Source of the DNA: Thiocapsa marina 5811
Lineage (GTDB): Bacteria; Pseudomonadota; Gammaproteobacteria; Chromatiales; Chromatiaceae
Assembly: GCF_000223985.1 (NCBI RefSeq)
Contig: NZ_AFWV01000012.1
Span: 124,001-188,000, forward strand
DNA: 64,000 nucleotides
Reading direction: 5' to 3'
Below are positions 1 through 64,000 of this stretch, piece after piece. Position 1 is the stretch's first letter. Each line of letters begins with the position of its first letter. The notes beneath the pieces are model-generated. The model saw only the letters and a program-made list of their open reading frames with translations, ran no database searches and was not told where the DNA came from. A program made the position numbers and the translations under genes.

Positions 1-944
1 AAGTCCCGGAAGCCCTCGGGGAGTGCGTCGCGGCGAAGGGTGTAGGGGTGGACCAGGAGTCCGGCGGCATGGGCGTCGGCGACCAGAGGCGTGGTGCGAT
101 GGGCGCCGGTGTCGTCCAGGCCCTGATGGATCTGTCCGATCCAGGGGCCGATGCCGCGGGCATACTCGGCGACGGCTGCCAGCCCCTCGGGGGTGCGCAT
201 CCGCTCGAAGTCGACCGGCAGATCCGGCGACCAGTCGTTCTCGCCGATCAGTTGGATCAAGGGGATCCGCGTGCCGATCTCCGCGTGCAGGCGTTTGAGC
301 GTGTCGGGCTCGAAACACTGGATGTAGATGTCATCCTCCGGGCCACGATAGCCGGCTCGATCCAGCGTGCGCATCAGGACGGGCACTGGATCCTGTCCCT
401 CGGCGATGTGCCATGCCGGGTGTTTCAACTCCACGTAGATTCCCGCGATCCGCCCGGTCGATCGGTTCAGACCGTGGATCAGGCTCAGCTCCTCCTCGAG
501 GGTGTGGATTCGGAACAGGTCGGCCTCGGGCGGAAACCGCGCGGGAAAGACCGGTTGGCCGGTGGCGGGATCCAGCCGTTCGTGCAGGCGCAGACTGCGG
601 ATCTCGGCCAGGCTGAAATCGATCGCATACCAGCGCCCGTCGGCACGCGCGCGGTCGGGGAAGCGCCGAGCGACATCGGTAACACCTTCCAGATACAGAT
701 CATGAAGGACGATCGCCTGACCATCGCGGGTGAGAACCACATCCTGCTCCAGAAAGTCCGCACCCATCGCGTGCGCCATCGCTTTGGCCGCCAGGGTGTG
801 CTCGGGCAGGTATGCGGAGGCGCCGCGGTGGGCGATGATGATCGGCGCACGTGCCGGGCCCGGCTCGGTGTTGAACGTGGCGGCTGGGGTCGGTGTCATC
901 GCGATGGCCATCGGCAAGAGGAAACGGAGGATTCGGCGCAGCAT
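1..944 (-). CDS. glpQ: Glycerophosphodiester phosphodiesterase, exported, 3' end cut by window edge
   Basis: Hydrolyses glycerophosphodiesters to glycerol-3-phosphate and an alcohol in the periplasm. The reading frame is open from an ATG at 944 to the left window edge. The N-terminus MLRRILRFLLPMAIAM is a signal peptide followed by the GDPD signature: IIAHRGA, then LPEHT, then a metal-site region with LEQDVVLTRDG and VLHD. Later motifs YVELKHP and the Gln-Cys-Phe stretch (IQCFEP) also fit the family. The C-terminus is missing because the window starts inside the gene. Divergent from the CDF transporter with a ~380-bp gap. Identification is strong from the HRGA and VLHD motifs; substrate range is inferred from the family only. 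Confidence 0.88.
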   Translation of the reverse strand, partial: MLRRILRFLLPMAIAMTPTPAATFNTEPGPARAPIIIAHRGASAYLPEHTLAAKAMAHAMGADFLEQDVVLTRDGQAIVLHDLYLEGVTDVARRFPDRARADGRWYAIDFSLAEIRSLRLHERLDPATGQPVFPARFPPEADLFRIHTLEEELSLIHGLNRSTGRIAGIYVELKHPAWHIAEGQDPVPVLMRTLDRAGYRGPEDDIYIQCFEPDTLKRLHAEIGTRIPLIQLIGENDWSPDLPVDFERMRTPEGLAAVAEYARGIGPWIGQIHQGLDDTGAHRTTPLVADAHAAGLLVHPYTLRRDALPEGFRD

Positions 945-1323
945 CGGGTTGGTCTCCGACAGTGGCGCGTGCCGGCGAGACTCGGCGTCTTGACCGTCGC
1001 GGAAGGTGGCGGCTAACCTCGTTTCGGCAGGCATTCTTCGCAACCGCGGCCTTCTTGGTGCGTGGCGCAGAGCGCCACGGTGCATGCGTGACACTGCGGA
1101 GCGGGCGTCACGGTGCCTTCGCCCTTCAGGATTGCCTTTCCGATGGTCGTCACGCCCTATGGGATCGCCGGCGTGGTGGCCTTGGCGCTGCCCATCCTGT
1201 TGGTCGGGTGGCGGGATCTCGGGTTTGGGGTCGATCAACACGGATAATACGGGAGGGCCGCCGATCAGTGTGGTTCGATGAATCCATCGGCATCCCTCGG
1301 GATTGCGCCAAGAGGCTTCAGCA
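945..1323. other. Intergenic, no gene seen
   Basis: Gap of 379 bases between two divergent genes. I see no convincing coding frame, RNA or repeat. Promoters for both neighbours must lie here, but no clear -35/-10 pair was recognised. Confidence 0.5.
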
Positions 1324-1938
1324 ATGAGTGGTTGTTGCGACAACAGTTGTTCCATCGACGCCTTGCGTGAACGGCAACGCGGAACGCTGTACATGGTGCT
1401 CGGCATCAATGCCGTCATGTTCTTCGTCATCGCGGCGGGTGCGCTTTACGGCAACTCGACTGCGCTGCTGGCTGACAGCCTCGACAATCTCGGCGACGCC
1501 TTGACCTATGGTCTGAGCCTATACGCCGTTTCCAGGGGCGCGGTCGTCAAGGCGAAGGTCGCGCTCTTCAAGGGCGCTCTGATCCTCCTGGCCGCGTGCG
1601 TCGTGGCAGCCCAGATTGCCTACAAGCTGGTGGTGCCGAGCGTCCCTCTCTTCGAGGTGATGGGCCTGTTTAGTCTTCTCGGCCTCGCTGCAAACTCGCT
1701 CTGTCTGTACCTGCTTTGGCGGCATCGCCACGACGACGTGAATATGAGCTCCGTGTGGGAGTGCTCGCGAAACGACATCGCATCGAATCTGTCCGTGTTT
1801 GTCGCGGCCGGTGTTGTCTGTGTGACCGGTTCGGGCTGGGCCGATCTCGTCGTCGCACTCGGACTCGTCTGGCTTTTGTTTCGCTCCGCGATTCGAGTCA
1901 TCTCGTCGGCCATGGCAGAGCTGCGCGGGGCAGCCTAA
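1324..1938 (+). CDS. Small CDF-type cation transporter
   Basis: A 204-residue inner-membrane protein with about five hydrophobic segments. Starts MSGCCDNSCS, a Cys-rich N-terminus that could bind soft metals. The segment NSTALLADSLDNLGDALTYG carries the D-x3-D pattern of the cation diffusion facilitator site, and a second charged pair (SRNDIASN) fits the other half of the site. The usual ~90-residue cytoplasmic C-terminal domain is absent, so this belongs to the short CDF forms. I chose the ATG at 1324 over a TTG seven codons upstream. Its TAA stop is the first three bases of a repeat fragment. The metal cannot be told from the sequence. Confidence 0.8.
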   Translation: MSGCCDNSCSIDALRERQRGTLYMVLGINAVMFFVIAAGALYGNSTALLADSLDNLGDALTYGLSLYAVSRGAVVKAKVALFKGALILLAACVVAAQIAYKLVVPSVPLFEVMGLFSLLGLAANSLCLYLLWRHRHDDVNMSSVWECSRNDIASNLSVFVAAGVVCVTGSGWADLVVALGLVWLLFRSAIRVISSAMAELRGAA

Positions 1939-1962
1939 ACCGCGCCCGCCACGGTATGCGAT
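1936..1962 (+). repeat. Fragment of the TAAACCGCG intergenic repeat (type 1 end)
   Basis: About 27 bases matching one end of the type 1 element at 61373-61459 and 7113-7198 (TAAACCGCGCC then GCGGTATGCGAT-like). The opposite end is missing. It fills the whole gap between two convergent genes, and its TAA is the stop codon of the CDF gene. Confidence 0.65.
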
Positions 1963-3225
1963 CTACTCGGCGTTTGCGACAAAGCTCAGGACATTGCCGT
2001 TGATGCAGTAGCGCTTGCCCGAGGGCGGCGGGCCGTCGTCGAAGACATGGCCCAGGTGGATGCCCGAGCTTGCACTGCGGACCTCGACCCTGCGCATACC
2101 GTGCGTAGTGTCCTCGTGCAGTGTGATCGCGCCTTCGACCGGGTTGAAGAAGCTCGGCCAGCCGGTGCCGCTCTCGAACTTGGTGTCGCTGCGGAAGAGG
2201 GGGGCGCCGGTGATGGGATCCACGAACACGCCCGGACGTTTTTCGTCGAGATGCGAACCCGTGAATGCCGGTTCGGTGCCCTGCTCGAAGGCGATGCGCT
2301 GTTGCTCGGGGGTGAGGATCTGAAAGCCGAGCCATGTCCAGAAACGCTCCTCGTCGCCCTTGTAGCCCGTGTATCGCGAGACCTCCTTGCCCTTCTCGAA
2401 GAGCACGATGGTCGGCGTGGCGAACAGGGTCTTCTCCAACGTCCAGCCCTCGGGAGGGTTGGGATTGAAGGTGGCTGCGATGGGCACCTCGGCCTGCCAG
2501 TCGTCCAGCACCTCGGCGCGGAAGCGCTCGCAGAACGGGCAGTCCGGCGCCTCGAACATGATCAGCTGCCGATCGAAATCGAGTTGATCCGCGGCTAGCG
2601 GAGTCGGTTTCGCCTTGGCGGGTTCGCCGGGAAAGGCCACGCCCGTGCCGCCGAGGCCGCAATAGCCATTCGGGTTCTTCTTCAGATAGTCCTGGTGATA
2701 CTCCTCTCCGCGATTGTAGTTGCGCAGCGGAGCGATCTCCGTGGTGATGGGGCCGTAGCCGGCCGCGGTCAGGGCCTGCTGATAGCGTGCGCGGGTGCTC
2801 TGCGCCACCGCGTCCTGGGTGTCGCTGACCGTGTAGATGGCGCTGCGATAGTTGCTTCCGACGTCATTGCCCTGACGGTCACCCTGCGTGGGGTCGTGAT
2901 TCTCCCAGAAGCGCTTCAGGACGGTCTCGAGGCTCACCCGGTCGGGGTCGAAGCTCACCTTGATGACCTCCGCATGATTGCGCAGATCGCTCTTGCCGCG
3001 CAGGCGCGTCGTCTCCAACCCGAGCACGTCCTCGTAGCCCGCGATCTCGACGTCGCCGCCGGCATAGCCTGCCTCGACGTCGACGACGCCGGGGATCTCG
3101 GACATCCGCTTCTCCGCACCCCAAAAGCAGCCCATGCCGAGCACGATCGACTCCGTGCCCGCCAGCGCGGTCAATGGTGCGGTCATCAGGATGCCGGCCA
3201 AGAGGATGCGTGTGACTGACCTCAT
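1963..3225 (-). CDS. msrAB: Exported methionine sulfoxide reductase MsrA-thioredoxin-MsrB fusion
   Basis: Repairs both S- and R-methionine sulfoxide in periplasmic proteins. The 420-residue product has a signal peptide (residues 1-22). It continues with an MsrA domain with catalytic GCFWG (Cys33) and YHQDYL, a thioredoxin-like domain around 205-300 with a CPFC redox pair near 230, and an MsrB domain from about 305 with GTGWPSF and the catalytic RYCINGN near the end. The zinc-binding CxxC pairs of many MsrB proteins are absent, which is common in one MsrB subclass. The known three-domain PilB has the thioredoxin domain first; here it lies between the two reductases, so the order is unusual. 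Convergent with the CDF gene. Confidence 0.93.
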   Translation of the reverse strand: MRSVTRILLAGILMTAPLTALAGTESIVLGMGCFWGAEKRMSEIPGVVDVEAGYAGGDVEIAGYEDVLGLETTRLRGKSDLRNHAEVIKVSFDPDRVSLETVLKRFWENHDPTQGDRQGNDVGSNYRSAIYTVSDTQDAVAQSTRARYQQALTAAGYGPITTEIAPLRNYNRGEEYHQDYLKKNPNGYCGLGGTGVAFPGEPAKAKPTPLAADQLDFDRQLIMFEAPDCPFCERFRAEVLDDWQAEVPIAATFNPNPPEGWTLEKTLFATPTIVLFEKGKEVSRYTGYKGDEERFWTWLGFQILTPEQQRIAFEQGTEPAFTGSHLDEKRPGVFVDPITGAPLFRSDTKFESGTGWPSFFNPVEGAITLHEDTTHGMRRVEVRSASSGIHLGHVFDDGPPPSGKRYCINGNVLSFVANAE

Positions 3226-3394
3226 TCTATAACTCTCGATGGTTTGTCTGGTTTGGTAGTTAGACCGGGGTCGACACGGAAATCCTTCATGAACGAGCCA
3301 TCGCCCTTCAAAACGGCGTGTGCGGTGTCGCCGGTCGCGAATGCAATGAGGTGCGGGCTCCGGCGCGGGCGAAGACGATCTGCGGGCGGGGCCC

Positions 3395-3420
3395 TACAAC
3401 AAAAAGGTACAACAAAAAGG
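3395..3420 (+). repeat. 13-bp tandem duplication
   Basis: Two exact copies of TACAACAAAAAGG side by side in the gap between msrAB and the GGDEF-EAL gene. No function is apparent; the A-rich units stand out against the GC-rich surroundings. Confidence 0.7.
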
Positions 3421-3487
3421 GGTCGGGCTCGGGGCTAAGCTCAATCGGTGTCGCGTGCGGAGGATCATCCAAGTGGCGGCCACTTTG

Positions 3488-5833
3488 TCATAATGGGGCT
3501 TCGCCACCGGAGCGCCGTTGAGGGACAGCCCAAGGGGCGGGCCGGCCAAAGTGATAACCCTGGGCGTAGTCCACGCCGAGCATGCGCAGGCGTGCAACCA
3601 CGGCCTCGCTGTGGGCGTATTCCGCGACGGTGGAGATGCCCAGGGTGTGGCCCATGCGGTTGATCGCCTCCACCAGGATCCGGTCGCTGGCGTTCTCGGC
3701 GATGTTGCGGACGAAGCCGCCGTCGATCTTCAGATAATCCACCGGCAGCAGGCGCAGATAGTGAAAGGACGACAGCCCACTGCCGAAATCGTCCAGTGCC
3801 AGCTGGCAGCCGCGCGCTTTCAGCGCGGTCATCAGATCGAGCGCGCGGTCGAGGTTCTGGATGCCGGCGGTCTCGGTGATCTCGAAGCAGATGCGCTCCG
3901 GGGCCATGCCGGATGCATCGATCTGCCCTTCGATGTAGGCCAGCAGGGTTTCGTCGCTCAGTGAGCTACCCGAGAGATTGATCGCGATGCGCGCCCCCGG
4001 GGCTTCCGGTTCCGAGCCATGATCATGCAGGGCCCGGGCGATGACCCAGCGGTCGATCTCGTCCATCAGACCGAAGCGCTCGGCGGCGCCGATGAACCCG
4101 GGGGCTAGCACCGGTTCGCCCTCTCCATCCTCGGGTACGACGCGCAACAGCGCCTCGTAGTGCACCGGGGGTGTTTCGGGCGAGCCGAGGCTTACAATGG
4201 GCTGGTAGTAGAGCCTCAAGCGGCCCTGCTCCAGGGCATTGCGCACGCCGGCGGCATTCAGCATGTCATTGTGGTGGGACGCGGTCTGTCCGTTCTCGCT
4301 GCGATACAGGTGGTAGCGGTTGCGACCCGTCTGCTTGGCGATGTAGCAGGCGATGTCGGCCTCCGCGAGGATGGTGGCTGTGTCGGCGGTCTTGGGATGG
4401 ATCTCGGCAACGCCCATGCTCAGGCCCGTTCGGTAGCTGCGCCCGCCCCACTGGAAGCGAAGCGCGCGCACCCGCTCGACGATCCGTCGGGCGATCGGTT
4501 CGGCGAGGGTCAGTGGGCAGTCGAAGAGCAGGAGCCCCAACTCGTCTCCGCCGATTCGGGCCAAGCTGTCGCGCTCGCGAATCATGGTCGAAAGCAACCG
4601 GGCGATCTGCTTGAGCAGCTCGTCCCCCGCCGCGTGCCCGGCGGTGTCGTTGATCACCTTGAACTGATCCAGGTCCATGTAGCAGAAGGAGTGATACAGG
4701 CTGCCCGCCTTCGACTCGGCCAACGCCGCCTGCAGGCGGCGCTCCAGCTCCGCTCGGTTGTGCAGGCCGGTCAGGGGATCGTGGCTGGCGTCCTAGGCCA
4801 GCCGATCGGTGAGGTGCCGCCGCTCGGTGATGTCCTGAATGGTCCCGATCATGGCGACGGGGCACCCGTCGTCGTCCAACTCCAGCTCCCCGCGGCCGAG
4901 TACCCAGCGTTCCGTCCCGTCTATGGGCCGGACGATCCGGTACTCGCGGGCGAAGGGCTGACGCGCGGCCATGACGGCGTCACTCAGATAGCGCGCCATC
5001 TCCACGCGCTGTTCGGGGTGGACGAGCGCGAGCCAGCCTTCGGTGTCTCTGGGGTAGCCGTCATCGATCCCGAAGATCCGATCGAGCTGTGCGGAGCTCA
5101 TCCACCGATCGGCACGGGGGTCGAAACGGTAGGATCCCAGGCCGGCCACCTCCTGGGATTTGCGCAGGAAATACTCGCTCTCGCGCAGGGCCTGCTCGAC
5201 CCGTCGCCGATCCGTCACGTCGACGCCGATAGACTGGTACTCGCAAGGGCGGCCCGCGTCATCGAACAGCGCGAAGTCGTGCCATAGATGCCATCGCGGC
5301 TCGCCGTCGAACCCGCGGGTCTCATGCTCGTACTGGCACTCGGGGGTCGCCGGGGCCATCGTTGACAGCTGATCCATGACCCGGGTCCGATCCTCGGCAG
5401 CGAGGAAATCGATGAAGCGCCGGCCGATCAGGTCTTCGGGGAGGGCCCCGAAAAAACGGGCATAAGCCGCGTTCACGTAGGTGAGGGTCGTGTCGGGCAG
5501 GAATCCGCAGATCAGGTCCGGCTGATTCTGCACCAACCGCCGGAACCAGGTCGCGGGGAGGTCGGGTTGATGGCTGGCGCGGAGACGGGCATCGAGGTCC
5601 GAGCTGGCCGGATGATCCGCGCTTAAGTTCGCCTCCGAGCGTGACGAGGAGGTCGGAGGTTGCGTGGGTGCAGCCACCTCTTCCTGCAGGACCCGGCCCG
5701 CGGAGCTGGCTGAAGGCGCGCCCGGTCCCCGGATCGTGGCTTCGGGCGTGCTCGGGTCCCCCGCGTCTTGCGAGCGTTGTTCTTGCGAAGGCCGCGTCTC
5801 CGCGGTCAACGCCTTCTCGACGCCGTTGCGCAT
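3488..5833 (-). pseudogene. PAS-PAS-GGDEF-EAL cyclic-di-GMP protein interrupted by an in-frame TAG
   Basis: A single frame from ATG 5833 to TGA 3488 encodes two PAS domains (residues ~95-215 and ~220-345), then GGDEF and EAL. An amber codon at 4793-4795 sits at the junction: the frame reads DRLA-stop-DASHDPLTGLHNR, and the canonical start of a GGDEF domain continues intact after the stop. The GGDEF signature is GGDEL, which may be weak; the EAL half has EALLR, DDFGSG and YLKIDG and looks catalytically complete. A TTG at 4723 could start a 411-residue GGDEF-EAL product, but it would lack the first GGDEF helix. Either a recent nonsense mutation, readthrough, or two separately translated products. 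A sequencing error is also possible. Confidence 0.85.
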
Positions 5834-6168
5834 GGTCCCTGCGTCCTCGACTCTGGTGAAAGAGCGGTCATTCCCGCAGTCTAGTCCCGAGCGACTGGAT
5901 CACCCGACGCCCTTGCACCGGTCATGCGTCGAACCAGCGTCGACGGTATGCCGGCCCGCGGGTGCAGGCCGGGTGTGGCTCGGTGCATGGCGCGCGACGG
6001 AAAGGAAAATTCGAACGGGCCTCGCGGCGCCGTGCGGCGTCCTACAGCGACCTCAGTCGGCAGGCTAGACAGGTACTAAATCCCTGTCAAGGCTCGCGGA
6101 GAGCGCGATGCGGGGTTGCACCGGGAGTCAATCCCGTTTCCGCCGCTGGCGTCTCGTCCGATCGGCAC
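5834..6168. other. Intergenic, nothing recognised
   Basis: Gap of 335 bases between the PAS gene start and the modD stop, both on the minus strand. A small hairpin (CGGGA-N5-TCCCG near 6120) lies about 50 bases after modD but has no T-tract. No coding frame with family features was found. Confidence 0.45.
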
Positions 6169-7035
6169 TCAGGGTGCTTCGGCGCCGTCGGCCGTGAATC
6201 GCACTTGGACGTCACGAGGCTTCGCGAAGTGCGGAGCAGAGGTGACCAGGAGCCTTGCTCCGGCGCGGACATAGTCCTCGGCGCTGCCGGCATGAACCCC
6301 GCCGGCAGCGGCGACTAGGGCCGCCGAACCCGCGGCGGCCAGTGCCGCGACGACCTCGGCAACCCCGTCAGGCGTGAACTTCTCCAGCTGCAGGACATCG
6401 CAATCGGCCCAGGCGAGGGCCTCCGCGTGCGTGCTCACCTCGACCACGACGCGCTTCTCAGGACACATTCGACGCAGCCGCGCGAGCGTTTCCTTCGGGT
6501 CTTCCCGATCGAGGAACAACCGATGCTCGGCAAAGACCAGAAGCGTTTCCGAGAGGCCGAGCCGATGCATCACCGCGCCGCCGGCGCGGAACGCCTTGGT
6601 CGTCAGTCGGCGGGTGCCGGGGGTGTTCTTGCGCGTTCCGGCCACCAGGGCGTGCGGGTCCGCGCGCCGGGCGCTTGCGACGATCTCGGCTGCACTGCTC
6701 GCCACCCCGGAGGACCATTCCATGAGGGTCTGTGCGGTCTTCCAGGCGCGGTGGAGGGCGCCGGCCGTCCCGGTTGCCTCCAGCAAGAGCGTGCCCGTTT
6801 CCGCCGGAGTACCGGACGGGGTCCGGACCTTGGCCTCCGCTCCGCAGAGGGTGAGGAGGCGTGCGGCCTCCTCGCTGCAGCAGACTGTCATCGGGTCACG
6901 CGCGAAGAATCGGATCGTCCCCGGTTGGTTCTCGATCCCCAGAGACTCGGTGGTGAGATCGCCGAAGCGCACATCCTCGTCGAGCAGTTGTTGCAGGGCG
7001 TGATCGTCGAGCGCGCACGGCAGGGTGTTTGTCAT
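6169..7035 (-). CDS. modD: ModD, molybdenum-linked phosphoribosyltransferase-like protein
   Basis: A 288-residue cytoplasmic protein related to NadC (quinolinate phosphoribosyltransferase). The FGDLTTESLG start, AWKTAQTLMEWSSG and GTRKNTPGTR segments match the NadC/ModD fold. Its place as last gene after modA-modB-modC identifies it as ModD. The ModD reaction is still poorly defined; a role in molybdate use is inferred from context. SD GGAAGA lies just before the ATG at 7035. It is separated from modC by a 193-bp composite repeat, so it may be less tightly co-transcribed than modABC. Confidence 0.88.
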   Translation of the reverse strand: MTNTLPCALDDHALQQLLDEDVRFGDLTTESLGIENQPGTIRFFARDPMTVCCSEEAARLLTLCGAEAKVRTPSGTPAETGTLLLEATGTAGALHRAWKTAQTLMEWSSGVASSAAEIVASARRADPHALVAGTRKNTPGTRRLTTKAFRAGGAVMHRLGLSETLLVFAEHRLFLDREDPKETLARLRRMCPEKRVVVEVSTHAEALAWADCDVLQLEKFTPDGVAEVVAALAAAGSAALVAAAGGVHAGSAEDYVRAGARLLVTSAPHFAKPRDVQVRFTADGAEAP

Positions 7036-7112
7036 GATGGTCTTCCTTCTGATCGACCCATGGTTTGTTTCGGTGTGTCGCGCTGTTGCGGACCCCGATG
7101 TGACGTCCGGCT

Positions 7113-7305
7113 TAAACCGCGCCCCGCGCGGTATGCCTCGTGTGTTGAATTGGCTTGGCCGCGCCGGCTCCGATCGTTGTTGGAGGCGGTGCGGTTTAAG
7201 GTATTCAAAAATATAAAATTCTAAACCGCGTCTCCGCTAAGAGCCCTGGATGCACTCAACATCGAGCTAACGCTGACGTGAGCATCCCGCTCTGGACGCG
7301 GTTTA
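7113..7305 (-). repeat. 193-bp composite repeat: type 1 element, AT-rich spacer, type 2 element
   Basis: Two imperfect palindromes, 7113-7198 and 7222-7305, each bounded by TAAACCGCG/CGCGGTTTA-like ends. They are joined by a 23-bp AT-rich spacer (7199-7221, AGGTATT then A-rich). The reverse complement matches the composite at 34158-34350 in length (193 bp exactly), order and spacer (18 of 23 identical). The last TTA (7303-7305) is the modC stop codon read on the minus strand. Lies inside the mod operon between modC and modD. Confidence 0.85.
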
Positions 7306-8388
7306 GTCACCCAGCAGGGCCACGGCCTTGATCTGCGCCCACATCGCCTTGCCGCGGGCGACGCCCAGATGATCCAGCGAGCGGCGGGTAATGCGCGCGA
7401 TCAGCGGCGTGCCGCCGGCATCCAGACGCACCAGACAATGGCCCGGGGTGTCGGCGTCGGCGATCTCGACCACGGTGGCGGGCAGGAGGTTGGCGATGCT
7501 GGTACCGGTGGCGCGCTCGAGGGCGAGGCTGACGTCGCGGGCATGCACACGCAGACGCAGACGGTGGCCGACGGGCTCCTTGCGCTGAGCGACGACGACG
7601 TTGCCGCCGGGGAAGTCCAGGCGCGACAGGTGATAGTTCTCGTCGTGGGATGCTACGACGGCCTCGATGACGACGCCGGCATCCTCGGAGAAGGCGGTCG
7701 GCAGATCCAGCCGTGCGAGGGTCTCCTTGAGCGGGCCGCTCGCGAGGACGCGACCGCCGTCCATGACCACCAGATGATCGGCCAGGCGCGCGACCTCGTC
7801 CGGGGCATGGCTGACGTAGAGCACCGGGATAGCCAGCTCGTCGTGCAGACGCTCCAGGTAGGGAAGGATCTCCTGCTTGCGTGCGATGTCCAGGGCGGCA
7901 AGCGGCTCGTCCATGAGGAGCACCCGCGGACTGACCGCCAAGGCACGCGCGATGGCGACCCGTTGGCGTTCGCCGCCCGAGAGGCGATCCGGCTTGCGGG
8001 TCAAGAGATGATCGATGCCCAAGAGCGCGATCGCCTGGTCGAGACTCACCCGATCCTCGGCCCCGACCGACGAAGGGGCGCGCTTCTGCCCGTACCGCAG
8101 GTTCCCCATCACCGTGAGATGCGGGAAGAGGCTGGCCTCCTGGAAGACATAGCCGAGCGAGCGGCGGTGTGTCGGCACCCAGGTGTTCGCGTCTTGCCAG
8201 ATCTCGCCGCGGAAGACGAGCCGACCCTCGGGGGCTCGGACCAGGCCGGCGATACAGCGCAGAAGGGTCGTCTTGCCGGAGCCCGAGTGCCCGAACAGAC
8301 CGGTGACCCCGCGACCGGGGAGCTCCAAGTCCACCGTCAGGTTGAAGCCCGGCCATTCGATGGCGAAGCGTGCGTTGATCGGTTCCAT
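7303..8388 (-). CDS. modC: Molybdate ABC transporter ATP-binding protein
   Basis: Energises molybdate import at the inner membrane with ModB. The 361-residue protein has Walker [10 protein letters not shown] (near residue 35), signature LSGGERQRV, Walker B VLLMDEP, and a C-terminal Mop-like domain (about residues 290-355) that binds oxyanion. Starts 7 bases after the modB stop, so the two are translationally close. The stop codon is contained in the downstream composite repeat. Confidence 0.96.
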
Positions 8389-8395
8389 GGTGTTC

Positions 8396-9073
8396 TCAGG
8401 TGTTCTTCTGGTTCGGGCGCCACAGATAAAGCGCGAGCAGGACCAGGAAGGAGAAGATCAGCATGATGGCGGCGAGCCGGTGAGCGTCGCCGTATTCCAT
8501 CGCCTCGACGTGGTCGTAGATCTGGACCGAGGCCACCCGGGTGACGCCGGGGATGTTGCCGCCGATCATCAGCACCACGCCGAACTCGCCGACCGTGTGG
8601 GCAAAGGTCAGGATCCCGGCGGTGACGAAGCCGGGTGCCGCCAGCGGCAAGGCGACGGTGAAGAAGGTGTCCAGCGGCGAGGCGCGCAAGGTGGCCGCCA
8701 CCTCCAACGGCCGGTTGCCGATCGCCTCGAAGGCGTTCTGCACCGGCTGCACCATGAAGGGTAGGGAATAGAAGACCGAGGCGACCACCAGCCCCCAGAA
8801 GGTGAAGGGCAGCACGCCGAGGCCCAGCGCCTGGGTCAACTGGCCGACCGGCCCGTTCGGCCCCATCGTCACCAAGAGATAGAAGCCCAGCACGGACGGC
8901 GGCAGGACCAAGGGCAGGGCGACCACGGCCCCGACCGGTCCCTTCAGGCGCGAGCGGGTGCGGGCCAGCCACCACGCCACGGGCGTGCCCACAATGAAGA
9001 GGATCAAGGTGACCACGCCCGCGAGGCGCAGGGTGAGCCAGATCGATTGCAGGTCGGTTTCACTTAACAGCAT
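8396..9073 (-). CDS. modB: Molybdate ABC transporter permease
   Basis: A 225-residue membrane permease with five to six hydrophobic segments forming the molybdate channel with ModC. The cytoplasmic EAA-like loop ([20 protein letters not shown]) is visible near residues 125-145 and ends in the conserved G of the ABC permease family. Begins [10 protein letters not shown], typical of ModB. Sits between modA and modC in the order expected for modABC. Confidence 0.96.
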
Positions 9074-9231
9074 TGCATGATCCGATCAGAGAAGATGACC
9101 GCCTCCAAGGTGCGGAGGCGAAATAGTCCGACCCGCACCGGGAGGCGGAGCTCGGCCCCGCCAAGGCCGATCAAGCCGTCCGGGGCTGCGGATCAGGGAT
9201 CCGGCGACGAACCCCTGACCGGCGCGCGTGC

Positions 9232-10074
<843 letters not shown>

Positions 10075-10887
10075 TCAGTCCTTGACGGCCAGGATGACGT
10101 GAGGTGCCTTCACGAGCGCGCAGGCACGCCCTCCCTCGGCGATTCCGAGATCCTTGGCGCTTTCCATGGTGATGATGGCGGCCAGGCGGGCGCCGCCGTC
10201 GAGGGCGAGGACCACCTCGGTGTTGACGGCCCCGTCGATCACGCGCTCGACCGTTCCGCACAACCGATTGCGGGCCGATGTCTTCAGCCCGCCGTCCTCG
10301 GTCGCCAGGATCACGAACGACGCCTTGATCAAGGCGTAGGCCTCGACGCCGGGGGCGAGCCCGAGCGACTGGACGCTGTCGTTGGTGATGATGGCGACCA
10401 GCGGCGTGCCCCCGACGTCGAGTGTCACCTCCGCATTCACTGCGCCCGGCGTGACGGCGGTGACGACTCCGCGCAGGTTGTTTCTGGCACTGACCTTCAT
10501 ATTCAAAGCTCCGATCAAGGTGTGAAAGCGATCGAAATCGCGGATGCCCTCGCGCAGTCGCGCAAGGAATCTTTTGTGCTCCCGCTCGGCCGTCTCGTAG
10601 ACGGCGATCAAACGTCGGCCCTCGTCCGTGAGTGCCGTGCCCCCGCCGTGGCGTCCGCCGGTGCGTCGTTGCACCAGCGGCTGCGGAGACAGGTTGTTCA
10701 TCGCATCCACTGCGTCCCAGGCGTGTTTGTATGACATGCCCATCCCCTTGGCCGCCTGCGAGATCGACCCCGTTACACCGATTCGGCGCAGCAGCTCGAT
10801 ACGCCCCCGACCGACGAAACCTTGGTCGTTGCGGTCGAGCCAGAGCGAGGCTGCGGTGTCGATACGGTCGTCGGGCGTCTTTGTCAT
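10075..10887 (-). CDS. modE: Molybdate-responsive transcriptional regulator ModE
   Basis: Represses mod genes when molybdate is plentiful. The 270-residue protein has an N-terminal winged helix (GRGRIELLRRIGVTGSISQA and MSYKHAWDAVDAMN, residues ~25-70). Two tandem Mop domains follow (about 130-195 and 200-268), each with the SARN motif (VSARNNLRG, TSARNRLCG) that binds molybdate. Full-length form. Its own start is preceded by a second ModE dyad, so autoregulation is likely. Confidence 0.95.
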   Translation of the reverse strand: MTKTPDDRIDTAASLWLDRNDQGFVGRGRIELLRRIGVTGSISQAAKGMGMSYKHAWDAVDAMNNLSPQPLVQRRTGGRHGGGTALTDEGRRLIAVYETAEREHKRFLARLREGIRDFDRFHTLIGALNMKVSARNNLRGVVTAVTPGAVNAEVTLDVGGTPLVAIITNDSVQSLGLAPGVEAYALIKASFVILATEDGGLKTSARNRLCGTVERVIDGAVNTEVVLALDGGARLAAIITMESAKDLGIAEGGRACALVKAPHVILAVKD

Positions 10888-10915
10888 GGTCTTTGCGGAA
10901 CCGTCCGGCTAATGT

Positions 10916-10939
10916 CGTTATATTCACTTCAGTATAACG
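10916..10939. promoter_or_regulatory. ModE box upstream of modE
   Basis: Perfect dyad CGTTATA-N10-TATAACG, 28 bases upstream of the modE ATG. It is the cleaner of the two ModE sites in the window and implies negative autoregulation. Confidence 0.85.
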
Positions 10940-11044
10940 ACTAGCGGAAGAGCACAAAGCATGCCGAAGTTGCGCGAGGTCGGTCTGCGGGGGTTGCCCT
11001 TGTCGCTGCCTCGTATCCAAGCCGGGCTCGCCGTCGGATCGATT

Positions 11045-11449
11045 TCAGCGCGGCATCCGCTCGTCGATGCTCAGTGCGCAGGTTGCCGCGTCCTCCTCAC
11101 CGAGCGGCTCGAGACGACGATAAACAAGCCAGCGCCCGTCATGTAGACGCCAGGCACTGAGAGACTCGCTGTAGGCGACGGCGAGGTAGTAGTCCTCGTC
11201 GTCGTCGGAGCGAACATCAAGCCTCCTGTAATCAAAGGCTTGGAAGCATGGGATGTCGTTCCCGTCATGGCCGACGACCCTCCGAGCGGCGATCTCGTGA
11301 TCTCGGAACACCCGGAAAGAGCGGGGCGCTACGACAAGATCGAGCCAAACCGGGCACAAGTCTTCTCGCCAGGATGGCCGGCACTCGCGCGCCGACCCGC
11401 GTTCGCCGGAGGCGGGTCGATGTCCATAGATACAAGGCGCATTCGTCAT
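11045..11449 (-). CDS. Hypothetical protein
   Basis: A 134-residue soluble protein I do not recognise. The C-terminal half looks natural (FRVFRDHEIAARRVVGHDG, DYYLAVAYSESLSAWRLHDG, WLVYRRLE), with acidic D-D-D-E-D and alternating hydrophobic strands. It may be a small beta-rich domain. AAGGAG sits 9 bases before the ATG at 11449. No partner gene is evident; the next gene on the same strand is 226 bases upstream. Confidence 0.6.
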   Translation of the reverse strand: MTNAPCIYGHRPASGERGSARECRPSWREDLCPVWLDLVVAPRSFRVFRDHEIAARRVVGHDGNDIPCFQAFDYRRLDVRSDDDEDYYLAVAYSESLSAWRLHDGRWLVYRRLEPLGEEDAATCALSIDERMPR

Positions 11450-11675
11450 GGTGCTGGCTCCTTCCGTTCAGTGAATCGCCATTTGAAACCGGGGTCCTTT
11501 TCGCGGTCTTTGCGTCCGCGCTCTGTTGTGGTTGCGACAATCGGCCCGCTCTGGGTGCAAACCCTACATGCGAAGCGGTATTGTGCCTCGGCGACTCGGA
11601 TACGAAGCGGGGAGAGCCGCCGCGCCATCACCCGAGACAGGATTTCGTCTTGCCCGCGGGTCGCCGGCCCCTCGG

Positions 11676-12092
11676 TCAGCCCAAGATCCGTTCGTAGCTG
11701 CGTCGCAGCAGGTCAAGCTCGACCGGCGGAAGGCCTCTCGCTTGGGTCAGATCGATAAAGCTGCCGCCGCTTGCATCTGCCGTCTCGAACGGAGGATCGA
11801 TACTCGTAAACCGGGCGAGAAAGACCTGTGTGCGCTCGTCCCCGGCGGTCACCTCGCAACGAAACCCCGGCTCCATCTCCAGACTGCCGCTCGGAAGGCC
11901 GAGGCGGGCCTCGGCGTCGCGCAGGACCAGCGCCGGGTGTGTCACGACCTTCGGCGGGATGGCGCCGCTCTCCTCGACGACGGCCTCGTCCGGCAGGGCT
12001 TCGAAACCGCAGACGCCGCCGTAGGGCAGTCTCAGGAAGCGGGTTCGCGCGCTGGTGGACTGTTTGTGATACATGATCAGACGCGGAGTCAT
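11676..12092 (-). CDS. Conserved-looking hypothetical protein
   Basis: A 138-residue soluble protein starting MTPRLIMYHKQSTSARTRFL, with a GGGGA ribosome site upstream. The sequence alternates strands and loops (LPYGGVCGFEALPDEAVVEE, YERILG at the end). It has no signal peptide or membrane segment. I do not recognise the family. The frame stays open upstream of this ATG, but the upstream residues look non-natural, so the ATG at 12092 is preferred. Confidence 0.6.
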   Translation of the reverse strand: MTPRLIMYHKQSTSARTRFLRLPYGGVCGFEALPDEAVVEESGAIPPKVVTHPALVLRDAEARLGLPSGSLEMEPGFRCEVTAGDERTQVFLARFTSIDPPFETADASGGSFIDLTQARGLPPVELDLLRRSYERILG

Positions 12093-12372
12093 CACGGATC
12101 CCCATTTACGTTGAGTTCGGCGAGGCGCCGGGGGTCGGTCGTGCAACAGGTCACGCTGCCCTAGCAAACACCGCGCCGTATCGCCTCGACGCCGGTGCGT
12201 GTGGCAGACAAGCCGTTTCCGTTCGCTCGGGAGGGCGATGATCCGAAATCCGCAAGATGCGGGTGGCGGTTTCGGTCCCGTCACAATTCCTTCATCACGC
12301 CGAGCGCACGCGTCACGCATACTCTCGCCGCACGCTGTCCCACTCCCGTTGCTGATCTGATCTTGCAGGATC

Positions 12373-13980
12373 GTGTTCTTCGCTCCCCGCCCTTTGGTTT
12401 CTTCCGCCGCGACCGTCGTCAATGACGGCCAATCGCGGTCATGGGCAATCGCCGGCGTTGTTCTTCTGCTCCTGGTCGCCGGTTTACGGTTGATCGGTCT
12501 GGACCATCTGCCGGTCTGGCACGACGAGGTGTTCACGCTGGTCCGGGTCTTCGGTCACCCTGCGGGGCTCTGGGAGACCCTGTTCAGTGGCCGGCTATTG
12601 ACTCCCGACGAGGTCTTGGTGTTTCAGCGGCCCGATCTCTCGAAGGGCTGGGGAGACACACTGCGCGCACTGGCAGAGCATCCCGAGCACGCGCCTCTGT
12701 ACTACCTGCTGGGTCGCGTGACCGCCATGCTGCCGCTCGATCCGGTGACGGCGCTGCGCGGGACCTCCGCCGTGTTCGGAATTCTGCTGCCGTTCGGGGC
12801 ATTCTGGTTGATGCGCGAGCTCTTCGGGCGTGGGCCGGTGCCCTGGGTAGCGGCTGCCCTTGTCGCGTTCTCGCCGCTGCACTTCCTCTACGCCCAGGAA
12901 GCCCGTCAGTACGCGCTCTGGACACTCCTGGTGCTGGCCTCCAGCGCGTCTCTACAGCGCGCCTTGGATCGAAACCGGGCTCGCGACTGGTGGCTTTACG
13001 GGCTGATGATCACACTCGGTCTCTACAGTCATCTGTTGTTCGTGCTCATGCTCCCGGTCCATGCGGCCTACATCTGGCTCGGGGGCGCGCGATCTTCCGA
13101 TTTGCGCGGGCGCATGCAGGATCTTCCGGTCCGATCCTGGCTCTTGGCTGTCGGCGTGGCCGCGTTTTTGTTCCTGCCCTGGATCATCGTTTTGGTCGCG
13201 GGCTTCGGGGCCACGGTCGGTCATACCGAGTGGATGGACCGAGCGGTGGGTGCGCAACGCAACCTGCTCGCATGGGGCGGCCACATCGTGCGTGCCTTCC
13301 TGGATGTGAGCCCGCAGCCGCAACCGCCGCTTGTCTCGATGGTGTTGATTGTTCCGGTCATCGCGGGCTTGGTCGTCTACCTGGTCCGCGCGCCGCGTCC
13401 CCGACTCTGGCTGCTCGTGCTGATCGCTCTGGCGTATCTCGGCGTTGTTCTCGGCCCGGACCTGCTGCTGGGCGGAAGCCGTTCGCTGCACGTGCGCTAC
13501 GGCTTGCCGGCAGTGCTTGCCGTGCAGTTGATGATGGCCTGGGTCGTCGGCTCGGCGCTGGCCCGCACCGACATGCTTCGACCCCTTGCCGCGGCCGTTC
13601 TGGCGGTCGCGATGGTCTTCGGGAGCTACTCCCAGTGGCGAATCCTGAGCGCCGAGACCTGGTGGAGCAAGCACTTCAGCGCCTGGAATCCGGAGGTTGC
13701 GCGGACGGTGAACGCACTCGAGAGGCCGCTGGTTGTGGTCAGTCCGAGCGGTGTCGCTGCCGGTGAGCTGATCTCGCTGGCGTATCGGCTCGGGGACCAT
13801 GTCCGGATTCGAGGGCATGATTCCGACGGTAAAGCCGTGACGCGTCTCGACGGATTCGGTGGTCTGGTTCTGCTGCTGCCGAGCGAGGAGCTGAGGGCGT
13901 CCGTCGGGCCCGATGCCCTGCCGGAGCCGATCGCGGGGACATGGCAATGGTTTTTGGTGCGTCCGTCCGGCAAGCGCTGA
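12373..13980 (+). CDS. GT-C family membrane glycosyltransferase (GT39/ArnT-like)
   Basis: A ~535-residue polytopic protein with about ten to twelve membrane segments. It probably transfers a sugar from a polyprenyl-phosphate donor on the periplasmic side. The first periplasmic loop has the D-E catalytic pair (LPVWHDEVFTLVRV, near residue 50), as in PMT/ArnT enzymes, and FSPLHFLYAQEARQYALW is typical of this superfamily. The start is a GTG at 12373 with AGGA just upstream; no better ATG is in frame nearby. Acceptor and sugar cannot be read from the sequence. Stands alone as a single gene. Confidence 0.8.
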   Translation: MFFAPRPLVSSAATVVNDGQSRSWAIAGVVLLLLVAGLRLIGLDHLPVWHDEVFTLVRVFGHPAGLWETLFSGRLLTPDEVLVFQRPDLSKGWGDTLRALAEHPEHAPLYYLLGRVTAMLPLDPVTALRGTSAVFGILLPFGAFWLMRELFGRGPVPWVAAALVAFSPLHFLYAQEARQYALWTLLVLASSASLQRALDRNRARDWWLYGLMITLGLYSHLLFVLMLPVHAAYIWLGGARSSDLRGRMQDLPVRSWLLAVGVAAFLFLPWIIVLVAGFGATVGHTEWMDRAVGAQRNLLAWGGHIVRAFLDVSPQPQPPLVSMVLIVPVIAGLVVYLVRAPRPRLWLLVLIALAYLGVVLGPDLLLGGSRSLHVRYGLPAVLAVQLMMAWVVGSALARTDMLRPLAAAVLAVAMVFGSYSQWRILSAETWWSKHFSAWNPEVARTVNALERPLVVVSPSGVAAGELISLAYRLGDHVRIRGHDSDGKAVTRLDGFGGLVLLLPSEELRASVGPDALPEPIAGTWQWFLVRPSGKR

Positions 13981-14162
13981 TGGACGTCGACGAAGACCTG
14001 GATTGATCCCGACGCATGCCTCGCGAGCCGGTGGCGTCGGTGCGCTCGGGCATGCATCTCGTAGGCTCCAGCTCCGTTGCGGCGGTCGCGCGTGGCGTGC
14101 AGTGGTCTATTGCCGGCAAGTGCGCCATGAGTGCGTCACGGCGCCCGAGCGGCAACAAAAAA

Positions 14163-14187
14163 GGGGCTAGGCTTTTGGCCTAACCCC
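14163..14187. terminator. Bidirectional rho-independent terminator
   Basis: A hairpin with arms GGGGCTAGGC and GCCTAACCCC around a TTTTG loop. It is flanked by an A-run on the left (T-run on the minus strand) and TTGTTTTTA on the right. It ends tRNA-Leu transcription on the minus strand and could also stop the plus-strand glycosyltransferase transcript. Confidence 0.88.
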
Positions 14188-14198
14188 TTGTTTTTATT

Positions 14199-14285
14199 TG
14201 GTACCGAGGGCCGGACTCGAACCGGCATGGGATCGCTCCCGTCAGATTTTGAGTCTGATGCGTCTACCAATTTCGCCACCCCGGC
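14199..14285 (-). tRNA. tRNA-Leu (anticodon CAA)
   Basis: An 87-nt tRNA with encoded CCA. On the minus strand it starts GCCGGGGTGGCGAAATTGG. The anticodon stem TCAGA/TCTGA encloses loop CTCAAAA, giving anticodon CAA. The T arm is GCCGGTTCGAGTCCGGC, and the long variable arm marks class II Leu. A TATACT -10 element lies 13 bases upstream of the 5' end (14299-14304 on the plus strand), and a terminator follows. Confidence 0.97.
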
Positions 14286-14408
14286 AACGCAGCTGTGCAG
14301 TATACCCGCTGTCCGTGATCATGGGTACCCCGGCAGCGATGCGCGTGGAGGCTCCCGGGTCGGGTATGCTCGCGGCGGCGCCGAGCGGGTCGATCCTCGC
14401 GGCGCGGA

Positions 14409-14852
14409 TCAGCGTTCGTCGAAACCGGCAAGCCGATAGAGCCGATTGGCCTCGTCGAGATCCTTCTCCACCCCGTGGCCTTGCTCGTACATCATGGCGA
14501 GCGTGGTCAAGGAGCCGACCAGACCCTGCTCGGCGGCCTTCTTGAACCAATGCACGGCCTTTTCGGGATTCTTGTCGGTGCACTCGCCCTCCATATACAT
14601 GAAGGCGAGTCCGTGCTGGGCGAGGGCGAGGCCGGCCTCCGCGGCGCGCTTCATGGACGTGTAGGCGAGCAGCGGGTTGGGCAGCATGCCGAGCCCGTTT
14701 TGGGCCATGATGGCGACGCGATACTGGGCGTCCGGGATGCCCTGTTCGGCGAGCGGGGAGAGGAGGCCTGCCGCGCGCGAGAATTGTTTGTATTCGAAGG
14801 CGGTAATGCCGCTCGACAGGGCCATGTCAAGGTCGCTGATCTCTTCGGTCAT
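14409..14852 (-). CDS. Sel1-like repeat protein
   Basis: A 147-residue soluble protein of about three Sel1-type helical hairpin repeats. Signatures are GIPDAQYRVAIMAQNGLG, AGLALAQHGLAFMYMEG and EKAVHWFKKAAEQGLVGS, ending YEQGHGVEKDLDEANRLYRL. Such proteins are protein-binding scaffolds; no partner is indicated. There is no signal peptide. GAGGAA precedes the ATG. Stops 64 bases before nothing else on its strand; the phosphatase gene lies upstream. Confidence 0.88.
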   Translation of the reverse strand: MTEEISDLDMALSSGITAFEYKQFSRAAGLLSPLAEQGIPDAQYRVAIMAQNGLGMLPNPLLAYTSMKRAAEAGLALAQHGLAFMYMEGECTDKNPEKAVHWFKKAAEQGLVGSLTTLAMMYEQGHGVEKDLDEANRLYRLAGFDER

Positions 14853-14916
14853 GGAGGGTTCCTCGTCGTGATGGTGTCGGTAAATGCGGGGGCGGCTCCG
14901 CGACGGTGTGTCCTTC

Positions 14917-15729
14917 TCAGGCCGGGTGCATCGGCAGGCCGACGAAGTCGATCCAGCGCCGGAGCAGCGCCTCGTCGGACGCGGCGACGGCGAGTCTGGG
15001 AGACAGGCTGAGGTCGGTCGCCTGCGCGGCGCCCCGATCGGCGTAGAGCCGCGACGCGGCGCCCGCCTCGGAGGCGATCAGATGCCCCGCGGCATAGTCC
15101 CAGAGCTTTTGACCCCCGTGCAGATAGAGTTGGTAGCGGCCGGCGGCCAACCAGCACCAGTCGAGCGCGACCGACCCCAGGTTTCTTTGAGAACGAAAGC
15201 CGCCGGGCCGAAAGAGTGCGGGAATGCGCTCGGGCGGGAGACGTTTCATGTCGATCATCGCCAGGCAATCGCCGAGGTTCGGGCCCGGGGCGAAGGGGCG
15301 GATGGGCTCGCCGTTCAGCGTTGCACCGCCTCCGCGCACGGCGCAGAAACACTCGTCGCGGACCGGGTCGAAGATGACGCCCAGCATCGCTTGCCCGCGC
15401 TCGACGAAGGCCAACGAGATCGAAAAGCCCGGGAAGCCGCTGGCGTAGTTGCCGGTACCGTCGAGCGGATCCAGGATCCAGACGCCCGTGTCGGCCTCGG
15501 CGAGGAGGCGGCGTTGATCCTCCGCGGTCATCTCCTCGCCCAACAGCGGCGTGTCCGGAAACACCCGTGCGATGGCCTCGGCGATCCGTGCCTGGGTGGC
15601 GAAATCCGCCGCGGTAACCAGGCTGCCGTCGGCCTTGCGCTCGGCGAGGATGCTGTGAAAGCGAGGCATAATCTCGGTCGCTGCGGCTTCGCGCAGGATC
15701 TCGCCGATCAGAATCGGGTCGGGTGTCAT
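14917..15729 (-). CDS. Inositol-monophosphatase-family phosphatase
   Basis: A 270-residue Mg-dependent phosphatase of the IMPase/FIG superfamily. Metal-site motifs are LLGEEMT (Glu70 region), DPLDGTGNY (about residue 90) and WDYAAGHLIASEAGA (about residue 220). The specific substrate (inositol phosphate, histidinol phosphate, sugar phosphate or PAP) cannot be decided. I chose the ATG at 15729; the frame continues upstream through a 12-bp tandem repeat that would give an unnatural RSNQRSNQRS tail. Clustered with the Sel1 gene on the minus strand. Confidence 0.87.
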   Translation of the reverse strand: MTPDPILIGEILREAAATEIMPRFHSILAERKADGSLVTAADFATQARIAEAIARVFPDTPLLGEEMTAEDQRRLLAEADTGVWILDPLDGTGNYASGFPGFSISLAFVERGQAMLGVIFDPVRDECFCAVRGGGATLNGEPIRPFAPGPNLGDCLAMIDMKRLPPERIPALFRPGGFRSQRNLGSVALDWCWLAAGRYQLYLHGGQKLWDYAAGHLIASEAGAASRLYADRGAAQATDLSLSPRLAVAASDEALLRRWIDFVGLPMHPA

Positions 15730-15730
15730 C

Positions 15731-15763
15731 TTGGATCTCTGGTTGGATCTCTGGTTGGATCGG
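15731..15763 (+). repeat. 12-bp tandem repeat before the phosphatase start
   Basis: Two full copies of TTGGATCTCTGG followed by a partial TTGGATCGG, directly upstream of the phosphatase ATG. Likely a slippage product. It occupies the ribosome-binding region, so copy number could affect translation. Confidence 0.65.
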
Positions 15764-16024
15764 TGGTCATCCGATTGTTCCGGGCCGTCGCCCGATACAG
15801 TCCTTGAGGGCACAGGTGAGGCGGCGGCGGGGAAGATGCAACCGCACGCGCTGCTGTCCGGCCGCCGCGACACGGCGCTCGCTGAACGTTGCGAGCGCGC
15901 GGCGACACCATGCACCGGTCGGATGATTGCAGTCGCGCACGTTGCTGCGGAGGTCGAATCGGCCGAATTGAGTTAATCTTGGGGGCTTGTAAACAATCCG
16001 GAATCCTGGACCAGGAGTGCGTCG

Positions 16025-17515
16025 ATGCCACTACAACCCGTCATCCTTTCCGGCGGCTCGGGAACGCGGCTTTGGCCGCTCTCGCGCGAGGCGTATCCGA
16101 AGCAGTTTTTGGCGCTCACCAGCGAGCACACCATGCTTCAGGAAACGGTGCGTCGGCTCGACGGTCTCGACGAGGAGCATCCGCGTCAGGCGGTCGGCCA
16201 GATCGATCCCATCGTGGTCTGCAACGAGTCGCACCGATTCCTGGTCGCCGAGCAACTTCGCGTGATGGGGCGACGTCCGGCCGAGATCATCCTCGAACCG
16301 AAGGGCCGCAATACCGCACCGGCGCTCACCCTCGCGGCGCTCGCGGCGATCCGCGGCGGGAGCGATCCGGTTTTGCTGGTGATGCCGGCCGACCATACCA
16401 TTCGCAACGAGGTCGGATTCCGGTCTGCCGTGGCCGATGCCTGCGTGATCGCGCGCGAAGGCGCCGTGGTGACCTTCGGGATCGTTCCGAGCAAACCCGA
16501 GACGGGTTACGGCTATATCCGACAGGGTCGGAATTTTGAGGTCGAGGGGCTGTCCGGAAGCGCTTTCCTGCTCAACGGATTCGTCGAAAAGCCGGATGTC
16601 GAGACCGCCGAGGACTATCTGGAGTCCGGCCAATACCTCTGGAACAGCGGTATTTTCGTCCTGCGCGCATCGCTCTGGTTGGGGTTGATCGAGCGATTCC
16701 GCCCGGACATCGCCCTGGCGGTGGCGAACGCCTTCGATGCGGCCGCGCACGACGGAGACTTTCTCCGTCTGGATGCCGAGCACTTCGGCGCCTGTCCCGG
16801 CGACTCCATCGATTACGCCGTGATGGAGCCCCTCGCCCGGGACACCGGGGGTGCCAATCCGCCCGCCGTCGTCGTGCCTTTGGATGTCGGCTGGTCCGAC
16901 GTCGGCGCCTGGTCGGCGCTCTGGGAGGTGCGCGATCAGGACGCGGCCGGCAATGTGCTCGACGGCGATGCCTTCGTCCACGACGCCCGCAACAATCTCC
17001 TGATCGCCCACCACCGGATGCTGGCCGCCGTGGGGGTGGAAGACTTGATCGTGGTCGAGACCCCGGATGCGGTCCTGGTCGTGTCCAAAGAGCACGCGCA
17101 GGACGTCAAGGCGGTGACACAGTTCCTGCAGCATGAGCAGCGCAACGAGTACCGCCACCACCAGCGGGTCCATCGCCCCTGGGGCTCCTACGAGGCGATC
17201 GGGCAGGGGCCGCGCTATCAGGTGAAGCGGCTGATCGTAAAACCGGGCGAATCGCTGTCGCTGCAGATGCACCATCACCGTGCCGAGCATTGGATCGTCG
17301 TCTCCGGGACCGCGCGTGTGACCTGCGAGGAGAAGTCGTTTCTGCTCACCGAGAATCAGTCGACCTACATCCCGGTCGGATCCTCGCACCGGCTGGAGAA
17401 TCCGGGCACCATCATGCTTGAGCTGATCGAGGTCCAGTCCGGGGGCTATCTCGGCGAGGACGACATCGTGCGTTTCGAGGATCGCTACAACCGCGGGGCG
17501 AAGGAGACGCACTGA
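16025..17515 (+). CDS. manC: Mannose-1-phosphate guanylyltransferase / mannose-6-phosphate isomerase
   Basis: Bifunctional enzyme making GDP-mannose for surface polysaccharides. The 496-residue protein has the nucleotidyltransferase signature LSGGSGTRLWPLSRE (residues 8-22), FVEKP near 185, and a C-terminal cupin isomerase domain with QMHHHRAEHWIVVSG (about residue 415). Size and order match AlgA/XanB/ManC. AGGAG lies 9 bases before the ATG. No polysaccharide genes adjoin it, apart from the distant glycosyltransferase at 12.4 kb. Confidence 0.95.
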   Translation: MPLQPVILSGGSGTRLWPLSREAYPKQFLALTSEHTMLQETVRRLDGLDEEHPRQAVGQIDPIVVCNESHRFLVAEQLRVMGRRPAEIILEPKGRNTAPALTLAALAAIRGGSDPVLLVMPADHTIRNEVGFRSAVADACVIAREGAVVTFGIVPSKPETGYGYIRQGRNFEVEGLSGSAFLLNGFVEKPDVETAEDYLESGQYLWNSGIFVLRASLWLGLIERFRPDIALAVANAFDAAAHDGDFLRLDAEHFGACPGDSIDYAVMEPLARDTGGANPPAVVVPLDVGWSDVGAWSALWEVRDQDAAGNVLDGDAFVHDARNNLLIAHHRMLAAVGVEDLIVVETPDAVLVVSKEHAQDVKAVTQFLQHEQRNEYRHHQRVHRPWGSYEAIGQGPRYQVKRLIVKPGESLSLQMHHHRAEHWIVVSGTARVTCEEKSFLLTENQSTYIPVGSSHRLENPGTIMLELIEVQSGGYLGEDDIVRFEDRYNRGAKETH

Positions 17516-17608
17516 TTGTCGGCAGGAGGGCCGGAGGGCTCTCGATCGGAGAGCCGTCCGACCCGCGTGCCTCCGAGATAGTCGACTCGAGAACACGTGT
17601 CTTGAAAA

Positions 17609-17628
17609 CCGGGGCGAGGACGCCCCGG
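17609..17628 (+). terminator. Strong GC hairpin after manC
   Basis: Perfect 8-bp stem CCGGGGCG/CGCCCCGG with loop AGGA, about 95 bases after manC and 45 before ychF. An A-run precedes it but no T-run follows on the plus strand, so termination is uncertain; it may instead shape the ychF leader. Confidence 0.4.
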
Positions 17629-17671
17629 CTCCTGTAGAATCGCGGGTTTTTCCGAGCGGACCTTCACAGCC

Positions 17672-18763
17672 ATGGGATTCAAATGCGGGATCGTCGGCCT
17701 GCCCAACGTCGGCAAGTCGACCCTCTTCAATGCCCTGACCAAGGCGACGATCGCGGCGGAGAATTACCCCTTCTGCACGATCGATCCGAACGTGGGCGTG
17801 GTGCCCCTGCCGGATCCTCGCCTCGATGTCCTTGCCGCCATCGTCAAGCCCCAGCGGGTGATTCCGACAACCATGCAGTTCGTGGACATCGCCGGCTTGG
17901 TCGCCGGTGCGTCCAAGGGCGAGGGGCTCGGCAACAAGTTCCTCGCCAACATTCGCGAGACCGATGCCATCGCCCATGTGGTGCGCTGTTTCGAGAACGA
18001 CGACGTGGTGCATGTGGCCGGACGTGTCGATCCGCTGGACGACATCGAGGTCATCAACACCGAGCTCGCCCTCGCGGATCTGGAGTCGGTGACCAAGGCG
18101 CTGGATCGCGCCGAGCGCATGGTCAAGACGGGCGACAAGAAGATCCTGGCACGCAAGGCCGTGCTCGAGCAGATCCGCGATCAGCTCGACGCGGGCAAGC
18201 CGGTCCGCGCGATGGGTTTGGATGCGGAGGCGTTGCGCGAGGTCCGCGATCTCTTCCTGCTCACGGCCAAGCCGACCCTCTACATCGCCAACGTCGCCGA
18301 AGACGGCTTCGTCGACAATCCGATCCTGGATAAGGTCGTCGCGCTCGCGGGGGAGGAGGGGGCCGAGGTCGTACCCGTCTGCGCCGCCATCGAGGCCGAG
18401 ATCTTCGATCTGGAGGATCAGGAGCGCGACGAGTTCCTCGCCGAGCTCGGACTGACCGAGCCGGGTCTGAACCGCGTCGTGCGCGCCGGCTATCGCTTGC
18501 TGGGTCTCGAAACCTATTTCACCGCCGGCGAGAAAGAGGTCCGCGCCTGGACCATCCCGGCCGGCGTGCGCGCCCCGCAGGCCGCTGCCGTCATCCACAC
18601 CGATTTCGAGCGCGGCTTCATCCGCGCCGAGGTCATCGCCTACGACGACTTCGTTGCCTGCAAGGGCGAGCAGGGCGCCAAAGAGGCGGGGAAGCTGCGT
18701 TCCGAAGGCAAGGAGTACATCGTCAAGGACGGCGACGTCGTCCACTTCAGATTCAACGTGTAG
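17672..18763 (+). CDS. ychF: Redox-regulated ATPase YchF (Obg family)
   Basis: A 363-residue translation-associated P-loop ATPase. It has G1 GLPNVGKST (residues 8-16), [19 protein letters not shown] (switch region), the helical insert, and the C-terminal TGS domain with [16 protein letters not shown] and [13 protein letters not shown]. Near-universal housekeeping gene with standard length. Followed by tRNA-Met. Confidence 0.98.
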
Positions 18764-18838
18764 CGAGGCTTTGCGTCAGGCCGACGGGTCATTCCGAGAG
18801 GGTACACCAACTGCTTAAGGGCATCGCCTCTCTCGAGG

Positions 18839-18867
18839 TTGACGGAAGCGAGCCCGGAACGTATGAT
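18839..18867 (+). promoter_or_regulatory. Sigma-70 promoter of tRNA-Met
   Basis: TTGACG (18839-18844), a 17-base spacer and TATGAT (18862-18867), placing the transcript start a few bases before the tRNA at 18882. Near-consensus, as expected for a stable RNA. Confidence 0.85.
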
Positions 18868-18881
18868 TCTGCGTCTTGTTT

Positions 18882-18958
18882 GGCTACGTAGCTCAGTTGG
18901 TTAGAGCATCGCACTCATAATGCGAGGGTCCCCTGTTCGAGTCAGGGCGTAGCCACCA
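18882..18958 (+). tRNA. tRNA-Met (anticodon CAT)
   Basis: A 77-nt tRNA starting GGCTACGTAGCTCAGTTGG, with loop CTCATAA (anticodon CAT), T arm CCTGTTCGAGTCAGG and terminal CCA. The paired acceptor stem GGCTACG/CGTAGCC fits elongator Met rather than initiator. Confidence 0.97.
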
Positions 18959-18980
18959 GATTCTCGAAAGGACAAGAGCA

Positions 18981-19000
18981 ACCGGCCTTGAGCCGGTTTT
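18981..19000 (+). terminator. Rho-independent terminator of tRNA-Met
   Basis: Stem ACCGGC/GCCGGT with loop CTTGA, followed by TTTTTG, 22 bases after the tRNA. Confidence 0.88.
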
Positions 19001-19381
19001 TGCCTGTCTGACCTCCGCCCATGTCTGGGCTAGCGGCGATTCAGGAACACCCTGAACACCTTTTGCCGTTGCCGGTCGATCACCCGTCAACAGCGACCGC
19101 CGATGCGGTCGACAGGCAGCGATTCCCTTGCTTCGAGTCAACCACGTGCGCCAACCAGCCCTCATCGCCAAGACTCCACCGTACGCCTCCGGCGTCTCGT
19201 GGTCGGCGTGCGCGTCGGTCGGCGGCTGCCTGTTCCGCATACACCGCAAACCCGACCCAACGCGCGCAGCGAATAGGTCCTCCGACAGCGGTCATCGCCG
19301 TTTCGGAATGCCCACAACGCGCGGATTCTGATCGACTGACCGGCCTTACCCCGTCAGTCGATCCGGCGGGGAGCAGCAAGA
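19001..19381. other. Intergenic, no gene seen
   Basis: About 380 bases between the tRNA-Met terminator and the duplicated rtcB leader. All frames read as low-complexity Arg/Pro/Ser-rich noise. No RNA motif or repeat was recognised. Confidence 0.45.
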
Positions 19382-19486
19382 CCGGACACCCAAAGTCCCT
19401 TTCCAGCACGTCCTCCCCGCCAGTGTCCGGCATGGCCGCCGTCGGCCGTGTCATCGTGCGCCGCCCAACGCGCGGCAGGAGGAGCC
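19382..19486 (+). repeat. rtcB leader, copy 1 of a duplicated block
   Basis: Starts CCGGACACCCAAAGTCCC and runs to the rtcB ATG. It matches 28418-28522 with only scattered changes, so the duplication that made the second rtcB copy included about 105 bases of upstream DNA and the strong AGGAGGAG ribosome site. Confidence 0.85.
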
Positions 19487-20683
19487 ATGACGATCAAGCA
19501 GGTCATCACCGAGGGCGACAAGCCGGTCAAGGTCTGGACCGAGGAGCTGGACGAGCGTTCGCGCACGCAGCTGGTCAACCTCTCCAAGCTGCCCTTCATC
19601 CATCGTCACGTCGCGGCCATGCCGGACGTGCACGCCGGCATTGGCGCGACCATCGGCAGCGTCATCGCCACCGACCGGGCGATCATCCCGGCTGCCGTGG
19701 GTGTCGATATCGGCTGCGGCATGGCCGCCGCGCGCACCTCGCTCGGCGCCGAACAGATCGACGAGCGGGCGCTGAAGAAGGTCTTCGACCAGATCAGCCG
19801 CGACGTGCCGGTGGGGCGTTCCCAGCACCGTGACGAGCGCGCGCTGACAGAGGCGGCCACCCCCTTCGCCGCGCCGCTCGACGCGCTGACCGAGAAGCAC
19901 CCGCAGCTGCTCAAGGCCTTCGGGCGCTTCTCCAACTGGGTCAACCAGATCGGCACCCTGGGCGGCGGCAATCATTTCATCGAGGTCTGCCTCGACGAGT
20001 CCGGGCGCGTCTGGGTCATGCTGCACTCGGGCAGCCGCGGCATCGGCAATGCCATCGGCCATTACTTCATCGAGCTGGCGCGGCGCGACATGGAGCGCTG
20101 GATGATCCAGCTCCCCGATCGGGATCTCGCCTACCTGCCGGAGGGCTCCGAGCACTTCGACGACTACGTGGCCGCGGTCTCCTGGGCGCAGGCCTATGCG
20201 CGGGAGAATCGCGAGCAGATGATGGCTCTGGTGCTGGCGGCGCTCGCCCGGCATCTGCCGGCTTTCTCGGTCACCGAGGCGGTGGTGAACTGTCATCACA
20301 ACTACGTCGAGCGCGAGCACCACTTCGGGTCGAACGTCTGGGTCACCCGCAAGGGCGCGATTCGGGCGCGGGAAGGCGATCTCGGCATCATCCCCGGCAG
20401 CATGGGCGCGCGCAGCTACATCGTACGCGGCAAGGGCAATCCCGAGAGTTTCTCCTCCTGTGCCCATGGCGCCGGGCGCCGGATGAGCCGCACCGCGGCC
20501 GAGAAACTGTTCACACCGGCGGATCTGGCGGCTCAGACCCAAGGGGTGATCTGTCGCAAGGACAAAGGTGTGCTCGACGAGATTCCGGGTGCCTACAAGG
20601 ACATCGACCAGGTCATGGCCAACCAGGCGGACCTGGTCGAGGTGGTGCATACGCTCAAACAGGTCGTGTGCGTGAAGGGCTGA
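19487..20683 (+). CDS. rtcB: RtcB-family RNA ligase, full length
   Basis: Joins 2',3'-cyclic or 3'-phosphate ends to 5'-OH RNA ends using GTP and Mn. The 398-residue product carries MPDVHAGIGATIGS (residues 45-58), VGVDIGCGMA with the Mn-binding Asp74 and Cys77, LGGGNHFIEV, SGSRGIGN, HNYVEREHH, PGSMG and the guanylylated-His region SSCAHGAGR. All catalytic segments are present, and the length matches the ~400-residue RtcB branch. I chose the ATG at 19487 because GGCAGGAGGAG lies just upstream. No archease or RNA-repair regulator (RtcR) is next to it. Confidence 0.95.
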   Translation: MTIKQVITEGDKPVKVWTEELDERSRTQLVNLSKLPFIHRHVAAMPDVHAGIGATIGSVIATDRAIIPAAVGVDIGCGMAAARTSLGAEQIDERALKKVFDQISRDVPVGRSQHRDERALTEAATPFAAPLDALTEKHPQLLKAFGRFSNWVNQIGTLGGGNHFIEVCLDESGRVWVMLHSGSRGIGNAIGHYFIELARRDMERWMIQLPDRDLAYLPEGSEHFDDYVAAVSWAQAYARENREQMMALVLAALARHLPAFSVTEAVVNCHHNYVEREHHFGSNVWVTRKGAIRAREGDLGIIPGSMGARSYIVRGKGNPESFSSCAHGAGRRMSRTAAEKLFTPADLAAQTQGVICRKDKGVLDEIPGAYKDIDQVMANQADLVEVVHTLKQVVCVKG

Positions 20684-20779
20684 GAGCAGCATGACGATCG
20701 AGGCCGACTAAACCGGAATCGACCCGCGACGGTGCACCGAGAGCGCGGCACACCTCTCGGCGGCGACGCGCGTAATCAG

Positions 20780-21628
20780 TCATGCCGCGAGCGACGGGAG
20801 TACCCAGGTGGGCCGTACCGGCAACCGCCCCGTCTCACGCCCAGGCGCCAGCCCGGTGCCGACCAGCACGGCGTCGAGGCCCGCACCCAGGGCGCCCGCG
20901 ATGTCGGTCGCAAGCTGATCTCCGAGCATAACCGGCCGGGACGCACCGAGCCGCCGACAGGCCACATCGAAGATCGCGCGGCTCGGCTTGCCCAGGCGCG
21001 TGAAGCCGATGCCCCGCTCGGGCCAGCGCTCGCGGATAACCGCTTCCAGCATCGCGGCCAACGCCCCTGCCGTGAGCGCGACCCGCCCGGGGCGCACCGG
21101 ATACATCAGATCGGGGTTGCAGAGCAGCAACCGCAGCGGCGCGCCGGCATCGAGGCGGCGCACCAGCAGACTCAGCGCGAGATCCAGGTGATCGGGCCAG
21201 CACAGGTCCTGCTGATCGGCGACGATGAGGGCCTCGGCGTCGACATCCCCCTCGAAGGGCACGACGATGGCGCCCGCCCGCTCGGCATAGCGGCGCGATC
21301 CCTCCGGCCCCAGCACCAGGGCGCGCACCCCGCGGAGATTGCCGGCCACGCCGGGATCGGCCAACAGCGCACCCGAGGTCAGGATGCGCTCGGGCGGGAT
21401 CGCCAACCCCACCGCGGCGAATCCTCGGCTCAGCGTCTCGGGGAGCCGGCTGGCGGCGTTGGTAACCACCAACCACGGGCAACCGTCGCGGTCCAGGTCA
21501 GCGAGCAGCGCGGCCGCCCCCGGCAAGGCGCGCTCCCCATCGAGCAGCACCCCGTAGGCATCGAGCAGGAAGCCATCGTAGCGACGACGCAGCGCCGCCA
21601 GGTCGGTCAGCAGAGCGTCCGGCGTCAT
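20780..21628 (-). CDS. HAD-superfamily class IIA hydrolase
   Basis: A 282-residue cytoplasmic phosphatase-like protein of the NagD/TIGR01459 type. The nucleophile motif is LLDAYGVLLDG (near residue 20), then VVTNAASR (motif II), RLGKPSRAIFDVA (motif III Lys) and VMLGDQLATDIAGALGAGLDAVLV (motif IV). The second Asp of the classic DxD is Tyr here, as in some class IIA enzymes. The substrate is unknown. It lies downstream of the ARPP-1/vWA/PARG gene on the same strand with a 213-base gap, so it might share its transcript or its own promoter with the dyad at 21649. Confidence 0.87.
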   Translation of the reverse strand: MTPDALLTDLAALRRRYDGFLLDAYGVLLDGERALPGAAALLADLDRDGCPWLVVTNAASRLPETLSRGFAAVGLAIPPERILTSGALLADPGVAGNLRGVRALVLGPEGSRRYAERAGAIVVPFEGDVDAEALIVADQQDLCWPDHLDLALSLLVRRLDAGAPLRLLLCNPDLMYPVRPGRVALTAGALAAMLEAVIRERWPERGIGFTRLGKPSRAIFDVACRRLGASRPVMLGDQLATDIAGALGAGLDAVLVGTGLAPGRETGRLPVRPTWVLPSLAA

Positions 21629-21648
21629 CTGGACTCCTCGGGGAAGGG

Positions 21649-21670
21649 GGTTTGTACTGCATCACAAACC
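21649..21670. promoter_or_regulatory. Perfect 7-bp dyad upstream of the HAD gene
   Basis: GGTTTGT-N8-ACAAACC, 20 bases upstream of the HAD start codon. It could be an operator or an RNA hairpin over the leader. No regulator can be assigned. Confidence 0.35.
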
Positions 21671-21710
21671 TGCGAGGAACGCCACGCTGCGACGGCCTCG
21701 CCTGTTGCCG

Positions 21711-21845
21711 TCATGCGGACGAAGGACGTCGATGCCGTGCCTCGGAATCGAGACAGGACAGCGCGACCAGGCGGACCGAGGTGTCTTCAGGATCGAGGCG
21801 TTCTACGGCCTCGCGCAACCCATGCGAAGACTCCGAGGGACTCAT
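21711..21845 (-). CDS. Possible 44-residue ORF overlapping the ARPP-1/vWA/PARG stop
   Basis: An ATG overlaps the upstream stop codon as ATGA, the classic coupling arrangement. The product (MSPSESSHGLREAVERLDP... VRLVALSCLDSEA) faintly resembles one HEAT-type helical repeat. It is too short to be sure; it may be a remnant of a longer gene or chance. Confidence 0.25.
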   Translation of the reverse strand: MSPSESSHGLREAVERLDPEDTSVRLVALSCLDSEARHRRPSSA

Positions 21846-24800
21846 TGCGATCCTCCAAACTCGGCAGCGAACGGCCCGAAGAACGCCCGCTCCGATGACC
21901 CGTCGGTGACGGCGAACACGACCTCGGCGAAGGCACCTGCGTGCTCGCGCAGTGCCGCGTGGAAGATCGCCGCGATCCGCGCCGGGTCGTTGCCGTAGGT
22001 ACCGCATCCCCACGCCCCCAGAACCACGGCCTCGTATCCGAAGGCACGCGCGACGGCCAACACCCGACGGATCCGGCTCTCCATCATCCTCGCCGAGACA
22101 TCGACCCCCAGAGTGGGCGCATAGGGCGCCGCGCAGGTGATGACGCTCAGGAGCCAAGGACGCTCCAGCGGCGTACCGTCATCCGTGCGGAACACCGGCA
22201 CGTCCGGGGAGAGGATCGCCCAATCGGTGGAATCCGGCAGTGGGCGAGCCTGGTGGTGCGCATACATCGGATCCCCCTGCAGGGTGGCGTAGAGGGCGCT
22301 GGAGCGGCACAGCACGCTCTCCTGTCCGCGGTTGCCCTGGAGAAAGCCGCCGCCCGGCTCGATGCCGTTGGCGAAGTTCAGCGCCAGCACCCGCCGCCCC
22401 TGCTCGTTCAGCCGCCGGGCCGCGGCCAACGTGGTCTCGTTGGCGACCTGGATCCGCGTGGTCGGAAAGACCGGCGATTGCGGTCCCGGCAAGACCGCAT
22501 CCGGCGGCAGGCTGCGCTTGGCGGCGACGGCCGCTTGGACGGCAACCCGCCAATCGACCGCGCGACCGGCCGCATCCGTATAGAGACCGGTGTCGAGTGC
22601 CGTCACGGTTGCCTTGCCCCACGCCGCGGTCTGCTGACGGGAGATCGCCCGTAAGCGCGCGCTCGTCTCGGCGTGTTCCCGGCTATCCAGGGCCGGCAGC
22701 ACCTGAAGGCGCGGTGCCGGGCGCGACGGCTCGTCACGGTGCCTGTCGCCGTCTTCGGTACGGCCGGACTGCATGTTTCTGTCGCGATAGAGGCGCTCCT
22801 TCAAGTCGCGCGGGGTCTGGCGCGTGCGATGCTGCTCGCACTCCCTATCGAGGTCCTCGGCCAGCGCTCGAAGCGCGGGATGATCGGGCCCGTAGGCGCG
22901 AATCGCCGCGGCGCCTTCGCGCAGATGCGCTCGCGCTTGCTTGAGATCGCCCGCGCGGTTGGCGGCGGTTGCTGCAAGGCGGGCCCGGCTCGCGAGCATC
23001 TCCCCGACCCGTTGCTCGACGGCACGATCATGCGGCTGTGCCTTGCGTCGGGCGCTGTCGACCCAGGTCCAATCGAAGCCGCTCTGCGCCAAGGACGCAT
23101 CCCCGTCGCTCACCCGGACCTGCATCGTGCAGTCGGAGTCTTGCGCGCCGGCCGGGAAACGCACCGCCACCAGCAGATCGAGCACCTGGCCGCTCACCAG
23201 ATCGCCGGGCTGAATGGTCAGGCTCCGCTCCCCGAGCGTGCTCGACCAGGGCCCGAGCACCTCCACCTGCAGATCGGACGCCCACTCGAGCTGGATCCGC
23301 GGCGCGGCGTAGACGACCTCGAGCGCATCGCCCAACTCGCGATCCAGGACGGCCGCAATCGAATCGGCCCGGGCAATGTCGTGGAAGGCGCCGCCCCCGG
23401 CATCGGCCAAGGCACCGAGCAGGACCTCGTCGTAGTCGTCGCCGACCCCGAAGGTGCCGGTGACGACACCAAGCCGACGCAGCTCGGCGGCGTGGTGCGC
23501 CAGGATCGCGGGATCGACGATGCCGTGGTTCGCCTGGCCATCACTCAGCAGAAAGCACCGATGCAGGCGCTCGTCCCCGTCCGCGCGCCCGATCAGCCCG
23601 CATCCGGTCAACCAACCCCCGGCCAGATCGGTTTGGCCGCGCGGCCCGACCCCGTTCAAGACCCGCGCCGCAGCAGCTTGCGCCTCGTGCGCCGGACACA
23701 ACGGCAGCAGAGTGTCGACCTGCTCGTCGAACACCACCAGCGCAACACGGTCTTCGGACCCGAGACGCGCGATGGACGCCTGCGCCGCACTCCGGGCATG
23801 CGCCAATTTCACCCCGCCCATGGATCCGGAGCGATCGAGCACCAGCGCCAGATCGATCGGCAGACGTGCGTCGACCGCACGCGGGACGCGCAGTCGCAGA
23901 TGCAGATACCGCCGACTGCTCCCGAGGCGCCGGATCAAGCGCCGGTCGGTGGCCAACTCCAGACCGAGTCGTCCCGAACGCGCGGCACCTGTGCCCGGCT
24001 CGGCCATCTGGTCGTCCTCGCGGGCCACGGCAAAGACACACAGATGCACCGGATGCCCGTCCTTGACCAGCGCACCGCCCGCCAGACCGGGACCGAAGAG
24101 CCGCCAGTCCTCGCCCTCCCCGAGGGCCGCGAAGCGCTCGACATCGGCAGCGCCGACGGCATCGAGCCACGCCCGCGGGTCCGTCACGGCGGTGCCGATG
24201 CCGCCTGCATCGTCGGCATCCAGCGCATCGAGCGCATAGCTCTCCACAAGCGTGCCCAGAACCGCGGCAAGGGTCACGGGACTGTCGAACAGGTCGAGAC
24301 CCACCACGCGGCCATTCACCGCAAACAGCGCCCCGCATTGGCTCGGCTGCGGCGTAAAAGCGTTGCGATAGGCGTCGAGCAATCCGCGCCGAGACGCATA
24401 GATGTCCGCCGCCGCCCCGGTGGCAGAGGCGACCCCGAAGCGCCGCGACTTCTCGGCGATGTCGCGCCAGACCGCCCCCTGATCGCTCTCGCGCGATCCA
24501 CGCCGACGCAGCGAGCTGGTCACGTCGGTCGCCTTGCGCGCACGTCCGGTCGCAAAGTGCGCGCGGCGTGCACTGGCGAACGCGGTCGATTGGGCATGCC
24601 AGCGACCCTGTTCGACACAGGAGACCGGAATCGTGATGGTGAGGTGTGCGGGGGCGAGGATCGTGAGATTGAGGATGCGGTTCTGCTTGGCGCCGATCAG
24701 CTCCTCGCCATCGAGCAGCAGCACGGGACGATCCCCGTCGTTGACGAAGCACAGCTCCGGCACCGACCCCGACGCGGAAACCTCGGTCACGCGAGCCGTC

Positions 24801-24940
24801 CCGTCGGCCAGGGCCGCATCGAGCAATCGGTAGTCCGGCTCGGCTACGCCGTCGGCCAAGAGCGGGAACAGGGTCAGCTGACCGTGCTGCATCGGCGATC
24901 CGATGGTCACGCGGGACAAGCATTCGGCGATGACGGACAT
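21842..24940 (-). CDS. ARPP-1 - von Willebrand A - PARG-like (TIGR02452) fusion protein
   Basis: A 1032-residue cytoplasmic protein of three parts. Residues ~15-310 look like the ARPP-1/DUF6569 domain (LLLDGEELIGAKQNRILN, IPVSCVEQGRW, ARRAHFATGRA). Residues ~320-600 hold a vWA domain with an intact MIDAS: DRSGS at 369-373, GQTDLAGG, LLSDGQANHG. From ~745 to the end is a TIGR02452/microbial PARG macro-like domain with LNFANGIEPGGGFLQG (GGG at 863-865) and LGAWGCGTYGNDP. The PARG signature normally ends QEE; here it reads Q873-E874-S875, so the usual catalytic second Glu is Ser and hydrolase activity is doubtful. ATG 24940 chosen; upstream residues of the open frame are not protein-like. A MerR regulator lies upstream. 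Confidence 0.85.
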   Translation of the reverse strand: MSVIAECLSRVTIGSPMQHGQLTLFPLLADGVAEPDYRLLDAALADGTARVTEVSASGSVPELCFVNDGDRPVLLLDGEELIGAKQNRILNLTILAPAHLTITIPVSCVEQGRWHAQSTAFASARRAHFATGRARKATDVTSSLRRRGSRESDQGAVWRDIAEKSRRFGVASATGAAADIYASRRGLLDAYRNAFTPQPSQCGALFAVNGRVVGLDLFDSPVTLAAVLGTLVESYALDALDADDAGGIGTAVTDPRAWLDAVGAADVERFAALGEGEDWRLFGPGLAGGALVKDGHPVHLCVFAVAREDDQMAEPGTGAARSGRLGLELATDRRLIRRLGSSRRYLHLRLRVPRAVDARLPIDLALVLDRSGSMGGVKLAHARSAAQASIARLGSEDRVALVVFDEQVDTLLPLCPAHEAQAAAARVLNGVGPRGQTDLAGGWLTGCGLIGRADGDERLHRCFLLSDGQANHGIVDPAILAHHAAELRRLGVVTGTFGVGDDYDEVLLGALADAGGGAFHDIARADSIAAVLDRELGDALEVVYAAPRIQLEWASDLQVEVLGPWSSTLGERSLTIQPGDLVSGQVLDLLVAVRFPAGAQDSDCTMQVRVSDGDASLAQSGFDWTWVDSARRKAQPHDRAVEQRVGEMLASRARLAATAANRAGDLKQARAHLREGAAAIRAYGPDHPALRALAEDLDRECEQHRTRQTPRDLKERLYRDRNMQSGRTEDGDRHRDEPSRPAPRLQVLPALDSREHAETSARLRAISRQQTAAWGKATVTALDTGLYTDAAGRAVDWRVAVQAAVAAKRSLPPDAVLPGPQSPVFPTTRIQVANETTLAAARRLNEQGRRVLALNFANGIEPGGGFLQGNRGQESVLCRSSALYATLQGDPMYAHHQARPLPDSTDWAILSPDVPVFRTDDGTPLERPWLLSVITCAAPYAPTLGVDVSARMMESRIRRVLAVARAFGYEAVVLGAWGCGTYGNDPARIAAIFHAALREHAGAFAEVVFAVTDGSSERAFFGPFAAEFGGSQ

Positions 24941-25011
24941 CCTGTGGTCTCCTTGAAGTGTCGCGGCCGGCGCACGCCGTTGATCGCGCGCCGGTGTCCT
25001 GGTGTCCCGGT

Positions 25012-25542
25012 TCAGACCTCGCCGATGAACAGCCGCTTGGCCTGTTCCAGCAATGCGTCGAGCCGGCGTTGATCGGCGCGGGCCAAGGGCCGGCGCACAT
25101 GTAATTCGATATCCGGATGCACGGTGATCCTCTCCCAGGTGCTGCGGGTCGGCGTCTTGGGAGCGGCCGCCGAATCGGTCCCTTGCGTGGGTGGCGTCTC
25201 CGGAATCGCCTCGACCTGTCTCGCTTGGGCCATCACCCGGCGGACATAATCGGCGGCCGAACGCGGTTCGCCTTGAACCTCGCCCTCCAACTCGGCGAGT
25301 GCTCGCGCGACGCCGGCCGCATCGAGTCCGGCCAGCCGCGTCTTGATCAGGGCCAGCGGCTGGTGGGCATCCTGCAGGCCGCGGATCAGTCGAAGCCGAT
25401 CCAGGTGCTCCCGGCTGTAGCTCGACGCCGGACCCCGGCCATTGGGCGACGGCAGCAGCCCTTCCGCGAGGTAGTAGCGGATCGTCCGCACGGGGACGTC
25501 GGCGGCGCGGCTCAGGCTGTTGATGTCCAGGGTCTCGTTCAT
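25012..25542 (-). CDS. MerR-family transcriptional regulator
   Basis: A 176-residue regulator. The N-terminal winged helix is LSRAADVPVRTIRYYLAEGLLPSP (residues ~10-33), with SYSREHLDRLRLIRGLQDA as the second half of the DNA-binding domain. A coiled helix and a C-terminal segment (WERITVHPDIELHVRRPL) follow, perhaps for sensing or dimerisation. No metal-binding Cys. ATG 25542 chosen. It starts downstream of a near-consensus promoter with an embedded dyad and is 71 bases upstream of the ARPP-1/vWA/PARG gene, its likely target. Confidence 0.85.
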   Translation of the reverse strand: MNETLDINSLSRAADVPVRTIRYYLAEGLLPSPNGRGPASSYSREHLDRLRLIRGLQDAHQPLALIKTRLAGLDAAGVARALAELEGEVQGEPRSAADYVRRVMAQARQVEAIPETPPTQGTDSAAAPKTPTRSTWERITVHPDIELHVRRPLARADQRRLDALLEQAKRLFIGEV

Positions 25543-25549
25543 GCGAGCT

Positions 25550-25578
25550 AATATAGACAGTGACAGTGTTACTGTCAA
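25550..25578 (-). promoter_or_regulatory. Near-consensus promoter with dyad operator for the MerR gene
   Basis: On the minus strand: TTGACA (25578-25573), a 17-base spacer, TATATT (25555-25550), 8 bases before the MerR ATG. The spacer holds a GACAGT/ACTGTC dyad centred on AACA, the position where MerR-type proteins bind. The mRNA would have almost no leader. Spacing is 17, not the 19-20 typical of MerR-activated promoters, which favours simple autorepression. Confidence 0.7.
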
Positions 25579-25785
25579 AATAGCCATGCCGAGATATCGA
25601 GAAGCCAAGCCATGCAGGTTGAAGAATCCGCAGACCCCTCGATACAAGGATGAGCGCTGCCATCGCGCCTGTTGAAACCCGAAGCACGACGACCTGTCTG
25701 AGCCTGCTCCGATCCGTGCCTGACGAACGGCCGGCGTGATTCGATCGCGTCGTCCAGCCGGTCTGCGTCATCCCGCTATCACATC

Positions 25786-25870
25786 TAAACCGCGCCGACT
25801 CCAGCGCTCGTCGAGTCTGCCGGGGCCGATCCCATTCAAAAACATCGCATACCGCGCTGGGCGCGGTTTA
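25786..25870 (-). repeat. Type 1 TAAACCGCG repeat, complete (85 bp)
   Basis: Ends TAAACCGCGCC and GGGCGCGGTTTA. The internal sequence is nearly the reverse complement of the copy at 61373-61459 (CTGCCGGGGCCGATCCCAT and AAAAACATCGCATACCGCG shared). Its right end touches the GGAGA ribosome site of the next gene, so here the element lies at a gene start rather than a stop. Confidence 0.85.
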
Positions 25871-25884
25871 GGAGAATGCTCCCC

Positions 25885-26622
25885 ATGAAACCCTGGAATC
25901 CGCGTTTGCTGCTGGTCGCCGGCTTGTGCCTGCTCGCAGCCCTCCCCGCGCTTGCGGAGTCCGAACCCGCCGCCGACAGCCTCTACAGCTTCCATGCACC
26001 CAGCCGCGACGGGATCGGCAAGACCTATTTCGGCCGCGAGATCTCACAGGTCATGGGTCACCAGGGCGCCGCTTGGCTAGAGCGAAGGACCCGTGTCGTC
26101 GAGGAGCAGCCCGACCGGGTGGTCGCGGGCATGGGGCTCGCGCCCGATGCGCAGGTCGCCGACATCGGCGCCGGGACCGGCTATTTCACTTTCCGCATCG
26201 CCGAGGCCGTCCCCACCGGTCGCGTCTACGCGGTTGACGTGCAACCGGAGATGCTTGATGTCCTGCACAAGCGTATCGAGCGACGCGCGATCACCAACGT
26301 GACCCCAGTTCTCGGCACGGAGGATGATCCCAAGCTACCGGCGGATAGCGTCGATGCCGTGCTGCTCGTGGATGCCTACCATGAGTTCGCCCATCCCTTC
26401 GAGATGATGCAGGGCATCCGCAGCGCACTGCGACCGGGCGGCCGGGTGTTCCTGATCGAGTACCGTGGCGAGGATCCTAGGATCCCGATCAAGCCGCTGC
26501 ACAAGATGACCCAAGCACAGGCGATCACCGAGCTCGAAGCGGTCGGGCTGCGCTGGATCGAGACCCTCGACATCCTGCCCACGCAGCATTTCATGGTGTT
26601 CGAGAAACCTGCCGAGGGCTGA
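25885..26622 (+). CDS. Class I SAM-dependent methyltransferase with N-terminal signal peptide
   Basis: About 245 residues. The N-terminus MKPWNPRLLLVAGLCLLAALPALAE is a convincing signal peptide. The fold follows with VADIGAGTGYFTFRIA (SAM-binding motif I), VYAVDVQPEMLDVL (motif II acidic), VDAVLLVDAYHEF and LRPGGRVFLIEYRG. The substrate is unknown. Export of a SAM enzyme is odd because SAM is cytoplasmic, so the N-terminus may be an anchor or the protein may have changed role. I prefer ATG 25885 (GGAG 10 bases upstream) over ATG 25876, which is too close to the ribosome site formed at the repeat edge. Followed by the SRPBCC fragment. Confidence 0.82.
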   Translation: MKPWNPRLLLVAGLCLLAALPALAESEPAADSLYSFHAPSRDGIGKTYFGREISQVMGHQGAAWLERRTRVVEEQPDRVVAGMGLAPDAQVADIGAGTGYFTFRIAEAVPTGRVYAVDVQPEMLDVLHKRIERRAITNVTPVLGTEDDPKLPADSVDAVLLVDAYHEFAHPFEMMQGIRSALRPGGRVFLIEYRGEDPRIPIKPLHKMTQAQAITELEAVGLRWIETLDILPTQHFMVFEKPAEG

Positions 26623-26626
26623 TCCC

Positions 26627-26735
26627 GTGCATCAGGTCGACCGCATCATCGAAGCCCCCGCCGGCGTCGCCTGGCGGATCTTGACCGACACGCGTGAATG
26701 GCCGTGCTGGGGGCCCGACCTCTGGAGCAAGCCAC
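26627..26735 (+). pseudogene. 5' fragment of an SRPBCC/polyketide-cyclase-like gene
   Basis: A GTG start 5 bases after the methyltransferase stop encodes MHQVDRIIEAPAGVAWRIL followed by TDTREWPCWGP, the typical start of an SRPBCC domain, then loses similarity. The rest of the gene is found 1.4 kb away at 28173-28417. The two pieces fit at the W-G-P / V-R-G-V-E junction, so the gene was split by inserted DNA. Confidence 0.7.
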
Positions 26736-26769
26736 ACGCGGCATCCTATTGCGTTGCAACGTCTTGCCG

Positions 26770-26854
26770 TAGAACCGCGTCCCCTCAAAGGTTGGAAACA
26801 TCCTCGCGCCCGAGACAACATGAAAATGGCTCATTTCGCTCTGGACGCGGTTTA
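26770..26854 (-). repeat. Type 2 TAAACCGCG repeat, complete (85 bp)
   Basis: Ends TAGAACCGCGTCC and CTCTGGACGCGGTTTA. It resembles the reverse complement of 34158-34241 along its length, with shared AAAGGT-GGAA and ACATGA blocks. It sits within the segment that splits the SRPBCC gene. Confidence 0.8.
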
Positions 26855-27155
26855 GGGCCGCTGTCCGATGATGTGTATTCCGTTCCTTGATCCGTCCTTC
26901 TCGACCGTCGAAAGCCGCATCGCGGAGTGTAGGTCTCTCGACCGACGCGATGGACTCGGCGCCCGCCGGGTTCATTGCGGTCTCGTCGCCCCGGCCCACA
27001 GCCGCGACGGACGCCGTTGCCACGTTTCGATGTAACGAAACGTTATCGGAGCCGAAGTCTCGTAACGGGCTTGCGGGTACGGACGCGTCGCTCGGCCTGC
27101 CCTGAGATGTCGTAAGTTTCTGAATAAAAAATCGTTTATCTGTCCTTCAGTGAGT
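26855..27155. other. Intergenic, no gene seen
   Basis: About 300 bases between the type 2 repeat and the sigma-54-like promoter. Open frames here look like noise. A short dyad-like stretch (GTTTCGATGTAACGAAAC, 27022-27039) could be an activator site for the downstream promoter. Confidence 0.35.
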
Positions 27156-27170
27156 TGGCACGGTGGCTGC
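27156..27170 (+). promoter_or_regulatory. Sigma-54 (-24/-12) type promoter
   Basis: TGGCACG-GTGG-CTGC places GG and GC at the invariant spacing and matches the -24/-12 consensus at all but one key base. It lies 73 bases upstream of the small secreted protein gene, in an AT-rich patch unlike its surroundings. Confidence 0.7.
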
Positions 27171-27242
27171 ATTATGAGGGTCAAGCCGGTGCAGATGACT
27201 GCGCGGCTCCCGAGTCAGCAATCCACAATCCGGAGACAAACC

Positions 27243-27545
27243 ATGACCAAGTCGACCCTCGCCATCGCCGCCTCCTTCTTCGCGACCATTGCCTTTGCGT
27301 CCACAGCCATCGCCGATGACGTCTATCACGGCTTGGCCCTGGACAACGCCGACCTGTTCGACGGCCACCGGGCCGGGGGGAACGTCCTCGGGGTGCAGCC
27401 CGGCGTCGGGGACCGCCACGACATCTATGCCGGACTCGCCGACGGCAACAGTGACCTTTTCAGCCGTATCGACGCGACTCCGGGCAGCGGTTCACGCCCG
27501 GACATCTACCAAGGCTTCGAGGGCAGCGCCGACCTGAGCTACTGA
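27243..27545 (+). CDS. Small secreted protein with D-x-Y-x-G-L repeats
   Basis: A 100-residue exported protein. Signal peptide MTKSTLAIAASFFATIAFAST, cleaved near AIA-DD. The mature part is three imperfect repeats: DVYHGLALDNADLF, DIYAGLADGNSDLF and DIYQGFEGSADLSY. The acidic D/N-rich loops could bind a cation, but this is inference. I do not know a characterised family. A sigma-54-like promoter is upstream, and it is 108 bases upstream of a DoxX gene, with which it may be co-transcribed. Confidence 0.8.
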   Translation: MTKSTLAIAASFFATIAFASTAIADDVYHGLALDNADLFDGHRAGGNVLGVQPGVGDRHDIYAGLADGNSDLFSRIDATPGSGSRPDIYQGFEGSADLSY

Positions 27546-27652
27546 TGCCGGAGCAGGACAGCCGGCCCCGGATCCCGACGCGCTCCGGGCGCCCGGCGCC
27601 AACGATCCTCAATCCATGTACATCCTGAAATTCGACATCTTGGAGGTCATCC

Positions 27653-28090
27653 ATGACAACCGCTTCGCATACCTACGGCACCGAACACGCGCGCACAACA
27701 TCGCTGGATCTCACGGCCAACAGTCACTGGCTTTTGCGAATCGGGTTCGCCTCCGTGTTTCTCTTCCACGGGGTCGGCAAGCTCGTTGCCCCGGCGGCCT
27801 TTGCCGCGATGATGGGACTGCCTTATCTGGTTGCCGTCCTGGTCGCGCTGGCCGAGGTCGGCGGCGGTCTCGCCGTGCTCGTCGGCGGGCTGGTGCGACG
27901 TGACTGGCTGACACGCCTCGGCGCAGGCGTGACGATCCCGGTCCTGATCGGGGCCATCGCGATGGTCCATTGGGGGCAGTGGAGTTTCGCCCCTTCGGAA
28001 ACACATCCGATGGGCGGGATGGAGTTCCAGGTCGTGCTCCTGCTGATGGCGATCTGGTTCGTGGCGACCGGGAACAGCCGCAGCCGTTGA
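27653..28090 (+). CDS. DoxX-family membrane protein
   Basis: A 145-residue inner-membrane protein with four hydrophobic segments: LLRIGFASVFLFHGVGKL, an AAMMGLPYLVAVLVALAE segment, VTIPVLIGAIAMVHWG and EFQVVLLLMAIWFVATG. The RIGFASVFLFHGVGKL start is the DoxX signature. Proteins of this family are linked to respiratory or redox-stress complexes; the specific role is unknown. AGGTCATCC lies before the ATG. Confidence 0.87.
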   Translation: MTTASHTYGTEHARTTSLDLTANSHWLLRIGFASVFLFHGVGKLVAPAAFAAMMGLPYLVAVLVALAEVGGGLAVLVGGLVRRDWLTRLGAGVTIPVLIGAIAMVHWGQWSFAPSETHPMGGMEFQVVLLLMAIWFVATGNSRSR

Positions 28091-28172
28091 GGCGGCGCGC
28101 TCTGCGAGCACGGATGCTGGTTGCGGTCGATCGGCAGCGCGGTGAAGCAGCCGGGTTTGAGGAGGCCCCACC

Positions 28173-28417
28173 TCGTCCCCGCGGGTGCGCGGCGTGGAGG
28201 CCCCGGCGGATCTGATCAGCCCCGGCATGCGCGGGCGGATCCAGACCCGGGTCGGCCTCTGGCGGCCCTTCGAGATCACCCTGTGGGAGCCCGAGAACGT
28301 CTGGGCCTGGCCTGTCGCCGCCGTCAAGGCAACGGGTGCATCGCGTCGACCCGCTGGGTCCCGGACGCTGTCGCGTGACTTTCGAGATCCCGCGCTGGGC
28401 ACCCTTCTACGGGTTGG
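28173..28417 (+). pseudogene. 3' fragment of the SRPBCC gene, frameshifted and truncated
   Basis: Encodes VRGVEAPADLISPGMRG, then WRPFEITLWEPENVWAWPVA; after a one-base shift near 28333 it continues HRVDPLGPGRCRVTFEIPRW to APFYGLA. This is the middle of the SRPBCC protein whose start is at 26627. It is cut at 28417, exactly where the duplicated rtcB leader begins, so a second rearrangement removed its end. Confidence 0.7.
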
Positions 28418-28522
28418 CCGGACACCCAAAGTCCCTTTCCAGCACGTCCTCCTCGCCGGTGTCCGGCATGGCCGCCGTCAGCCGAGCCATCGTGCGCCGC
28501 CCAATGCGCCGCAGGAGGAGCC
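28418..28522 (+). repeat. rtcB leader, copy 2 of the duplicated block
   Basis: Matches 19382-19486 from CCGGACACCC to the ATG, including the AGGAGGAG ribosome site. Its left edge coincides with the end of the SRPBCC fragment, marking the duplication breakpoint. Confidence 0.85.
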
Positions 28523-29146
28523 ATGACGATCAAGCAGGTCATCACCGAGGGCGACAAGCCGGTCAAGGTCTGGACCGAGAAACACCCGCAGCTGCTCAAG
28601 GCCTTCGGACGCTTCTCCAACTGGATCAACCAGATCGGCACCTTGGGCGGCGGCAATCATTTCATCGAGGTCTGCCTCGACGAGTCCGGGCGCGTGTGGG
28701 TCATGCTGCACTCGGGCAGCCGCGGCATCGGCAATGCCATCGGCCATGACTTCATCGATCACAACTACGTCGAACGCGAGCACCATTTCGGGTCGAACGT
28801 CTGGGTGACCCGCAAGGGTGCGATCCGGGCGCGGGAAGGGGATCTCGGCATCATCCCGGGCAGTATGGGCGCGCGCAGCTACATCGTGCGCGGCAAGGGC
28901 AATCCCGAGAGTTTCTCCTCCTGTGCCCATGGCGCCGGGCGCTGGATGAGCCGCACCGCGGCCGAGAAGCAGTTCACGCCGGCGGATCTGGCGGCTCAGA
29001 CCCAAGGGGTGATCTGTCGCAAGGACAAAGGTGTGCTCGACGAGATTCCGGGTGCCTACAAGGACATCGACCAGGTCATGGCCAACCAGGCGGATCTGGT
29101 CGAGGTGGTGCATACGCTCAATCAGTTCGTGTGCGTGAAGGGTTGA
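28523..29146 (+). CDS. RtcB paralogue with two in-frame internal deletions
   Basis: A 207-residue open frame nearly identical to the full rtcB at 19487 but lacking 351 bp (117 codons) and 222 bp (74 codons). The first deletion joins two copies of GACCGAG; the second joins TTCATCGA to TCACAAC. Lost parts include the PDVHAG and DIGCGM segments with the Mn-binding Asp and Cys. Kept parts include GGGNHF, SGSRG, PGSMG and the CAHGAGR region. It should not ligate RNA alone. Both deletions keep the frame, and a few substitutions have built up. It may be a decaying copy or a retained binding domain. Confidence 0.85.
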   Translation: MTIKQVITEGDKPVKVWTEKHPQLLKAFGRFSNWINQIGTLGGGNHFIEVCLDESGRVWVMLHSGSRGIGNAIGHDFIDHNYVEREHHFGSNVWVTRKGAIRAREGDLGIIPGSMGARSYIVRGKGNPESFSSCAHGAGRWMSRTAAEKQFTPADLAAQTQGVICRKDKGVLDEIPGAYKDIDQVMANQADLVEVVHTLNQFVCVKG

Positions 29147-29185
29147 GCGCGTAATCGAGGTCGCTTCTGTAGCGGGAGAATCGGT

Positions 29186-29938
29186 TTACTCCAGAACGAC
29201 CCGCGCATTCAGCGGCTGGATCGGCCGGTTGTTCGGGTGGCCCATCGCCCGCGCGAACTTGACGAGCTGCCCGTGCGATGCGCTCACCGGATGTTTCATG
29301 ACCAGCCAGGTCACGCCCTCGCTGCAGGGCGGCGTGGTCAGGGAGCCGTCGAAGCGGTAGTAGGCTCGATCGGCGGGAAGCAGCGCCTCGGCGGAGGCCT
29401 TGCTCGCGAGGTGAGCCGTATGGCCCTGCGCCCGGGGCATGGCGGCCCACGGCGTGGCGAGGGCGAGGTTCTCGGGGCCTTCTTCGAACATGACTGCGAT
29501 GACCGCGAGATTGCCCTCGGCGTCCGCGTGCACCAGATGCGCCTCCATCGGGAACTCGTGGCCGTCGATGTGGTTTTCGCTCGGGGTGTGGAAGTGGAAC
29601 TGCTTCAGGGTGAACTCGCGCCCGTCCAGCGTGATGGTGCTGCCGGCGTCGTAGTCCACCTGGATGGTGTGTCCGTTGTTGACCTCGTCATGCCCGCCCG
29701 GCTTGTAGTGGAAGCCGATCCGAGGCAGATCGGCCTCGACACGGTCCGTAATGTCGATCGGAGTCTGGGCACGGCCTGTCTTGCAGGCCGTGAAATGCGG
29801 GTCGATCTCGCCCCAATGCTCCGGACCGTGGGTGCCCGAGTAGCCCCAGTGCGTGCCTTCGTCCGCAGAGGTCAACCCGGCTCCGATGAGCCCGCTGCCG
29901 AGGACTAAGGTCAAGGTCGCAAAAGTCGTGCGCTTCAT
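29186..29938 (-). CDS. Alpha-type carbonic anhydrase, periplasmic
   Basis: Interconverts CO2 and bicarbonate with a zinc site. A signal peptide (MKRTTFATLTLVLGSGLIGA) precedes a 230-residue alpha-CA domain. It contains HWGYSG, SPIDI-like TPIDI, the three zinc histidines in KQFHFHTPSENH and EAHLVH, and the SLTTPPCSEGVTW signature. Cys pairs (HFTACKTG and PPCSEG) suggest the usual disulphide. I chose ATG 29938 over a TTG six codons upstream. Convergent with the deleted rtcB copy. A role in inorganic-carbon supply for autotrophic growth is likely but inferred. Confidence 0.96.
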   Translation of the reverse strand: MKRTTFATLTLVLGSGLIGAGLTSADEGTHWGYSGTHGPEHWGEIDPHFTACKTGRAQTPIDITDRVEADLPRIGFHYKPGGHDEVNNGHTIQVDYDAGSTITLDGREFTLKQFHFHTPSENHIDGHEFPMEAHLVHADAEGNLAVIAVMFEEGPENLALATPWAAMPRAQGHTAHLASKASAEALLPADRAYYRFDGSLTTPPCSEGVTWLVMKHPVSASHGQLVKFARAMGHPNNRPIQPLNARVVLE

Positions 29939-30255
29939 CGTCTGTCTCGTTTGCAAGAATGAATCGGGTACCGGACGGTTCTCCGAGGGCCGGCTTGGAG
30001 GGCGTCGGCACTGATCGGCTCGACGATGTTGCAGAGCATAACGGTCTAGCCACCCGAAAAGCGATGCTCGGCTGAGGCTTGGAGGTGCCTGAGCAGGTGG
30101 TGGCGGGGCCTTGGCGCCGGCTGTCTTGATCTAGGTCAAGGATACGGCGATGCGCCCTCGCCAGACTTGCGGCGCCTTGTTCGACCCCAACGATCGTTAC
30201 GGTTCCATCGGGATCGACAAGGGCACCTTGATCCCGATTCGATTCAGAGGCTCCC
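29939..30255. other. Divergent promoter region of carbonic anhydrase and hcp
   Basis: About 317 bases with no gene. The one recognisable element is the FNR-type box at 30126-30139. Open frames here read as noise. Confidence 0.5.
30126..30139. promoter_or_regulatory. FNR/Anr/Dnr-type box upstream of hcp
   Basis: TTGATCTAGGTCAA, one mismatch from the TTGAT-N4-ATCAA consensus, about 117 bases upstream of the hcp start. Hcp genes are commonly controlled by oxygen- or NO-sensing FNR-family regulators. Confidence 0.75.
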
Positions 30256-31548
30256 ATGCACTGCAACCAATGCGAACAGACCTACCGTAAGACCGGCTGC
30301 GTCACCTCCCCCGGGATGTGCGGCAAAGACGCCGACGTCCAGTCCCTGCAGGAGATGCTGCTCTACGGTCTGAAGGGGATGGCCGCTTATGCCCATCACG
30401 CGCGGCGTTTGGGGAAGTCCGACGAGAGCGTTTCCGCTTTCATCGAGGAGGCGCTCTTTGCGACCATGACCAACGTGAATTTCGACGTGCAGAGCCTGCT
30501 CGAATTCTGTCTGGAATGCGGACGGATGAATCTGCGGGTGATGCAGATGCTCGACGAGGGTCATGTCGAGGCCTTCGGCAAACCGGCGCCGACCAAGGTG
30601 ATGGAAGGCACGCAGGCCGGGCGCGGGATCCTCGTCACGGGCCATGATCTGGCCGACCTGCGGGACCTGCTCATGCAGATCGAAGGCACCGACATCAAGG
30701 TCTATACGCACGGCGAGATGCTGCCTGCGCACATGTATCCATTCTTTCAAAATCATCCGAACCTGGTCGGTCATTACGGCGGTGCCTGGCAGAATCAGAA
30801 GCGCGAGTTTGCGGCCTTTCCCGGCCCGGTGGTGGCGACCACCAACTGCGTCCTGATCCCGCCCCAGAGCTACAAGGGCCGACTGTTCACGACCCGCGGC
30901 ACGGCTGTGCCCGGCGGTCAGTGCATCCGCGACGGCGACTACACTGCGGTTCTTGCCGAGGCGCTGCGATGCGAGCCCTGCGAGGAGCAAATCTCCGGCG
31001 AGTCGACCGTCGGGTTTCACCGCACGGTGCTGCTCGATCACGCGCAGACGATCGTCGATGCCGTAAAGGCCGGACAGATCAGCCGCTTCTTCGTGATCGG
31101 CGGATGCGACGGGGCGGATCCGGGCCGCAACTATTTCAGCGACTACGCGCAGGGCACGCCCGATGATTCGTTCATCCTGACCCTGGGTTGCGGCAAGTAT
31201 CGGATCCGCGACCATGAGTACGGCGAGCACCTAGGCTTCCCGCGTCTGATGGACATGGGTCAGTGCAACGACGCCTACGGGGCCATTGCGGTGGCGTCCG
31301 CCCTGGCCGAGGCGTTCGAGTGCAGCGTCAACGAGCTGCCGCTGACCTTGGTGATTAGTTGGTTCGAGCAGAAGGCCGTCGCCGTTCTGCTCACCCTGCT
31401 CAGCCTCGGGGTCAAGGGCATCACGCTGGGTCCGAACGCGCCCGCATTCGTCTCGCCGAACGTCTTCGCAATCCTGCAGGAGCGGTTCGATCTGCGCTTG
31501 AGCGGGAACGATGCCGCAGGGGATCTGCGGCTCGCGATGAGCGCTTAA
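30256..31548 (+). CDS. hcp: Hybrid cluster protein (hydroxylamine reductase / NO reductase), short form
   Basis: A 430-residue cytoplasmic Fe-S-O hybrid-cluster enzyme. N-terminal Cys cluster MHCNQCEQTYRKTGC and SPGMCG. Hybrid-cluster ligands lie in VVATTNCVLIPP, TRGTAVPGGQCI, GGCDGADPGRNYFS, LTLGCGKYRI and DMGQCNDAYGA. It is about 110-120 residues shorter than long Hcp proteins, so it lacks one helical domain (class III-like), although the N-terminal Cys spacing resembles class II. No Hcr reductase follows. Regulated by the FNR-type box upstream. The stop codon is the first TAA of a type 2 repeat. Confidence 0.95.
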   Translation: MHCNQCEQTYRKTGCVTSPGMCGKDADVQSLQEMLLYGLKGMAAYAHHARRLGKSDESVSAFIEEALFATMTNVNFDVQSLLEFCLECGRMNLRVMQMLDEGHVEAFGKPAPTKVMEGTQAGRGILVTGHDLADLRDLLMQIEGTDIKVYTHGEMLPAHMYPFFQNHPNLVGHYGGAWQNQKREFAAFPGPVVATTNCVLIPPQSYKGRLFTTRGTAVPGGQCIRDGDYTAVLAEALRCEPCEEQISGESTVGFHRTVLLDHAQTIVDAVKAGQISRFFVIGGCDGADPGRNYFSDYAQGTPDDSFILTLGCGKYRIRDHEYGEHLGFPRLMDMGQCNDAYGAIAVASALAEAFECSVNELPLTLVISWFEQKAVAVLLTLLSLGVKGITLGPNAPAFVSPNVFAILQERFDLRLSGNDAAGDLRLAMSA

Positions 31549-31629
31549 GCCGCTTTCGGAGCGATCGAGCGCATTCGAGGTCGCGCTCGCTCGCAGGACC
31601 GCGGCCGCGTCGGTCTCGACGCGGTTTGA
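31546..31629 (+). repeat. Type 2 repeat, degenerate, starting at the hcp stop codon
   Basis: TAAGCCGCTTTCGGAGCGA at the left and GACGCGGTTTGA at the right, 84 bp. The left arm aligns with TAAACCGCGTCCGGAGCGA at 34158. Its TAA is the hcp stop. Confidence 0.7.
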
Positions 31630-31793
31630 AGCGACGTGCGGTGTCCTCGGCGGTCTCGGACCCTCGGGGGCACCGCGTCTCGCTTGGCCGGGCGGCGGAG
31701 CCCGGGTATCCGCACATCGGATCGGTGAAGGTCCGGCGATGGTTTATCCTGTCTTGATTGCGGTGCTCGCACTCGTCGAGGGAGGGTAGGAAC

Positions 31794-34160
31794 ATGGATC
31801 TCGGGCGGCGATCTCGGCGCTTCTTCAAGGTCCCTTCGTTGAATACGCTGCGGCTTCGTCCTTACGGCGACAGCCTTGTCACGCCGGCCGTTGCCGTCTG
31901 GCTCGGTTTCGCCTGGACCATCATTCTTCTGATGGCCAGCATCGAAGGCATCGTCTGGGGCTTCGTCGGGGCCTCGATCGTGCCGCAGGCCGCGGCCTGG
32001 CTCCGGCCGGTCGCCGGTCTCTTCATGTTCGTGCTCATGTTCGCGATCATCTGGATCGTCGACGCCTCCCTGATCATGTCGGAGCGTCCGAGCCGTGCCC
32101 GGGGAGCACTCGGGGGCGCTGTTCGGGACGAGCCGGCCGGGGGTGCACGCTGGTTCTTCGGGCTGCTGGTCCGGGTGCTGATCGTGGCGGTCTCTCTCTA
32201 TGTGACCGCGCCCTTTCTGGCCAAGCTGATCCGTGCCGACGACATCGAGAGCTATCACCAGCGCCTGGTCGAGCAGTATTACGCCCGCCGGGATGCGGCC
32301 TTTCAGGCGCAGGTCGCCGTGCGTGCCCAAGAGATCGAGGCCCGTTACGGTGGACTGATCGCTCCTTTGGAGGAGGAGATCGAGCGTCTGAGTCGTTCGC
32401 TCGATGCCGAGCGGCAACGCCGCGACGGCATCACAGCCGAGTACACCCCCGAGATCACGGTGCTGCGCACCGAGCTGGCCGCCGCACAGGAGCGCCTCGG
32501 CGACGAGATCCACGGACGCGGCGACCGTCCGGAGGGCTATGGTCCGGAGGCGCGCAAATGGGATGCGCGGGTGAAGACGCTGGTCGCCGAGTTGGCCGAG
32601 AAGCAGGCCGAGATCGATCGGCGCATCGCCGAGGTCGCGCAGACGATCGCGGACCAGGAAGGGCGCCTGCGTGCGCGCACGGACGAGCTCCAACGTCTGC
32701 GCTTCGAGCAGCAGGAGCGCATGGATCGCATCCGGGCCGAGGTGGCCGCCGCGCAGCCCGAGGAGCTGCCGCCGCGGTTGACCTTCGCGGCGCGCTCCAA
32801 GGCCTTGCAGGCACTGCGCGAGAGCCCGGACGAGGCGGGCGTGCCGCATTTCGAGACGGTCGATGGTTTCGCTCAGGCGGCGCTGGCGATCCTCTTCTTC
32901 TCGCTGATCGCGCTGAAGTTGTTCGAGCCGGCCGCGGTGCGGGCCTATTTCAGCGAAGCCCTGCAGTTCCAGTATCGAAAATACCTCGACGGCGCACTGT
33001 CCGGGATCCCCGGCTTCGCCTGTCCGGAGGATCCGGCGCAGCGTCTGAGTCCGGTCGACTTCGCGCGTCTGTGGCGGGCCTACGAGCGCGATCCGGAGGG
33101 TCACTTCGCCGAGCAGGAGGCGCGATTGGCGGCCGCCGAGCCGATGCGCATGCGGCTGGCCGAGGAGTCGTTCGCCGAGACGCTTGTCGCGCGTCGTCGC
33201 GAGAATCTCGATGAGGAGCTGGATCTAGCGCGCCGCCGCCGCGAGGTCGAGGTGGCGGCCTACGAGAACGAGCAGCGTCTGCGTGCCGGAGAGCTGCGTG
33301 CCCAGTTGGCCGACGAGACACGCGCCAAACATCACCATCGGCGCGCCGAGCTCGAGCACGAGCTGCAACAGGCGCGCGAGTCCTGGACATTGCAGAAGGC
33401 CCACGACGAGGAGGACCTGCGCGAGCGCATGGCCGCCTTCGAGCGCTCCATCGAGCTGGCCCGCGAGGACCGACGGCTGCGCGAGAAGGAGATGGAGATC
33501 CGCCGCGCTCAGCGCGAGGAGGAGCTGCGTCAGGCCGATGTGCAGCGGCTTCATCGTCATCGCGTCGAGGTCGCGGAGCTCGAGGCCCGGCGCCGCCGCG
33601 AGGACCGTTCGGCGCGACTTGCGGGGATGCGCGACGAGCTGACTCGTCTGCGCGAGCTGGAGACGCGCGACACCAACGAGGCCGCGACCCTGCGCGAGGC
33701 CGGCTATCGGCTGAAGGATGTAATCGAGACATTGGGCGGGAAGATGACCGCGGCCGAGAGCGCGCTGGCATCCGCCCGCACGCGGACGGCCGAGTTGACC
33801 CGGATCGCGGATGGCCGCAACGAGGCCGTCGCAGAGAGCGCTCGGTCCTCCGGCGGTGGCTTCTGGTCGCGCACGGCGCGGCCCGATGACGGGAAGAGTC
33901 CTCGCGAGGCGAGGCGGGAGATGAAGTCGCTCGAGAAGTGGCTGCGTGAAGAGGGCGAGCGCCTCGCCGGCATGCGTGACGAGCGACGTGCCTTGGAGTT
34001 GCGTCGGATCACGCACGAGGATCAACTCCGCGCCGTCGAGGAGCGGCTTTCGGGGATCCGCTCGCGCATCCTTTTCCACGAGGACGCGATCGGCGCACTG
34101 CTGACCCGGGAGTCGTCGGCGCCGGAGCATGTCTTACCGAGCGATCAGCCGAGCCACTAA
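31794..34160 (+). CDS. DUF4407 membrane protein with long coiled coil
   Basis: A 788-residue protein. Membrane segments near residues 30-50, 55-75 and 105-130 include the DUF4407 landmark WIVDASLIMS. A periplasmic or cytoplasmic helical region (~155-320) follows, then a further membrane segment near 370-390 (ALAILFFSLIALKLF). The C-terminal ~350 residues are mostly charged coiled coil rich in Glu/Arg (RRREVEVAAYENEQRL, ERSIELAREDRRLREKEMEI). Function of the family is not known; the shape suggests a tether or scaffold. GGAGGGTAGGAAC precedes the ATG at 31794. Stop lies within the composite repeat. Followed by a methyltransferase and pbpC. Confidence 0.8.
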   Translation: MDLGRRSRRFFKVPSLNTLRLRPYGDSLVTPAVAVWLGFAWTIILLMASIEGIVWGFVGASIVPQAAAWLRPVAGLFMFVLMFAIIWIVDASLIMSERPSRARGALGGAVRDEPAGGARWFFGLLVRVLIVAVSLYVTAPFLAKLIRADDIESYHQRLVEQYYARRDAAFQAQVAVRAQEIEARYGGLIAPLEEEIERLSRSLDAERQRRDGITAEYTPEITVLRTELAAAQERLGDEIHGRGDRPEGYGPEARKWDARVKTLVAELAEKQAEIDRRIAEVAQTIADQEGRLRARTDELQRLRFEQQERMDRIRAEVAAAQPEELPPRLTFAARSKALQALRESPDEAGVPHFETVDGFAQAALAILFFSLIALKLFEPAAVRAYFSEALQFQYRKYLDGALSGIPGFACPEDPAQRLSPVDFARLWRAYERDPEGHFAEQEARLAAAEPMRMRLAEESFAETLVARRRENLDEELDLARRRREVEVAAYENEQRLRAGELRAQLADETRAKHHHRRAELEHELQQARESWTLQKAHDEEDLRERMAAFERSIELAREDRRLREKEMEIRRAQREEELRQADVQRLHRHRVEVAELEARRRREDRSARLAGMRDELTRLRELETRDTNEAATLREAGYRLKDVIETLGGKMTAAESALASARTRTAELTRIADGRNEAVAESARSSGGGFWSRTARPDDGKSPREARREMKSLEKWLREEGERLAGMRDERRALELRRITHEDQLRAVEERLSGIRSRILFHEDAIGALLTRESSAPEHVLPSDQPSH

Positions 34161-34350
34161 ACCGCGTCCGGAGCGACATGCGTCTATCTCATGTGGTGTC
34201 GGGGTCAAGGATTCTTCCGACCTTTTTGGAGGCGCGGTTTAAAATCGAATATTTTTTAATACCTTAAACCGCGCCGGTTGGGACGACCGTCGGAGCCGGC
34301 GCGGTCGATCCACTCCAACACATTGCACCTACCGCATCGGGCGCGGTTCA
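34158..34350 (+). repeat. 193-bp composite repeat: type 2 element, AT-rich spacer, type 1 element
   Basis: Elements at 34158-34241 and 34265-34350, joined by a 23-bp spacer (ending AATACCT). The whole unit is the inverted counterpart of 7113-7305 with identical total length. Its first TAA is the stop of the DUF4407 gene, and it ends 28 bases before the next start. Confidence 0.85.
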
Positions 34351-34378
34351 ACCACACGAGATCCCCGTTTCGACATCC

Positions 34379-36025
34379 ATGACGACCCTCGACAGCTACG
34401 ACCAGATCCCCTACGAGAGCTTCGCGATCCCGGAGACGCATCCGGACTATCTGGCGACGCTCGGTCGGTTGCTCGGTCTCACCACGGCCGATCCGGAGCG
34501 TTGCCGGGTGTTGGAGCTGGGCGCGGCGAGCGGCGGGAATCTGATCCCCATGGCCTTTCATCTGCCCTGGAGCGAATTCGTCGGGGTCGAGCTCTCCGCC
34601 GAGCAGGCCCGGCGCGGTCAGGCCATGATCGCCGAGTTGGGGCTCTCCAATCTGCGTCTGCTTCATCAAGATATCCTCGATGTCGACGAAACGCAGGCCC
34701 CGTTCGACTTCATCCTGGTCCACGGTGTCTATTCCTGGGTCCCGGATGCGGTGAAGGAGCACATCCTGCACCTCTGCGGTCGGCTCCTGAGCGCGCGCGG
34801 GATCGCCTATGTCAGCTACAACGTGCTGCCGGGTTGGCGTCAGCGCGGCATGTTGCGCGACATGCTCCTGTTTCACTGCCGCGGCGCGAGCGCGCCGGGC
34901 GAGCGTTTGAGCCGCGCGCGCGATCTGCTCGACCGGCTCGCGCGCGGTGTCTCGGCCAAGCACCCGGACGGGCAGCCGCGGCCCGAGGCGGAGACACTGA
35001 GACGCGAGGTCGAGTATCTGCGCACCGCCCGCCCGAGCTACCTCTACCACGAGTATCTGGAGGAGACCAACAGCCCGGAGCTGTTCAGCGACGTGATGGC
35101 GCGGGCGCGCCGACACGGGCTCGCCTTTCTTGCCGAGTCCAAGCTGCATACCATGTTCGCCTCCACCCTCGGGCCGGCGGCCGAGGCTGCGCTCGACGGG
35201 CTCGGCGATCAGGTCGTGCAGGAGCAGTACATGGATTTCCTGCGACTGCGGGCCTTTCGGCAGACCCTCTTCGTGCGCGCAGACGCGCGGCCCTGTCTGG
35301 AGATCGATCTGGAGCGACTCTACGACTTCTCGGTCCATGCCGATCTAACCCCCTTGCAGCGGGTCCATCTGAATCGCGTGAAGCGTCAGGACTACGCCAC
35401 GGCGGACGGCGCCCGTCTGCAGGTCGAGCATCCATTGACCAAGGCCCTTTTGGAAGGCCTGGCGATGGTGTATCCGAATGCCGTCCCCTTAGGTCCGCTC
35501 TTGGATGCGGCCGCGAAAGAGGTCGCCGGGGCCGGCGGACGGCGCTACGCGGATGAGCGGGATGCCTGTTTGGGCGAGCTCTTCAACCTCTACATCTCAC
35601 AGGGGATCGGCCTGACCGGACGCGCGGCGCGCTGGCCGCACGAGGTCGGCGCATGGCCTCGGGCCACGCCCTTGGCACGCGCTCAGGCGGCATCCGGGGA
35701 GGGGCATGTCGCGAGCGTGCGCCACCGCAGTCTCGGGCTCGACGCCTTGTCTGCCCGGCTGCTCATGCTGCTCGACGGCACGCGTGATCTGAACGCCTTG
35801 TCGACGGATCTCGCGGCCGAGATCCGAACCGACCCTGCGTTGGCCACGGCGTCCGGATCGCCGGGCGCGGCCGAGGGCCGATCCGAGCAGATCGCACCGG
35901 CCAGTCTCGAGCGTCTGCTCGGCATCTTCGCGCGGGCGGGACTGCTTGTTGCGGACGCGCAGCCCCGCGATTCCGAGCCCGGCGTGATGAATGGCAATGA
36001 CTGCTCCACTGGCCCGTCCGAGTAA
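34379..36025 (+). CDS. Methyltransferase with regulatory domain (MethyTransf_Reg type)
   Basis: A 548-residue protein. The SAM-binding domain at the N-terminus has VLELGAASGGNLIPMAFHLP (residues ~42-61), VGVELSAEQARRGQ and FDFILVHGVYSWVPD. A central region (~210-310, YLRTARPSYLYHEYLEETN and FLAESKLHTMF) matches the regulatory domain found on this methyltransferase group. A winged-helix-like tail follows. Known members act on proteins (lysine) or on surface-structure modification; the target is not clear here. It overlaps pbpC by 35 bases, so the two are likely translationally coupled. Confidence 0.85.
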   Translation: MTTLDSYDQIPYESFAIPETHPDYLATLGRLLGLTTADPERCRVLELGAASGGNLIPMAFHLPWSEFVGVELSAEQARRGQAMIAELGLSNLRLLHQDILDVDETQAPFDFILVHGVYSWVPDAVKEHILHLCGRLLSARGIAYVSYNVLPGWRQRGMLRDMLLFHCRGASAPGERLSRARDLLDRLARGVSAKHPDGQPRPEAETLRREVEYLRTARPSYLYHEYLEETNSPELFSDVMARARRHGLAFLAESKLHTMFASTLGPAAEAALDGLGDQVVQEQYMDFLRLRAFRQTLFVRADARPCLEIDLERLYDFSVHADLTPLQRVHLNRVKRQDYATADGARLQVEHPLTKALLEGLAMVYPNAVPLGPLLDAAAKEVAGAGGRRYADERDACLGELFNLYISQGIGLTGRAARWPHEVGAWPRATPLARAQAASGEGHVASVRHRSLGLDALSARLLMLLDGTRDLNALSTDLAAEIRTDPALATASGSPGAAEGRSEQIAPASLERLLGIFARAGLLVADAQPRDSEPGVMNGNDCSTGPSE

Positions 36026-38315
36026 GACCGGTTTGCCGATCCGCGGCGTCGCGGTGCTCGCCGTCATCCTGCTTGTGTCGGCGGGTGGTCGAGCGGGATG
36101 GGATGCCCTGATCGAGACCGCGCCGCCGCTGCTTGTCAATCCGACCTGTAGGGTGGACGAGCGGGAGCGAAGTCCACCGAACCCCGCGCCGGCGTTGGTG
36201 GACTGCGCTGCGCTTGTCCACCCTACGGCGCTTGTCCACCCTACGGGTCTTGTCCACCCGACGGCGCTTGGTCGCCCGGCCGAGCCGATCGGCGACGTGG
36301 CCGGGGGTGCGAGCAACACCGACATCCGGATCTCCGCCTCGACCCTGATGCTGGATCGCGACGGGCGTCTGCTGCGCGCCTTCACGGTCGCCGATGGACG
36401 CTGGCGTCTGCCGGTCGATCTGGATACGGTCGATCCGACCTATCTGGCGATGCTCCTGGCCTACGAGGATCGCCGGTTCGCGTCGCATCCCGGTGTCGAT
36501 GCGCTCGCCCTGGTGCGCGCCGGCTGGCAGCTCCTGAGCCAGGGAGGTATCCGCTCGGGCGGCTCGACCCTGACCATGCAACTGGCGCGTCTGCTGGAGA
36601 CGCGCTCGACGCGCAATGCTGGCGGCAAGCTCAGGCAGATCCGCACCGCGCTCTGGCTGGAGCGACGGCTCGATAAAGACGCCATCCTGGAGACCTACCT
36701 GACCCTCGCCCCCTACGGCGGCAATCTCGAAGGTGTGCGCTCGGCCTCGCTCGCATGGCTCGGCAAGGAGCCGCGCCGTCTCACGCCCGCCGAGGCCGCG
36801 TTGCTCGTCGCCTTGCCCCAATCGCCCGAGACACGCCGGCCGGATCGCCACCCCGAGGCTGCACGTCGGGCGCGCGATCGGGTGCTCGAGCATGTGCGGC
36901 TGGCCGGGGTCATCGACGCGGAACAGGCCGCGAGGGCCCGTGCCGAGCTCGTCCCGACCGCCCGCTTGGACGCACCGATGCTGGCGGCGCATCTCACGGA
37001 CCGCCTCCGGCGCGCGCACCCCGAGCGCCCTGTCCATCGCCTGACCTTGGATGCCGGGTTGCAGGAGCGGCTCGAGCCGCTCGCGAGCGCACGCGCCGCA
37101 GCGCTGGGGCCGCGGGTCTCGGTGGGGATCCTGGTCGCCGATCACGGGCGCGGGGAGATCCTGGCCAGCGTGGGTTCAGCGGGTCTTTTCGAGACGGCAC
37201 GTCAGGGTCATGTCGACATGACCCGTGCGGTGCGTTCCCCGGGCTCGGCGCTCAAGCCGCTCATCTACGGGCTGGCCTTCGAGGACGGTCGGGCCCATCC
37301 CGAGAGTCTCATCGAGGACCGCCCGAGCGCCTTCGGCGGCTATGTCCCGGCGAACTTCGATCTGGGTTTTCAGGGGACCGTCACGGTGCGGCGAGCGTTG
37401 CAGCTCTCGCTCAACATCCCGGCGGTGAAGCTGCTCGATGCGGTCGGACCGGCCCGTCTGGTCGCACGCATGCGCCGAGCCGGTGCGCATCCGGTGCTTC
37501 CCGATCTCTCGCCGCCCGGGCTCGCGGTCGGGCTGGGCGGCGTCGGCGTGACCTTGACGGATCTCGTCGGCATCTATGCGGCGATCGCGCGGGGCGGTCG
37601 TGCGGTGATCTTGCGCGATACCCTCGAGGAGGCGGGCGCGGATCCCGGATGGGTCGGTGCCGCCGGCAGCCCCGCGGAGACCCGGGCGCCCGTGCTCGAG
37701 GGGCGTGCGGCCTGGTATGTCGCCTCGATCCTTGCAGGTGCACCGGCACCGACCAACAGCGCGCCGGGTGCGCTCGCCTTCAAGACCGGGACATCCTACG
37801 GTTACCGCGATGCCTGGGCGATCGGGTTCGACGGGCGCCATGTGGCCGGCGTTTGGGTCGGTCGTCCCGACGGCGCGCCCGTGCCGGGACTCGCCGGGAT
37901 CGATGCCGCCGCTCCCGTGCTGGTCGAGGTCTTCGCGCGTCTCGGGCCGATGACCCCGCTGCCTCCGGCGCCACGCGGGATCCTGAGCACGACCTCGGCG
38001 GAGCTACCGCCGCCGCTGCGCCGCGTTCAGGATCCGCGCGCGGCCTCGCGCGGTGGTGCCGACGCGCCGCAGATCGCCTATCCGCCCGAGGGTGCGCGTG
38101 TGGAGCTGGGTCTCGACCAAGATCGGGTCGCCGATCTGGTCTTGCGGGTCCGCGACGGTGTGCCGCCCTTCACCTGGTTCGTCGACGGTGCCCCTGTCGT
38201 GCGCGAGCCTTACGCCCGAACCGCCCGTTGGATGCCCGACGGTCCGGGGTACGTCACCATCTCGGTCGTCGATGCCCGCGGCGGTTCATCGAGGGTGAAC
38301 GTCTTTATACAATGA
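35991..38315 (+). CDS. pbpC: Penicillin-binding protein 1C (transglycosylase-transpeptidase-like)
   Basis: A 774-residue peptidoglycan polymerase. One N-terminal membrane anchor (residues ~17-33), then the GT51 transglycosylase (AYEDRRFASHPGVD, GGSTLTMQLARLLE, LAPYGGNLEGVRSAS), then a transpeptidase with SPGSALKPLIYG (active SxxK), SLN and KTGTSYGYRDAW (KTG). A C-terminal PbpC-type domain (IAYPPEGARVELG) follows. Residues ~50-100, between anchor and transglycosylase, are encoded by an inserted extragenic-type repeat and read as HPT-ALVHPT-GLVHPT. Starts inside the methyltransferase gene; no alpha-2-macroglobulin partner is adjacent. Confidence 0.94.
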   Translation: MAMTAPLARPSKTGLPIRGVAVLAVILLVSAGGRAGWDALIETAPPLLVNPTCRVDERERSPPNPAPALVDCAALVHPTALVHPTGLVHPTALGRPAEPIGDVAGGASNTDIRISASTLMLDRDGRLLRAFTVADGRWRLPVDLDTVDPTYLAMLLAYEDRRFASHPGVDALALVRAGWQLLSQGGIRSGGSTLTMQLARLLETRSTRNAGGKLRQIRTALWLERRLDKDAILETYLTLAPYGGNLEGVRSASLAWLGKEPRRLTPAEAALLVALPQSPETRRPDRHPEAARRARDRVLEHVRLAGVIDAEQAARARAELVPTARLDAPMLAAHLTDRLRRAHPERPVHRLTLDAGLQERLEPLASARAAALGPRVSVGILVADHGRGEILASVGSAGLFETARQGHVDMTRAVRSPGSALKPLIYGLAFEDGRAHPESLIEDRPSAFGGYVPANFDLGFQGTVTVRRALQLSLNIPAVKLLDAVGPARLVARMRRAGAHPVLPDLSPPGLAVGLGGVGVTLTDLVGIYAAIARGGRAVILRDTLEEAGADPGWVGAAGSPAETRAPVLEGRAAWYVASILAGAPAPTNSAPGALAFKTGTSYGYRDAWAIGFDGRHVAGVWVGRPDGAPVPGLAGIDAAAPVLVEVFARLGPMTPLPPAPRGILSTTSAELPPPLRRVQDPRAASRGGADAPQIAYPPEGARVELGLDQDRVADLVLRVRDGVPPFTWFVDGAPVVREPYARTARWMPDGPGYVTISVVDARGGSSRVNVFIQ
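36148..36271 (+). repeat. Palindromic extragenic-type repeat inserted in frame in pbpC
   Basis: Begins GTAGGGTGGACGAGCG and AAGTCCACC, then an inverted partner GGTGGACTGCGCTGCGCTTG closing at TCCACCCTAC, then two 18-bp tandem copies of GGCGCTTGTCCACCCTAC type. Such GTAGGGTGGA elements are usually intergenic. Here the insert keeps the pbpC frame and adds about 41 residues. Confidence 0.8.
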
Positions 38316-38431
38316 TCGGATATCCCTTTTTCGCGGATGAGCATCGCCCTTGCGGGGTGCTGGCGTTCAGCACGATTCACCATCACACTTCCAGACGCGT
38401 GCAGGACGGAAAATGTGTCGAGACCGTTCGT

Positions 38432-38493
38432 TGTCGTTGTCGTGTTCGTCATCGAGCATCGATACGATCACGATCACGATCACGACAACGACA
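38432..38493. repeat. Inverted repeat with GTCGTT / AACGAC arms
   Basis: Perfect 13-bp arms TGTCGTTGTCGTG and CACGACAACGACA separated by 36 bases rich in CGATCA units. It lies in the gap between pbpC and the DUF29 gene. It could form an mRNA hairpin, but no T-tract follows. Confidence 0.65.
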
Positions 38494-38575
38494 GCCCAAT
38501 TGATATCGGACGGTCTAGAAATCTCTGCACTGCAATCACTCGTCGAGGTTGGCGCCAATCCCGGAGCCCGTCATC

Positions 38576-39040
38576 ATGTCTCAAACGCTTTACGATCAGG
38601 ATTTGTACGACTGGTCCATGCAGACCGCCCGCCTGTTGCGAGAAGGGCGCTATGCCGAGATCGACACGCTGCATCTCGCGGAGGAAGTGGAGTCGATGGG
38701 CAAGAGTGAGCGCCGAGCCTTGGAGCATCGTCTCGTGGTGTTGCTCGTTCATCTCCTGAAATGGGAGTACCAACCGGAACAACGCTCGAAGAGCTGGCAG
38801 CGGACCCTGACCGAGCAGCGCAAGCAGGTCGCCAAGCTCCTGGACGACAGCCCGAGCCTGAAGCCCCGGCTGACGGATCTGCTCGTCGATGCCTACGACA
38901 GCGCCGTTCGCTGGGCCGCCGATGAAACGGGGAAGGACGAGAGCGATTTCCCGCGGGATTGTCCCTATGGCGTGGCGCAGGTCCTCGATCCTGCATTCTT
39001 CTCGGGCTCCGACACAACCGATGCGCGCCGACGTGTCTGA
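38576..39040 (+). CDS. DUF29 family protein
   Basis: A 154-residue soluble all-helical protein. The start YDQDLYDWSMQTARLLREGRY-type with IDTLHLAEEVESMGKSERRA, then LVVLLVHLLKWEYQP and ERSKSWQRTL-like segments, is the standard DUF29 pattern. Function is unknown; DUF29 proteins are common in cyanobacteria and phototrophic proteobacteria and are sometimes suspected toxin-antitoxin relatives. Overlaps the next gene by 20 bases. Confidence 0.9.
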   Translation: MSQTLYDQDLYDWSMQTARLLREGRYAEIDTLHLAEEVESMGKSERRALEHRLVVLLVHLLKWEYQPEQRSKSWQRTLTEQRKQVAKLLDDSPSLKPRLTDLLVDAYDSAVRWAADETGKDESDFPRDCPYGVAQVLDPAFFSGSDTTDARRRV

Positions 39041-39524
39041 CGCCTCCGCGCCACGACGCACCACGGCCCTGCTCTGGGTCATCGCCGGCCTGCTGCTCGT
39101 CGGCGTTGTCGCGGTGGCCGTCTACAAGGCCTGGCCTCTGCTGAACCCGACGCTGGTCGAGGTTGCACCGCTTGATCCGAGCTGCGACCTGCGCGCCGGA
39201 CCCTGCGATGCGCGGCTTGCCGGCGGGGGCAGGGTGCGCTTCGGGATCGAGCCACGGAGCATCCCGGTTGTCACGCCGCTGCGGCTCGCGGTGGAGACGA
39301 CCGGCTTGAATGTCCGCGCGGTGGAGGTCGATTTCGCGGGTGTCGACATGAACATGGGGTACAACCGGACCGCTCTGGCGTCGGTCGGTCCGGGCGTCTA
39401 CGAAGGGCAGGGGACCTTGCCGGTGTGCGTGCGGGCGCGCATGGACTGGGAGGCGCGGGTGCTGGTCCACACGCCCGAGGGGATCTTGGCGGCGCCGTTT
39501 CGCTTCGAGACGCGTAGGGATTGA
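39021..39524 (+). CDS. Membrane-anchored FixH/YtkA-like protein
   Basis: A 167-residue protein with one membrane helix (ALLWVIAGLLLVGVVAVAVY, residues ~17-36) and a periplasmic beta domain. The domain has SCDLRAGPCDARL (paired Cys), FAGVDMNMGYNR, GPGVYEGQGTLPVCVRARMDW and a closing EARVLVHTPEG. The M-x-M-G and P-x-C-x4-M pattern is typical of FixH/YtkA-like domains linked to copper or cytochrome oxidase assembly. The specific role is inferred. It starts inside the DUF29 gene, and its TGA is the first triplet of a repeat. Confidence 0.65.
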   Translation: MRADVSDASAPRRTTALLWVIAGLLLVGVVAVAVYKAWPLLNPTLVEVAPLDPSCDLRAGPCDARLAGGGRVRFGIEPRSIPVVTPLRLAVETTGLNVRAVEVDFAGVDMNMGYNRTALASVGPGVYEGQGTLPVCVRARMDWEARVLVHTPEGILAAPFRFETRRD

Positions 39525-39603
39525 ATCGCGTTCGGGGTGTCATGAGTCGTTCGCGTGCGGGACTGGCCTGGTCGCCATCACAGGCGGTTGGAGACGCGAT
39601 TCA
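39522..39603 (+). repeat. Repeat with TGAATCGCG/CGCGATTCA ends at a stop codon
   Basis: 82 bp, ends TGAATCGCGTTCGGGGTG and GTTGGAGACGCGATTCA. A diverged relative of the type 2 elements (compare GTCTCC and TTCGG next to the ends). Its TGA is the stop codon of the FixH-like gene. Confidence 0.6.
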
Positions 39604-39876
39604 AGCGTTTTTTCGTTTTTTCGTTTTTTGGATCGGCACGGTCAAAATAAGACGGTGTCCGGACGACTCGATACCCGTCGGTTGTGCCGACGATAGAAAG
39701 CACAACTTGCGACGACGGTTGGCTGTGCCTTGCACGGCTCGGCAAGACCTGCATCGCCGGGGTGAGATTGCGAACCCTGGCAGGGCGCCGACGCCGGGGA
39801 TGCCGGGGATGCCGGGGTTCGCTCTGCTCACCTCAGCCTACCCGTAGATCACGGTGTTCACCTTGTTTCTTGATCG
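39604..39876. other. Intergenic with T-rich tandem units
   Basis: Begins with three tandem CGTTTTTT-type units (39606-39629), directly after the repeat; together they may work as a terminator. Near 39800 there are tandem CCGGGGATG units. No gene seen. Confidence 0.5.
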
Positions 39877-40773
39877 TTACGACCGGTCTCGATAGCGGCG
39901 GGTCAGGTCTCCGTAGGCGTCGATGCGGCGGTCGCGCAGGAAGGGCCAGAGTCGGCGGACTTGCTCGGTGCGCGCCGGGTCGATCTGCGCAAGCAGGATC
40001 TGCGGATTCTGATCGCCGGCCTGTGCGAGCACCTCGCCTTGGGGGCCGCAGACGAAGGAATGACCCCAAAACCGCGCGCCGGCCGTCGCGCCACTCGGGT
40101 CGGGCTCGAATCCGACACGATTGCAGGCCGCGACGGGCAGTGCGTTCGCGATCGCATGGCTGCGCTGGATTCCGACCCATGCCTCGCACTGGCGCACCTG
40201 CTCGTCCGGTCCGTCGTTGGGGTCCCAGCCGATCGCGGTCGGATAGAGCAGGATTTCCGCCCCTGCCAACGCCATCAGACGGGCGGCCTCCGGATACCAT
40301 TGATCCCAACACACCAAGACGCCCAAGCGCCCGACCGAGGTGTCGATCGGCTCGAAGCCGAGGTCGCCGGGCGTGAAATAAAACTTCTCGTAGTAGCCCG
40401 GATCCTCCGGGATGTGCATCTTGCGATAGACGCCGGCGAGCCGTCCGTCGCTGTCCAAAACCACGGCGGTGTTGTGATAGAGCCCCGGGGCGCGACGCTC
40501 GAAGAGCGAGGCGACGATGACCACGCCGAGCTCGCCCGCCAGCGTGCCGAGGCGTGCGGTGCTCGGGCCGGGAATCGGCTCGGCGAGATCGAATCTGGCC
40601 GGGTCTTCGGTCTGGCAGAAATAAGCGCTGTTGTGCAGCTCCTGGAGCAGGACGAGGCGCGCACCGCCCGCGACGGCCTCGATGATTGCGCGCTCGCAGG
40701 CGTCGAGATTTGCCGCGGCGCTTCCGTGATCGGTTTCCTGCACGAGTGCGATGGTAAAAGGGGACCCCGACAT
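39877..40773 (-). CDS. aguB: N-carbamoylputrescine amidase (carbon-nitrogen hydrolase)
   Basis: Converts N-carbamoylputrescine to putrescine, CO2 and ammonia in polyamine synthesis. The 298-residue nitrilase-fold protein has the Glu-Lys-Cys triad: LLQELHNSAYFCQ (Glu), VYRKMHIPEDPGYYEKFYF (Lys) and VLVCWDQWYPEAAR (Cys). The PGYYEKFYFTPGD segment is typical of AguB. Usual length. No agmatine deiminase (AguA) gene is adjacent in the window. Confidence 0.94.
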   Translation of the reverse strand: MSGSPFTIALVQETDHGSAAANLDACERAIIEAVAGGARLVLLQELHNSAYFCQTEDPARFDLAEPIPGPSTARLGTLAGELGVVIVASLFERRAPGLYHNTAVVLDSDGRLAGVYRKMHIPEDPGYYEKFYFTPGDLGFEPIDTSVGRLGVLVCWDQWYPEAARLMALAGAEILLYPTAIGWDPNDGPDEQVRQCEAWVGIQRSHAIANALPVAACNRVGFEPDPSGATAGARFWGHSFVCGPQGEVLAQAGDQNPQILLAQIDPARTEQVRRLWPFLRDRRIDAYGDLTRRYRDRS

Positions 40774-40878
40774 GACGCGAACCTCCGAGAATGATGGATC
40801 CAGGTGTTTGGGAACGATTCAGAAAACGAAACATGTCGGCCGGGGTGAGCTGATTGATCGCGGCGAGCCCTGCTTGGA

Positions 40879-41355
40879 TCAATCGAGCGGCTGCACGGAT
40901 GCAAAGGTCGCGGCCTGCCCGAGATATCGCCCCTCTTCATCGATCAGGTTCCACACGACGGCCCCATCGATGCGAAATCGGCGGCCGCTCGAGGACACCC
41001 GTACCCCGCTGTAATCGTCGATAAAGCCGTGGGCGGTGACCCGCGCGAGCAGGCGTGCACGCTCCTCCCGATCCGGTGCCTCTGCGGTCAGGCGCGAGGG
41101 CATCCGTGTCAGCTGCTCCCAGTCGAGCTCGAACAGATCCAGGACCCTTCGGTTGCCGTAGGTCAGGATCGGATCCGGGTCGGCCGTGTGCGACAGAAGC
41201 GCGAAGGGCGCCTCGAACAGGCGCCGAGCGGCCTCGCGCTCGTCCAGGCCGGGGTCGATGAGATCGCGCCCCGTGAGGTGTCGATAGCTCGTGCGCAGCA
41301 GCCGGGAATGGTCGCGGAGGAAGTCATTGGACCGGTCGGGGTAGGGGAAGGACAT
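40879..41355 (-). CDS. MEKHLA domain protein
   Basis: A 158-residue PAS-like sensor-type protein. The pattern LLRTSYRHLTGRDLI, FALLSHTADPDPILTYGNRR, LDLFELDWEQLTRMPSRLTA and RRFRIDGAVVWNLIDEEG matches the MEKHLA family, a PAS relative found alone in bacteria. The ligand is unknown. It lies 105 bases upstream of aguB on the same strand and may be co-transcribed. Confidence 0.88.
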   Translation of the reverse strand: MSFPYPDRSNDFLRDHSRLLRTSYRHLTGRDLIDPGLDEREAARRLFEAPFALLSHTADPDPILTYGNRRVLDLFELDWEQLTRMPSRLTAEAPDREERARLLARVTAHGFIDDYSGVRVSSSGRRFRIDGAVVWNLIDEEGRYLGQAATFASVQPLD

Positions 41356-41477
41356 GACCTGATCATCCTGTCGTCATTCGAAGGGGCAGGCTCACCTTTT
41401 GAGCCTCCGCCCTGTTAGTCTCTGCGGGATTCGGGGCCGGCAATCGGACCCCTCTGTTTTCGGACCTGCGATCGCGC

Positions 41478-42254
41478 ATGGCCAATTTCCAGACCCATCT
41501 CAACGGCGGCATCTTCGTGAGCGTCGCGACGGTGCTCGGTTTACACGGCGCCGGACTGGTCGAGCAGGGTGCAACGCTCGGCTATTTTGCACTGGGTGTC
41601 GCCGGGAGTCTCCTTCCGGACATCGATGCCGATGCCTCCAAGCCGGTGCGTGCCTTCTTCAATGTGCTCGGGGTTGCGGTCGCCTTCGCCATGACGCTCC
41701 CGCTGATCGGCAAGTTTCTTCCGCTGGAGGTCGCGCTGATCTGGGTCGGCGTCTTTCTCTGCGTGCGCTACCTGATCATCGAGATCTTCACCCGTGCGAC
41801 GGTCCACCGCGGTATCTGGCATTCCTGGCTCGGGATCGCCGCGGCGGCGCTGGCGACCGTCAACATCGCCCATTGGACGATGGACCGGTCCGCGGAGTCG
41901 GCCTGGATCGCCGGCCTCATGGTCGGGATCGGCTACCTCACCCATCTTGTCCTGGACGAACTTTACAGCGTCGATCTCCTGAACAGTCGGGTCAAGCGTT
42001 CTTTCGGGACCGCGCTCAAACCTTTCAGTCTGACCGATCCTCGGAGCAGTCTCGGGATGCTGGCCGTCGTCGTCGCGCTGGCGTGGTTTTCACCCGCGCT
42101 CGATTGGGGATTGCTTTGGGCCGACGGTCTGCCCGGGGTGGCTGTCGACGCTGCCGATCGTTTGGTGGAGGCGTTCGGGGAGATGGTCGACGGCACCGGT
42201 CTGCTGCTGCAGTCCCTGATCGATTGGATCCGCACGGGGGCGGCACACCTTTGA
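41478..42254 (+). CDS. YdjM-like membrane-bound metal-dependent hydrolase family protein
   Basis: A 258-residue membrane protein with about six hydrophobic segments. It starts MANFQTHLNGG, has LLPDIDADASKP near residue 50, THLVLDEL near 155, and His/Asp residues (FTRATVHRGIWHSW) that form the presumed metal site. These features match the YdjM/DUF457-type family. Activity is not known. Confidence 0.85.
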   Translation: MANFQTHLNGGIFVSVATVLGLHGAGLVEQGATLGYFALGVAGSLLPDIDADASKPVRAFFNVLGVAVAFAMTLPLIGKFLPLEVALIWVGVFLCVRYLIIEIFTRATVHRGIWHSWLGIAAAALATVNIAHWTMDRSAESAWIAGLMVGIGYLTHLVLDELYSVDLLNSRVKRSFGTALKPFSLTDPRSSLGMLAVVVALAWFSPALDWGLLWADGLPGVAVDAADRLVEAFGEMVDGTGLLLQSLIDWIRTGAAHL

Positions 42255-42379
42255 GCGTCGCGCGATCATCGGGTGGTTCGCATCGGCTTGTTGGCTCCCG
42301 TGCTCGCGAGTAGCATCTCCCGGGGCTCGGCAAGGTGTCGAGACCTCTGTCCTTGACCGACGATCGAGGTGTCTCAGCG

Positions 42380-42736
42380 ATGAAATATTATCTCGGAGCC
42401 GTGTGTGTCCTGATGGGGGCCTGGTTGGTTTATCAGGCGCTGGCCCACCGACGCGCAGTGATCGGGGCACGCGAGCGCGCCGCCGCGCGGAACCAGGAGC
42501 CGAAAATGCACCGGCACCTGGACGGCATGCGGCTCGCGTTGGCGCCCCTCTACGTCATGAGCATCCTGCTCACCGGCATCGTGTTGGCCGGCATCTGGTT
42601 CGTGGTCGACCGGGAGCGGGTCTTCTCGGTCCTCGACATCCTCGGTTTTCTGTTGGCTCTCGGGGCCTACGCCTTTTGGATGTCCATGCGAATCCAATAC
42701 AGCCCGATCGGGCTCGAGTCGAAGCAGACCGAATGA
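42380..42736 (+). CDS. Hypothetical membrane protein
   Basis: A 118-residue protein with three hydrophobic segments (MKYYLGAVCVLMGAWLVY, LYVMSILLTGIVLAGIWF, SVLDILGFLLALGAYAFW). I do not recognise the family. Chosen start ATG 42380. It lies 83 bases before the efflux operon on the same strand and could belong to that transcript. Confidence 0.65.
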   Translation: MKYYLGAVCVLMGAWLVYQALAHRRAVIGARERAAARNQEPKMHRHLDGMRLALAPLYVMSILLTGIVLAGIWFVVDRERVFSVLDILGFLLALGAYAFWMSMRIQYSPIGLESKQTE

Positions 42737-42819
42737 GCGCCCTCTGATGTGTGTTGCGGTTCGGGTCTCGGGCGCGCCGCAGTCCGTCCGAGATCGACCC
42801 GCCGACGGCTCTTGCCGGG

Positions 42820-44013
42820 ATGTCCGCGATGAAGAAGATCCTGATTCCGATCCTCGTTCTTGCCCTCGCCGTCGGCGGTTATCTCCTGTACCGCGGCGAG
42901 CGCACCCCTGAGCACGACCCGGGTCGTCTCACGCTGTACGGCAATATCGACGTGCGCCTGGTCAACCTGGCCTTCGAGGTCAGCGGACGGATCAACGCCA
43001 TGCCGATTGCCGAGGGTGCTCGGGTGGAGGCCGGACAGGTGTTGGCGGCGCTGGATGCTCGGCGCCTCGAGCTGGCCCGCGAGATCGCGCGCGCGCAGGT
43101 CGCGGCGCAGCGTTCCGAGCTCGAGAAGCTCATCGCGGGTCCGCGTCCAGAAGAGATCGAGAAGCTGCGTGCCGACGCGGAGGCCGCGCGGACCGAGGCC
43201 GCCAACGCCGAACGGCATGCCGAACGGACCAAGGGGTTGGCCGATCGCAAGATGGCCTCGCCGCAGGAGTACGATGACGCGCGCACCGCCGCGGAGGCCG
43301 CGCAAGCGCGGGCCGGCGCCGCACGGGCCGCCTTGGATCTGGCGCTGGCGGGCAGCCGCGCCGAGGATATTGCACGGGCCCGGGCCAACCTGGCCGCGCT
43401 GGAGGGCGACCTCGCCGAGGCCGAGCTGAACCTGGCCTACGCGCGGCTCGTCGCGCCGGCCACGGGGGTGGTCCAGAACAGGATCCTCGAGCCCGGCGAC
43501 ATGGCCTCGCCCGAGCGCCCGGTCTACACCATCGCCATGAACGAGCCGCTGTGGGCGCGGGTCTATCTCGCCGAGCCCGATCTGGGGCGCGTGCGACAGG
43601 GTCAGCCCGCACAGGTCTTCAGCGACAGCTTCCCGGGGAAGGCCTATTCGGGATGGCTCGGGTACATCTCGCCGAGCGCCGAGTTCACGCCCAAGACGGT
43701 CCAGACCACCGAGCTGCGCGCCGATCTGGTCTATCAGGCCCGCGTCTATGTCTGCAATCCGGCGGGCGAGCTGCGCCAGGGGATGCCTGTGACGGTCGAG
43801 ATCGACCTGACGCGCGCGCCGCTGCCCTCGCCCGGTTGCCCGCCCGCGACGGATTCCGCGACGTCCGACGGTGCGGCCGCCGAGGGGGCCGCACCCGCCG
43901 CGCCGCCGGCTGCCGAGCCGTCTACGTCCGAGCCAGGGTCCGTGTCGGGCCATGCCGAGTCGTCGGGGGCGCCGGACGCACCGGATGCGTCGATCCGATC
44001 GGACCGGCCCTGA
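42820..44013 (+). CDS. HlyD-family periplasmic adaptor of an ABC efflux system
   Basis: A ~397-residue membrane-fusion protein. N-terminal anchor (ILIPILVLALAVGGYLLY), lipoyl-like half motifs (GNIDVRLVNLAFEVSGRI and VEAGQVLAALDARR), an alpha-hairpin coiled coil (~95-190), the second lipoyl half (LVAPATGVVQNRILEPGD), and a beta-barrel (PVYTIAMNEPLWARVYL). The C-terminal ~65 residues are an Ala/Pro/Ser/Glu-rich tail not usual for the family. YbhG-like. It could start at 42829 (MKKIL). First gene of a four-gene operon. Confidence 0.9.
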   Translation: MSAMKKILIPILVLALAVGGYLLYRGERTPEHDPGRLTLYGNIDVRLVNLAFEVSGRINAMPIAEGARVEAGQVLAALDARRLELAREIARAQVAAQRSELEKLIAGPRPEEIEKLRADAEAARTEAANAERHAERTKGLADRKMASPQEYDDARTAAEAAQARAGAARAALDLALAGSRAEDIARARANLAALEGDLAEAELNLAYARLVAPATGVVQNRILEPGDMASPERPVYTIAMNEPLWARVYLAEPDLGRVRQGQPAQVFSDSFPGKAYSGWLGYISPSAEFTPKTVQTTELRADLVYQARVYVCNPAGELRQGMPVTVEIDLTRAPLPSPGCPPATDSATSDGAAAEGAAPAAPPAAEPSTSEPGSVSGHAESSGAPDAPDASIRSDRP

Positions 44014-44038
44014 GCGCCGGCCGCCGCGGACACCCGCC

Positions 44039-45748
44039 ATGCCCGTCTGCCCGCTGCGTGCCCTCGACGTTCACAAGAGCTTCAGCGCGGGTGCCCGCAG
44101 CCTGTGCGCGCTGGACGGCGTCAGCCTCGAATTGAGGCCCGGTGTGGTCACCGGGCTGATCGGTCCGGACGGCGCGGGCAAGACCACCTTCATGCGCCTG
44201 GCGGCGGGTCTGCTCGTGCCCGACGCGGGTCGCATCCAGGTCTTGGGTCTGGATGCGAGCGCCGATTCGCTCGCGGTCCAGTCCAGGATCGGGTACATGC
44301 CGCAACGCTTCGGGCTCTACGAGGACCTGAGTGTCCGCGAGAACCTCGACCTCTACGCCGACCTACAAGGCGTGTCCGTCGCCGAGCGTCCTGCCCGGCA
44401 CGAACGCCTGATGGAGATGACGGGGCTCGGCCCGTTCGGGACCCGTCTGGCCGGACAGCTCTCGGGCGGGATGAAGCAGAAGCTGGGCCTGGCCTGCACG
44501 CTCGTGAATCCGCCCCACCTGCTCCTGCTCGACGAGCCGACGGTGGGGGTCGATCCGGTCTCGCGCCGGGAGCTGTGGGCGATCGTCGATCGACTGGTGG
44601 CCGAGGAGGGGATGAGCCTGCTGCTCTCCACCGCTTATCTCGACGAGGCGCAACGCTGTGCCGATGTCGTCCTCATCCATCAGGGGCGCGTCATCGATCA
44701 GGGGCCGCCGGCCCGGTTCAGCGCACCGCTGCGCGGGCGGACCTTCCATGTCACGGGCGCGCCCGACGGGCGGCGGCGTCTTCAGGCGCGCCTGGCCGCA
44801 CGCCCCGGGGTGCTGGATGCCGTCCTGCAGGGCGATGCGGTGCGCGTGGTCATGGCCGAAGGCATCCAGCCCGCGGCCGACGCCTCCGAGGAGTCGGTCC
44901 GATGGGAACCGGTGGAGCCGCGCTTCGCGGATGGCTTCGTCGCCTTGCTGAGCCAGGGTCGCGACCGGATCGCGCTGCCCGAGATTGCGGCGGTGTCCCG
45001 GGCATCGGGCGATGCGATCGTCACGGAGGGGCTCACCCGTCGGTTCGGCGACTTCGTCGCGGTGGATCGCCTGAGCGTGGCGGTGCATGCCGGGGAGGTG
45101 TTCGGCCTGCTCGGCGCCAACGGCGCGGGAAAGACGACGACCTTTCGGATGCTCTGCGGCCTGCTGCCGCCGAGCGAAGGACGGGCGCGGGTGGCCGGGG
45201 TGGATCTGCGGCATGCGCCGGCCGAGGCGCGCGCGCGCATCGGCTACATGTCGCAGCGCTTCTCGCTCTATACCAATCTCTCGGCCACGCAGAATCTCGA
45301 TTTCTTCGCTCGGGCCTATGGACTGCGCGGCGCGCGTGCTCGCGATCGGGTCGCCTGGGCGCTGGATGCCTTCGGGCTCGCGCAGCTCGCCGGGGCGGAG
45401 AGCGGATCCCTGCCGTTGGGTTACAAACAGCGACTGGCGATGGCTGCCGCACTCATGCACGAGCCGGACATCCTCTTCCTCGACGAGCCGACCTCCGGTG
45501 TGGATCCGCTCGCCCGTCGGGAGTTCTGGTCGCGGATCAACGCCCTCGCCGAGGGCGGCGTCACCGTCCTGGTGACCACGCACTTCATGGAAGAGGCCGA
45601 GTATTGCGATCGTCTGGCCGTCATGGCCGCGGGCGAGGTCTTGGCGCTGGGCACCCCGGCCGAGATCAAGGCCCGGGCGGCGACGCCCGAGGTGCCGCGA
45701 CCGGACCTCGAGCAGGCCTTCATCACCCTGATCGAGGCGCATGCCTGA
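44039..45748 (+). CDS. Tandem ABC ATPase (YbhF-like)
   Basis: A 569-residue protein with two ATPase domains. The first has GPDGAGKTT, LSGGMKQKL and LLLLDEPTVGVDP. The second has GANGAGKTT, a degenerate signature LPLGYKQRL and ILFLDEPTSGVDP. Powers the two permeases that follow. The ATG at 44039 was chosen because the frame upstream lies inside the adaptor gene. The last 8 bases overlap the first permease gene. Confidence 0.93.
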   Translation: MPVCPLRALDVHKSFSAGARSLCALDGVSLELRPGVVTGLIGPDGAGKTTFMRLAAGLLVPDAGRIQVLGLDASADSLAVQSRIGYMPQRFGLYEDLSVRENLDLYADLQGVSVAERPARHERLMEMTGLGPFGTRLAGQLSGGMKQKLGLACTLVNPPHLLLLDEPTVGVDPVSRRELWAIVDRLVAEEGMSLLLSTAYLDEAQRCADVVLIHQGRVIDQGPPARFSAPLRGRTFHVTGAPDGRRRLQARLAARPGVLDAVLQGDAVRVVMAEGIQPAADASEESVRWEPVEPRFADGFVALLSQGRDRIALPEIAAVSRASGDAIVTEGLTRRFGDFVAVDRLSVAVHAGEVFGLLGANGAGKTTTFRMLCGLLPPSEGRARVAGVDLRHAPAEARARIGYMSQRFSLYTNLSATQNLDFFARAYGLRGARARDRVAWALDAFGLAQLAGAESGSLPLGYKQRLAMAAALMHEPDILFLDEPTSGVDPLARREFWSRINALAEGGVTVLVTTHFMEEAEYCDRLAVMAAGEVLALGTPAEIKARAATPEVPRPDLEQAFITLIEAHA

Positions 45749-46877
45749 CATGCGCACCCGGCCACGAACCCTGCGTCTGCGCGGCTTGCTGCGCAAGGAG
45801 TCGTTGCAGATCCTGCGCGATCCATCCAGTCTCGCGATCGCCTTCGTATTGCCGGTCTTCTTGCTGCTGCTCTTCGGCTACGGGGTGTCTTTGGACTCCA
45901 AGCATGTCCCGATCGGTCTGGTGATCGAGCAGCCGAGTGCCGAGGCCGCATCCTTCGTCGGGGCCTTTCGGCAGTCGGTCTACTTCGTGCCCCGTCTCTA
46001 TCCGTCACTTCAGGACGGGCGTGCCGCCTTGCGAAACCATGACGTGAACGGGATCGTCGTGCTCGACGGGGATTTCGCCCAACGGCTCAAAGGCGATCGC
46101 GACGCGCCGATCCAGGTCGTCGTCAGCGGCACGGACGCCAACTCGGCGCGACTGCTCGAGGGCTATGTGCAAGGGGTCTGGTCGAGCTGGCTGCAACGCG
46201 AGGCGCAGGCGCGCCGGATCCCGCTGCCGGTGGCCGTCGAGCCGGTGATCCGTATTTGGTTCAATCCGGAGCTGGCCAGTCGCAACTATCTCGTCCCGGG
46301 GTTGCTGGTGGTCAACATGACCCTGGTCGGCGCCTTGTTGACCGCCCTGGTCTTCGCGCGCGAATGGGAGCGCGGCACCTTGGAGGCGCTGATGGTCACG
46401 CCCGTGACCATCGAGGAGATCCTGATCGGGAAGTTGCTGCCCTATTTCGTCCTGGGGATGGGCGGGATGGTGCTGTCCGTGATCATGGCCCTGTTTCTCT
46501 TCGAGGTGCCGATGCGCGGGTCCTTCTGGGTCCTGGCGGTCTGCTCGACCCTCTTCCTGCTGGCCGCGCTGGGCATGGGCCTGCTGATCTCGATCGTGAC
46601 GCGCAATCAATTCGTCGCCGGGATGATCGCCATCCTGGCGACCTTCCTGCCGGCCTTTCTGCTCTCGGGTTTCCTCTTCGATATCGGCAGCATGCCGCCC
46701 CTGGTGCAGGCGATCACCCACATCGTCGCCGCGCGCTATTTCGTGGCCATCCTGCAGAGCCTCTTCCTCGCCGGGGATATCTGGACGCTGATCCTGCCCA
46801 ACGCCGCGGCGCTCGCCCTGATGGCGGCCTTCTTCCTCGGGCTGAGCCGCCGTCTGCTGCGCAAGCGGCTCGAGTAG
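45741..46877 (+). CDS. ABC-2 type permease 1 (YbhS-like)
   Basis: A 378-residue inner-membrane permease. One helix at the N-terminus (IAFVLPVFLLLLFGYGVSL), a large periplasmic domain (~45-170), and five helices in the second half, with FAREWERGTLEALMVTPV, the ABC-2 coupling motif. Pairs with the next permease to export drugs or other amphiphilic compounds. The substrate is unknown. Confidence 0.93.
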   Translation: MPDMRTRPRTLRLRGLLRKESLQILRDPSSLAIAFVLPVFLLLLFGYGVSLDSKHVPIGLVIEQPSAEAASFVGAFRQSVYFVPRLYPSLQDGRAALRNHDVNGIVVLDGDFAQRLKGDRDAPIQVVVSGTDANSARLLEGYVQGVWSSWLQREAQARRIPLPVAVEPVIRIWFNPELASRNYLVPGLLVVNMTLVGALLTALVFAREWERGTLEALMVTPVTIEEILIGKLLPYFVLGMGGMVLSVIMALFLFEVPMRGSFWVLAVCSTLFLLAALGMGLLISIVTRNQFVAGMIAILATFLPAFLLSGFLFDIGSMPPLVQAITHIVAARYFVAILQSLFLAGDIWTLILPNAAALALMAAFFLGLSRRLLRKRLE

Positions 46878-46882
46878 TCGCC

Positions 46883-47992
46883 ATGCTCGCCCGGATCCTC
46901 GCGCTGGCCGTCAAGGAGTTTCTTGTTCTGTTCAAGGACAAGCGCAGCCGTCTGGTGGTCGTGGTACCGCCGCTGATCCAGTTGCTGGTGTTCGGCTATG
47001 CGGCGTCCTTCGATCTGAACGATATTGCCTATGCGCTCTACGATCGCGACGGGGGCTATGCGGCGCGTGATCTGGCGGCGCGCTTCGAGGGCTCGCCGAG
47101 CTTTCGCTCGGTCGGTCGCATCACGCGGCAAGGGCAGATCGCCGAGTGGATCGATGCGCGCAAGGTGTTGCTGGTCATCCAGATCGGGCCGCGCTTCACG
47201 GCCGATCTGCTGGCGGGCACGCCCGCCCCGGTGCAGATCCTGATCGACGGGCGCAACTCCAACAGCGCGCAGATCGTTCAGAACGACGTGAGCCGGATCA
47301 TCGCGGACTTCAATCGGGATTGGACGGCCGCCCGAGGCCTGCAGGGCATGCCCGTGAATCTGATCACGCGGGCCTGGTACAACCCCAACCTCGAGAGTCG
47401 CTGGTTCTTCGTCTCCGGGTTGGTCGGACTCCTGACGCTGGTCGTGACCATGATGGTGACGGCCCTTTCGGTGGCGCGCGAGCGCGAGCAAGGCACCTTC
47501 GATCAACTGCTGGTGACGCCCTTGCGGCCGCTCGAGATCCTCATCGGCAAGGCGACGCCGGGCCTGGTGATCGGTGTCCTGGAGGCGTCCTTGGTCGTGA
47601 CCATTGCGGTGTTCTGGTTCGGCGTGCCCTTGGTCGGCGGTCTCGGCGTGCTCTATACCGGGATTCTGCTGTTCGTGCTGGCGGCCGTCGGGGTCGGGCT
47701 CATGATCTCCTCCTTGGCGGCGACACTCCAGCAGGCGCTGCTGGGCGCCTTCCTCTTTTTGGTCCCGGCGGTGATCCTCTCGGGTTTCGCCACGCCCATC
47801 GCGAACATGCCCGAGGCGGTGCAGATCCTCACCCTCGGCGACCCGCTGCGGTATTACCTGGTCATCCTGCGCAGCGTCTTTCTCGAAGGGGCCGGGTTCG
47901 AGCTCCTGATCGACCAGATGTGGCCGTTGGCGGTGATCGCCGTTCTAACGCTCGCCGCGGCCGGGTGGTTGTTCAGACATCGCATGACCTGA
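46883..47992 (+). CDS. ABC-2 type permease 2 (YbhR-like)
   Basis: A 369-residue permease with the same layout: LVVVVPPLIQLLVFGYAASF, a periplasmic domain with a typical ILIDGRNSNSAQI strand, and SVAREREQGTFDQLLVTPL as the coupling motif. It starts 5 bases after the first permease stop. The last 48 bases overlap the convergent cbiO gene. Confidence 0.93.
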   Translation: MLARILALAVKEFLVLFKDKRSRLVVVVPPLIQLLVFGYAASFDLNDIAYALYDRDGGYAARDLAARFEGSPSFRSVGRITRQGQIAEWIDARKVLLVIQIGPRFTADLLAGTPAPVQILIDGRNSNSAQIVQNDVSRIIADFNRDWTAARGLQGMPVNLITRAWYNPNLESRWFFVSGLVGLLTLVVTMMVTALSVAREREQGTFDQLLVTPLRPLEILIGKATPGLVIGVLEASLVVTIAVFWFGVPLVGGLGVLYTGILLFVLAAVGVGLMISSLAATLQQALLGAFLFLVPAVILSGFATPIANMPEAVQILTLGDPLRYYLVILRSVFLEGAGFELLIDQMWPLAVIAVLTLAAAGWLFRHRMT

Positions 47993-48682
47993 GGATGCCC
48001 GCGAGCTGTCCGGCGGCGGGCCATGCGGCTCGAGCGGTCCGATCGCGCCCTTGTGCAGACGATACTGATGGCTGGTGACCCGGCGTCTGAAACGGGCGTC
48101 GTGCGAGATCAGGATCAGCGCCTGCGGGAGGGTGTCCAGGATCGTCGCCAGGCGTTCCCCGGTCGCCTCGTCCAACCCGTTCCCGGGTTCGTCGAGCAAG
48201 AGGACATCCGGCTCCATCGCCAGGACGGTCGCGAGGCTCACCAGACGTTTCTCGCCGCCGGAGAGCTTGTGCGTCACGCGATCACGCAGGTGCGACAAGC
48301 CCAGGCGTACAAGCGTGCGATCCACGATCTCCAGGACCTCGGCCTTGGACTTGCCCTGGTTGAGCGGTCCGAAGGCGATGTCCTCGGCCACCGTCGGACA
48401 AAAGAGTTGGTCGTCCGGATCTTGGAAGACCAGCCCGGCGCGCCGTCGAACCTCATGGAAATCACGCTCGTGTCTGCGCGGCGTGCCGAATGCGACAACC
48501 GTACCGGCTTGCGGGTGCAGCAGTCCGACCATGATGTGCAGGAGCGTGCTCTTGCCGGCGCCGTTGGGACCGGTCAAGGCGATGCGCTCGCCCGCGTCGA
48601 GCGTCAGGCTCAGTCCGTCCAGGACCGGCGGCCGGCCGGGATAGGCGAAGCGGATCCCGGTCAGCTCAAACAGCGGCGGCAT
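47945..48682 (-). CDS. cbiO: Cobalt/nickel ECF transporter ATPase
   Basis: A 245-residue ATPase with GPNGAGKST (residues ~38-46), Q-loop VFQDPDDQLFCPTVAEDIAFG (the DDQLF motif is typical of CbiO/EcfA), LSGGEKRLV and DVLLLDEPGNGLD. It energises uptake of cobalt (or nickel) for cobalamin made by the neighbouring cob genes. Overlaps cbiQ by 17 bases. The last ~20 residues lie over the end of the opposite permease gene and look unconserved. Confidence 0.92.
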   Translation of the reverse strand: MPPLFELTGIRFAYPGRPPVLDGLSLTLDAGERIALTGPNGAGKSTLLHIMVGLLHPQAGTVVAFGTPRRHERDFHEVRRRAGLVFQDPDDQLFCPTVAEDIAFGPLNQGKSKAEVLEIVDRTLVRLGLSHLRDRVTHKLSGGEKRLVSLATVLAMEPDVLLLDEPGNGLDEATGERLATILDTLPQALILISHDARFRRRVTSHQYRLHKGAIGPLEPHGPPPDSSRASSGHAMSEQPPGRGER

Positions 48683-49439
48683 AGGTCAGATCCATGATCA
48701 GCAGTCCCGTGCAGGCGACGGCGGTAAGCCCGGCAAAGAGCGCGTCGGATCGGCCGTAGGCAAAGTCGTCGAGCAGATGAAAACGACCCTCGAACCCGCG
48801 GCAGCGCATCGCCGCAAGGATGCGCTCGGAGCGCTCGAGGCTGCGCACCAGTAGCATTCCCACGAGATAGCCGATGCTGCGGTAGGTGTGCAGGCTGTTC
48901 GCCGGCCGAAAACCGCGCGCCCGCATGGCGGTGCGCAGGCGGGCATATTCCTCGCCGATGACGCCGATGTAACGCACCGTAAAGAAGAGCAGCTGGACCA
49001 GGTTTGACGGCATCCGCAGGCGCGCCAAGGCGTGTCCGAGCGTGACCGCATCCAGGCTGCCGACCAGGGCCAAGAGGACGAGGACGACGGCGTTGGCCTT
49101 GAGCAGGATCTCGACGGCCTTGATCAGTCCCTCGGCGCTTGCGGTGAATCCGCCCCATTCGAGGATCGGCGTGCCCGGCACGGTCAAGGGCAGCAGCACG
49201 AGGATCATCAGCATGAAGCCGTCCATCGCGGCTATCCGTTGCAGGGTCGGGCGGGCCGGCAGGCGCGCCGCGAGCATCACCGAGAGGGCCAGACCCAGCG
49301 CAGTGAAGAGTGTCGCGAGACCGGATAGCGAGACCACGACCAAGGCGAACAGGGCGGCTGCGATGATGCGCAGACGCGGGTCGAGCGTTCGGAGCGAGCC
49401 GTGCCCGGCCCGATCCGACAAGGCGTCGAGGATGTGCAT
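48666..49439 (-). CDS. cbiQ: Cobalt/nickel ECF transporter transmembrane protein
   Basis: A 257-residue membrane protein with about five to six helices. The EcfT coupling motifs are LRTAMRARGF and ILAAMRCRGFEG, each with the Ala-Arg-Gly pattern. It starts MHILDALSDRAGHGSLRTLDPRLRI, typical of CbiQ. No substrate-binding CbiM or CbiN gene lies within the window, so the pair either uses a distant CbiM or a remote S-component. Confidence 0.92.
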   Translation of the reverse strand: MHILDALSDRAGHGSLRTLDPRLRIIAAALFALVVVSLSGLATLFTALGLALSVMLAARLPARPTLQRIAAMDGFMLMILVLLPLTVPGTPILEWGGFTASAEGLIKAVEILLKANAVVLVLLALVGSLDAVTLGHALARLRMPSNLVQLLFFTVRYIGVIGEEYARLRTAMRARGFRPANSLHTYRSIGYLVGMLLVRSLERSERILAAMRCRGFEGRFHLLDDFAYGRSDALFAGLTAVACTGLLIMDLTYAAAV

Positions 49440-49624
49440 GTTGACCTCGGCGGGGACGCCCGTCTCGGTGGTTGCGGTTCGGCCGAAGACGGATCGGGCT
49501 GCGCCGTCGTGGCGCGCGCCGGAGCCGCGTTCCGGGCGAGCAGTCTAATTGAACCGCCCCGGCACCATCAATGTCGTCCGCTTGTGCGCTTGCACAAAAC
49601 CTACCCCGCTGGCAGATTGGCGCG

Positions 49625-50800
49625 ATGACTGCTCATCGCTTGCCAACTGCCGGACCGCTCGCTTTGAACCCGCCGCCTCTGGAGCACGGCGGGCGTCTGC
49701 GCGAGGCCGCCGCGCGTTACCGCATCCCCTTTCAGGATTGGTTGGATCTCTCGACCGGCATCAATCCCGATGGCTGGCCCGTACCCGAGGTGCCCGGTGC
49801 CGCATGGGCGCGGCTGCCCGAAGAGGATGACGGATTGGAAGAGACCGCCGCGCGGTGTTACGGCGTGCCTGCGCTTCTCCCGGTTGCCGGCTCTCAGGCT
49901 GCGATCCAGACCTTGCCCGAGCTGCGAGTGCCCGGACGTGTCGGGGTGCCGGCGGTCGGCTATCAAGAGCATGCGCAAGCATGGCAACGCGCCGGGCACA
50001 CCTTGGCCCCCCTGGCCGACGGAGTGCCGGGCGGGGACCGCGGCGCGGGTCTCGACGACCTCGATGTCCTGGTCGTGATCAATCCGAACAATCCGACGGG
50101 CAGACGCTGGCCGGTGAGCACCTTGCTCGATTGGCACGCGCGGCTCGCCGCACGCGGCGGCTGGCTTCTCGTGGACGAGGCATTCATGGATACGACCCCG
50201 CGGCACAGCCTCGCCCCTTACACCGACCGACAGGGTTTGATCGTCCTGCGGTCGTTGGGCAAATTCTACGGGCTCGCCGGGGTGCGTGTCGGGTTCGTGC
50301 TCGGCACGGCCGATCTGCGCGAGGCGCTGCGTTCGCGCCTCGGACCCTGGGCACTGAGCGGCCCGGCCCGCCATGTCGCGCGGCTTGCCTTGAGCGATTC
50401 GCCATGGCAGGAGGCGACCCGCGCCTCGTTGCGCCGGGCCTCGGTCCGGCTTGCCGCTCTGCTGTCCGATTATGGCCTCGTGCCGACGGGCGGAACCGAT
50501 CTGTTTCAATGGATCTGCACGGCGGAAGCTCCGGCCATCCAGGATCGACTGGCACGGCAGGGCATCTGGGTGCGGCGATTCGACGCACCCGCGAGTCTTC
50601 GTTTCGGACTGCCGGGTGCCGAGGCGGGTTGGGCGCGGCTCGAGTCGGGGCTGCGGTGTCTGGCTTCGGATGTGCCGGGGGATGGGCCGGGGGATGTGCT
50701 CCGGCAAACAGCCGGCGCGACCGCCGGCATTCGGCCCTTCTCGTCGGTTGCCCCGCCGCTCGCCCCGGCTCCCGTCCCCGTCCCCGGAGATCCGAGATGA
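49625..50800 (+). CDS. cobD: Threonine-phosphate decarboxylase (aminotransferase fold)
   Basis: Makes (R)-1-amino-2-propanol phosphate for the cobalamin nucleotide loop (named CobD in Salmonella, CobC in Pseudomonas). The 391-residue PLP enzyme has [43 protein letters not shown] and the PLP-lysine segment [20 protein letters not shown] ~50-residue Pro/Ala-rich tail follows the domain. Chosen start ATG 49625. The stop overlaps the cobQ start as ATGA, so translation is coupled. Confidence 0.92.
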
Positions 50801-52293
50801 CCGCGGCGACCCTCATGGTCCAAGGCACGACCTCGGACGCGGGCAAGAGTGTCCTGGTGGCCGGCCTCTGCCGCTGCTTCAGCCGGAGCGGTATGAAGGT
50901 CGCTCCGTTCAAGCCGCAGAACATGGCCCTGAACAGTGCCGTGACCGCGGACGGCGGCGAGATCGGCCGGGCCCAGGCGGTACAGGCGCAGGCCTGCGGG
51001 CTTGCGCCGAGCGTCGATATGAATCCGGTGCTGCTCAAGCCCAATTCGGACCGCGGTGCTCAGGTCATCATCCAGGGCCGGGCCGTCGGCAACATGGACG
51101 CCGTCGCCTATCACGACTACAAGCGTATCGCCCGCGCGGCCGTGCTGGAGTCACATGCCCGGCTCGGCGCGTCCTTCGAACGGATCGTCGTGGAGGGCGC
51201 GGGCAGTCCGGCCGAGATCAATCTGCGCGAGCACGACATCGCGAACATGGGGTTCGCCGAGGCGGTGGACTGTCCGGTCATCCTGATCGCGGACATCGAT
51301 CGCGGCGGGGTCTTTGCGCACCTGGTCGGCACGCTGGCGTTGCTCGCGCCGAGCGAGCGGGCGAGGGTGGTCGGATTCGTCATCAATCGCTTCCGAGGCG
51401 ATCCTGCGCTCCTGAAGCCGGGTCTGGACTGGCTCGAGCACGAGACCGGCAAGCCGGTGCTCGGCGTCTTGCCCTACCTGCACGGGCTTCATCTGGAGGC
51501 CGAGGACGCCGTCGCCGTGCGCCAGACGGATAAACCGAGCGACGCCCTGCGGGTGATCGTCCCGCGGCTGCCGCGCATCAGCAACCACACCGACCTCGAC
51601 CCACTGCGGCTCCATCCTCGGGTCGACCTGCGCTATGTCTTCGCCGGGGAGGTTCCGCCGCCCGCGGATCTCATCATCCTGCCCGGATCAAAGTCGGTGC
51701 GCTCGGATCTGGATTGGTTGCGCCGCGAGGGCTGGGAGCCCGTGATCGCGCGGCATCTGCGCTATGGCGGCCGGGTGATCGGGATCTGCGGCGGCTTTCA
51801 GATGCTCGGCACTCGGATCCTGGATCCGTCCGGTCTCGAAGGGGATCCGGGCGAGGGGCCGGGTCTTGGTTTGTTGGATGTGGAGACCCGGCTTGCGCCC
51901 GAGAAGACGCTGGCCAACGTCTGCGGTCGGCTCCGGATGGAGGACGCCGCCGTGACGGGATACGAGATCCATGCCGGCCGGACGACCGGTCCGGCGCTTG
52001 AGCATCCGGCCGTGCTCCTGGACGACGTGAAGGGCGAGCGTCCGGACGGTGCGATTTCGGATGACGGACGGATCTTGGGGACCTATCTGCACGGACTCTT
52101 CGAGTCGCCTCCCGCGGCTGCGGCCCTCCTGCGTTGGGCCGGTCTAACCGTGCACGAGACCCCGGACTATCGTGCCGTCCGCGAGGCGGCCCTGGAGCGT
52201 TTGGCCGACAGCATCGAGCAGCATCTCGACCTCCGACACCTCGAGCAGATCCTTTGCGGCTGGGTGCCGGGCAGAGGGACTGGAGCCCCTTGA
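50797..52293 (+). CDS. cobQ: Adenosylcobyric acid synthase (glutamine-hydrolysing)
   Basis: Amidates four side chains of adenosylcobyrinic acid diamide. A 498-residue enzyme with an N-terminal dethiobiotin-synthetase-like domain ([30 protein letters not shown]) and a C-terminal class I glutamine amidotransferase-like domain with nucleophile Cys in [14 protein letters not shown] and His in [10 protein letters not shown]. Usual length. Starts inside the cobD stop codon. Confidence 0.96.
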
Positions 52294-52430
52294 AACCGGG
52301 CTGGCTGAGCGTTCCCGCGGCGCGTCGCAATCACCCATGGGGGCAGCACACATCCGGTGACACTTGCGGCCATTACGAACGGTCAGGCCCGATCGGCGAC
52401 GTCGGTTCAGGTCGGCTCGGTGCAGCACGA

Positions 52431-53123
52431 ATGGATATTGCGCTGCCTGTCGATCCGGTGATCGCGATCGCGCGGGGCACCCGTGTCGTGCTCGTCGAGA
52501 TCGATTCGGAAGGCGGTGCACTTGCCGTCCCGGGAGAGGGAGAGGGAGCGGCACAGGACGTGGAACGCAACCTACACGCTGTCGCGCAGTGCCTGAAGGA
52601 CCTCGAAGACGACATCGACCTTCAATTGGAGATCCTGCGACTGCGGGGTTCTGCTTCCCGGACAGGTTCGAACGGTCTCGCCCCGGGGAGCCGACGGATC
52701 TGCGGCGAGGATACGTCGTGCGGGTTCATCCATCAACTCGACAAGCACGGCCTGGACATCGCATTGAGCGCCGGCCGCCACGCGGCCGAGCGTGCCAAGC
52801 TTGCAGGGGTCGGGCGTCTCATTGCCATGGCCCCGTCGTTGTGCACGGCGGCCGCCTGGCAGCTCCCGAGAGCGGGTGCGGATGCAGGGTATGCGGCGCT
52901 CCGCTTGCCCTGTCCCGATCGGTCTCTCCCAGATGCCCTCGCACACGTTGACTTCTATGACGCCTTGCGTTGCCGCGGTCGATCCGAGATCGCTGCATTG
53001 GTCGGCGTTGCGATTGCGGCGGCCCAGATGGGCATCCCGTTCTGTCTACCCGATTCTGCGGGCGGTGTCGCGGCGGAGGCGGCGGTCGGATTGAACCCCG
53101 GCGTGCGCGCTTGGCTCGGGTGA
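52431..53123 (+). CDS. CobT-like protein, possibly truncated
   Basis: A ~230-residue soluble protein. Its last 100 residues (EIAALVGVAIAAAQMGIPFC, AAEAAVGLNPGVRAWL) resemble the C-terminal half of CobT, the nicotinate-nucleotide:dimethylbenzimidazole phosphoribosyltransferase. The earlier part (HAAERAKLAGVGRLIAMAPSL) loosely matches its centre. The catalytic Glu region of CobT is not obvious, and the protein is ~110 residues short. The frame is open farther upstream, so the start is uncertain. It follows cobQ directly, which supports a cobalamin link. The 3' end overlaps the convergent YwaF gene by 78 bases. Confidence 0.5.
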   Translation: MDIALPVDPVIAIARGTRVVLVEIDSEGGALAVPGEGEGAAQDVERNLHAVAQCLKDLEDDIDLQLEILRLRGSASRTGSNGLAPGSRRICGEDTSCGFIHQLDKHGLDIALSAGRHAAERAKLAGVGRLIAMAPSLCTAAAWQLPRAGADAGYAALRLPCPDRSLPDALAHVDFYDALRCRGRSEIAALVGVAIAAAQMGIPFCLPDSAGGVAAEAAVGLNPGVRAWLG

Positions 53124-53849
53124 ACGCGGCGACGGCCGCTTCGCACGTGACCTCGCCGCGATACGATCGGCGATCGGGAACGGCAGGTAATAGACGAAGC
53201 TCGACACCAGCGCCAGTCCGGCCAGGCTCAGGATGTACCAAGGCCACGGGCCGAGAAGATCCATCAGGGAGGCTTGCTCGGGCTTGCTGCAGAGGAAGAG
53301 ATAGTTCGTCCCCAACCAGAGATTGATCGGGGCAACAACGGCCACGACGAGCAGCAAGGCAGCGAGCGATTTGAAGATGGACGAGAGTCTCGGTCTAAAG
53401 CGATAGACCAAGGTGGCATAAAGGACGCCGACGATGACGAGTCCATGCCCGATGAAAAAAGCAATGAAGGTCGGGTCCGGAAATCCCCTCTCCAGATCCG
53501 GCGTCAAGAGTGCCTGCAGGGTCCCGCCCCACGCCCAGAAATAGACGATCTCGTAGGCGGAATACGACCGCGCCGCGAGGGTCCATGCCGTCAGCAGAAC
53601 CGACAGTCCGCAAAGATGCAGCGGCAGCAGGCTGCTCAGGAGCCGATCGTAGTGGTTCGCCAGTAGCCAGATATGGACGCCTTCCTGCAGGATCAAAAGG
53701 GCTGCAATCGCGAGCCCGATTCCATATCGAGTCCTGGTGCGGGTTGCTCTGCGCACCGACAGCGGCAGCCCGATCCCGGCCGCGGCGATCAACAGTATGC
53801 CGATCACGTGCGCCGAACCGAAAAGGACGAGTGGGTCCGTCGTGCTCAT
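53046..53849 (-). CDS. YwaF/TIGR02206-family integral membrane protein
   Basis: A 267-residue protein with seven hydrophobic segments. LILQEGVHIWLLANHYDRLL, LPLHLCGLSVLLTAWTL, IVYFWAWGGTLQALLTPDL and PINLWLGTNYLFLCSKPEQA match the TIGR02206 pattern. Function is unknown. Starts at ATG 53849 with GGAG upstream. The C-terminal ~25 residues lie over the opposite gene and look like random basic sequence. Confidence 0.85.
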   Translation of the reverse strand: MSTTDPLVLFGSAHVIGILLIAAAGIGLPLSVRRATRTRTRYGIGLAIAALLILQEGVHIWLLANHYDRLLSSLLPLHLCGLSVLLTAWTLAARSYSAYEIVYFWAWGGTLQALLTPDLERGFPDPTFIAFFIGHGLVIVGVLYATLVYRFRPRLSSIFKSLAALLLVVAVVAPINLWLGTNYLFLCSKPEQASLMDLLGPWPWYILSLAGLALVSSFVYYLPFPIADRIAARSRAKRPSPRSPEPSAHAGVQSDRRLRRDTARRIG

Positions 53850-54451
53850 CGATCTTCTCCTGCTCTGTCGCCGTACCCGTTCGCGGGCCGGCCGATACTT
53901 GGATCTCCGGGCGTCTCTCTTCGTTCGTGATCCGTCGGTTTCGGATAATAGCCCACCGATTGAATCAATCTGACGCTTTTGATCGACGAAAAACACCGGA
54001 CGAATGCGGTGAGCTTTACGCGCAAAAGCGTATTCGTCTCGATCCCCCTGGCGACTCTTCGAGCACCGACACTCGAATAACCCCGTCCGGACCGATGAAT
54101 TCGCGTCTCCACGAATTGAAACGGATTCATTTTCAACAGATCCACCGTATTCGATTTTACTAATATGGTGGAATAACAAAATGAAAAATCTTGATAAAAT
54201 TATTTTGTCGGACTCTTGACACCATTCCTGTCGACACTACATCCTAATCCTGTCAATAATGACGATAGGTAACAACGACTAAAACGATCGATATTTCCAC
54301 TCGGTTGATCGCGGGTCGGACCCCTGCGTAATCGCCTCGCTAGGTCAGAAGCCGTTCTTTGCCCTGTCGATGCGTTGAATACATCTTGGACACGTGACAA
54401 AAACACTATCGGCGCTGTTCAGAAGACGCCAATAACGAGGTGGAGACAACA
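53850..54451. other. AT-rich regulatory gap before the redox cluster
   Basis: About 600 bases, with 54150-54300 clearly richer in A and T than the rest of the window. Possible elements: TTGACA at 54217 with no good -10 at 17 bases; a perfect GTCA-ATAA-TGAC dyad at 54252-54263; and a 12-codon minicistron at 54181. Promoters for the cluster are expected here. No gene is supported. Confidence 0.5.
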
Positions 54452-55471
54452 ATGTCTGACATTGTAGATCACAGCAGAAGGCAGTTTCTGTCGTTCGCAG
54501 GTAAAGCCGGCTTAACGACCTTCGTCGCGCAAGCGGTCGGAATCAATCTCGGGATGGTCGATATCGTTCGGGCGCAGACGGGTAAGCGCGGTGTCGAGCC
54601 TTTCCGGTTTGCGATCATCAGCGACTCGCATCTGTATAGCATGCCGGATCATAAATTCGACCAGCAGCTCGCCGATGCGGTTGCGCAGGTCAATGCGATG
54701 ACGCCACTGCCGGACTTCGTGCTTTACGGCGGCGACGTTGCCCAAAACGGAACTGAAGATCAATTGGTCAAGGGGAGCAAGATCCTCAAAGATCTGAAGA
54801 TGCCCTTGAAGATCATTCCGGGCGAGCACGACTGGTATCTCGACATGGGCGACGCTTGGCGCGGCCTCTTCGGCGACGAGACCTGGTCGTTCAATCACAA
54901 AGGTGTGCATTTTATCGGCCTCAACTCAATCCTGGTTCGCGATTTCTGGACCGGAGCGGGAATGACGCCCCTCGAGCGTATGACCGTCATGGAGATGCTC
55001 GAAAGCCCGATCCCGGGTCCATGGGGTGTGCATGAGAAGCAGCTCGAGTGGCTGGCCAACGACGTGAAGGACCTTGCTCCGGATACGCCGATCGTGGTCT
55101 TCACCCACTCCCCGCTTTGGGATTACTACCCTCGCTGGAACTTCCAAACCTCCGACGCTCCGGAGATCCGCGAGATCCTCTCGAAGTTCGACAACGTCAT
55201 GTCCTACCACGGTCATGTCCATCAAACCCTATTCAATCGGATCGGGAACATGAGCTCGGTTGCCGCATTGAGCACCTCTTGGCCGTGGCCCTATCCGCCG
55301 GTCGAGCTGGCTTTCCCCGAGACGCGTATGAACCGAGCGGATCCCTCGATCGCGACCGACGGTATGGGCACGCAGATCATCGATCTCAGCGGATCTTTCG
55401 AGGGTCTGGTGCAGTACCAACCGTTCGAGGACTCGCTGACGCCGTTCATGAGAGACGGATTCAAGGTCTAA
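54452..55471 (+). CDS. Tat-exported metallophosphoesterase
   Basis: A 339-residue periplasmic calcineurin-type hydrolase. Tat signal HSRRQFLSFAGKAG (residues 7-20). Metal motifs: D58-S-H60, GGD at 93-95, GEHD at 124-127, FTHSP and HGHVH. The third motif is GEHD, where most family members have GNHD, so one metal ligand differs. First gene of the cytochrome-SoxYZ-HiPIP cluster. SoxB, the hydrolase of the Sox pathway, is also a binuclear-metal phosphoesterase-fold protein, so a similar hydrolytic role on a carrier-bound group is possible, but this protein is shorter and is not SoxB. Starts at ATG 54452 with GGTGGAGA upstream. Confidence 0.88.
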   Translation: MSDIVDHSRRQFLSFAGKAGLTTFVAQAVGINLGMVDIVRAQTGKRGVEPFRFAIISDSHLYSMPDHKFDQQLADAVAQVNAMTPLPDFVLYGGDVAQNGTEDQLVKGSKILKDLKMPLKIIPGEHDWYLDMGDAWRGLFGDETWSFNHKGVHFIGLNSILVRDFWTGAGMTPLERMTVMEMLESPIPGPWGVHEKQLEWLANDVKDLAPDTPIVVFTHSPLWDYYPRWNFQTSDAPEIREILSKFDNVMSYHGHVHQTLFNRIGNMSSVAALSTSWPWPYPPVELAFPETRMNRADPSIATDGMGTQIIDLSGSFEGLVQYQPFEDSLTPFMRDGFKV

Positions 55472-55480
55472 GGGGGAGCG

Positions 55481-55996
55481 ATGATGACGAACAAGATGCT
55501 GAAGATCGAACGACTCTTGGCCGTGTCGGCCCTCGCCGGGGTTATCGCTGCCGGGACCAGTTGGGCCCGTGCGCCGTTCACCGATGAAGAGCTCGCGGAG
55601 CAAAAGGCCGCTTTGGTGGAATCGATTGCTCTCGGGTATGACCTCTGGCACGGCAGCCGGGCCGATATGACGACCAACGGGCTGGCCTGCGGTAATTGCC
55701 ACCCGGATACGGCCGCGTCCAATCCCCAGACCTTTCCGAAATACATGACCATGTACGGCAAGGTCATTCCTTTCCGTGAAATGGTGAATTGGTGTATCGA
55801 GAATCCGCAAGCAGGGACGCGGCTCGACGTCGATGGCGACGATATGACCGCGATGGAGGCCTACGCCTTCTATCTGCATCGCGGTAAGGAAATCACCCCC
55901 GGTCTGGCAAGCGAGCAAACCACGCCTATCGTCGTGGAATACGGCACCGGTTTCGCGCGAACACCGACCGGTATCGGCGTCGATACCAAGCCGTAA
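55481..55996 (+). CDS. Monoheme c-type cytochrome, SoxX/TsdA-like
   Basis: A 171-residue periplasmic cytochrome. Signal peptide (LLAVSALAGVIAAGTSWARA), then LGYDLWHGSRADMTTNGLAC with heme motif C70-G-N-C73-H74. NPQTFPKY, REMVNWCIENPQAG and DDMTAMEAYAFYLHRG follow. The last segments resemble those of thiosulfate-oxidising cytochromes (SoxX/SoxA/TsdA group), which supports a sulfur role; the distal ligand is probably one of the Met residues. An extra Cys (C105) is present. Starts 9 bases after the phosphoesterase stop, with GGGGAG upstream, so the two are co-transcribed. Confidence 0.85.
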   Translation: MMTNKMLKIERLLAVSALAGVIAAGTSWARAPFTDEELAEQKAALVESIALGYDLWHGSRADMTTNGLACGNCHPDTAASNPQTFPKYMTMYGKVIPFREMVNWCIENPQAGTRLDVDGDDMTAMEAYAFYLHRGKEITPGLASEQTTPIVVEYGTGFARTPTGIGVDTKP

Positions 55997-56030
55997 CGCT
56001 TTTCGAAGCAAGGGCTCACCGGCAGGCTCC

Positions 56031-56048
56031 CTTTGCGGGGCGCCTGCC
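56031..56048 (+). terminator. Intercistronic hairpin after the cytochrome gene
   Basis: A stem GGCAGGC/GCCTGCC enclosing only a few bases plus part of the arms' inner sequence; no T-run follows. It could limit transcription or protect the upstream mRNA segment. Confidence 0.35.
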
Positions 56049-56127
56049 AATGGATTACGGGCACTGTCGACAATTTTAAATCGGTTGTCGGCAGATCGTC
56101 GGTCGCGAGGCTTCGAGGCTGTCATCG

Positions 56128-56667
56128 ATGATGCTGGGTAGAGCGGCATTCCTTTTCCTGATTCTCCAGGGAGTCTTCGTTGGCCCGGGCCTTGCCGAAC
56201 AGCGCTGCGACACCGGCCGCTATCCGCTGTCGTCACCGACGGAACGGTTCAGCGACAACGGCGACGGCACCGTCACGGATGCCGCCGCCCAGTTGATGTG
56301 GATGCGGTGCGCCGCGGGACAAACCTGGTCCGGCGGGACCTGCGTCGGTGAAGCGGCCGCCTACGACTGGCAGGGAGCGCAGGAGCATGCAGTCGCGACG
56401 AGCGCGAGCGGAGGACAGTTCTTCAACGACTGGCGCGTGCCGAAGCTGCGCGAGCTGGCGATGATTGCGGAGAGACAGTGCGAGAACCCTCGCATCAATC
56501 TGACGATTTTTCCCGAAACACCGCCGATCGTCTTCTGGACCGAGTCGTTGCGTCCGGGCGAGGGCTTCGAGACGTTCGCCTACGCACTGAGCTTCGGGCC
56601 GGAGGGCGTCCTGCATACGGCCAAAAGCGAGCGGCATGCGGTGCGGCTCGTGCGGACGGCACCATGA
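56128..56667 (+). CDS. Exported DUF1566 (Lcl C-terminal-like) protein
   Basis: A 179-residue protein. Signal peptide MMLGRAAFLFLILQGVFVGP, then RFSDNGDGTVTDAAAQLMWMRC, YDWQGAQEHA, FFNDWRVPKLRELAMIAERQC, VFWTESL and HAVRLVRTAP. These are the landmarks of DUF1566, a C-type-lectin-like fold in bacterial surface proteins. Function in this cluster is unknown; it may be a binding or assembly factor. Four Cys residues could form disulphides. Confidence 0.87.
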   Translation: MMLGRAAFLFLILQGVFVGPGLAEQRCDTGRYPLSSPTERFSDNGDGTVTDAAAQLMWMRCAAGQTWSGGTCVGEAAAYDWQGAQEHAVATSASGGQFFNDWRVPKLRELAMIAERQCENPRINLTIFPETPPIVFWTESLRPGEGFETFAYALSFGPEGVLHTAKSERHAVRLVRTAP

Positions 56668-56749
56668 TCGCCCTGGTGGTCCATCGAGCCTGGAGTACCG
56701 CGGTGAGGAGGGTGCGGTCCGGAGACCTGTTTTCCCCGTGGGGGCGGAC

Positions 56750-57223
56750 GTGAGCGGAAAAGATGCCGGTGTCGATCGGCATCGCCGGGGCTTCGTAGCG
56801 GCCGGCGGGGTCTTGTTGGCGTTGTCGCATGTCGGATTACTCGCCTCTGCGCGGGCGTCGATCCGGCAGCTTCCCGACCTGTTCTCCGCCACGACGATCG
56901 ACGACGCTCTCGCCATTCTGGGCAGCGTCGGGGCCGACGAGCATGCCGTCGAGTTGACCTTGCCCGGCGTTGTCGAGGACGGGGCGGTGGTTCCCGTAAG
57001 GGTGTCGAGCACGCTCGAGGGCGTCGAGGAGATCTATCTGCTGGTCGCGAGCAATCCGTATCCGGTCGCGGTTCGCTTCGAGATCCCGAGCGGGACCGAG
57101 CCGTTCGTCTCGGTACGCCTGAAGTTGGCGCAGACCGGTTCGGTCTACGCCGTCGTCAGAACCCGCGACGGGCTCTATTCCAGGGTCGCGGAGACTCGGG
57201 TCACGGTCGGCGGATGCGTTTGA
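56750..57223 (+). CDS. soxY: SoxY-like sulfur carrier subunit, Tat-exported
   Basis: A 157-residue protein with a Tat-type signal (HRRGFVAAGGVLLALS). The Ig-like SoxY core follows (DDALAILGSVGADEHAVELT, PVRVSSTLEGVEEIYLLVAS, FVSVRLKLAQTGSVYAVVRT). The C-terminus ends VTVGGCV, keeping the Gly-Gly-Cys swinging arm (Cys156) on which SoxY carries sulfur intermediates, but one residue differs from the common GGCGG end. GTG start at 56750, chosen for its GGGGGCGG ribosome site and the Tat signal. SoxZ follows. Not accompanied by soxA, soxX, soxB or soxCD. Confidence 0.88.
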   Translation: MSGKDAGVDRHRRGFVAAGGVLLALSHVGLLASARASIRQLPDLFSATTIDDALAILGSVGADEHAVELTLPGVVEDGAVVPVRVSSTLEGVEEIYLLVASNPYPVAVRFEIPSGTEPFVSVRLKLAQTGSVYAVVRTRDGLYSRVAETRVTVGGCV

Positions 57224-57295
57224 TGATGCCTTTGATCGGGGGCTGCTCCGCGAGAGGACAGTCTTTCGGGTTACGGGACCAGAGTGAAACAGGCC

Positions 57296-57607
57296 ATGGC
57301 AGATCCGATACGAATCCGCGCGAAGAGCAACGACGGTATCACCGAGGTCATGCTCTTGATGCTGCACCCGATGGAGACGGGACTGGGAGTGGACGCATCG
57401 GGTCGAGGGCGTCGCGCGCATTACATCCGCGACGTCGAGGTCAATCTCGGCGATCGGACGCTGTTGCGGGCACGTTTGAGTATCGCCGTTTCGAGGGATC
57501 CCTTGATCGCGTTTCGATTCAAGGGGGGCTCGAAGGGCGATCGCATCAACGTTCTTTGGACCGACAACCTTGGCGAGCGAGGAGCAGGATCGGCCTCGAT
57601 CGCTTGA
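57296..57607 (+). CDS. soxZ: SoxZ-like sulfur carrier partner
   Basis: A 103-residue protein of the SoxZ family, partner of SoxY. MADPIRIRAKSNDGITEVML, LMLHPMETGLGVD, HYIRDVEVNLGDRTLLRARL and FRFKGGSKGDRINVLWTDNLG match the SoxZ immunoglobulin fold. As is normal it lacks a signal peptide and would be exported with SoxY through the Tat system. ATG 57296 is preferred over a GTG four codons earlier. About 70 bases separate it from soxY. Confidence 0.9.
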   Translation: MADPIRIRAKSNDGITEVMLLMLHPMETGLGVDASGRGRRAHYIRDVEVNLGDRTLLRARLSIAVSRDPLIAFRFKGGSKGDRINVLWTDNLGERGAGSASIA

Positions 57608-57773
57608 CCGTCGCTACCGGATCGTAGCGCCGGGCGAATATCCGATCGCCTGTGTGTCCGTGTCTGCGATCGGTAGAAGACCAGGCGCGAAGGGCTCTGC
57701 GGCAAAGAGAACCCTTTGCAGCCTTCATTAGACCACCAAGCCTTAAATTAACCATCAAACGAGGATACGCACG

Positions 57774-58100
57774 ATGAGCCAATGCAATCGCCGGACGTTT
57801 ATCGTTCAACTTGTTGCGGGTAGCTCGGCGCTCGCTTTCGGACGCTTGAGCGTTGCCGACGAGGCGAAGAAGATCCTGACCGAAGACGACGCCTACGCGA
57901 AGTCGATGGGCTTCCGATTGGATACGACGCAGGTCGACCAGGCCAAATACCCAAAGCATACGGTCGAGCAGAAATGCAGCGAGTGTCAGTTGTTCTCGGG
58001 AGAGCCGGGTGAGCCGCTCGGACCCTGCTCCTTTTTCGGAAAACGCTTGGTTCCGGTCGATGGCTGGTGCCGAAACTTCAAACCGAACGGTGCCGCCTAG
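57774..58100 (+). CDS. hip: High-potential iron-sulfur protein (HiPIP)
   Basis: A 108-residue periplasmic electron carrier. Tat signal (CNRRTFIVQLVAGSSALAFG), then the [4Fe-4S] Cys set C68-x2-C71-x13-C85-x13-C99 in KCSECQLFSG, GPCSFFGKRL and VDGWCRNF. The VDGWC end is typical of HiPIP. In purple bacteria HiPIP carries electrons to the reaction-centre cytochrome, which here is the domain type encoded by the next gene. The x13 gap between Cys 2 and 3 is shorter than in the Allochromatium protein (x16). Confidence 0.93.
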   Translation: MSQCNRRTFIVQLVAGSSALAFGRLSVADEAKKILTEDDAYAKSMGFRLDTTQVDQAKYPKHTVEQKCSECQLFSGEPGEPLGPCSFFGKRLVPVDGWCRNFKPNGAA

Positions 58101-58329
58101 TCCGGCAAGTCGGCGGACGAGCACGACGACGGGGCGGCGCAACGACACCGATCCCGTCGCAGCGGACTGGATCGGCGCGACAGGTCCGCACACCGCATCC
58201 AGCGCCGAGAGCGATTGGATCGGAGCCAGGAGTCAGGTGCCGGGGCAATGACCGCGCAACCACGCCACTAAAACAAAGCCGGTCGTCCGGTGCGCCGGAC
58301 GCAGGGCACGAGCATTGGAGGTCACAGCG

Positions 58330-61326
58330 ATGAGGTGTCCCGCAGGCACTTCGGAGCAAGCGCGAGTGCATGTCGTGCACCGGCGCATGCAACGGATCGA
58401 CCGGCAAAAGGCCATCGGCGCTTTGCCGTCCTCAACCCTCGGCAGTCATATTCAGTCGCATCGAGACTCGGGCCGCAGAGGCGCGACATGGATGATGGCG
58501 GGTCTGATGTTGTTCGGCTCCCTCGGTCTCGTCGGTTGCGATCGCACCGAGAGCGTGCAGTGGGGCCCACGCGGAACCTCGGCGATTCACATCGACAGAC
58601 CAAGTCGATTGCAGGCGGAGGCCGACCTCCACGGCATCCCCGCGCCGGAGCCGCGCGATCCGCCGGACCCGGCGATACCGCTCGCGACGGAGGTCAACGA
58701 GAACGTTCAGGTGCTCACCGACCTGGACGCGCTCGAGTTCGCACGTCTGATGCAGGCCATGTCGACCTGGATCGCCCCGGAGCAGGGCTGCGAATACTGC
58801 CACAACACCGAGAACCTGGCCTCGGACGAAAAATACACGAAGGTGGTCTCGCGTCAGATGCTGCGCATGACCCGGGACATCAATTCAAATTGGAAGTCGC
58901 ATGTGGCGGGAACGGGAGTCACCTGTTGGACCTGTCATCGCGGCCAGGCGGTCCCGTCCGAGATCTGGTTTACCAACCTCGGGCCGACCACGCCTTCAGC
59001 CGGCATCTCCGGCAACAAGGCGGGTCAGAATACGGCAGGCGTGCAGGCGATCGGCAACGCATCGCTCCCGTTCGATCCCTTGACACCCTTTCTGGAAGGC
59101 GACACGCAGGTCTCCGTCCAAGGCACGACGGCACTGCCGTCGGACAATCGAAATTCGATCAAGAAGGCCGAGTGGACCTACGCCCTGATGATGTACATGT
59201 CCAACTCGTTGGGCGTGAACTGTACCTATTGTCACCAAACCCGAGCGATGGGGGTTTGGGAGCAGAGCACGCCCCAGCGGGTGACTGCATGGCACGGCAT
59301 TCGGATGGTGCGCGATCTCAATGGAGACTACCTCAATCCACTGAAGACATTGTATCCCCCCGAGCGACTGGGTGCGACCGGCGATGCTCCCAAGGTGGCT
59401 TGCGACACCTGCCATAAGGGAGCGTTCAAACCGCTTCTCGGCGTCAGCATGCTCGGAGACTATCCCGAGTTGGCCGGATATCGGACGCAACGACCGGGAG
59501 TCGTGCCGGAGGACGATTTAGCGCCGGCGTTTGCGGAACAGGGTGTGGAAAGTTCGCTGGTTGCGGCACTGGAGGACACGCAGCCGGAGGCGCAGGAGGG
59601 TGTGGCGGAGGTTGCGACGGAATCCGTCTCCACGGCGGTATCACCGATTGCCGATGTCGAAATTTTTTTGCGGCGGCGAGCACCTCGAAGTCTTGGCTCC
59701 GAGGCGGTATCGCCGATTGCCGATGTCGAAACGGTCGCGGACGCGGACGCGGAATCAGGTCACGAGGTTGATACCCTATCAGCGCCGATACCGGAAGTCG
59801 CGGCCCTACAGGCCGACGAGCCGGAGGTGATCGATACGCCAACGTCCGCAGGGGACGCCGGACTTGCCGAAGCGGAACGCTCCGCGTTGCTCCAAGAACT
59901 GGAGACCGTTCGCGCGCAGCGCGACGCCGCTACGACCGATGCCGAGGCGCGGATTGCCGCGTTGCAGCAACAGCTCGCGGTGGTGCGCGCCCAACGTGAT
60001 GCCGTTTCAGCCGAGGCCGAGGGGCAGATCGCCAAGCTGTCCGATGAACGGTCCGCGGCTCTGCGGGCCGCCGGGGCGAGGCTCGACCAAGAGCGCACCG
60101 CGTTGCAGCAACAGCTCGCGGTGGTGCGCGCCCAGCGTGATGCCGTTTCAGCCGAGGCCGAGGGGCAGATCGCCAAGCTATCCGATGAACGGGCCGCGGC
60201 GCTGCGGGCCGCCGGGGCGAGGCTCGACCAAGAGCGGACCGCGCTGCAGCAACAGCTCGCGGTGGTGCGCGACCAGCGCGATGCCGTTTCAGCCGAGGCC
60301 GAGGGGCAGATCGCCAAGCTGTCCGATGAACGTGTTGCGGCGCTGCGGGCCGCCGGGGCGAGGCTCGATCAGGAGCGCACCGCCTTGCAACAACAGCTCG
60401 CGGTGGTTCGCGGTCAGCGCGATGCGGTCGCGGTCGATGCCGAGGCGATGGTCGCAGAGCTGTCCGATGAACGGGCCGCGACTCTGCGGGCCGCCGGGGC
60501 GAGGCTCGATCAGGAGCGGACCGCCTTGCAACAACAGCTTGCGGTGGTTCGCGGGCAGCGCGATGCGGTTGCAGCCGATGCCGAGGCGCAGATCGCCGAT
60601 CTGGCCGAAGATCACGCGAGGATGCTGCAGGCGGCCGGTGCGAGACTCGATCAGGAGCGCATTGCCCTGCGGCAGCAGCTCGGCGTGGTCCGCGGGCAGC
60701 GCGACGCCGCCTTGGCGGACACCGAATCCGAGTCGCAGATCGCTGCGTTGACGCAGGAATTGGATGCCTTGCGGGCGACGCTGACCGAGGCGGATGCCGC
60801 CGCCGCGGATCTGCGTGCACAGATGCAGGCTGCAGTGGCCGCGCATGTGCGAGAGCTGGCTGAAGCCGAGGGGTCGATCGCGCGGATACGGACGCTGTAC
60901 GAGGGTGCGGCCGAGGTCGGCGGACGAATCACCCCGGAGGGAATTCTAGTCAATCTCGGTGGGGAGGAGCTTCGGTTCCCGAGCGGCAGCGCCATCCTGC
61001 CGGCCGGCGCTCTGCCGATGCTCGACCGAATCGCCGAGATGCTTGCGGCGAGATCCGACCTGAAGGCAAAGATCGCCGGGCACACCGACAGCCAGGGCAA
61101 TCCCGAGATCAATCAGACCTTGTCTCGGCAGCGTGCGGAATCGGTCATGCAGGCCCTGATCGATCGCGGGGTCGACCCGGGCCGACTCAGTACCGAGGGC
61201 TATGGTGCCGAGCGACCGATCGCCGACAACGCGACCGATCGGGGGCGTCGCGAGAATCGTCGCGTCGAGATCGTGATGATCGAGCAGACCGAAGGTGGAT
61301 CGGTCAGCAACCCCACCGAAAGCTGA
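58330..61326 (+). CDS. Lipoprotein fusing a PufC-type tetraheme cytochrome to a coiled coil and an OmpA domain
   Basis: A 998-residue protein. Lipobox LGLVGC with lipidated Cys70 after a long basic N-region; Asp71 follows, which in enteric bacteria favours inner-membrane retention. Residues ~75-385 match the reaction-centre cytochrome subunit, with hemes at C154-x2-C157-H158, C199-x2-C202-H203, C298-x2-C301-H302 and C358-x2-C361-H362, and axial Met candidates in RLMQAM, RQMLRM and LMMYM. An acidic linker (~385-540) contains a repeat. Six 47-residue coiled-coil repeats start at residue 545. Residues ~880-990 are an OmpA-type peptidoglycan-binding domain (FPSGSAIL, GHTDSQGN, NRRVEIV). No pufLM is nearby. 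ATG 58330 with GGAGG upstream. Confidence 0.92.
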   Translation: MRCPAGTSEQARVHVVHRRMQRIDRQKAIGALPSSTLGSHIQSHRDSGRRGATWMMAGLMLFGSLGLVGCDRTESVQWGPRGTSAIHIDRPSRLQAEADLHGIPAPEPRDPPDPAIPLATEVNENVQVLTDLDALEFARLMQAMSTWIAPEQGCEYCHNTENLASDEKYTKVVSRQMLRMTRDINSNWKSHVAGTGVTCWTCHRGQAVPSEIWFTNLGPTTPSAGISGNKAGQNTAGVQAIGNASLPFDPLTPFLEGDTQVSVQGTTALPSDNRNSIKKAEWTYALMMYMSNSLGVNCTYCHQTRAMGVWEQSTPQRVTAWHGIRMVRDLNGDYLNPLKTLYPPERLGATGDAPKVACDTCHKGAFKPLLGVSMLGDYPELAGYRTQRPGVVPEDDLAPAFAEQGVESSLVAALEDTQPEAQEGVAEVATESVSTAVSPIADVEIFLRRRAPRSLGSEAVSPIADVETVADADAESGHEVDTLSAPIPEVAALQADEPEVIDTPTSAGDAGLAEAERSALLQELETVRAQRDAATTDAEARIAALQQQLAVVRAQRDAVSAEAEGQIAKLSDERSAALRAAGARLDQERTALQQQLAVVRAQRDAVSAEAEGQIAKLSDERAAALRAAGARLDQERTALQQQLAVVRDQRDAVSAEAEGQIAKLSDERVAALRAAGARLDQERTALQQQLAVVRGQRDAVAVDAEAMVAELSDERAATLRAAGARLDQERTALQQQLAVVRGQRDAVAADAEAQIADLAEDHARMLQAAGARLDQERIALRQQLGVVRGQRDAALADTESESQIAALTQELDALRATLTEADAAAADLRAQMQAAVAAHVRELAEAEGSIARIRTLYEGAAEVGGRITPEGILVNLGGEELRFPSGSAILPAGALPMLDRIAEMLAARSDLKAKIAGHTDSQGNPEINQTLSRQRAESVMQALIDRGVDPGRLSTEGYGAERPIADNATDRGRRENRRVEIVMIEQTEGGSVSNPTES
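59634..59731 (+). repeat. 29-bp direct repeats in the cytochrome-OmpA linker
   Basis: GGCGGTATC-CCGATTGCCGATG type units at 59634-59662 and 59703-59731, 28 of 29 bases identical, 40 bases apart, with a T7 run between. They encode VSPIADVE twice. They look like a short mobile or slippage-derived insertion within the coding sequence. Confidence 0.75.
59962..60750 (+). repeat. 141-bp tandem repeat encoding the coiled coil
   Basis: Units start at 59962, 60103, 60244, 60385, 60526 and 60667, each exactly 141 bp (47 codons), beginning TTGCAGCAACAGCTCGCGG or close variants. The first three are nearly identical and later ones diverge, which suggests growth by recent unequal exchange. Each unit encodes LQQQLAVVRAQRDAVSAEAE and on to LDQERTA. 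Confidence 0.92.
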
Positions 61327-61372
61327 GCGGATCTGTCGGCGGGCGCGGACGTTATACCGAGCACCGCCGCGG

Positions 61373-61459
61373 TGAAACCGCGCCCAGCGCGGTATGCGAT
61401 GTTTTTGGATGGGATCGGCCCCGGCAGACGTGACGACCGTTGGAGCCGGCGCGGTTTTA
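61373..61459 (+). repeat. Type 1 TAAACCGCG repeat, complete (87 bp)
   Basis: Ends TGAAACCGCGCCC and CGGCGCGGTTTTA. Nearly identical in reverse complement to 25786-25870 (shared GCGATGTTTTTG and GATCGGCCCCGGCAGAC blocks). The final TTA (61457-61459) is the rlmKL stop codon on the minus strand. Confidence 0.85.
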
Positions 61460-63634
61460 AGCAGGCTTGGTGATCCGCCAACATTGGTGGATCCGTGGGT
61501 TGCGGGCAAAGTCGCGAGGGATGGTCTCGCGGCTGATGTCCTGGATCTCGAGATCCGCCAGATCGTCGGCGTACAACCGAAACCGGCGCAAGTTGTTCGA
61601 GAATATCAGCAGACCACCCGGCTCGAGCAGCCGGGTGGTCGCTCGAATCAGGCCGACATGGTCGCGCTGAATGTCGAGTGTGTCCGTCATCCGCTTGGAG
61701 GTCGAGAAGCTGGGCGGGTCCAGAAAGATCAGATCGAATCGGCGCCTGCCGGCGGCCTCGTCCAGCCATTGCAGACAGTCCGCCTGCACCAGCTCCTGGC
61801 GCTGCATCGGGACATCGTTCAGCGCGAGATTGTCGCGCGCCCAGTCCAGATAGGTCCGAGACATGTCTACCGTCGTGGTGCGCGTCGCGCCGCCTTTCGC
61901 GGCATAGACGGTTGCCGTTCCCGTGTAGGCAAAGAGGTTCAGAAAGCTCCGGCCCTCGGCCAGCTCGCCGATCATGCGGCGAATGTCGCGATGGTCCAGG
62001 AAGAGCCCGGTGTCCAGATAGTCCTCGAAATTGACCAGGAATCTGAACCCCCCCTCCTTGACCGCGTGAAAGCGGCGCGTTTCGGCGAGCCGCTCGTACT
62101 GGGCGGTGCCCTTCTGAGGCCGGCGGATCTTGAAGAACATCCGCGACTCGGGGACCTCGAGCACCTCCGGGATCACGCTCAAGGCCTCGCGCAACCTGTG
62201 TCGGGCGCGTTTGGGGTCGACGCTCGTCGGCGCGGCATACTCCTGCACATGCACCCAGCGTTGCGGCGCGTCGCCTTCGGGCTCGCCTTCGTAGATATCG
62301 ACGGCGACCGCGTACTCGGGCAGATCCGCGTCGTAGGCCCGAAAGCAGTCGATCTGCTCCTTGCGGCGCCATTTCCCGAGCGCCTTGAGATTCTTCGTCA
62401 GCCGGTTGGCGAGCATGGTCGCGCCGTCGCTACGCTCGGTCGGCGCGAGCGTGCGCGGCCGATTGGCCACGAAATCGCTCGACTCGATGCGAAAATGCAG
62501 CAGCTGACACTCGATCGGGCCGTTGTAGAGATGGTGGATCCGGTGTGCGCGCAGGCCCATGTGCTTGCCGAGGTCCGGGCTGCCGGTAAAAAGCGCGGCG
62601 CGCCAGCCCTCGAAGCGTTCCTTGAGCACCGAGCCGAGGCGTGCATGCAGAGCCGGCAGCTCGGCCTCGGAGCCGAGCCGCTCGCCGTAGGGCGGGTTGA
62701 CCACCACGAGACCGCGGTCGTCGTCGCGACCCGGCCGGCAGTCGGCCAGCTCGCGGCGCTCGAAGTGCGCAAGCCCTGCCAGTCCGGCCCGCGCCAGGTC
62801 TTCGATCGCGATGCGGATGGCGCGCGGATCCTGATCGTAGCCGCGCAGCGAGCCGAGACGTTGCAGGCCGGCGCTGCGCCGGATCTCGGCCTCGTCGAGC
62901 AGTCGCTGCCAGGCGGCCGCGTCGTGCTGCAACCAACCCATAAACCCGAAGCGCTCGCGCAATAGCCCCGGCGCGATGTCGGCCGCGATCAATGCGCCTT
63001 CGATGACGAGTGTCCCGGAGCCGCACATGGGATCGAGCAAGGCGCCGCCCTCGGCCGCGATGTCCGGCCAACCCGCGCGCAGCAGGATGGCCGCCGCGAG
63101 ATTCTCCTTCAGCGGCGCCGAGGTCCCCTCGCTGCGGTAGCCGCGCCGGTGCAGGGACGTTCCGGACAGATCGATGCTGACCGATGCCTGATCCTGATGG
63201 ACATAGACATGGATCCGAAGGTCCGGTGACTCGGGATCGACGCTCGGTCGATAACCCAGAAGACGGGTGAACCGATCGGCGATCGCATCCTTCACGCGCA
63301 AGGCGGCGAACTGCCCGTGGCTGACGCCGTTCACGACACCGTCGAGCTGGATGGCGAAGGTGCTTTCGGGCGAGAGATGCTCCTCCCAATGGATCCTCTC
63401 CGCCCCGGCGTAGAGTTCGTCCGGTCCGGTGGCCGGAAACTGTGCGAGCGGCAGCAGGATGCGATTGGCGACGCGCGACCAGAGACATGCCCGATAGGCG
63501 TCCTGAATCTCGCCGACGAACCGTGCCCCCCCGCGTGCCTCGACCGCCCCTTGCAGGCCGAGTCTGGCCAGCTCCTCCGCGAGTAGACTCCCCATGTGCT
63601 TGGGCGCGGAGGCGAAGAAGGTGTGCTGGGGCAT
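61457..63634 (-). CDS. rlmL: Bifunctional 23S rRNA methyltransferase RlmK/L
   Basis: Methylates G2445 (N2) and G2069 (N7) of 23S rRNA. The 725-residue protein starts with a THUMP domain (~45-160), then an RlmL domain with LLDPMCGSGTLVIEGALIAADIAPG and VVVNPPYGERLG, and an RlmK domain with FLNLFAYTGTATVYAAKGGA, FDLIFLDPPSFSTSKRM and LIFSNNLRRF. I chose ATG 63634 (MPQHTFFASAPKHM); the ORF extends further upstream through non-protein-like sequence. Stop lies in a type 1 repeat. Confidence 0.96.
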   Translation of the reverse strand: MPQHTFFASAPKHMGSLLAEELARLGLQGAVEARGGARFVGEIQDAYRACLWSRVANRILLPLAQFPATGPDELYAGAERIHWEEHLSPESTFAIQLDGVVNGVSHGQFAALRVKDAIADRFTRLLGYRPSVDPESPDLRIHVYVHQDQASVSIDLSGTSLHRRGYRSEGTSAPLKENLAAAILLRAGWPDIAAEGGALLDPMCGSGTLVIEGALIAADIAPGLLRERFGFMGWLQHDAAAWQRLLDEAEIRRSAGLQRLGSLRGYDQDPRAIRIAIEDLARAGLAGLAHFERRELADCRPGRDDDRGLVVVNPPYGERLGSEAELPALHARLGSVLKERFEGWRAALFTGSPDLGKHMGLRAHRIHHLYNGPIECQLLHFRIESSDFVANRPRTLAPTERSDGATMLANRLTKNLKALGKWRRKEQIDCFRAYDADLPEYAVAVDIYEGEPEGDAPQRWVHVQEYAAPTSVDPKRARHRLREALSVIPEVLEVPESRMFFKIRRPQKGTAQYERLAETRRFHAVKEGGFRFLVNFEDYLDTGLFLDHRDIRRMIGELAEGRSFLNLFAYTGTATVYAAKGGATRTTTVDMSRTYLDWARDNLALNDVPMQRQELVQADCLQWLDEAAGRRRFDLIFLDPPSFSTSKRMTDTLDIQRDHVGLIRATTRLLEPGGLLIFSNNLRRFRLYADDLADLEIQDISRETIPRDFARNPRIHQCWRITKPA

Positions 63635-63744
63635 CTTGGGCGGTGGGTCGTCAGGGGATCGGGCCACGCAGTATATACCGGTCGCCCGGCAGTCCCGCTT
63701 CGGTTCTCCCGAGCATCCGTGAGCCTGAATCCGGCATTCAGAAC

Positions 63745-63867
63745 CGCAAAGGCGCAAAGGGTGCAAAGTAAAACAAGAATTTGCAATCGGAATGACGTTT
63801 ATCCCTCGGGTGAATAGTGTCATTCAAGCGCGGCATTGAACGCCTTTGCGACCTTTGCGCCTTTGCG
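63745..63867. repeat. Inverted repeat of CGCAAAGG units
   Basis: CGCAAAGGCGCAAAGG-GTGCAAAG at 63745-63768 and its inverse CTTTGCGACCTTTGCGCCTTTGCG at 63844-63867, 22 of 24 bases pairing, 75 bases apart, in the gap between hrpB and rlmKL. A common type of dispersed intergenic repeat in proteobacteria. Confidence 0.75.
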
Positions 63868-63895
63868 TTTCAACTCTTTTTACGGTGAGAGGTCT

Positions 63896-64000
63896 TTAGC
63901 CCCCGGCTCGGCGGGGGCGACGCACACCCGCGACGGGTGTCGCCCGCGTCGGATCCTCCGGCCAGGCGTGTTTGGGATAGCGTCCGCGCAGCTCCTTGCG
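63896..64000 (-). CDS. hrpB: C-terminal end of an ATP-dependent helicase (HrpB-like), cut by the window edge
   Basis: The frame runs from the right window edge to a TAA at 63896-63898 and ends LRGRYPKHAWPEDPTRATP followed by a basic tail. R-Y-P-K-H-x-W-P-x-D-P is the well-known C-terminus of HrpB. Only 34 codons are visible, so the call rests on this motif. Confidence 0.7.
   Translation of the reverse strand, partial: RKELRGRYPKHAWPEDPTRATPVAGVRRPRRAGG

Follow-up and report, generated by a model that had tools for sequence, protein, structure and literature searches.

This work reports that seven consecutive genes in Thiocapsa marina 5811, encoding a calcineurin-fold metallophosphoesterase (MPE), a monoheme c-type cytochrome, a DUF1566 protein, SoxY, SoxZ, a high-potential iron-sulfur protein (HiPIP) and a tetrahaem PufC-type lipoprotein carrying an OmpA domain (PufC2-OmpA), form a real and portable unit. 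Its core is a pair of MPE and cytochrome, and, as the MPE and PufC trees indicate, a single clade of the pair has gained HiPIP and the second PufC. We propose, with a confidence somewhat short of even, that the unit is a light-coupled periplasmic oxidation system, in which electrons would pass from the cytochrome through HiPIP and PufC2 to the photosynthetic reaction centre and the substrate is inferred to be a sulfur compound.

Gene content of the cluster

The window, that is the whole stretch of 64,000 nucleotides analysed here (G000:C51:124001-188000, with G000 the own genome), carries the seven ORFs in a row on the plus strand, and all of them score above the Pfam cut-offs, so that the gene order and families given in the initial annotation stand. 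The features are as follows.

53049-53855, minus strand: left flank, outside the unit, TMEM164-related gene (PF14808)
54452-55471, plus strand: core gene 1, MPE, a twin-Arg calcineurin-fold metallophosphoesterase of the GEHD variant (PF00149 Metallophos, 51.9 bits)
55481-55996, plus strand: core gene 2, monoheme c-type cytochrome of the SoxA/TsdA domain family (PF21342 SoxA-TsdA_cyt-c, 37.6 bits)
56128-56667, plus strand: DUF1566 / Lcl_C exported protein (PF07603, 83.5 bits)
56750-57223, plus strand: SoxY of the subfamily ending in GGC plus one residue (PF13501, 90.1 bits); start uncertain, the frame being open from 56636
57296-57607, plus strand: SoxZ, no signal peptide seen (PF08770, 92.9 bits)
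57774-58100, plus strand: twin-Arg HiPIP (PF01355, 64.8 bits)
58330-61326, plus strand: PufC2-OmpA, a tetrahaem PufC-type lipoprotein with a repeat linker and an OmpA domain (CytoC_RC, 437.4 bits); ATG at 58330 used as start, TTG at 58315 also possible
59957-60709, plus strand: PufC2-OmpA linker, a repeat unit of 141 bp (47 aa) present 5.3 times, resembling a coiled coil by eye
60976-61260, plus strand: OmpA domain of the peptidoglycan-binding family (PF00691, 74.0 bits, residues 883-977)
61457-63700, minus strand: right flank, outside the unit, RlmKL 23S rRNA methyltransferase (NF008748, 949.6 bits)

Six of the proteins bear export signals and SoxZ bears none, as had been stated earlier; the signals were read by eye, with no predictor run, and comprise twin-Arg motifs on MPE (SRRQFL), SoxY (HRRGFV) and HiPIP (NRRTFI), Sec-like signals on both the cytochrome and the DUF1566 protein, and a lipobox (LVGC-D) on PufC2-OmpA. 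Three of the spaces between genes (131, 166 and 229 bp) are long enough to accommodate internal promoters, and a promoter and terminator scan of the cluster gave output near chance level. By ORF list and Pfam search, no SoxX, SoxB or SoxCD, no pufLM, and no decahaem cytochrome, porin (Pio) or FoxE-type gene was identified among the cluster genes.

The seven genes behave as one block

The genes had been taken for a single system, with conserved gene order in relatives set beforehand as the test, and this idea is supported by the order, by the presence or absence of the block as a whole and by co-inheritance across two classes. The cytochrome orthologue occurs in 8 of the 11 Thiocapsa genomes, and six of the 11 (the own genome, G002, G003, G004, G007 and G010) hold the complete set of seven, identically ordered and flanked. 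In G008 the cluster occupies the same site between the flanks with soxYZ missing, and G009 has MPE, cytochrome, DUF1566, HiPIP and a PufC lacking the OmpA part at a different locus, together with a separate PufC-OmpA that adjoins RlmKL. The block is absent from G001, where the TMEM164 match (with one stop) and the RlmKL match are 43 bp apart, and from G005, where they are 75 bp apart; no TMEM164 match was found in G006, which is without the cytochrome. Beyond the genus, four Thiohalocapsa loci (L092-L095) have the same seven genes in the same order, and the betaproteobacterial loci L110, L119 and L121 have that order minus the OmpA part. Where soxYZ lies inside the cluster it does so in two subclades, both times between DUF1566 and HiPIP, and in the betaproteobacterial loci L101 to L103 it lies divergently upstream.

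Unrelated neighbours held together by chance synteny in Thiocapsa could also yield such a picture, as the flanks too are conserved in seven genomes. This explanation is hardly credible and was rejected, because the same order stands amid other flanks in Thiohalocapsa L092 and the betaproteobacterial loci, five of the genes lie at a different locus in G009, and the block is absent from G001 and G005, whose flanks adjoin.

A LysR-type regulator gene is divergent from the MPE gene at L121:6543-7580, L114:6914-7819 and L110:6546-7532, with CbbR as its best family, below cut-off.

The MPE-cytochrome pair is the core and occurs in four locus types

Scanning named genomes with the MPE alignment returned at least 574 confirmed relatives, of which the best 80 were kept and assigned to locus types by their neighbours. 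Among these best 80 of at least 574, the cytochrome gene directly follows the MPE gene in 76, and the other four reach contig ends within 78 bases. Type A, with HiPIP and/or PufC, comprises 24 of the best 80 loci; type B, with no HiPIP, PufC or MauG and mostly DUF1566 only, comprises 27, a count that includes the incomplete L103 as well as L116, whose genome also carries the type A locus L120; and types C and D, with a MauG-type gene, comprise 29, type C also having a CarboxypepD_reg-type protein. In the majority of type A and B loci the gene next after the cytochrome is DUF1566. A midpoint-rooted tree of 90 MPE rows, built by the quick method with SH-aLRT support, puts types C and D each on one side of a branch and gathers type A into one supported group of 33 rows inside type B, a group that also holds the incomplete L125, labelled B.

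The MauG-type assignment includes CCP_MauG matches over the Pfam cut-off in L029 and L160 and below-cut-off matches of the NCBIfam MauG and MbnH models in L029 and L138. In relatives, this core seems to be coupled to sinks of another kind, namely a cbb3-type oxidase or a MauG/MbnH-type dihaem enzyme. Carriers of the pair include Gallionellaceae, and the type D hosts include Myxococcota and Acidobacteria, which are not known as sulfur oxidisers.

Viewed by eye, cbb3-type oxidase-like genes lie beside the pair at L251:4121-10682, accompanied there by a SCO1-like gene, and at L030:6233-11871, and beside a cytochrome at a contig end at L032:14213-17926.

The cytochrome belongs to the SoxA/TsdA domain family

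The cytochrome has a single CxxCH at residues 70-74 and an additional Cys105. It scores 37.6 bits against PF21342, over the cut-off of 27, and its profile matches the PDB entries of SoxA (1h31, E 5.6e-12) and TsdA (4wqd, E 2.6e-9), with Cys105 falling on the Cys of TsdA and of each SoxA haem domain. For the predicted structure (pTM 0.71), all Foldseek matches with E up to 0.1 were TsdA or SoxA. The residues C70, C73, H74, W104 and C105 are invariant in 60 of 60 cytochrome rows, which had been chosen by a motif that includes [NQE]WC; of 89 sequences picked by BLAST, 84 have N[WF]C[IM], the three exceptions printed comprising QWC, EWC and an ORF truncated ahead of the motif. To call this protein a monoheme cytochrome merely similar in type to those of Sox, as the initial annotation did, understates its membership of the SoxA/TsdA domain family. 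It is nevertheless neither a SoxA of the SoxXA type, scoring 36.3 against TIGR04484 under the cut-off of 110, nor a two-haem TsdA, having one CxxCH.

According to the TsdA study (PMC6879331), Cys96 of TsdA is an essential haem 1 ligand to which substrate becomes covalently bound, conjugation being reported there as a mass shift of +112, and the same first step is proposed for SoxAX. The cytochrome is like TsdA, its best fold match, in having a Cys at the haem 1 ligand position, but differs from it in having one haem instead of two and an MPE neighbour wherever the locus is visible.

The metallophosphoesterase is a GEHD variant of the calcineurin fold

The MPE scores 51.9 bits against the calcineurin-like Pfam family (cut-off 21.5) and carries GEHD in place of the usual GNH[DE] motif. 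In an alignment of 69 rows, D58, H60, D95, G124-E125-H126-D127, H219, H255 and H257 are invariant, as are T275 and WPWPY at 277-281. Profile and alignment agree that the usual motif residues, which we take to be the metal ligands of GpdQ, Rv0805 and the purple acid phosphatases, are kept except for Asn to Glu. The AF2 model (pTM 0.83) has as its best predicted fold matches GpdQ (Foldseek E 5.5e-12), Rv0805 and purple acid phosphatase. Although alike in fold and in the motif residues save Asn, the MPE is distinguished from these enzymes by the Glu and by its pairing with an electron carrier.

The SoxB model TIGR04486 was not among the NCBIfam matches of the MPE. A kinship with SoxB was considered and rejected, as profile and fold are nearer to GpdQ, Rv0805 and purple acid phosphatase; nothing in the protein is SoxB-like beyond the superfamily, and its description as a stand-in for SoxB is unproven.

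Remote GEHD proteins pair with a cupredoxin

A family HMM built from GEHD rows, with hits not picked by motif, was searched against 398 genomes of the phylum, at most five candidates being scored per genome. Matches at E <= 1e-20 came from 20 of the 398 genomes, three of them strong, and GEHD is present in all 30 loci returned from these 20 genomes. GEHD also occurs in 92 of 93 ORFs of an earlier set, a count that is discounted because most of those ORFs came from the scan with GEHD in its patterns. Among 17 remote genomes (L224-L240, including G265 and G366), tblastn placed a cupredoxin beside the MPE in 16, the queries being five cupredoxins drawn from those same remote loci; by position alone, a cupredoxin-like ORF lies directly downstream of the remote MPE in 11 of 17. 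The same queries match one of the best 80 type A-D loci (L144) and none of 30 ordinary Metallophos loci taken as control (PF00149 search, 60 genomes). In the control, all 17 of the 30 loci with a readable motif have GNHD, and none of these 17 has an adjoining small c-type cytochrome.

We tentatively suggest, as a reading that is possible though unlikely, that the GEHD proteins may be a large branch of the calcineurin fold in which Asn has become Glu and the site is redox-active or redox-coupled, paired with a one-electron carrier in nearly every locus seen and plugged into the host's own sink, which could be a terminal oxidase, a MauG/MbnH-type enzyme or, in phototrophs, the reaction centre via HiPIP and a dedicated second PufC.

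Two examples of remote GEHD MPE genes, L253:4624-5930 and L254:5852-7207, have sigma-factor/anti-sigma-like genes nearby (by eye).

SoxYZ is an optional part

The SoxZ of the cluster is of the true type, with 94.9 bits against TIGR04490 (cut-off 76). Its SoxY scores 110.4 bits against TIGR04488, below the cut-off of 125, and ends in GGCV, in contrast to the GGCGG terminus of the true type; among the cluster SoxY proteins, 14 of 15 end in GGC plus one residue and one in SGCS. SoxYZ is missing from otherwise full clusters (G008, G009, L104-L109 and L114), and no SoxY match was found in 12 of 20 type B, one of 10 type C and 9 of 10 type D genomes. With SoxY missing from full clusters and from many type B and D genomes, the term "carrier-linked" in the initial annotation does not describe the core: SoxYZ is optional and is not needed for the core reaction.

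SoxY is present in all 21 type A genomes. This count is not evidence of partnership, because in five of the single-SoxY type A genomes whose loci were read (L200, L201, L202, L203 and L205) that copy is of another, "AAC-arm" type; universal SoxY in type A, once entertained as evidence of a SoxYZ partnership, was dropped after the SoxY loci had been read. In these five phototrophic Betaproteobacteria the SoxY ends in AACID, AACVD or AACIE, is accompanied by SoxZ and a SoxA-like cytochrome, and lies beside a large molybdoenzyme-like gene (named by eye).

SoxB had been reported absent from the cluster, and a check for standard sox genes elsewhere in the genome had been proposed. It is indeed not in the cluster, but the own genome encodes it on another contig (G000:C42:69189-70916), and three further SoxY genes are present in that genome. 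SoxB scores over cut-off in all 11 Thiocapsa, 8 of 20 type A and 9 of 23 other genomes. Among nine non-Thiocapsa type A genomes with soxYZ in the cluster, it is below cut-off in three (G053, G054 and G055), which are metagenome-derived, G055 showing a weak SoxB match.

Compared with the Sox system (SoxXA, SoxYZ, SoxB and SoxCD), the unit is alike in having SoxYZ with a C-terminal Cys arm, a SoxA-family haem domain and a calcineurin-fold protein, all periplasmic by signal. It differs in that the monoheme cytochrome comes without SoxX, the MPE is nearest to GpdQ, Rv0805 and purple acid phosphatases, SoxY ends in GGC plus one residue, HiPIP and PufC2 are built in, and SoxYZ is optional. The SoxYZ paralogue systems of TIGR04487 (AACIE arm) and TIGR04557 (quinoprotein-associated) likewise combine a SoxYZ-type carrier with a non-Sox partner, but their partner enzymes are others, and the unit's scores are far below both cut-offs.

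A further SoxY-SoxZ pair of the own genome, with a GGCGG end, is found at L083:6589-9882 (G000:C51:35000-50000), where a small protein matching neither Pfam nor NCBIfam comes before it and a PhoX-like protein (PF05787) after it.

HiPIP and PufC2 as a probable connection to the reaction centre

The complete PufC domain of PufC2-OmpA (PF02276, residues 72-382) contains four CxxCH motifs, and the protein scores 442.8 bits against NF040706 photo_cyt_PufC, with a cut-off of 150. It shares the four CxxCH and the family model with the PufC of the puf operon, from which it differs as a second copy outside the operon, of a separate clade and, in Thiocapsa and Thiohalocapsa, fused to OmpA; the puf-operon PufC of the own genome is on another contig (L085). 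An extra PufC occurs in all eight Thiocapsa genomes with the cytochrome and in none of the three without it, and three Thiocapsa genomes have the standard PufC with the unit missing.

Reaction-centre L/M genes (PF00124) were found in 18 of 20 type A genomes and in none of 23 type B, C or D genomes, a count that covers 44 of the 80 loci, in 43 genomes; the two type A genomes without a match, G054 and G057, have one PufC match each. PF02276 matches are present in 21 of 21 type A genomes, two matches in 18 and one in 3, and in none of 11 others tested. In the PufC tree (54 rows, 44 of them different, L132 left out), 35 cluster rows from gamma- and betaproteobacteria split with support 100/99.9 from 19 other PufC, these being the 18 best-scoring PufC per genome plus the upstream L092 copy, itself a repeat of one; the same split was obtained in another tree with uneven trimming. 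Additionally, in Thiohalocapsa L092 (G038) the unit starts 2.5 kb after the puf-operon PufC, and the G052 contig that matches L115 by coordinates holds the unit, PufC and a reaction-centre gene.

Gene content, the separate PufC clade and the linkage in L092 and G052 are together consistent with HiPIP and PufC2 relaying electrons to the reaction centre, which is likely, and well supported by gene content, as the electron sink. As the association rests on one clade, it does not amount to many independent observations. HiPIP is a donor to reaction centres in Rubrivivax, according to PMC10037100. The earlier proposal that electrons run via HiPIP to a PufC-type tetrahaem protein thus finds support in gene content. 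A cell-wall end point, which had been part of that proposal, gives way to the reaction centre as the more probable one, because reaction-centre genes accompany the PufC2 version and, among the rows of the PufC tree, only those from Thiocapsa and Thiohalocapsa carry the OmpA part.

Proposed function and alternatives

The cytochrome and SoxYZ are best read as pointing to sulfur oxidation. On this model, the cytochrome would carry a His/Cys haem, as in TsdA and SoxA, and could oxidise a thiol or a thiosulfate-level sulfur compound by conjugation, the acceptor being Cys105 or, in clusters that have SoxYZ, the Cys at the SoxY C-terminus. The dimetal MPE, with Glu for a metal-binding Asn, might then act on the conjugate by hydrolytic release, or on a feeder substrate; SoxB releases by hydrolysis. 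Electrons would flow from the cytochrome through HiPIP and PufC2 to the reaction centre, and in Thiocapsa and Thiohalocapsa the OmpA domain may tie PufC2 to peptidoglycan.

Since the core is also found where SoxY is lacking, a broader enzyme of the phosphoesterase fold, coupled to electron transfer, may be at work instead. The GEHD protein might be a redox enzyme or an electron-coupled hydrolase for a non-sulfur substrate, such as a phosphorus or organic compound, with the cytochrome or cupredoxin only its one-electron acceptor and SoxYZ a lineage-specific accessory. The GEHD motif in every locus of the family HMM search, the cupredoxin beside remote members as opposed to the control Metallophos loci, and the many core carriers without SoxY all fit this alternative; even so, we hold it to be rather unlikely, as the partner in types A-D is no plain class I cytochrome but one of the SoxA/TsdA type that keeps the catalytic Cys position, and SoxYZ takes the same cluster place in two subclades. 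A decayed or duplicated ordinary Sox system would explain why SoxYZ and a SoxA-family cytochrome are present in the cluster while standard SoxB and SoxY lie elsewhere in the own genome, and yet it is very improbable: SoxY misses TIGR04488 and the cytochrome misses TIGR04484, the MPE has no SoxB model match, the cluster is without SoxX, SoxB and SoxCD, and the MPE-cytochrome pair is far more widespread than its SoxYZ version.

A role in maturation, protection or iron handling was also weighed, in which MPE and cytochrome modify or repair a partner, or PufC2-OmpA exchanges electrons with the cell surface in the manner of phototrophic iron oxidisers. MauG and MbnH modify or repair a partner, and their likes are neighbours in types C and D; the invariant WPWPY of the MPE, the SCO1-like and oxidase-like genes (by eye) in L251 and the Gallionellaceae among the carriers point the same way. 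Against this stand the lack of an identified decahaem cytochrome or porin in the cluster, the failure of a MauG-type query to match in type A loci, and the family membership of HiPIP and PufC as reaction-centre electron donors, which together make such a role improbable.

No paper describing the unit was found among those listed in searches of a literature that lacks most subscription papers. The accessible part of the Thiocapsa bogorovii genome paper (PMC10892978) gives a second PufC and a SoxYZ copy only as separate genes; judged by gene order, the tags LT988_21280, LT988_21285 and LT988_21295 of T. bogorovii BBS would be SoxY, SoxZ and PufC2. If the light-coupled oxidation proposed here is true, it would provide an extra electron-input route to anoxygenic photosynthesis, common to purple sulfur bacteria and phototrophic Betaproteobacteria, and a role for the second PufC and for a SoxYZ copy. 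The GEHD MPE represents a widespread family that is matched by general phosphoesterase models only, and its steady pairing with electron carriers suggests a chemistry that is not in the family's name.

The invariant WPWPY of the MPE, together with the MauG/MbnH-like neighbours in types C and D, raises the question whether a Trp is modified. A metallophosphoesterase is placed in an arsenic gene map by a figure legend of PMC6620896.
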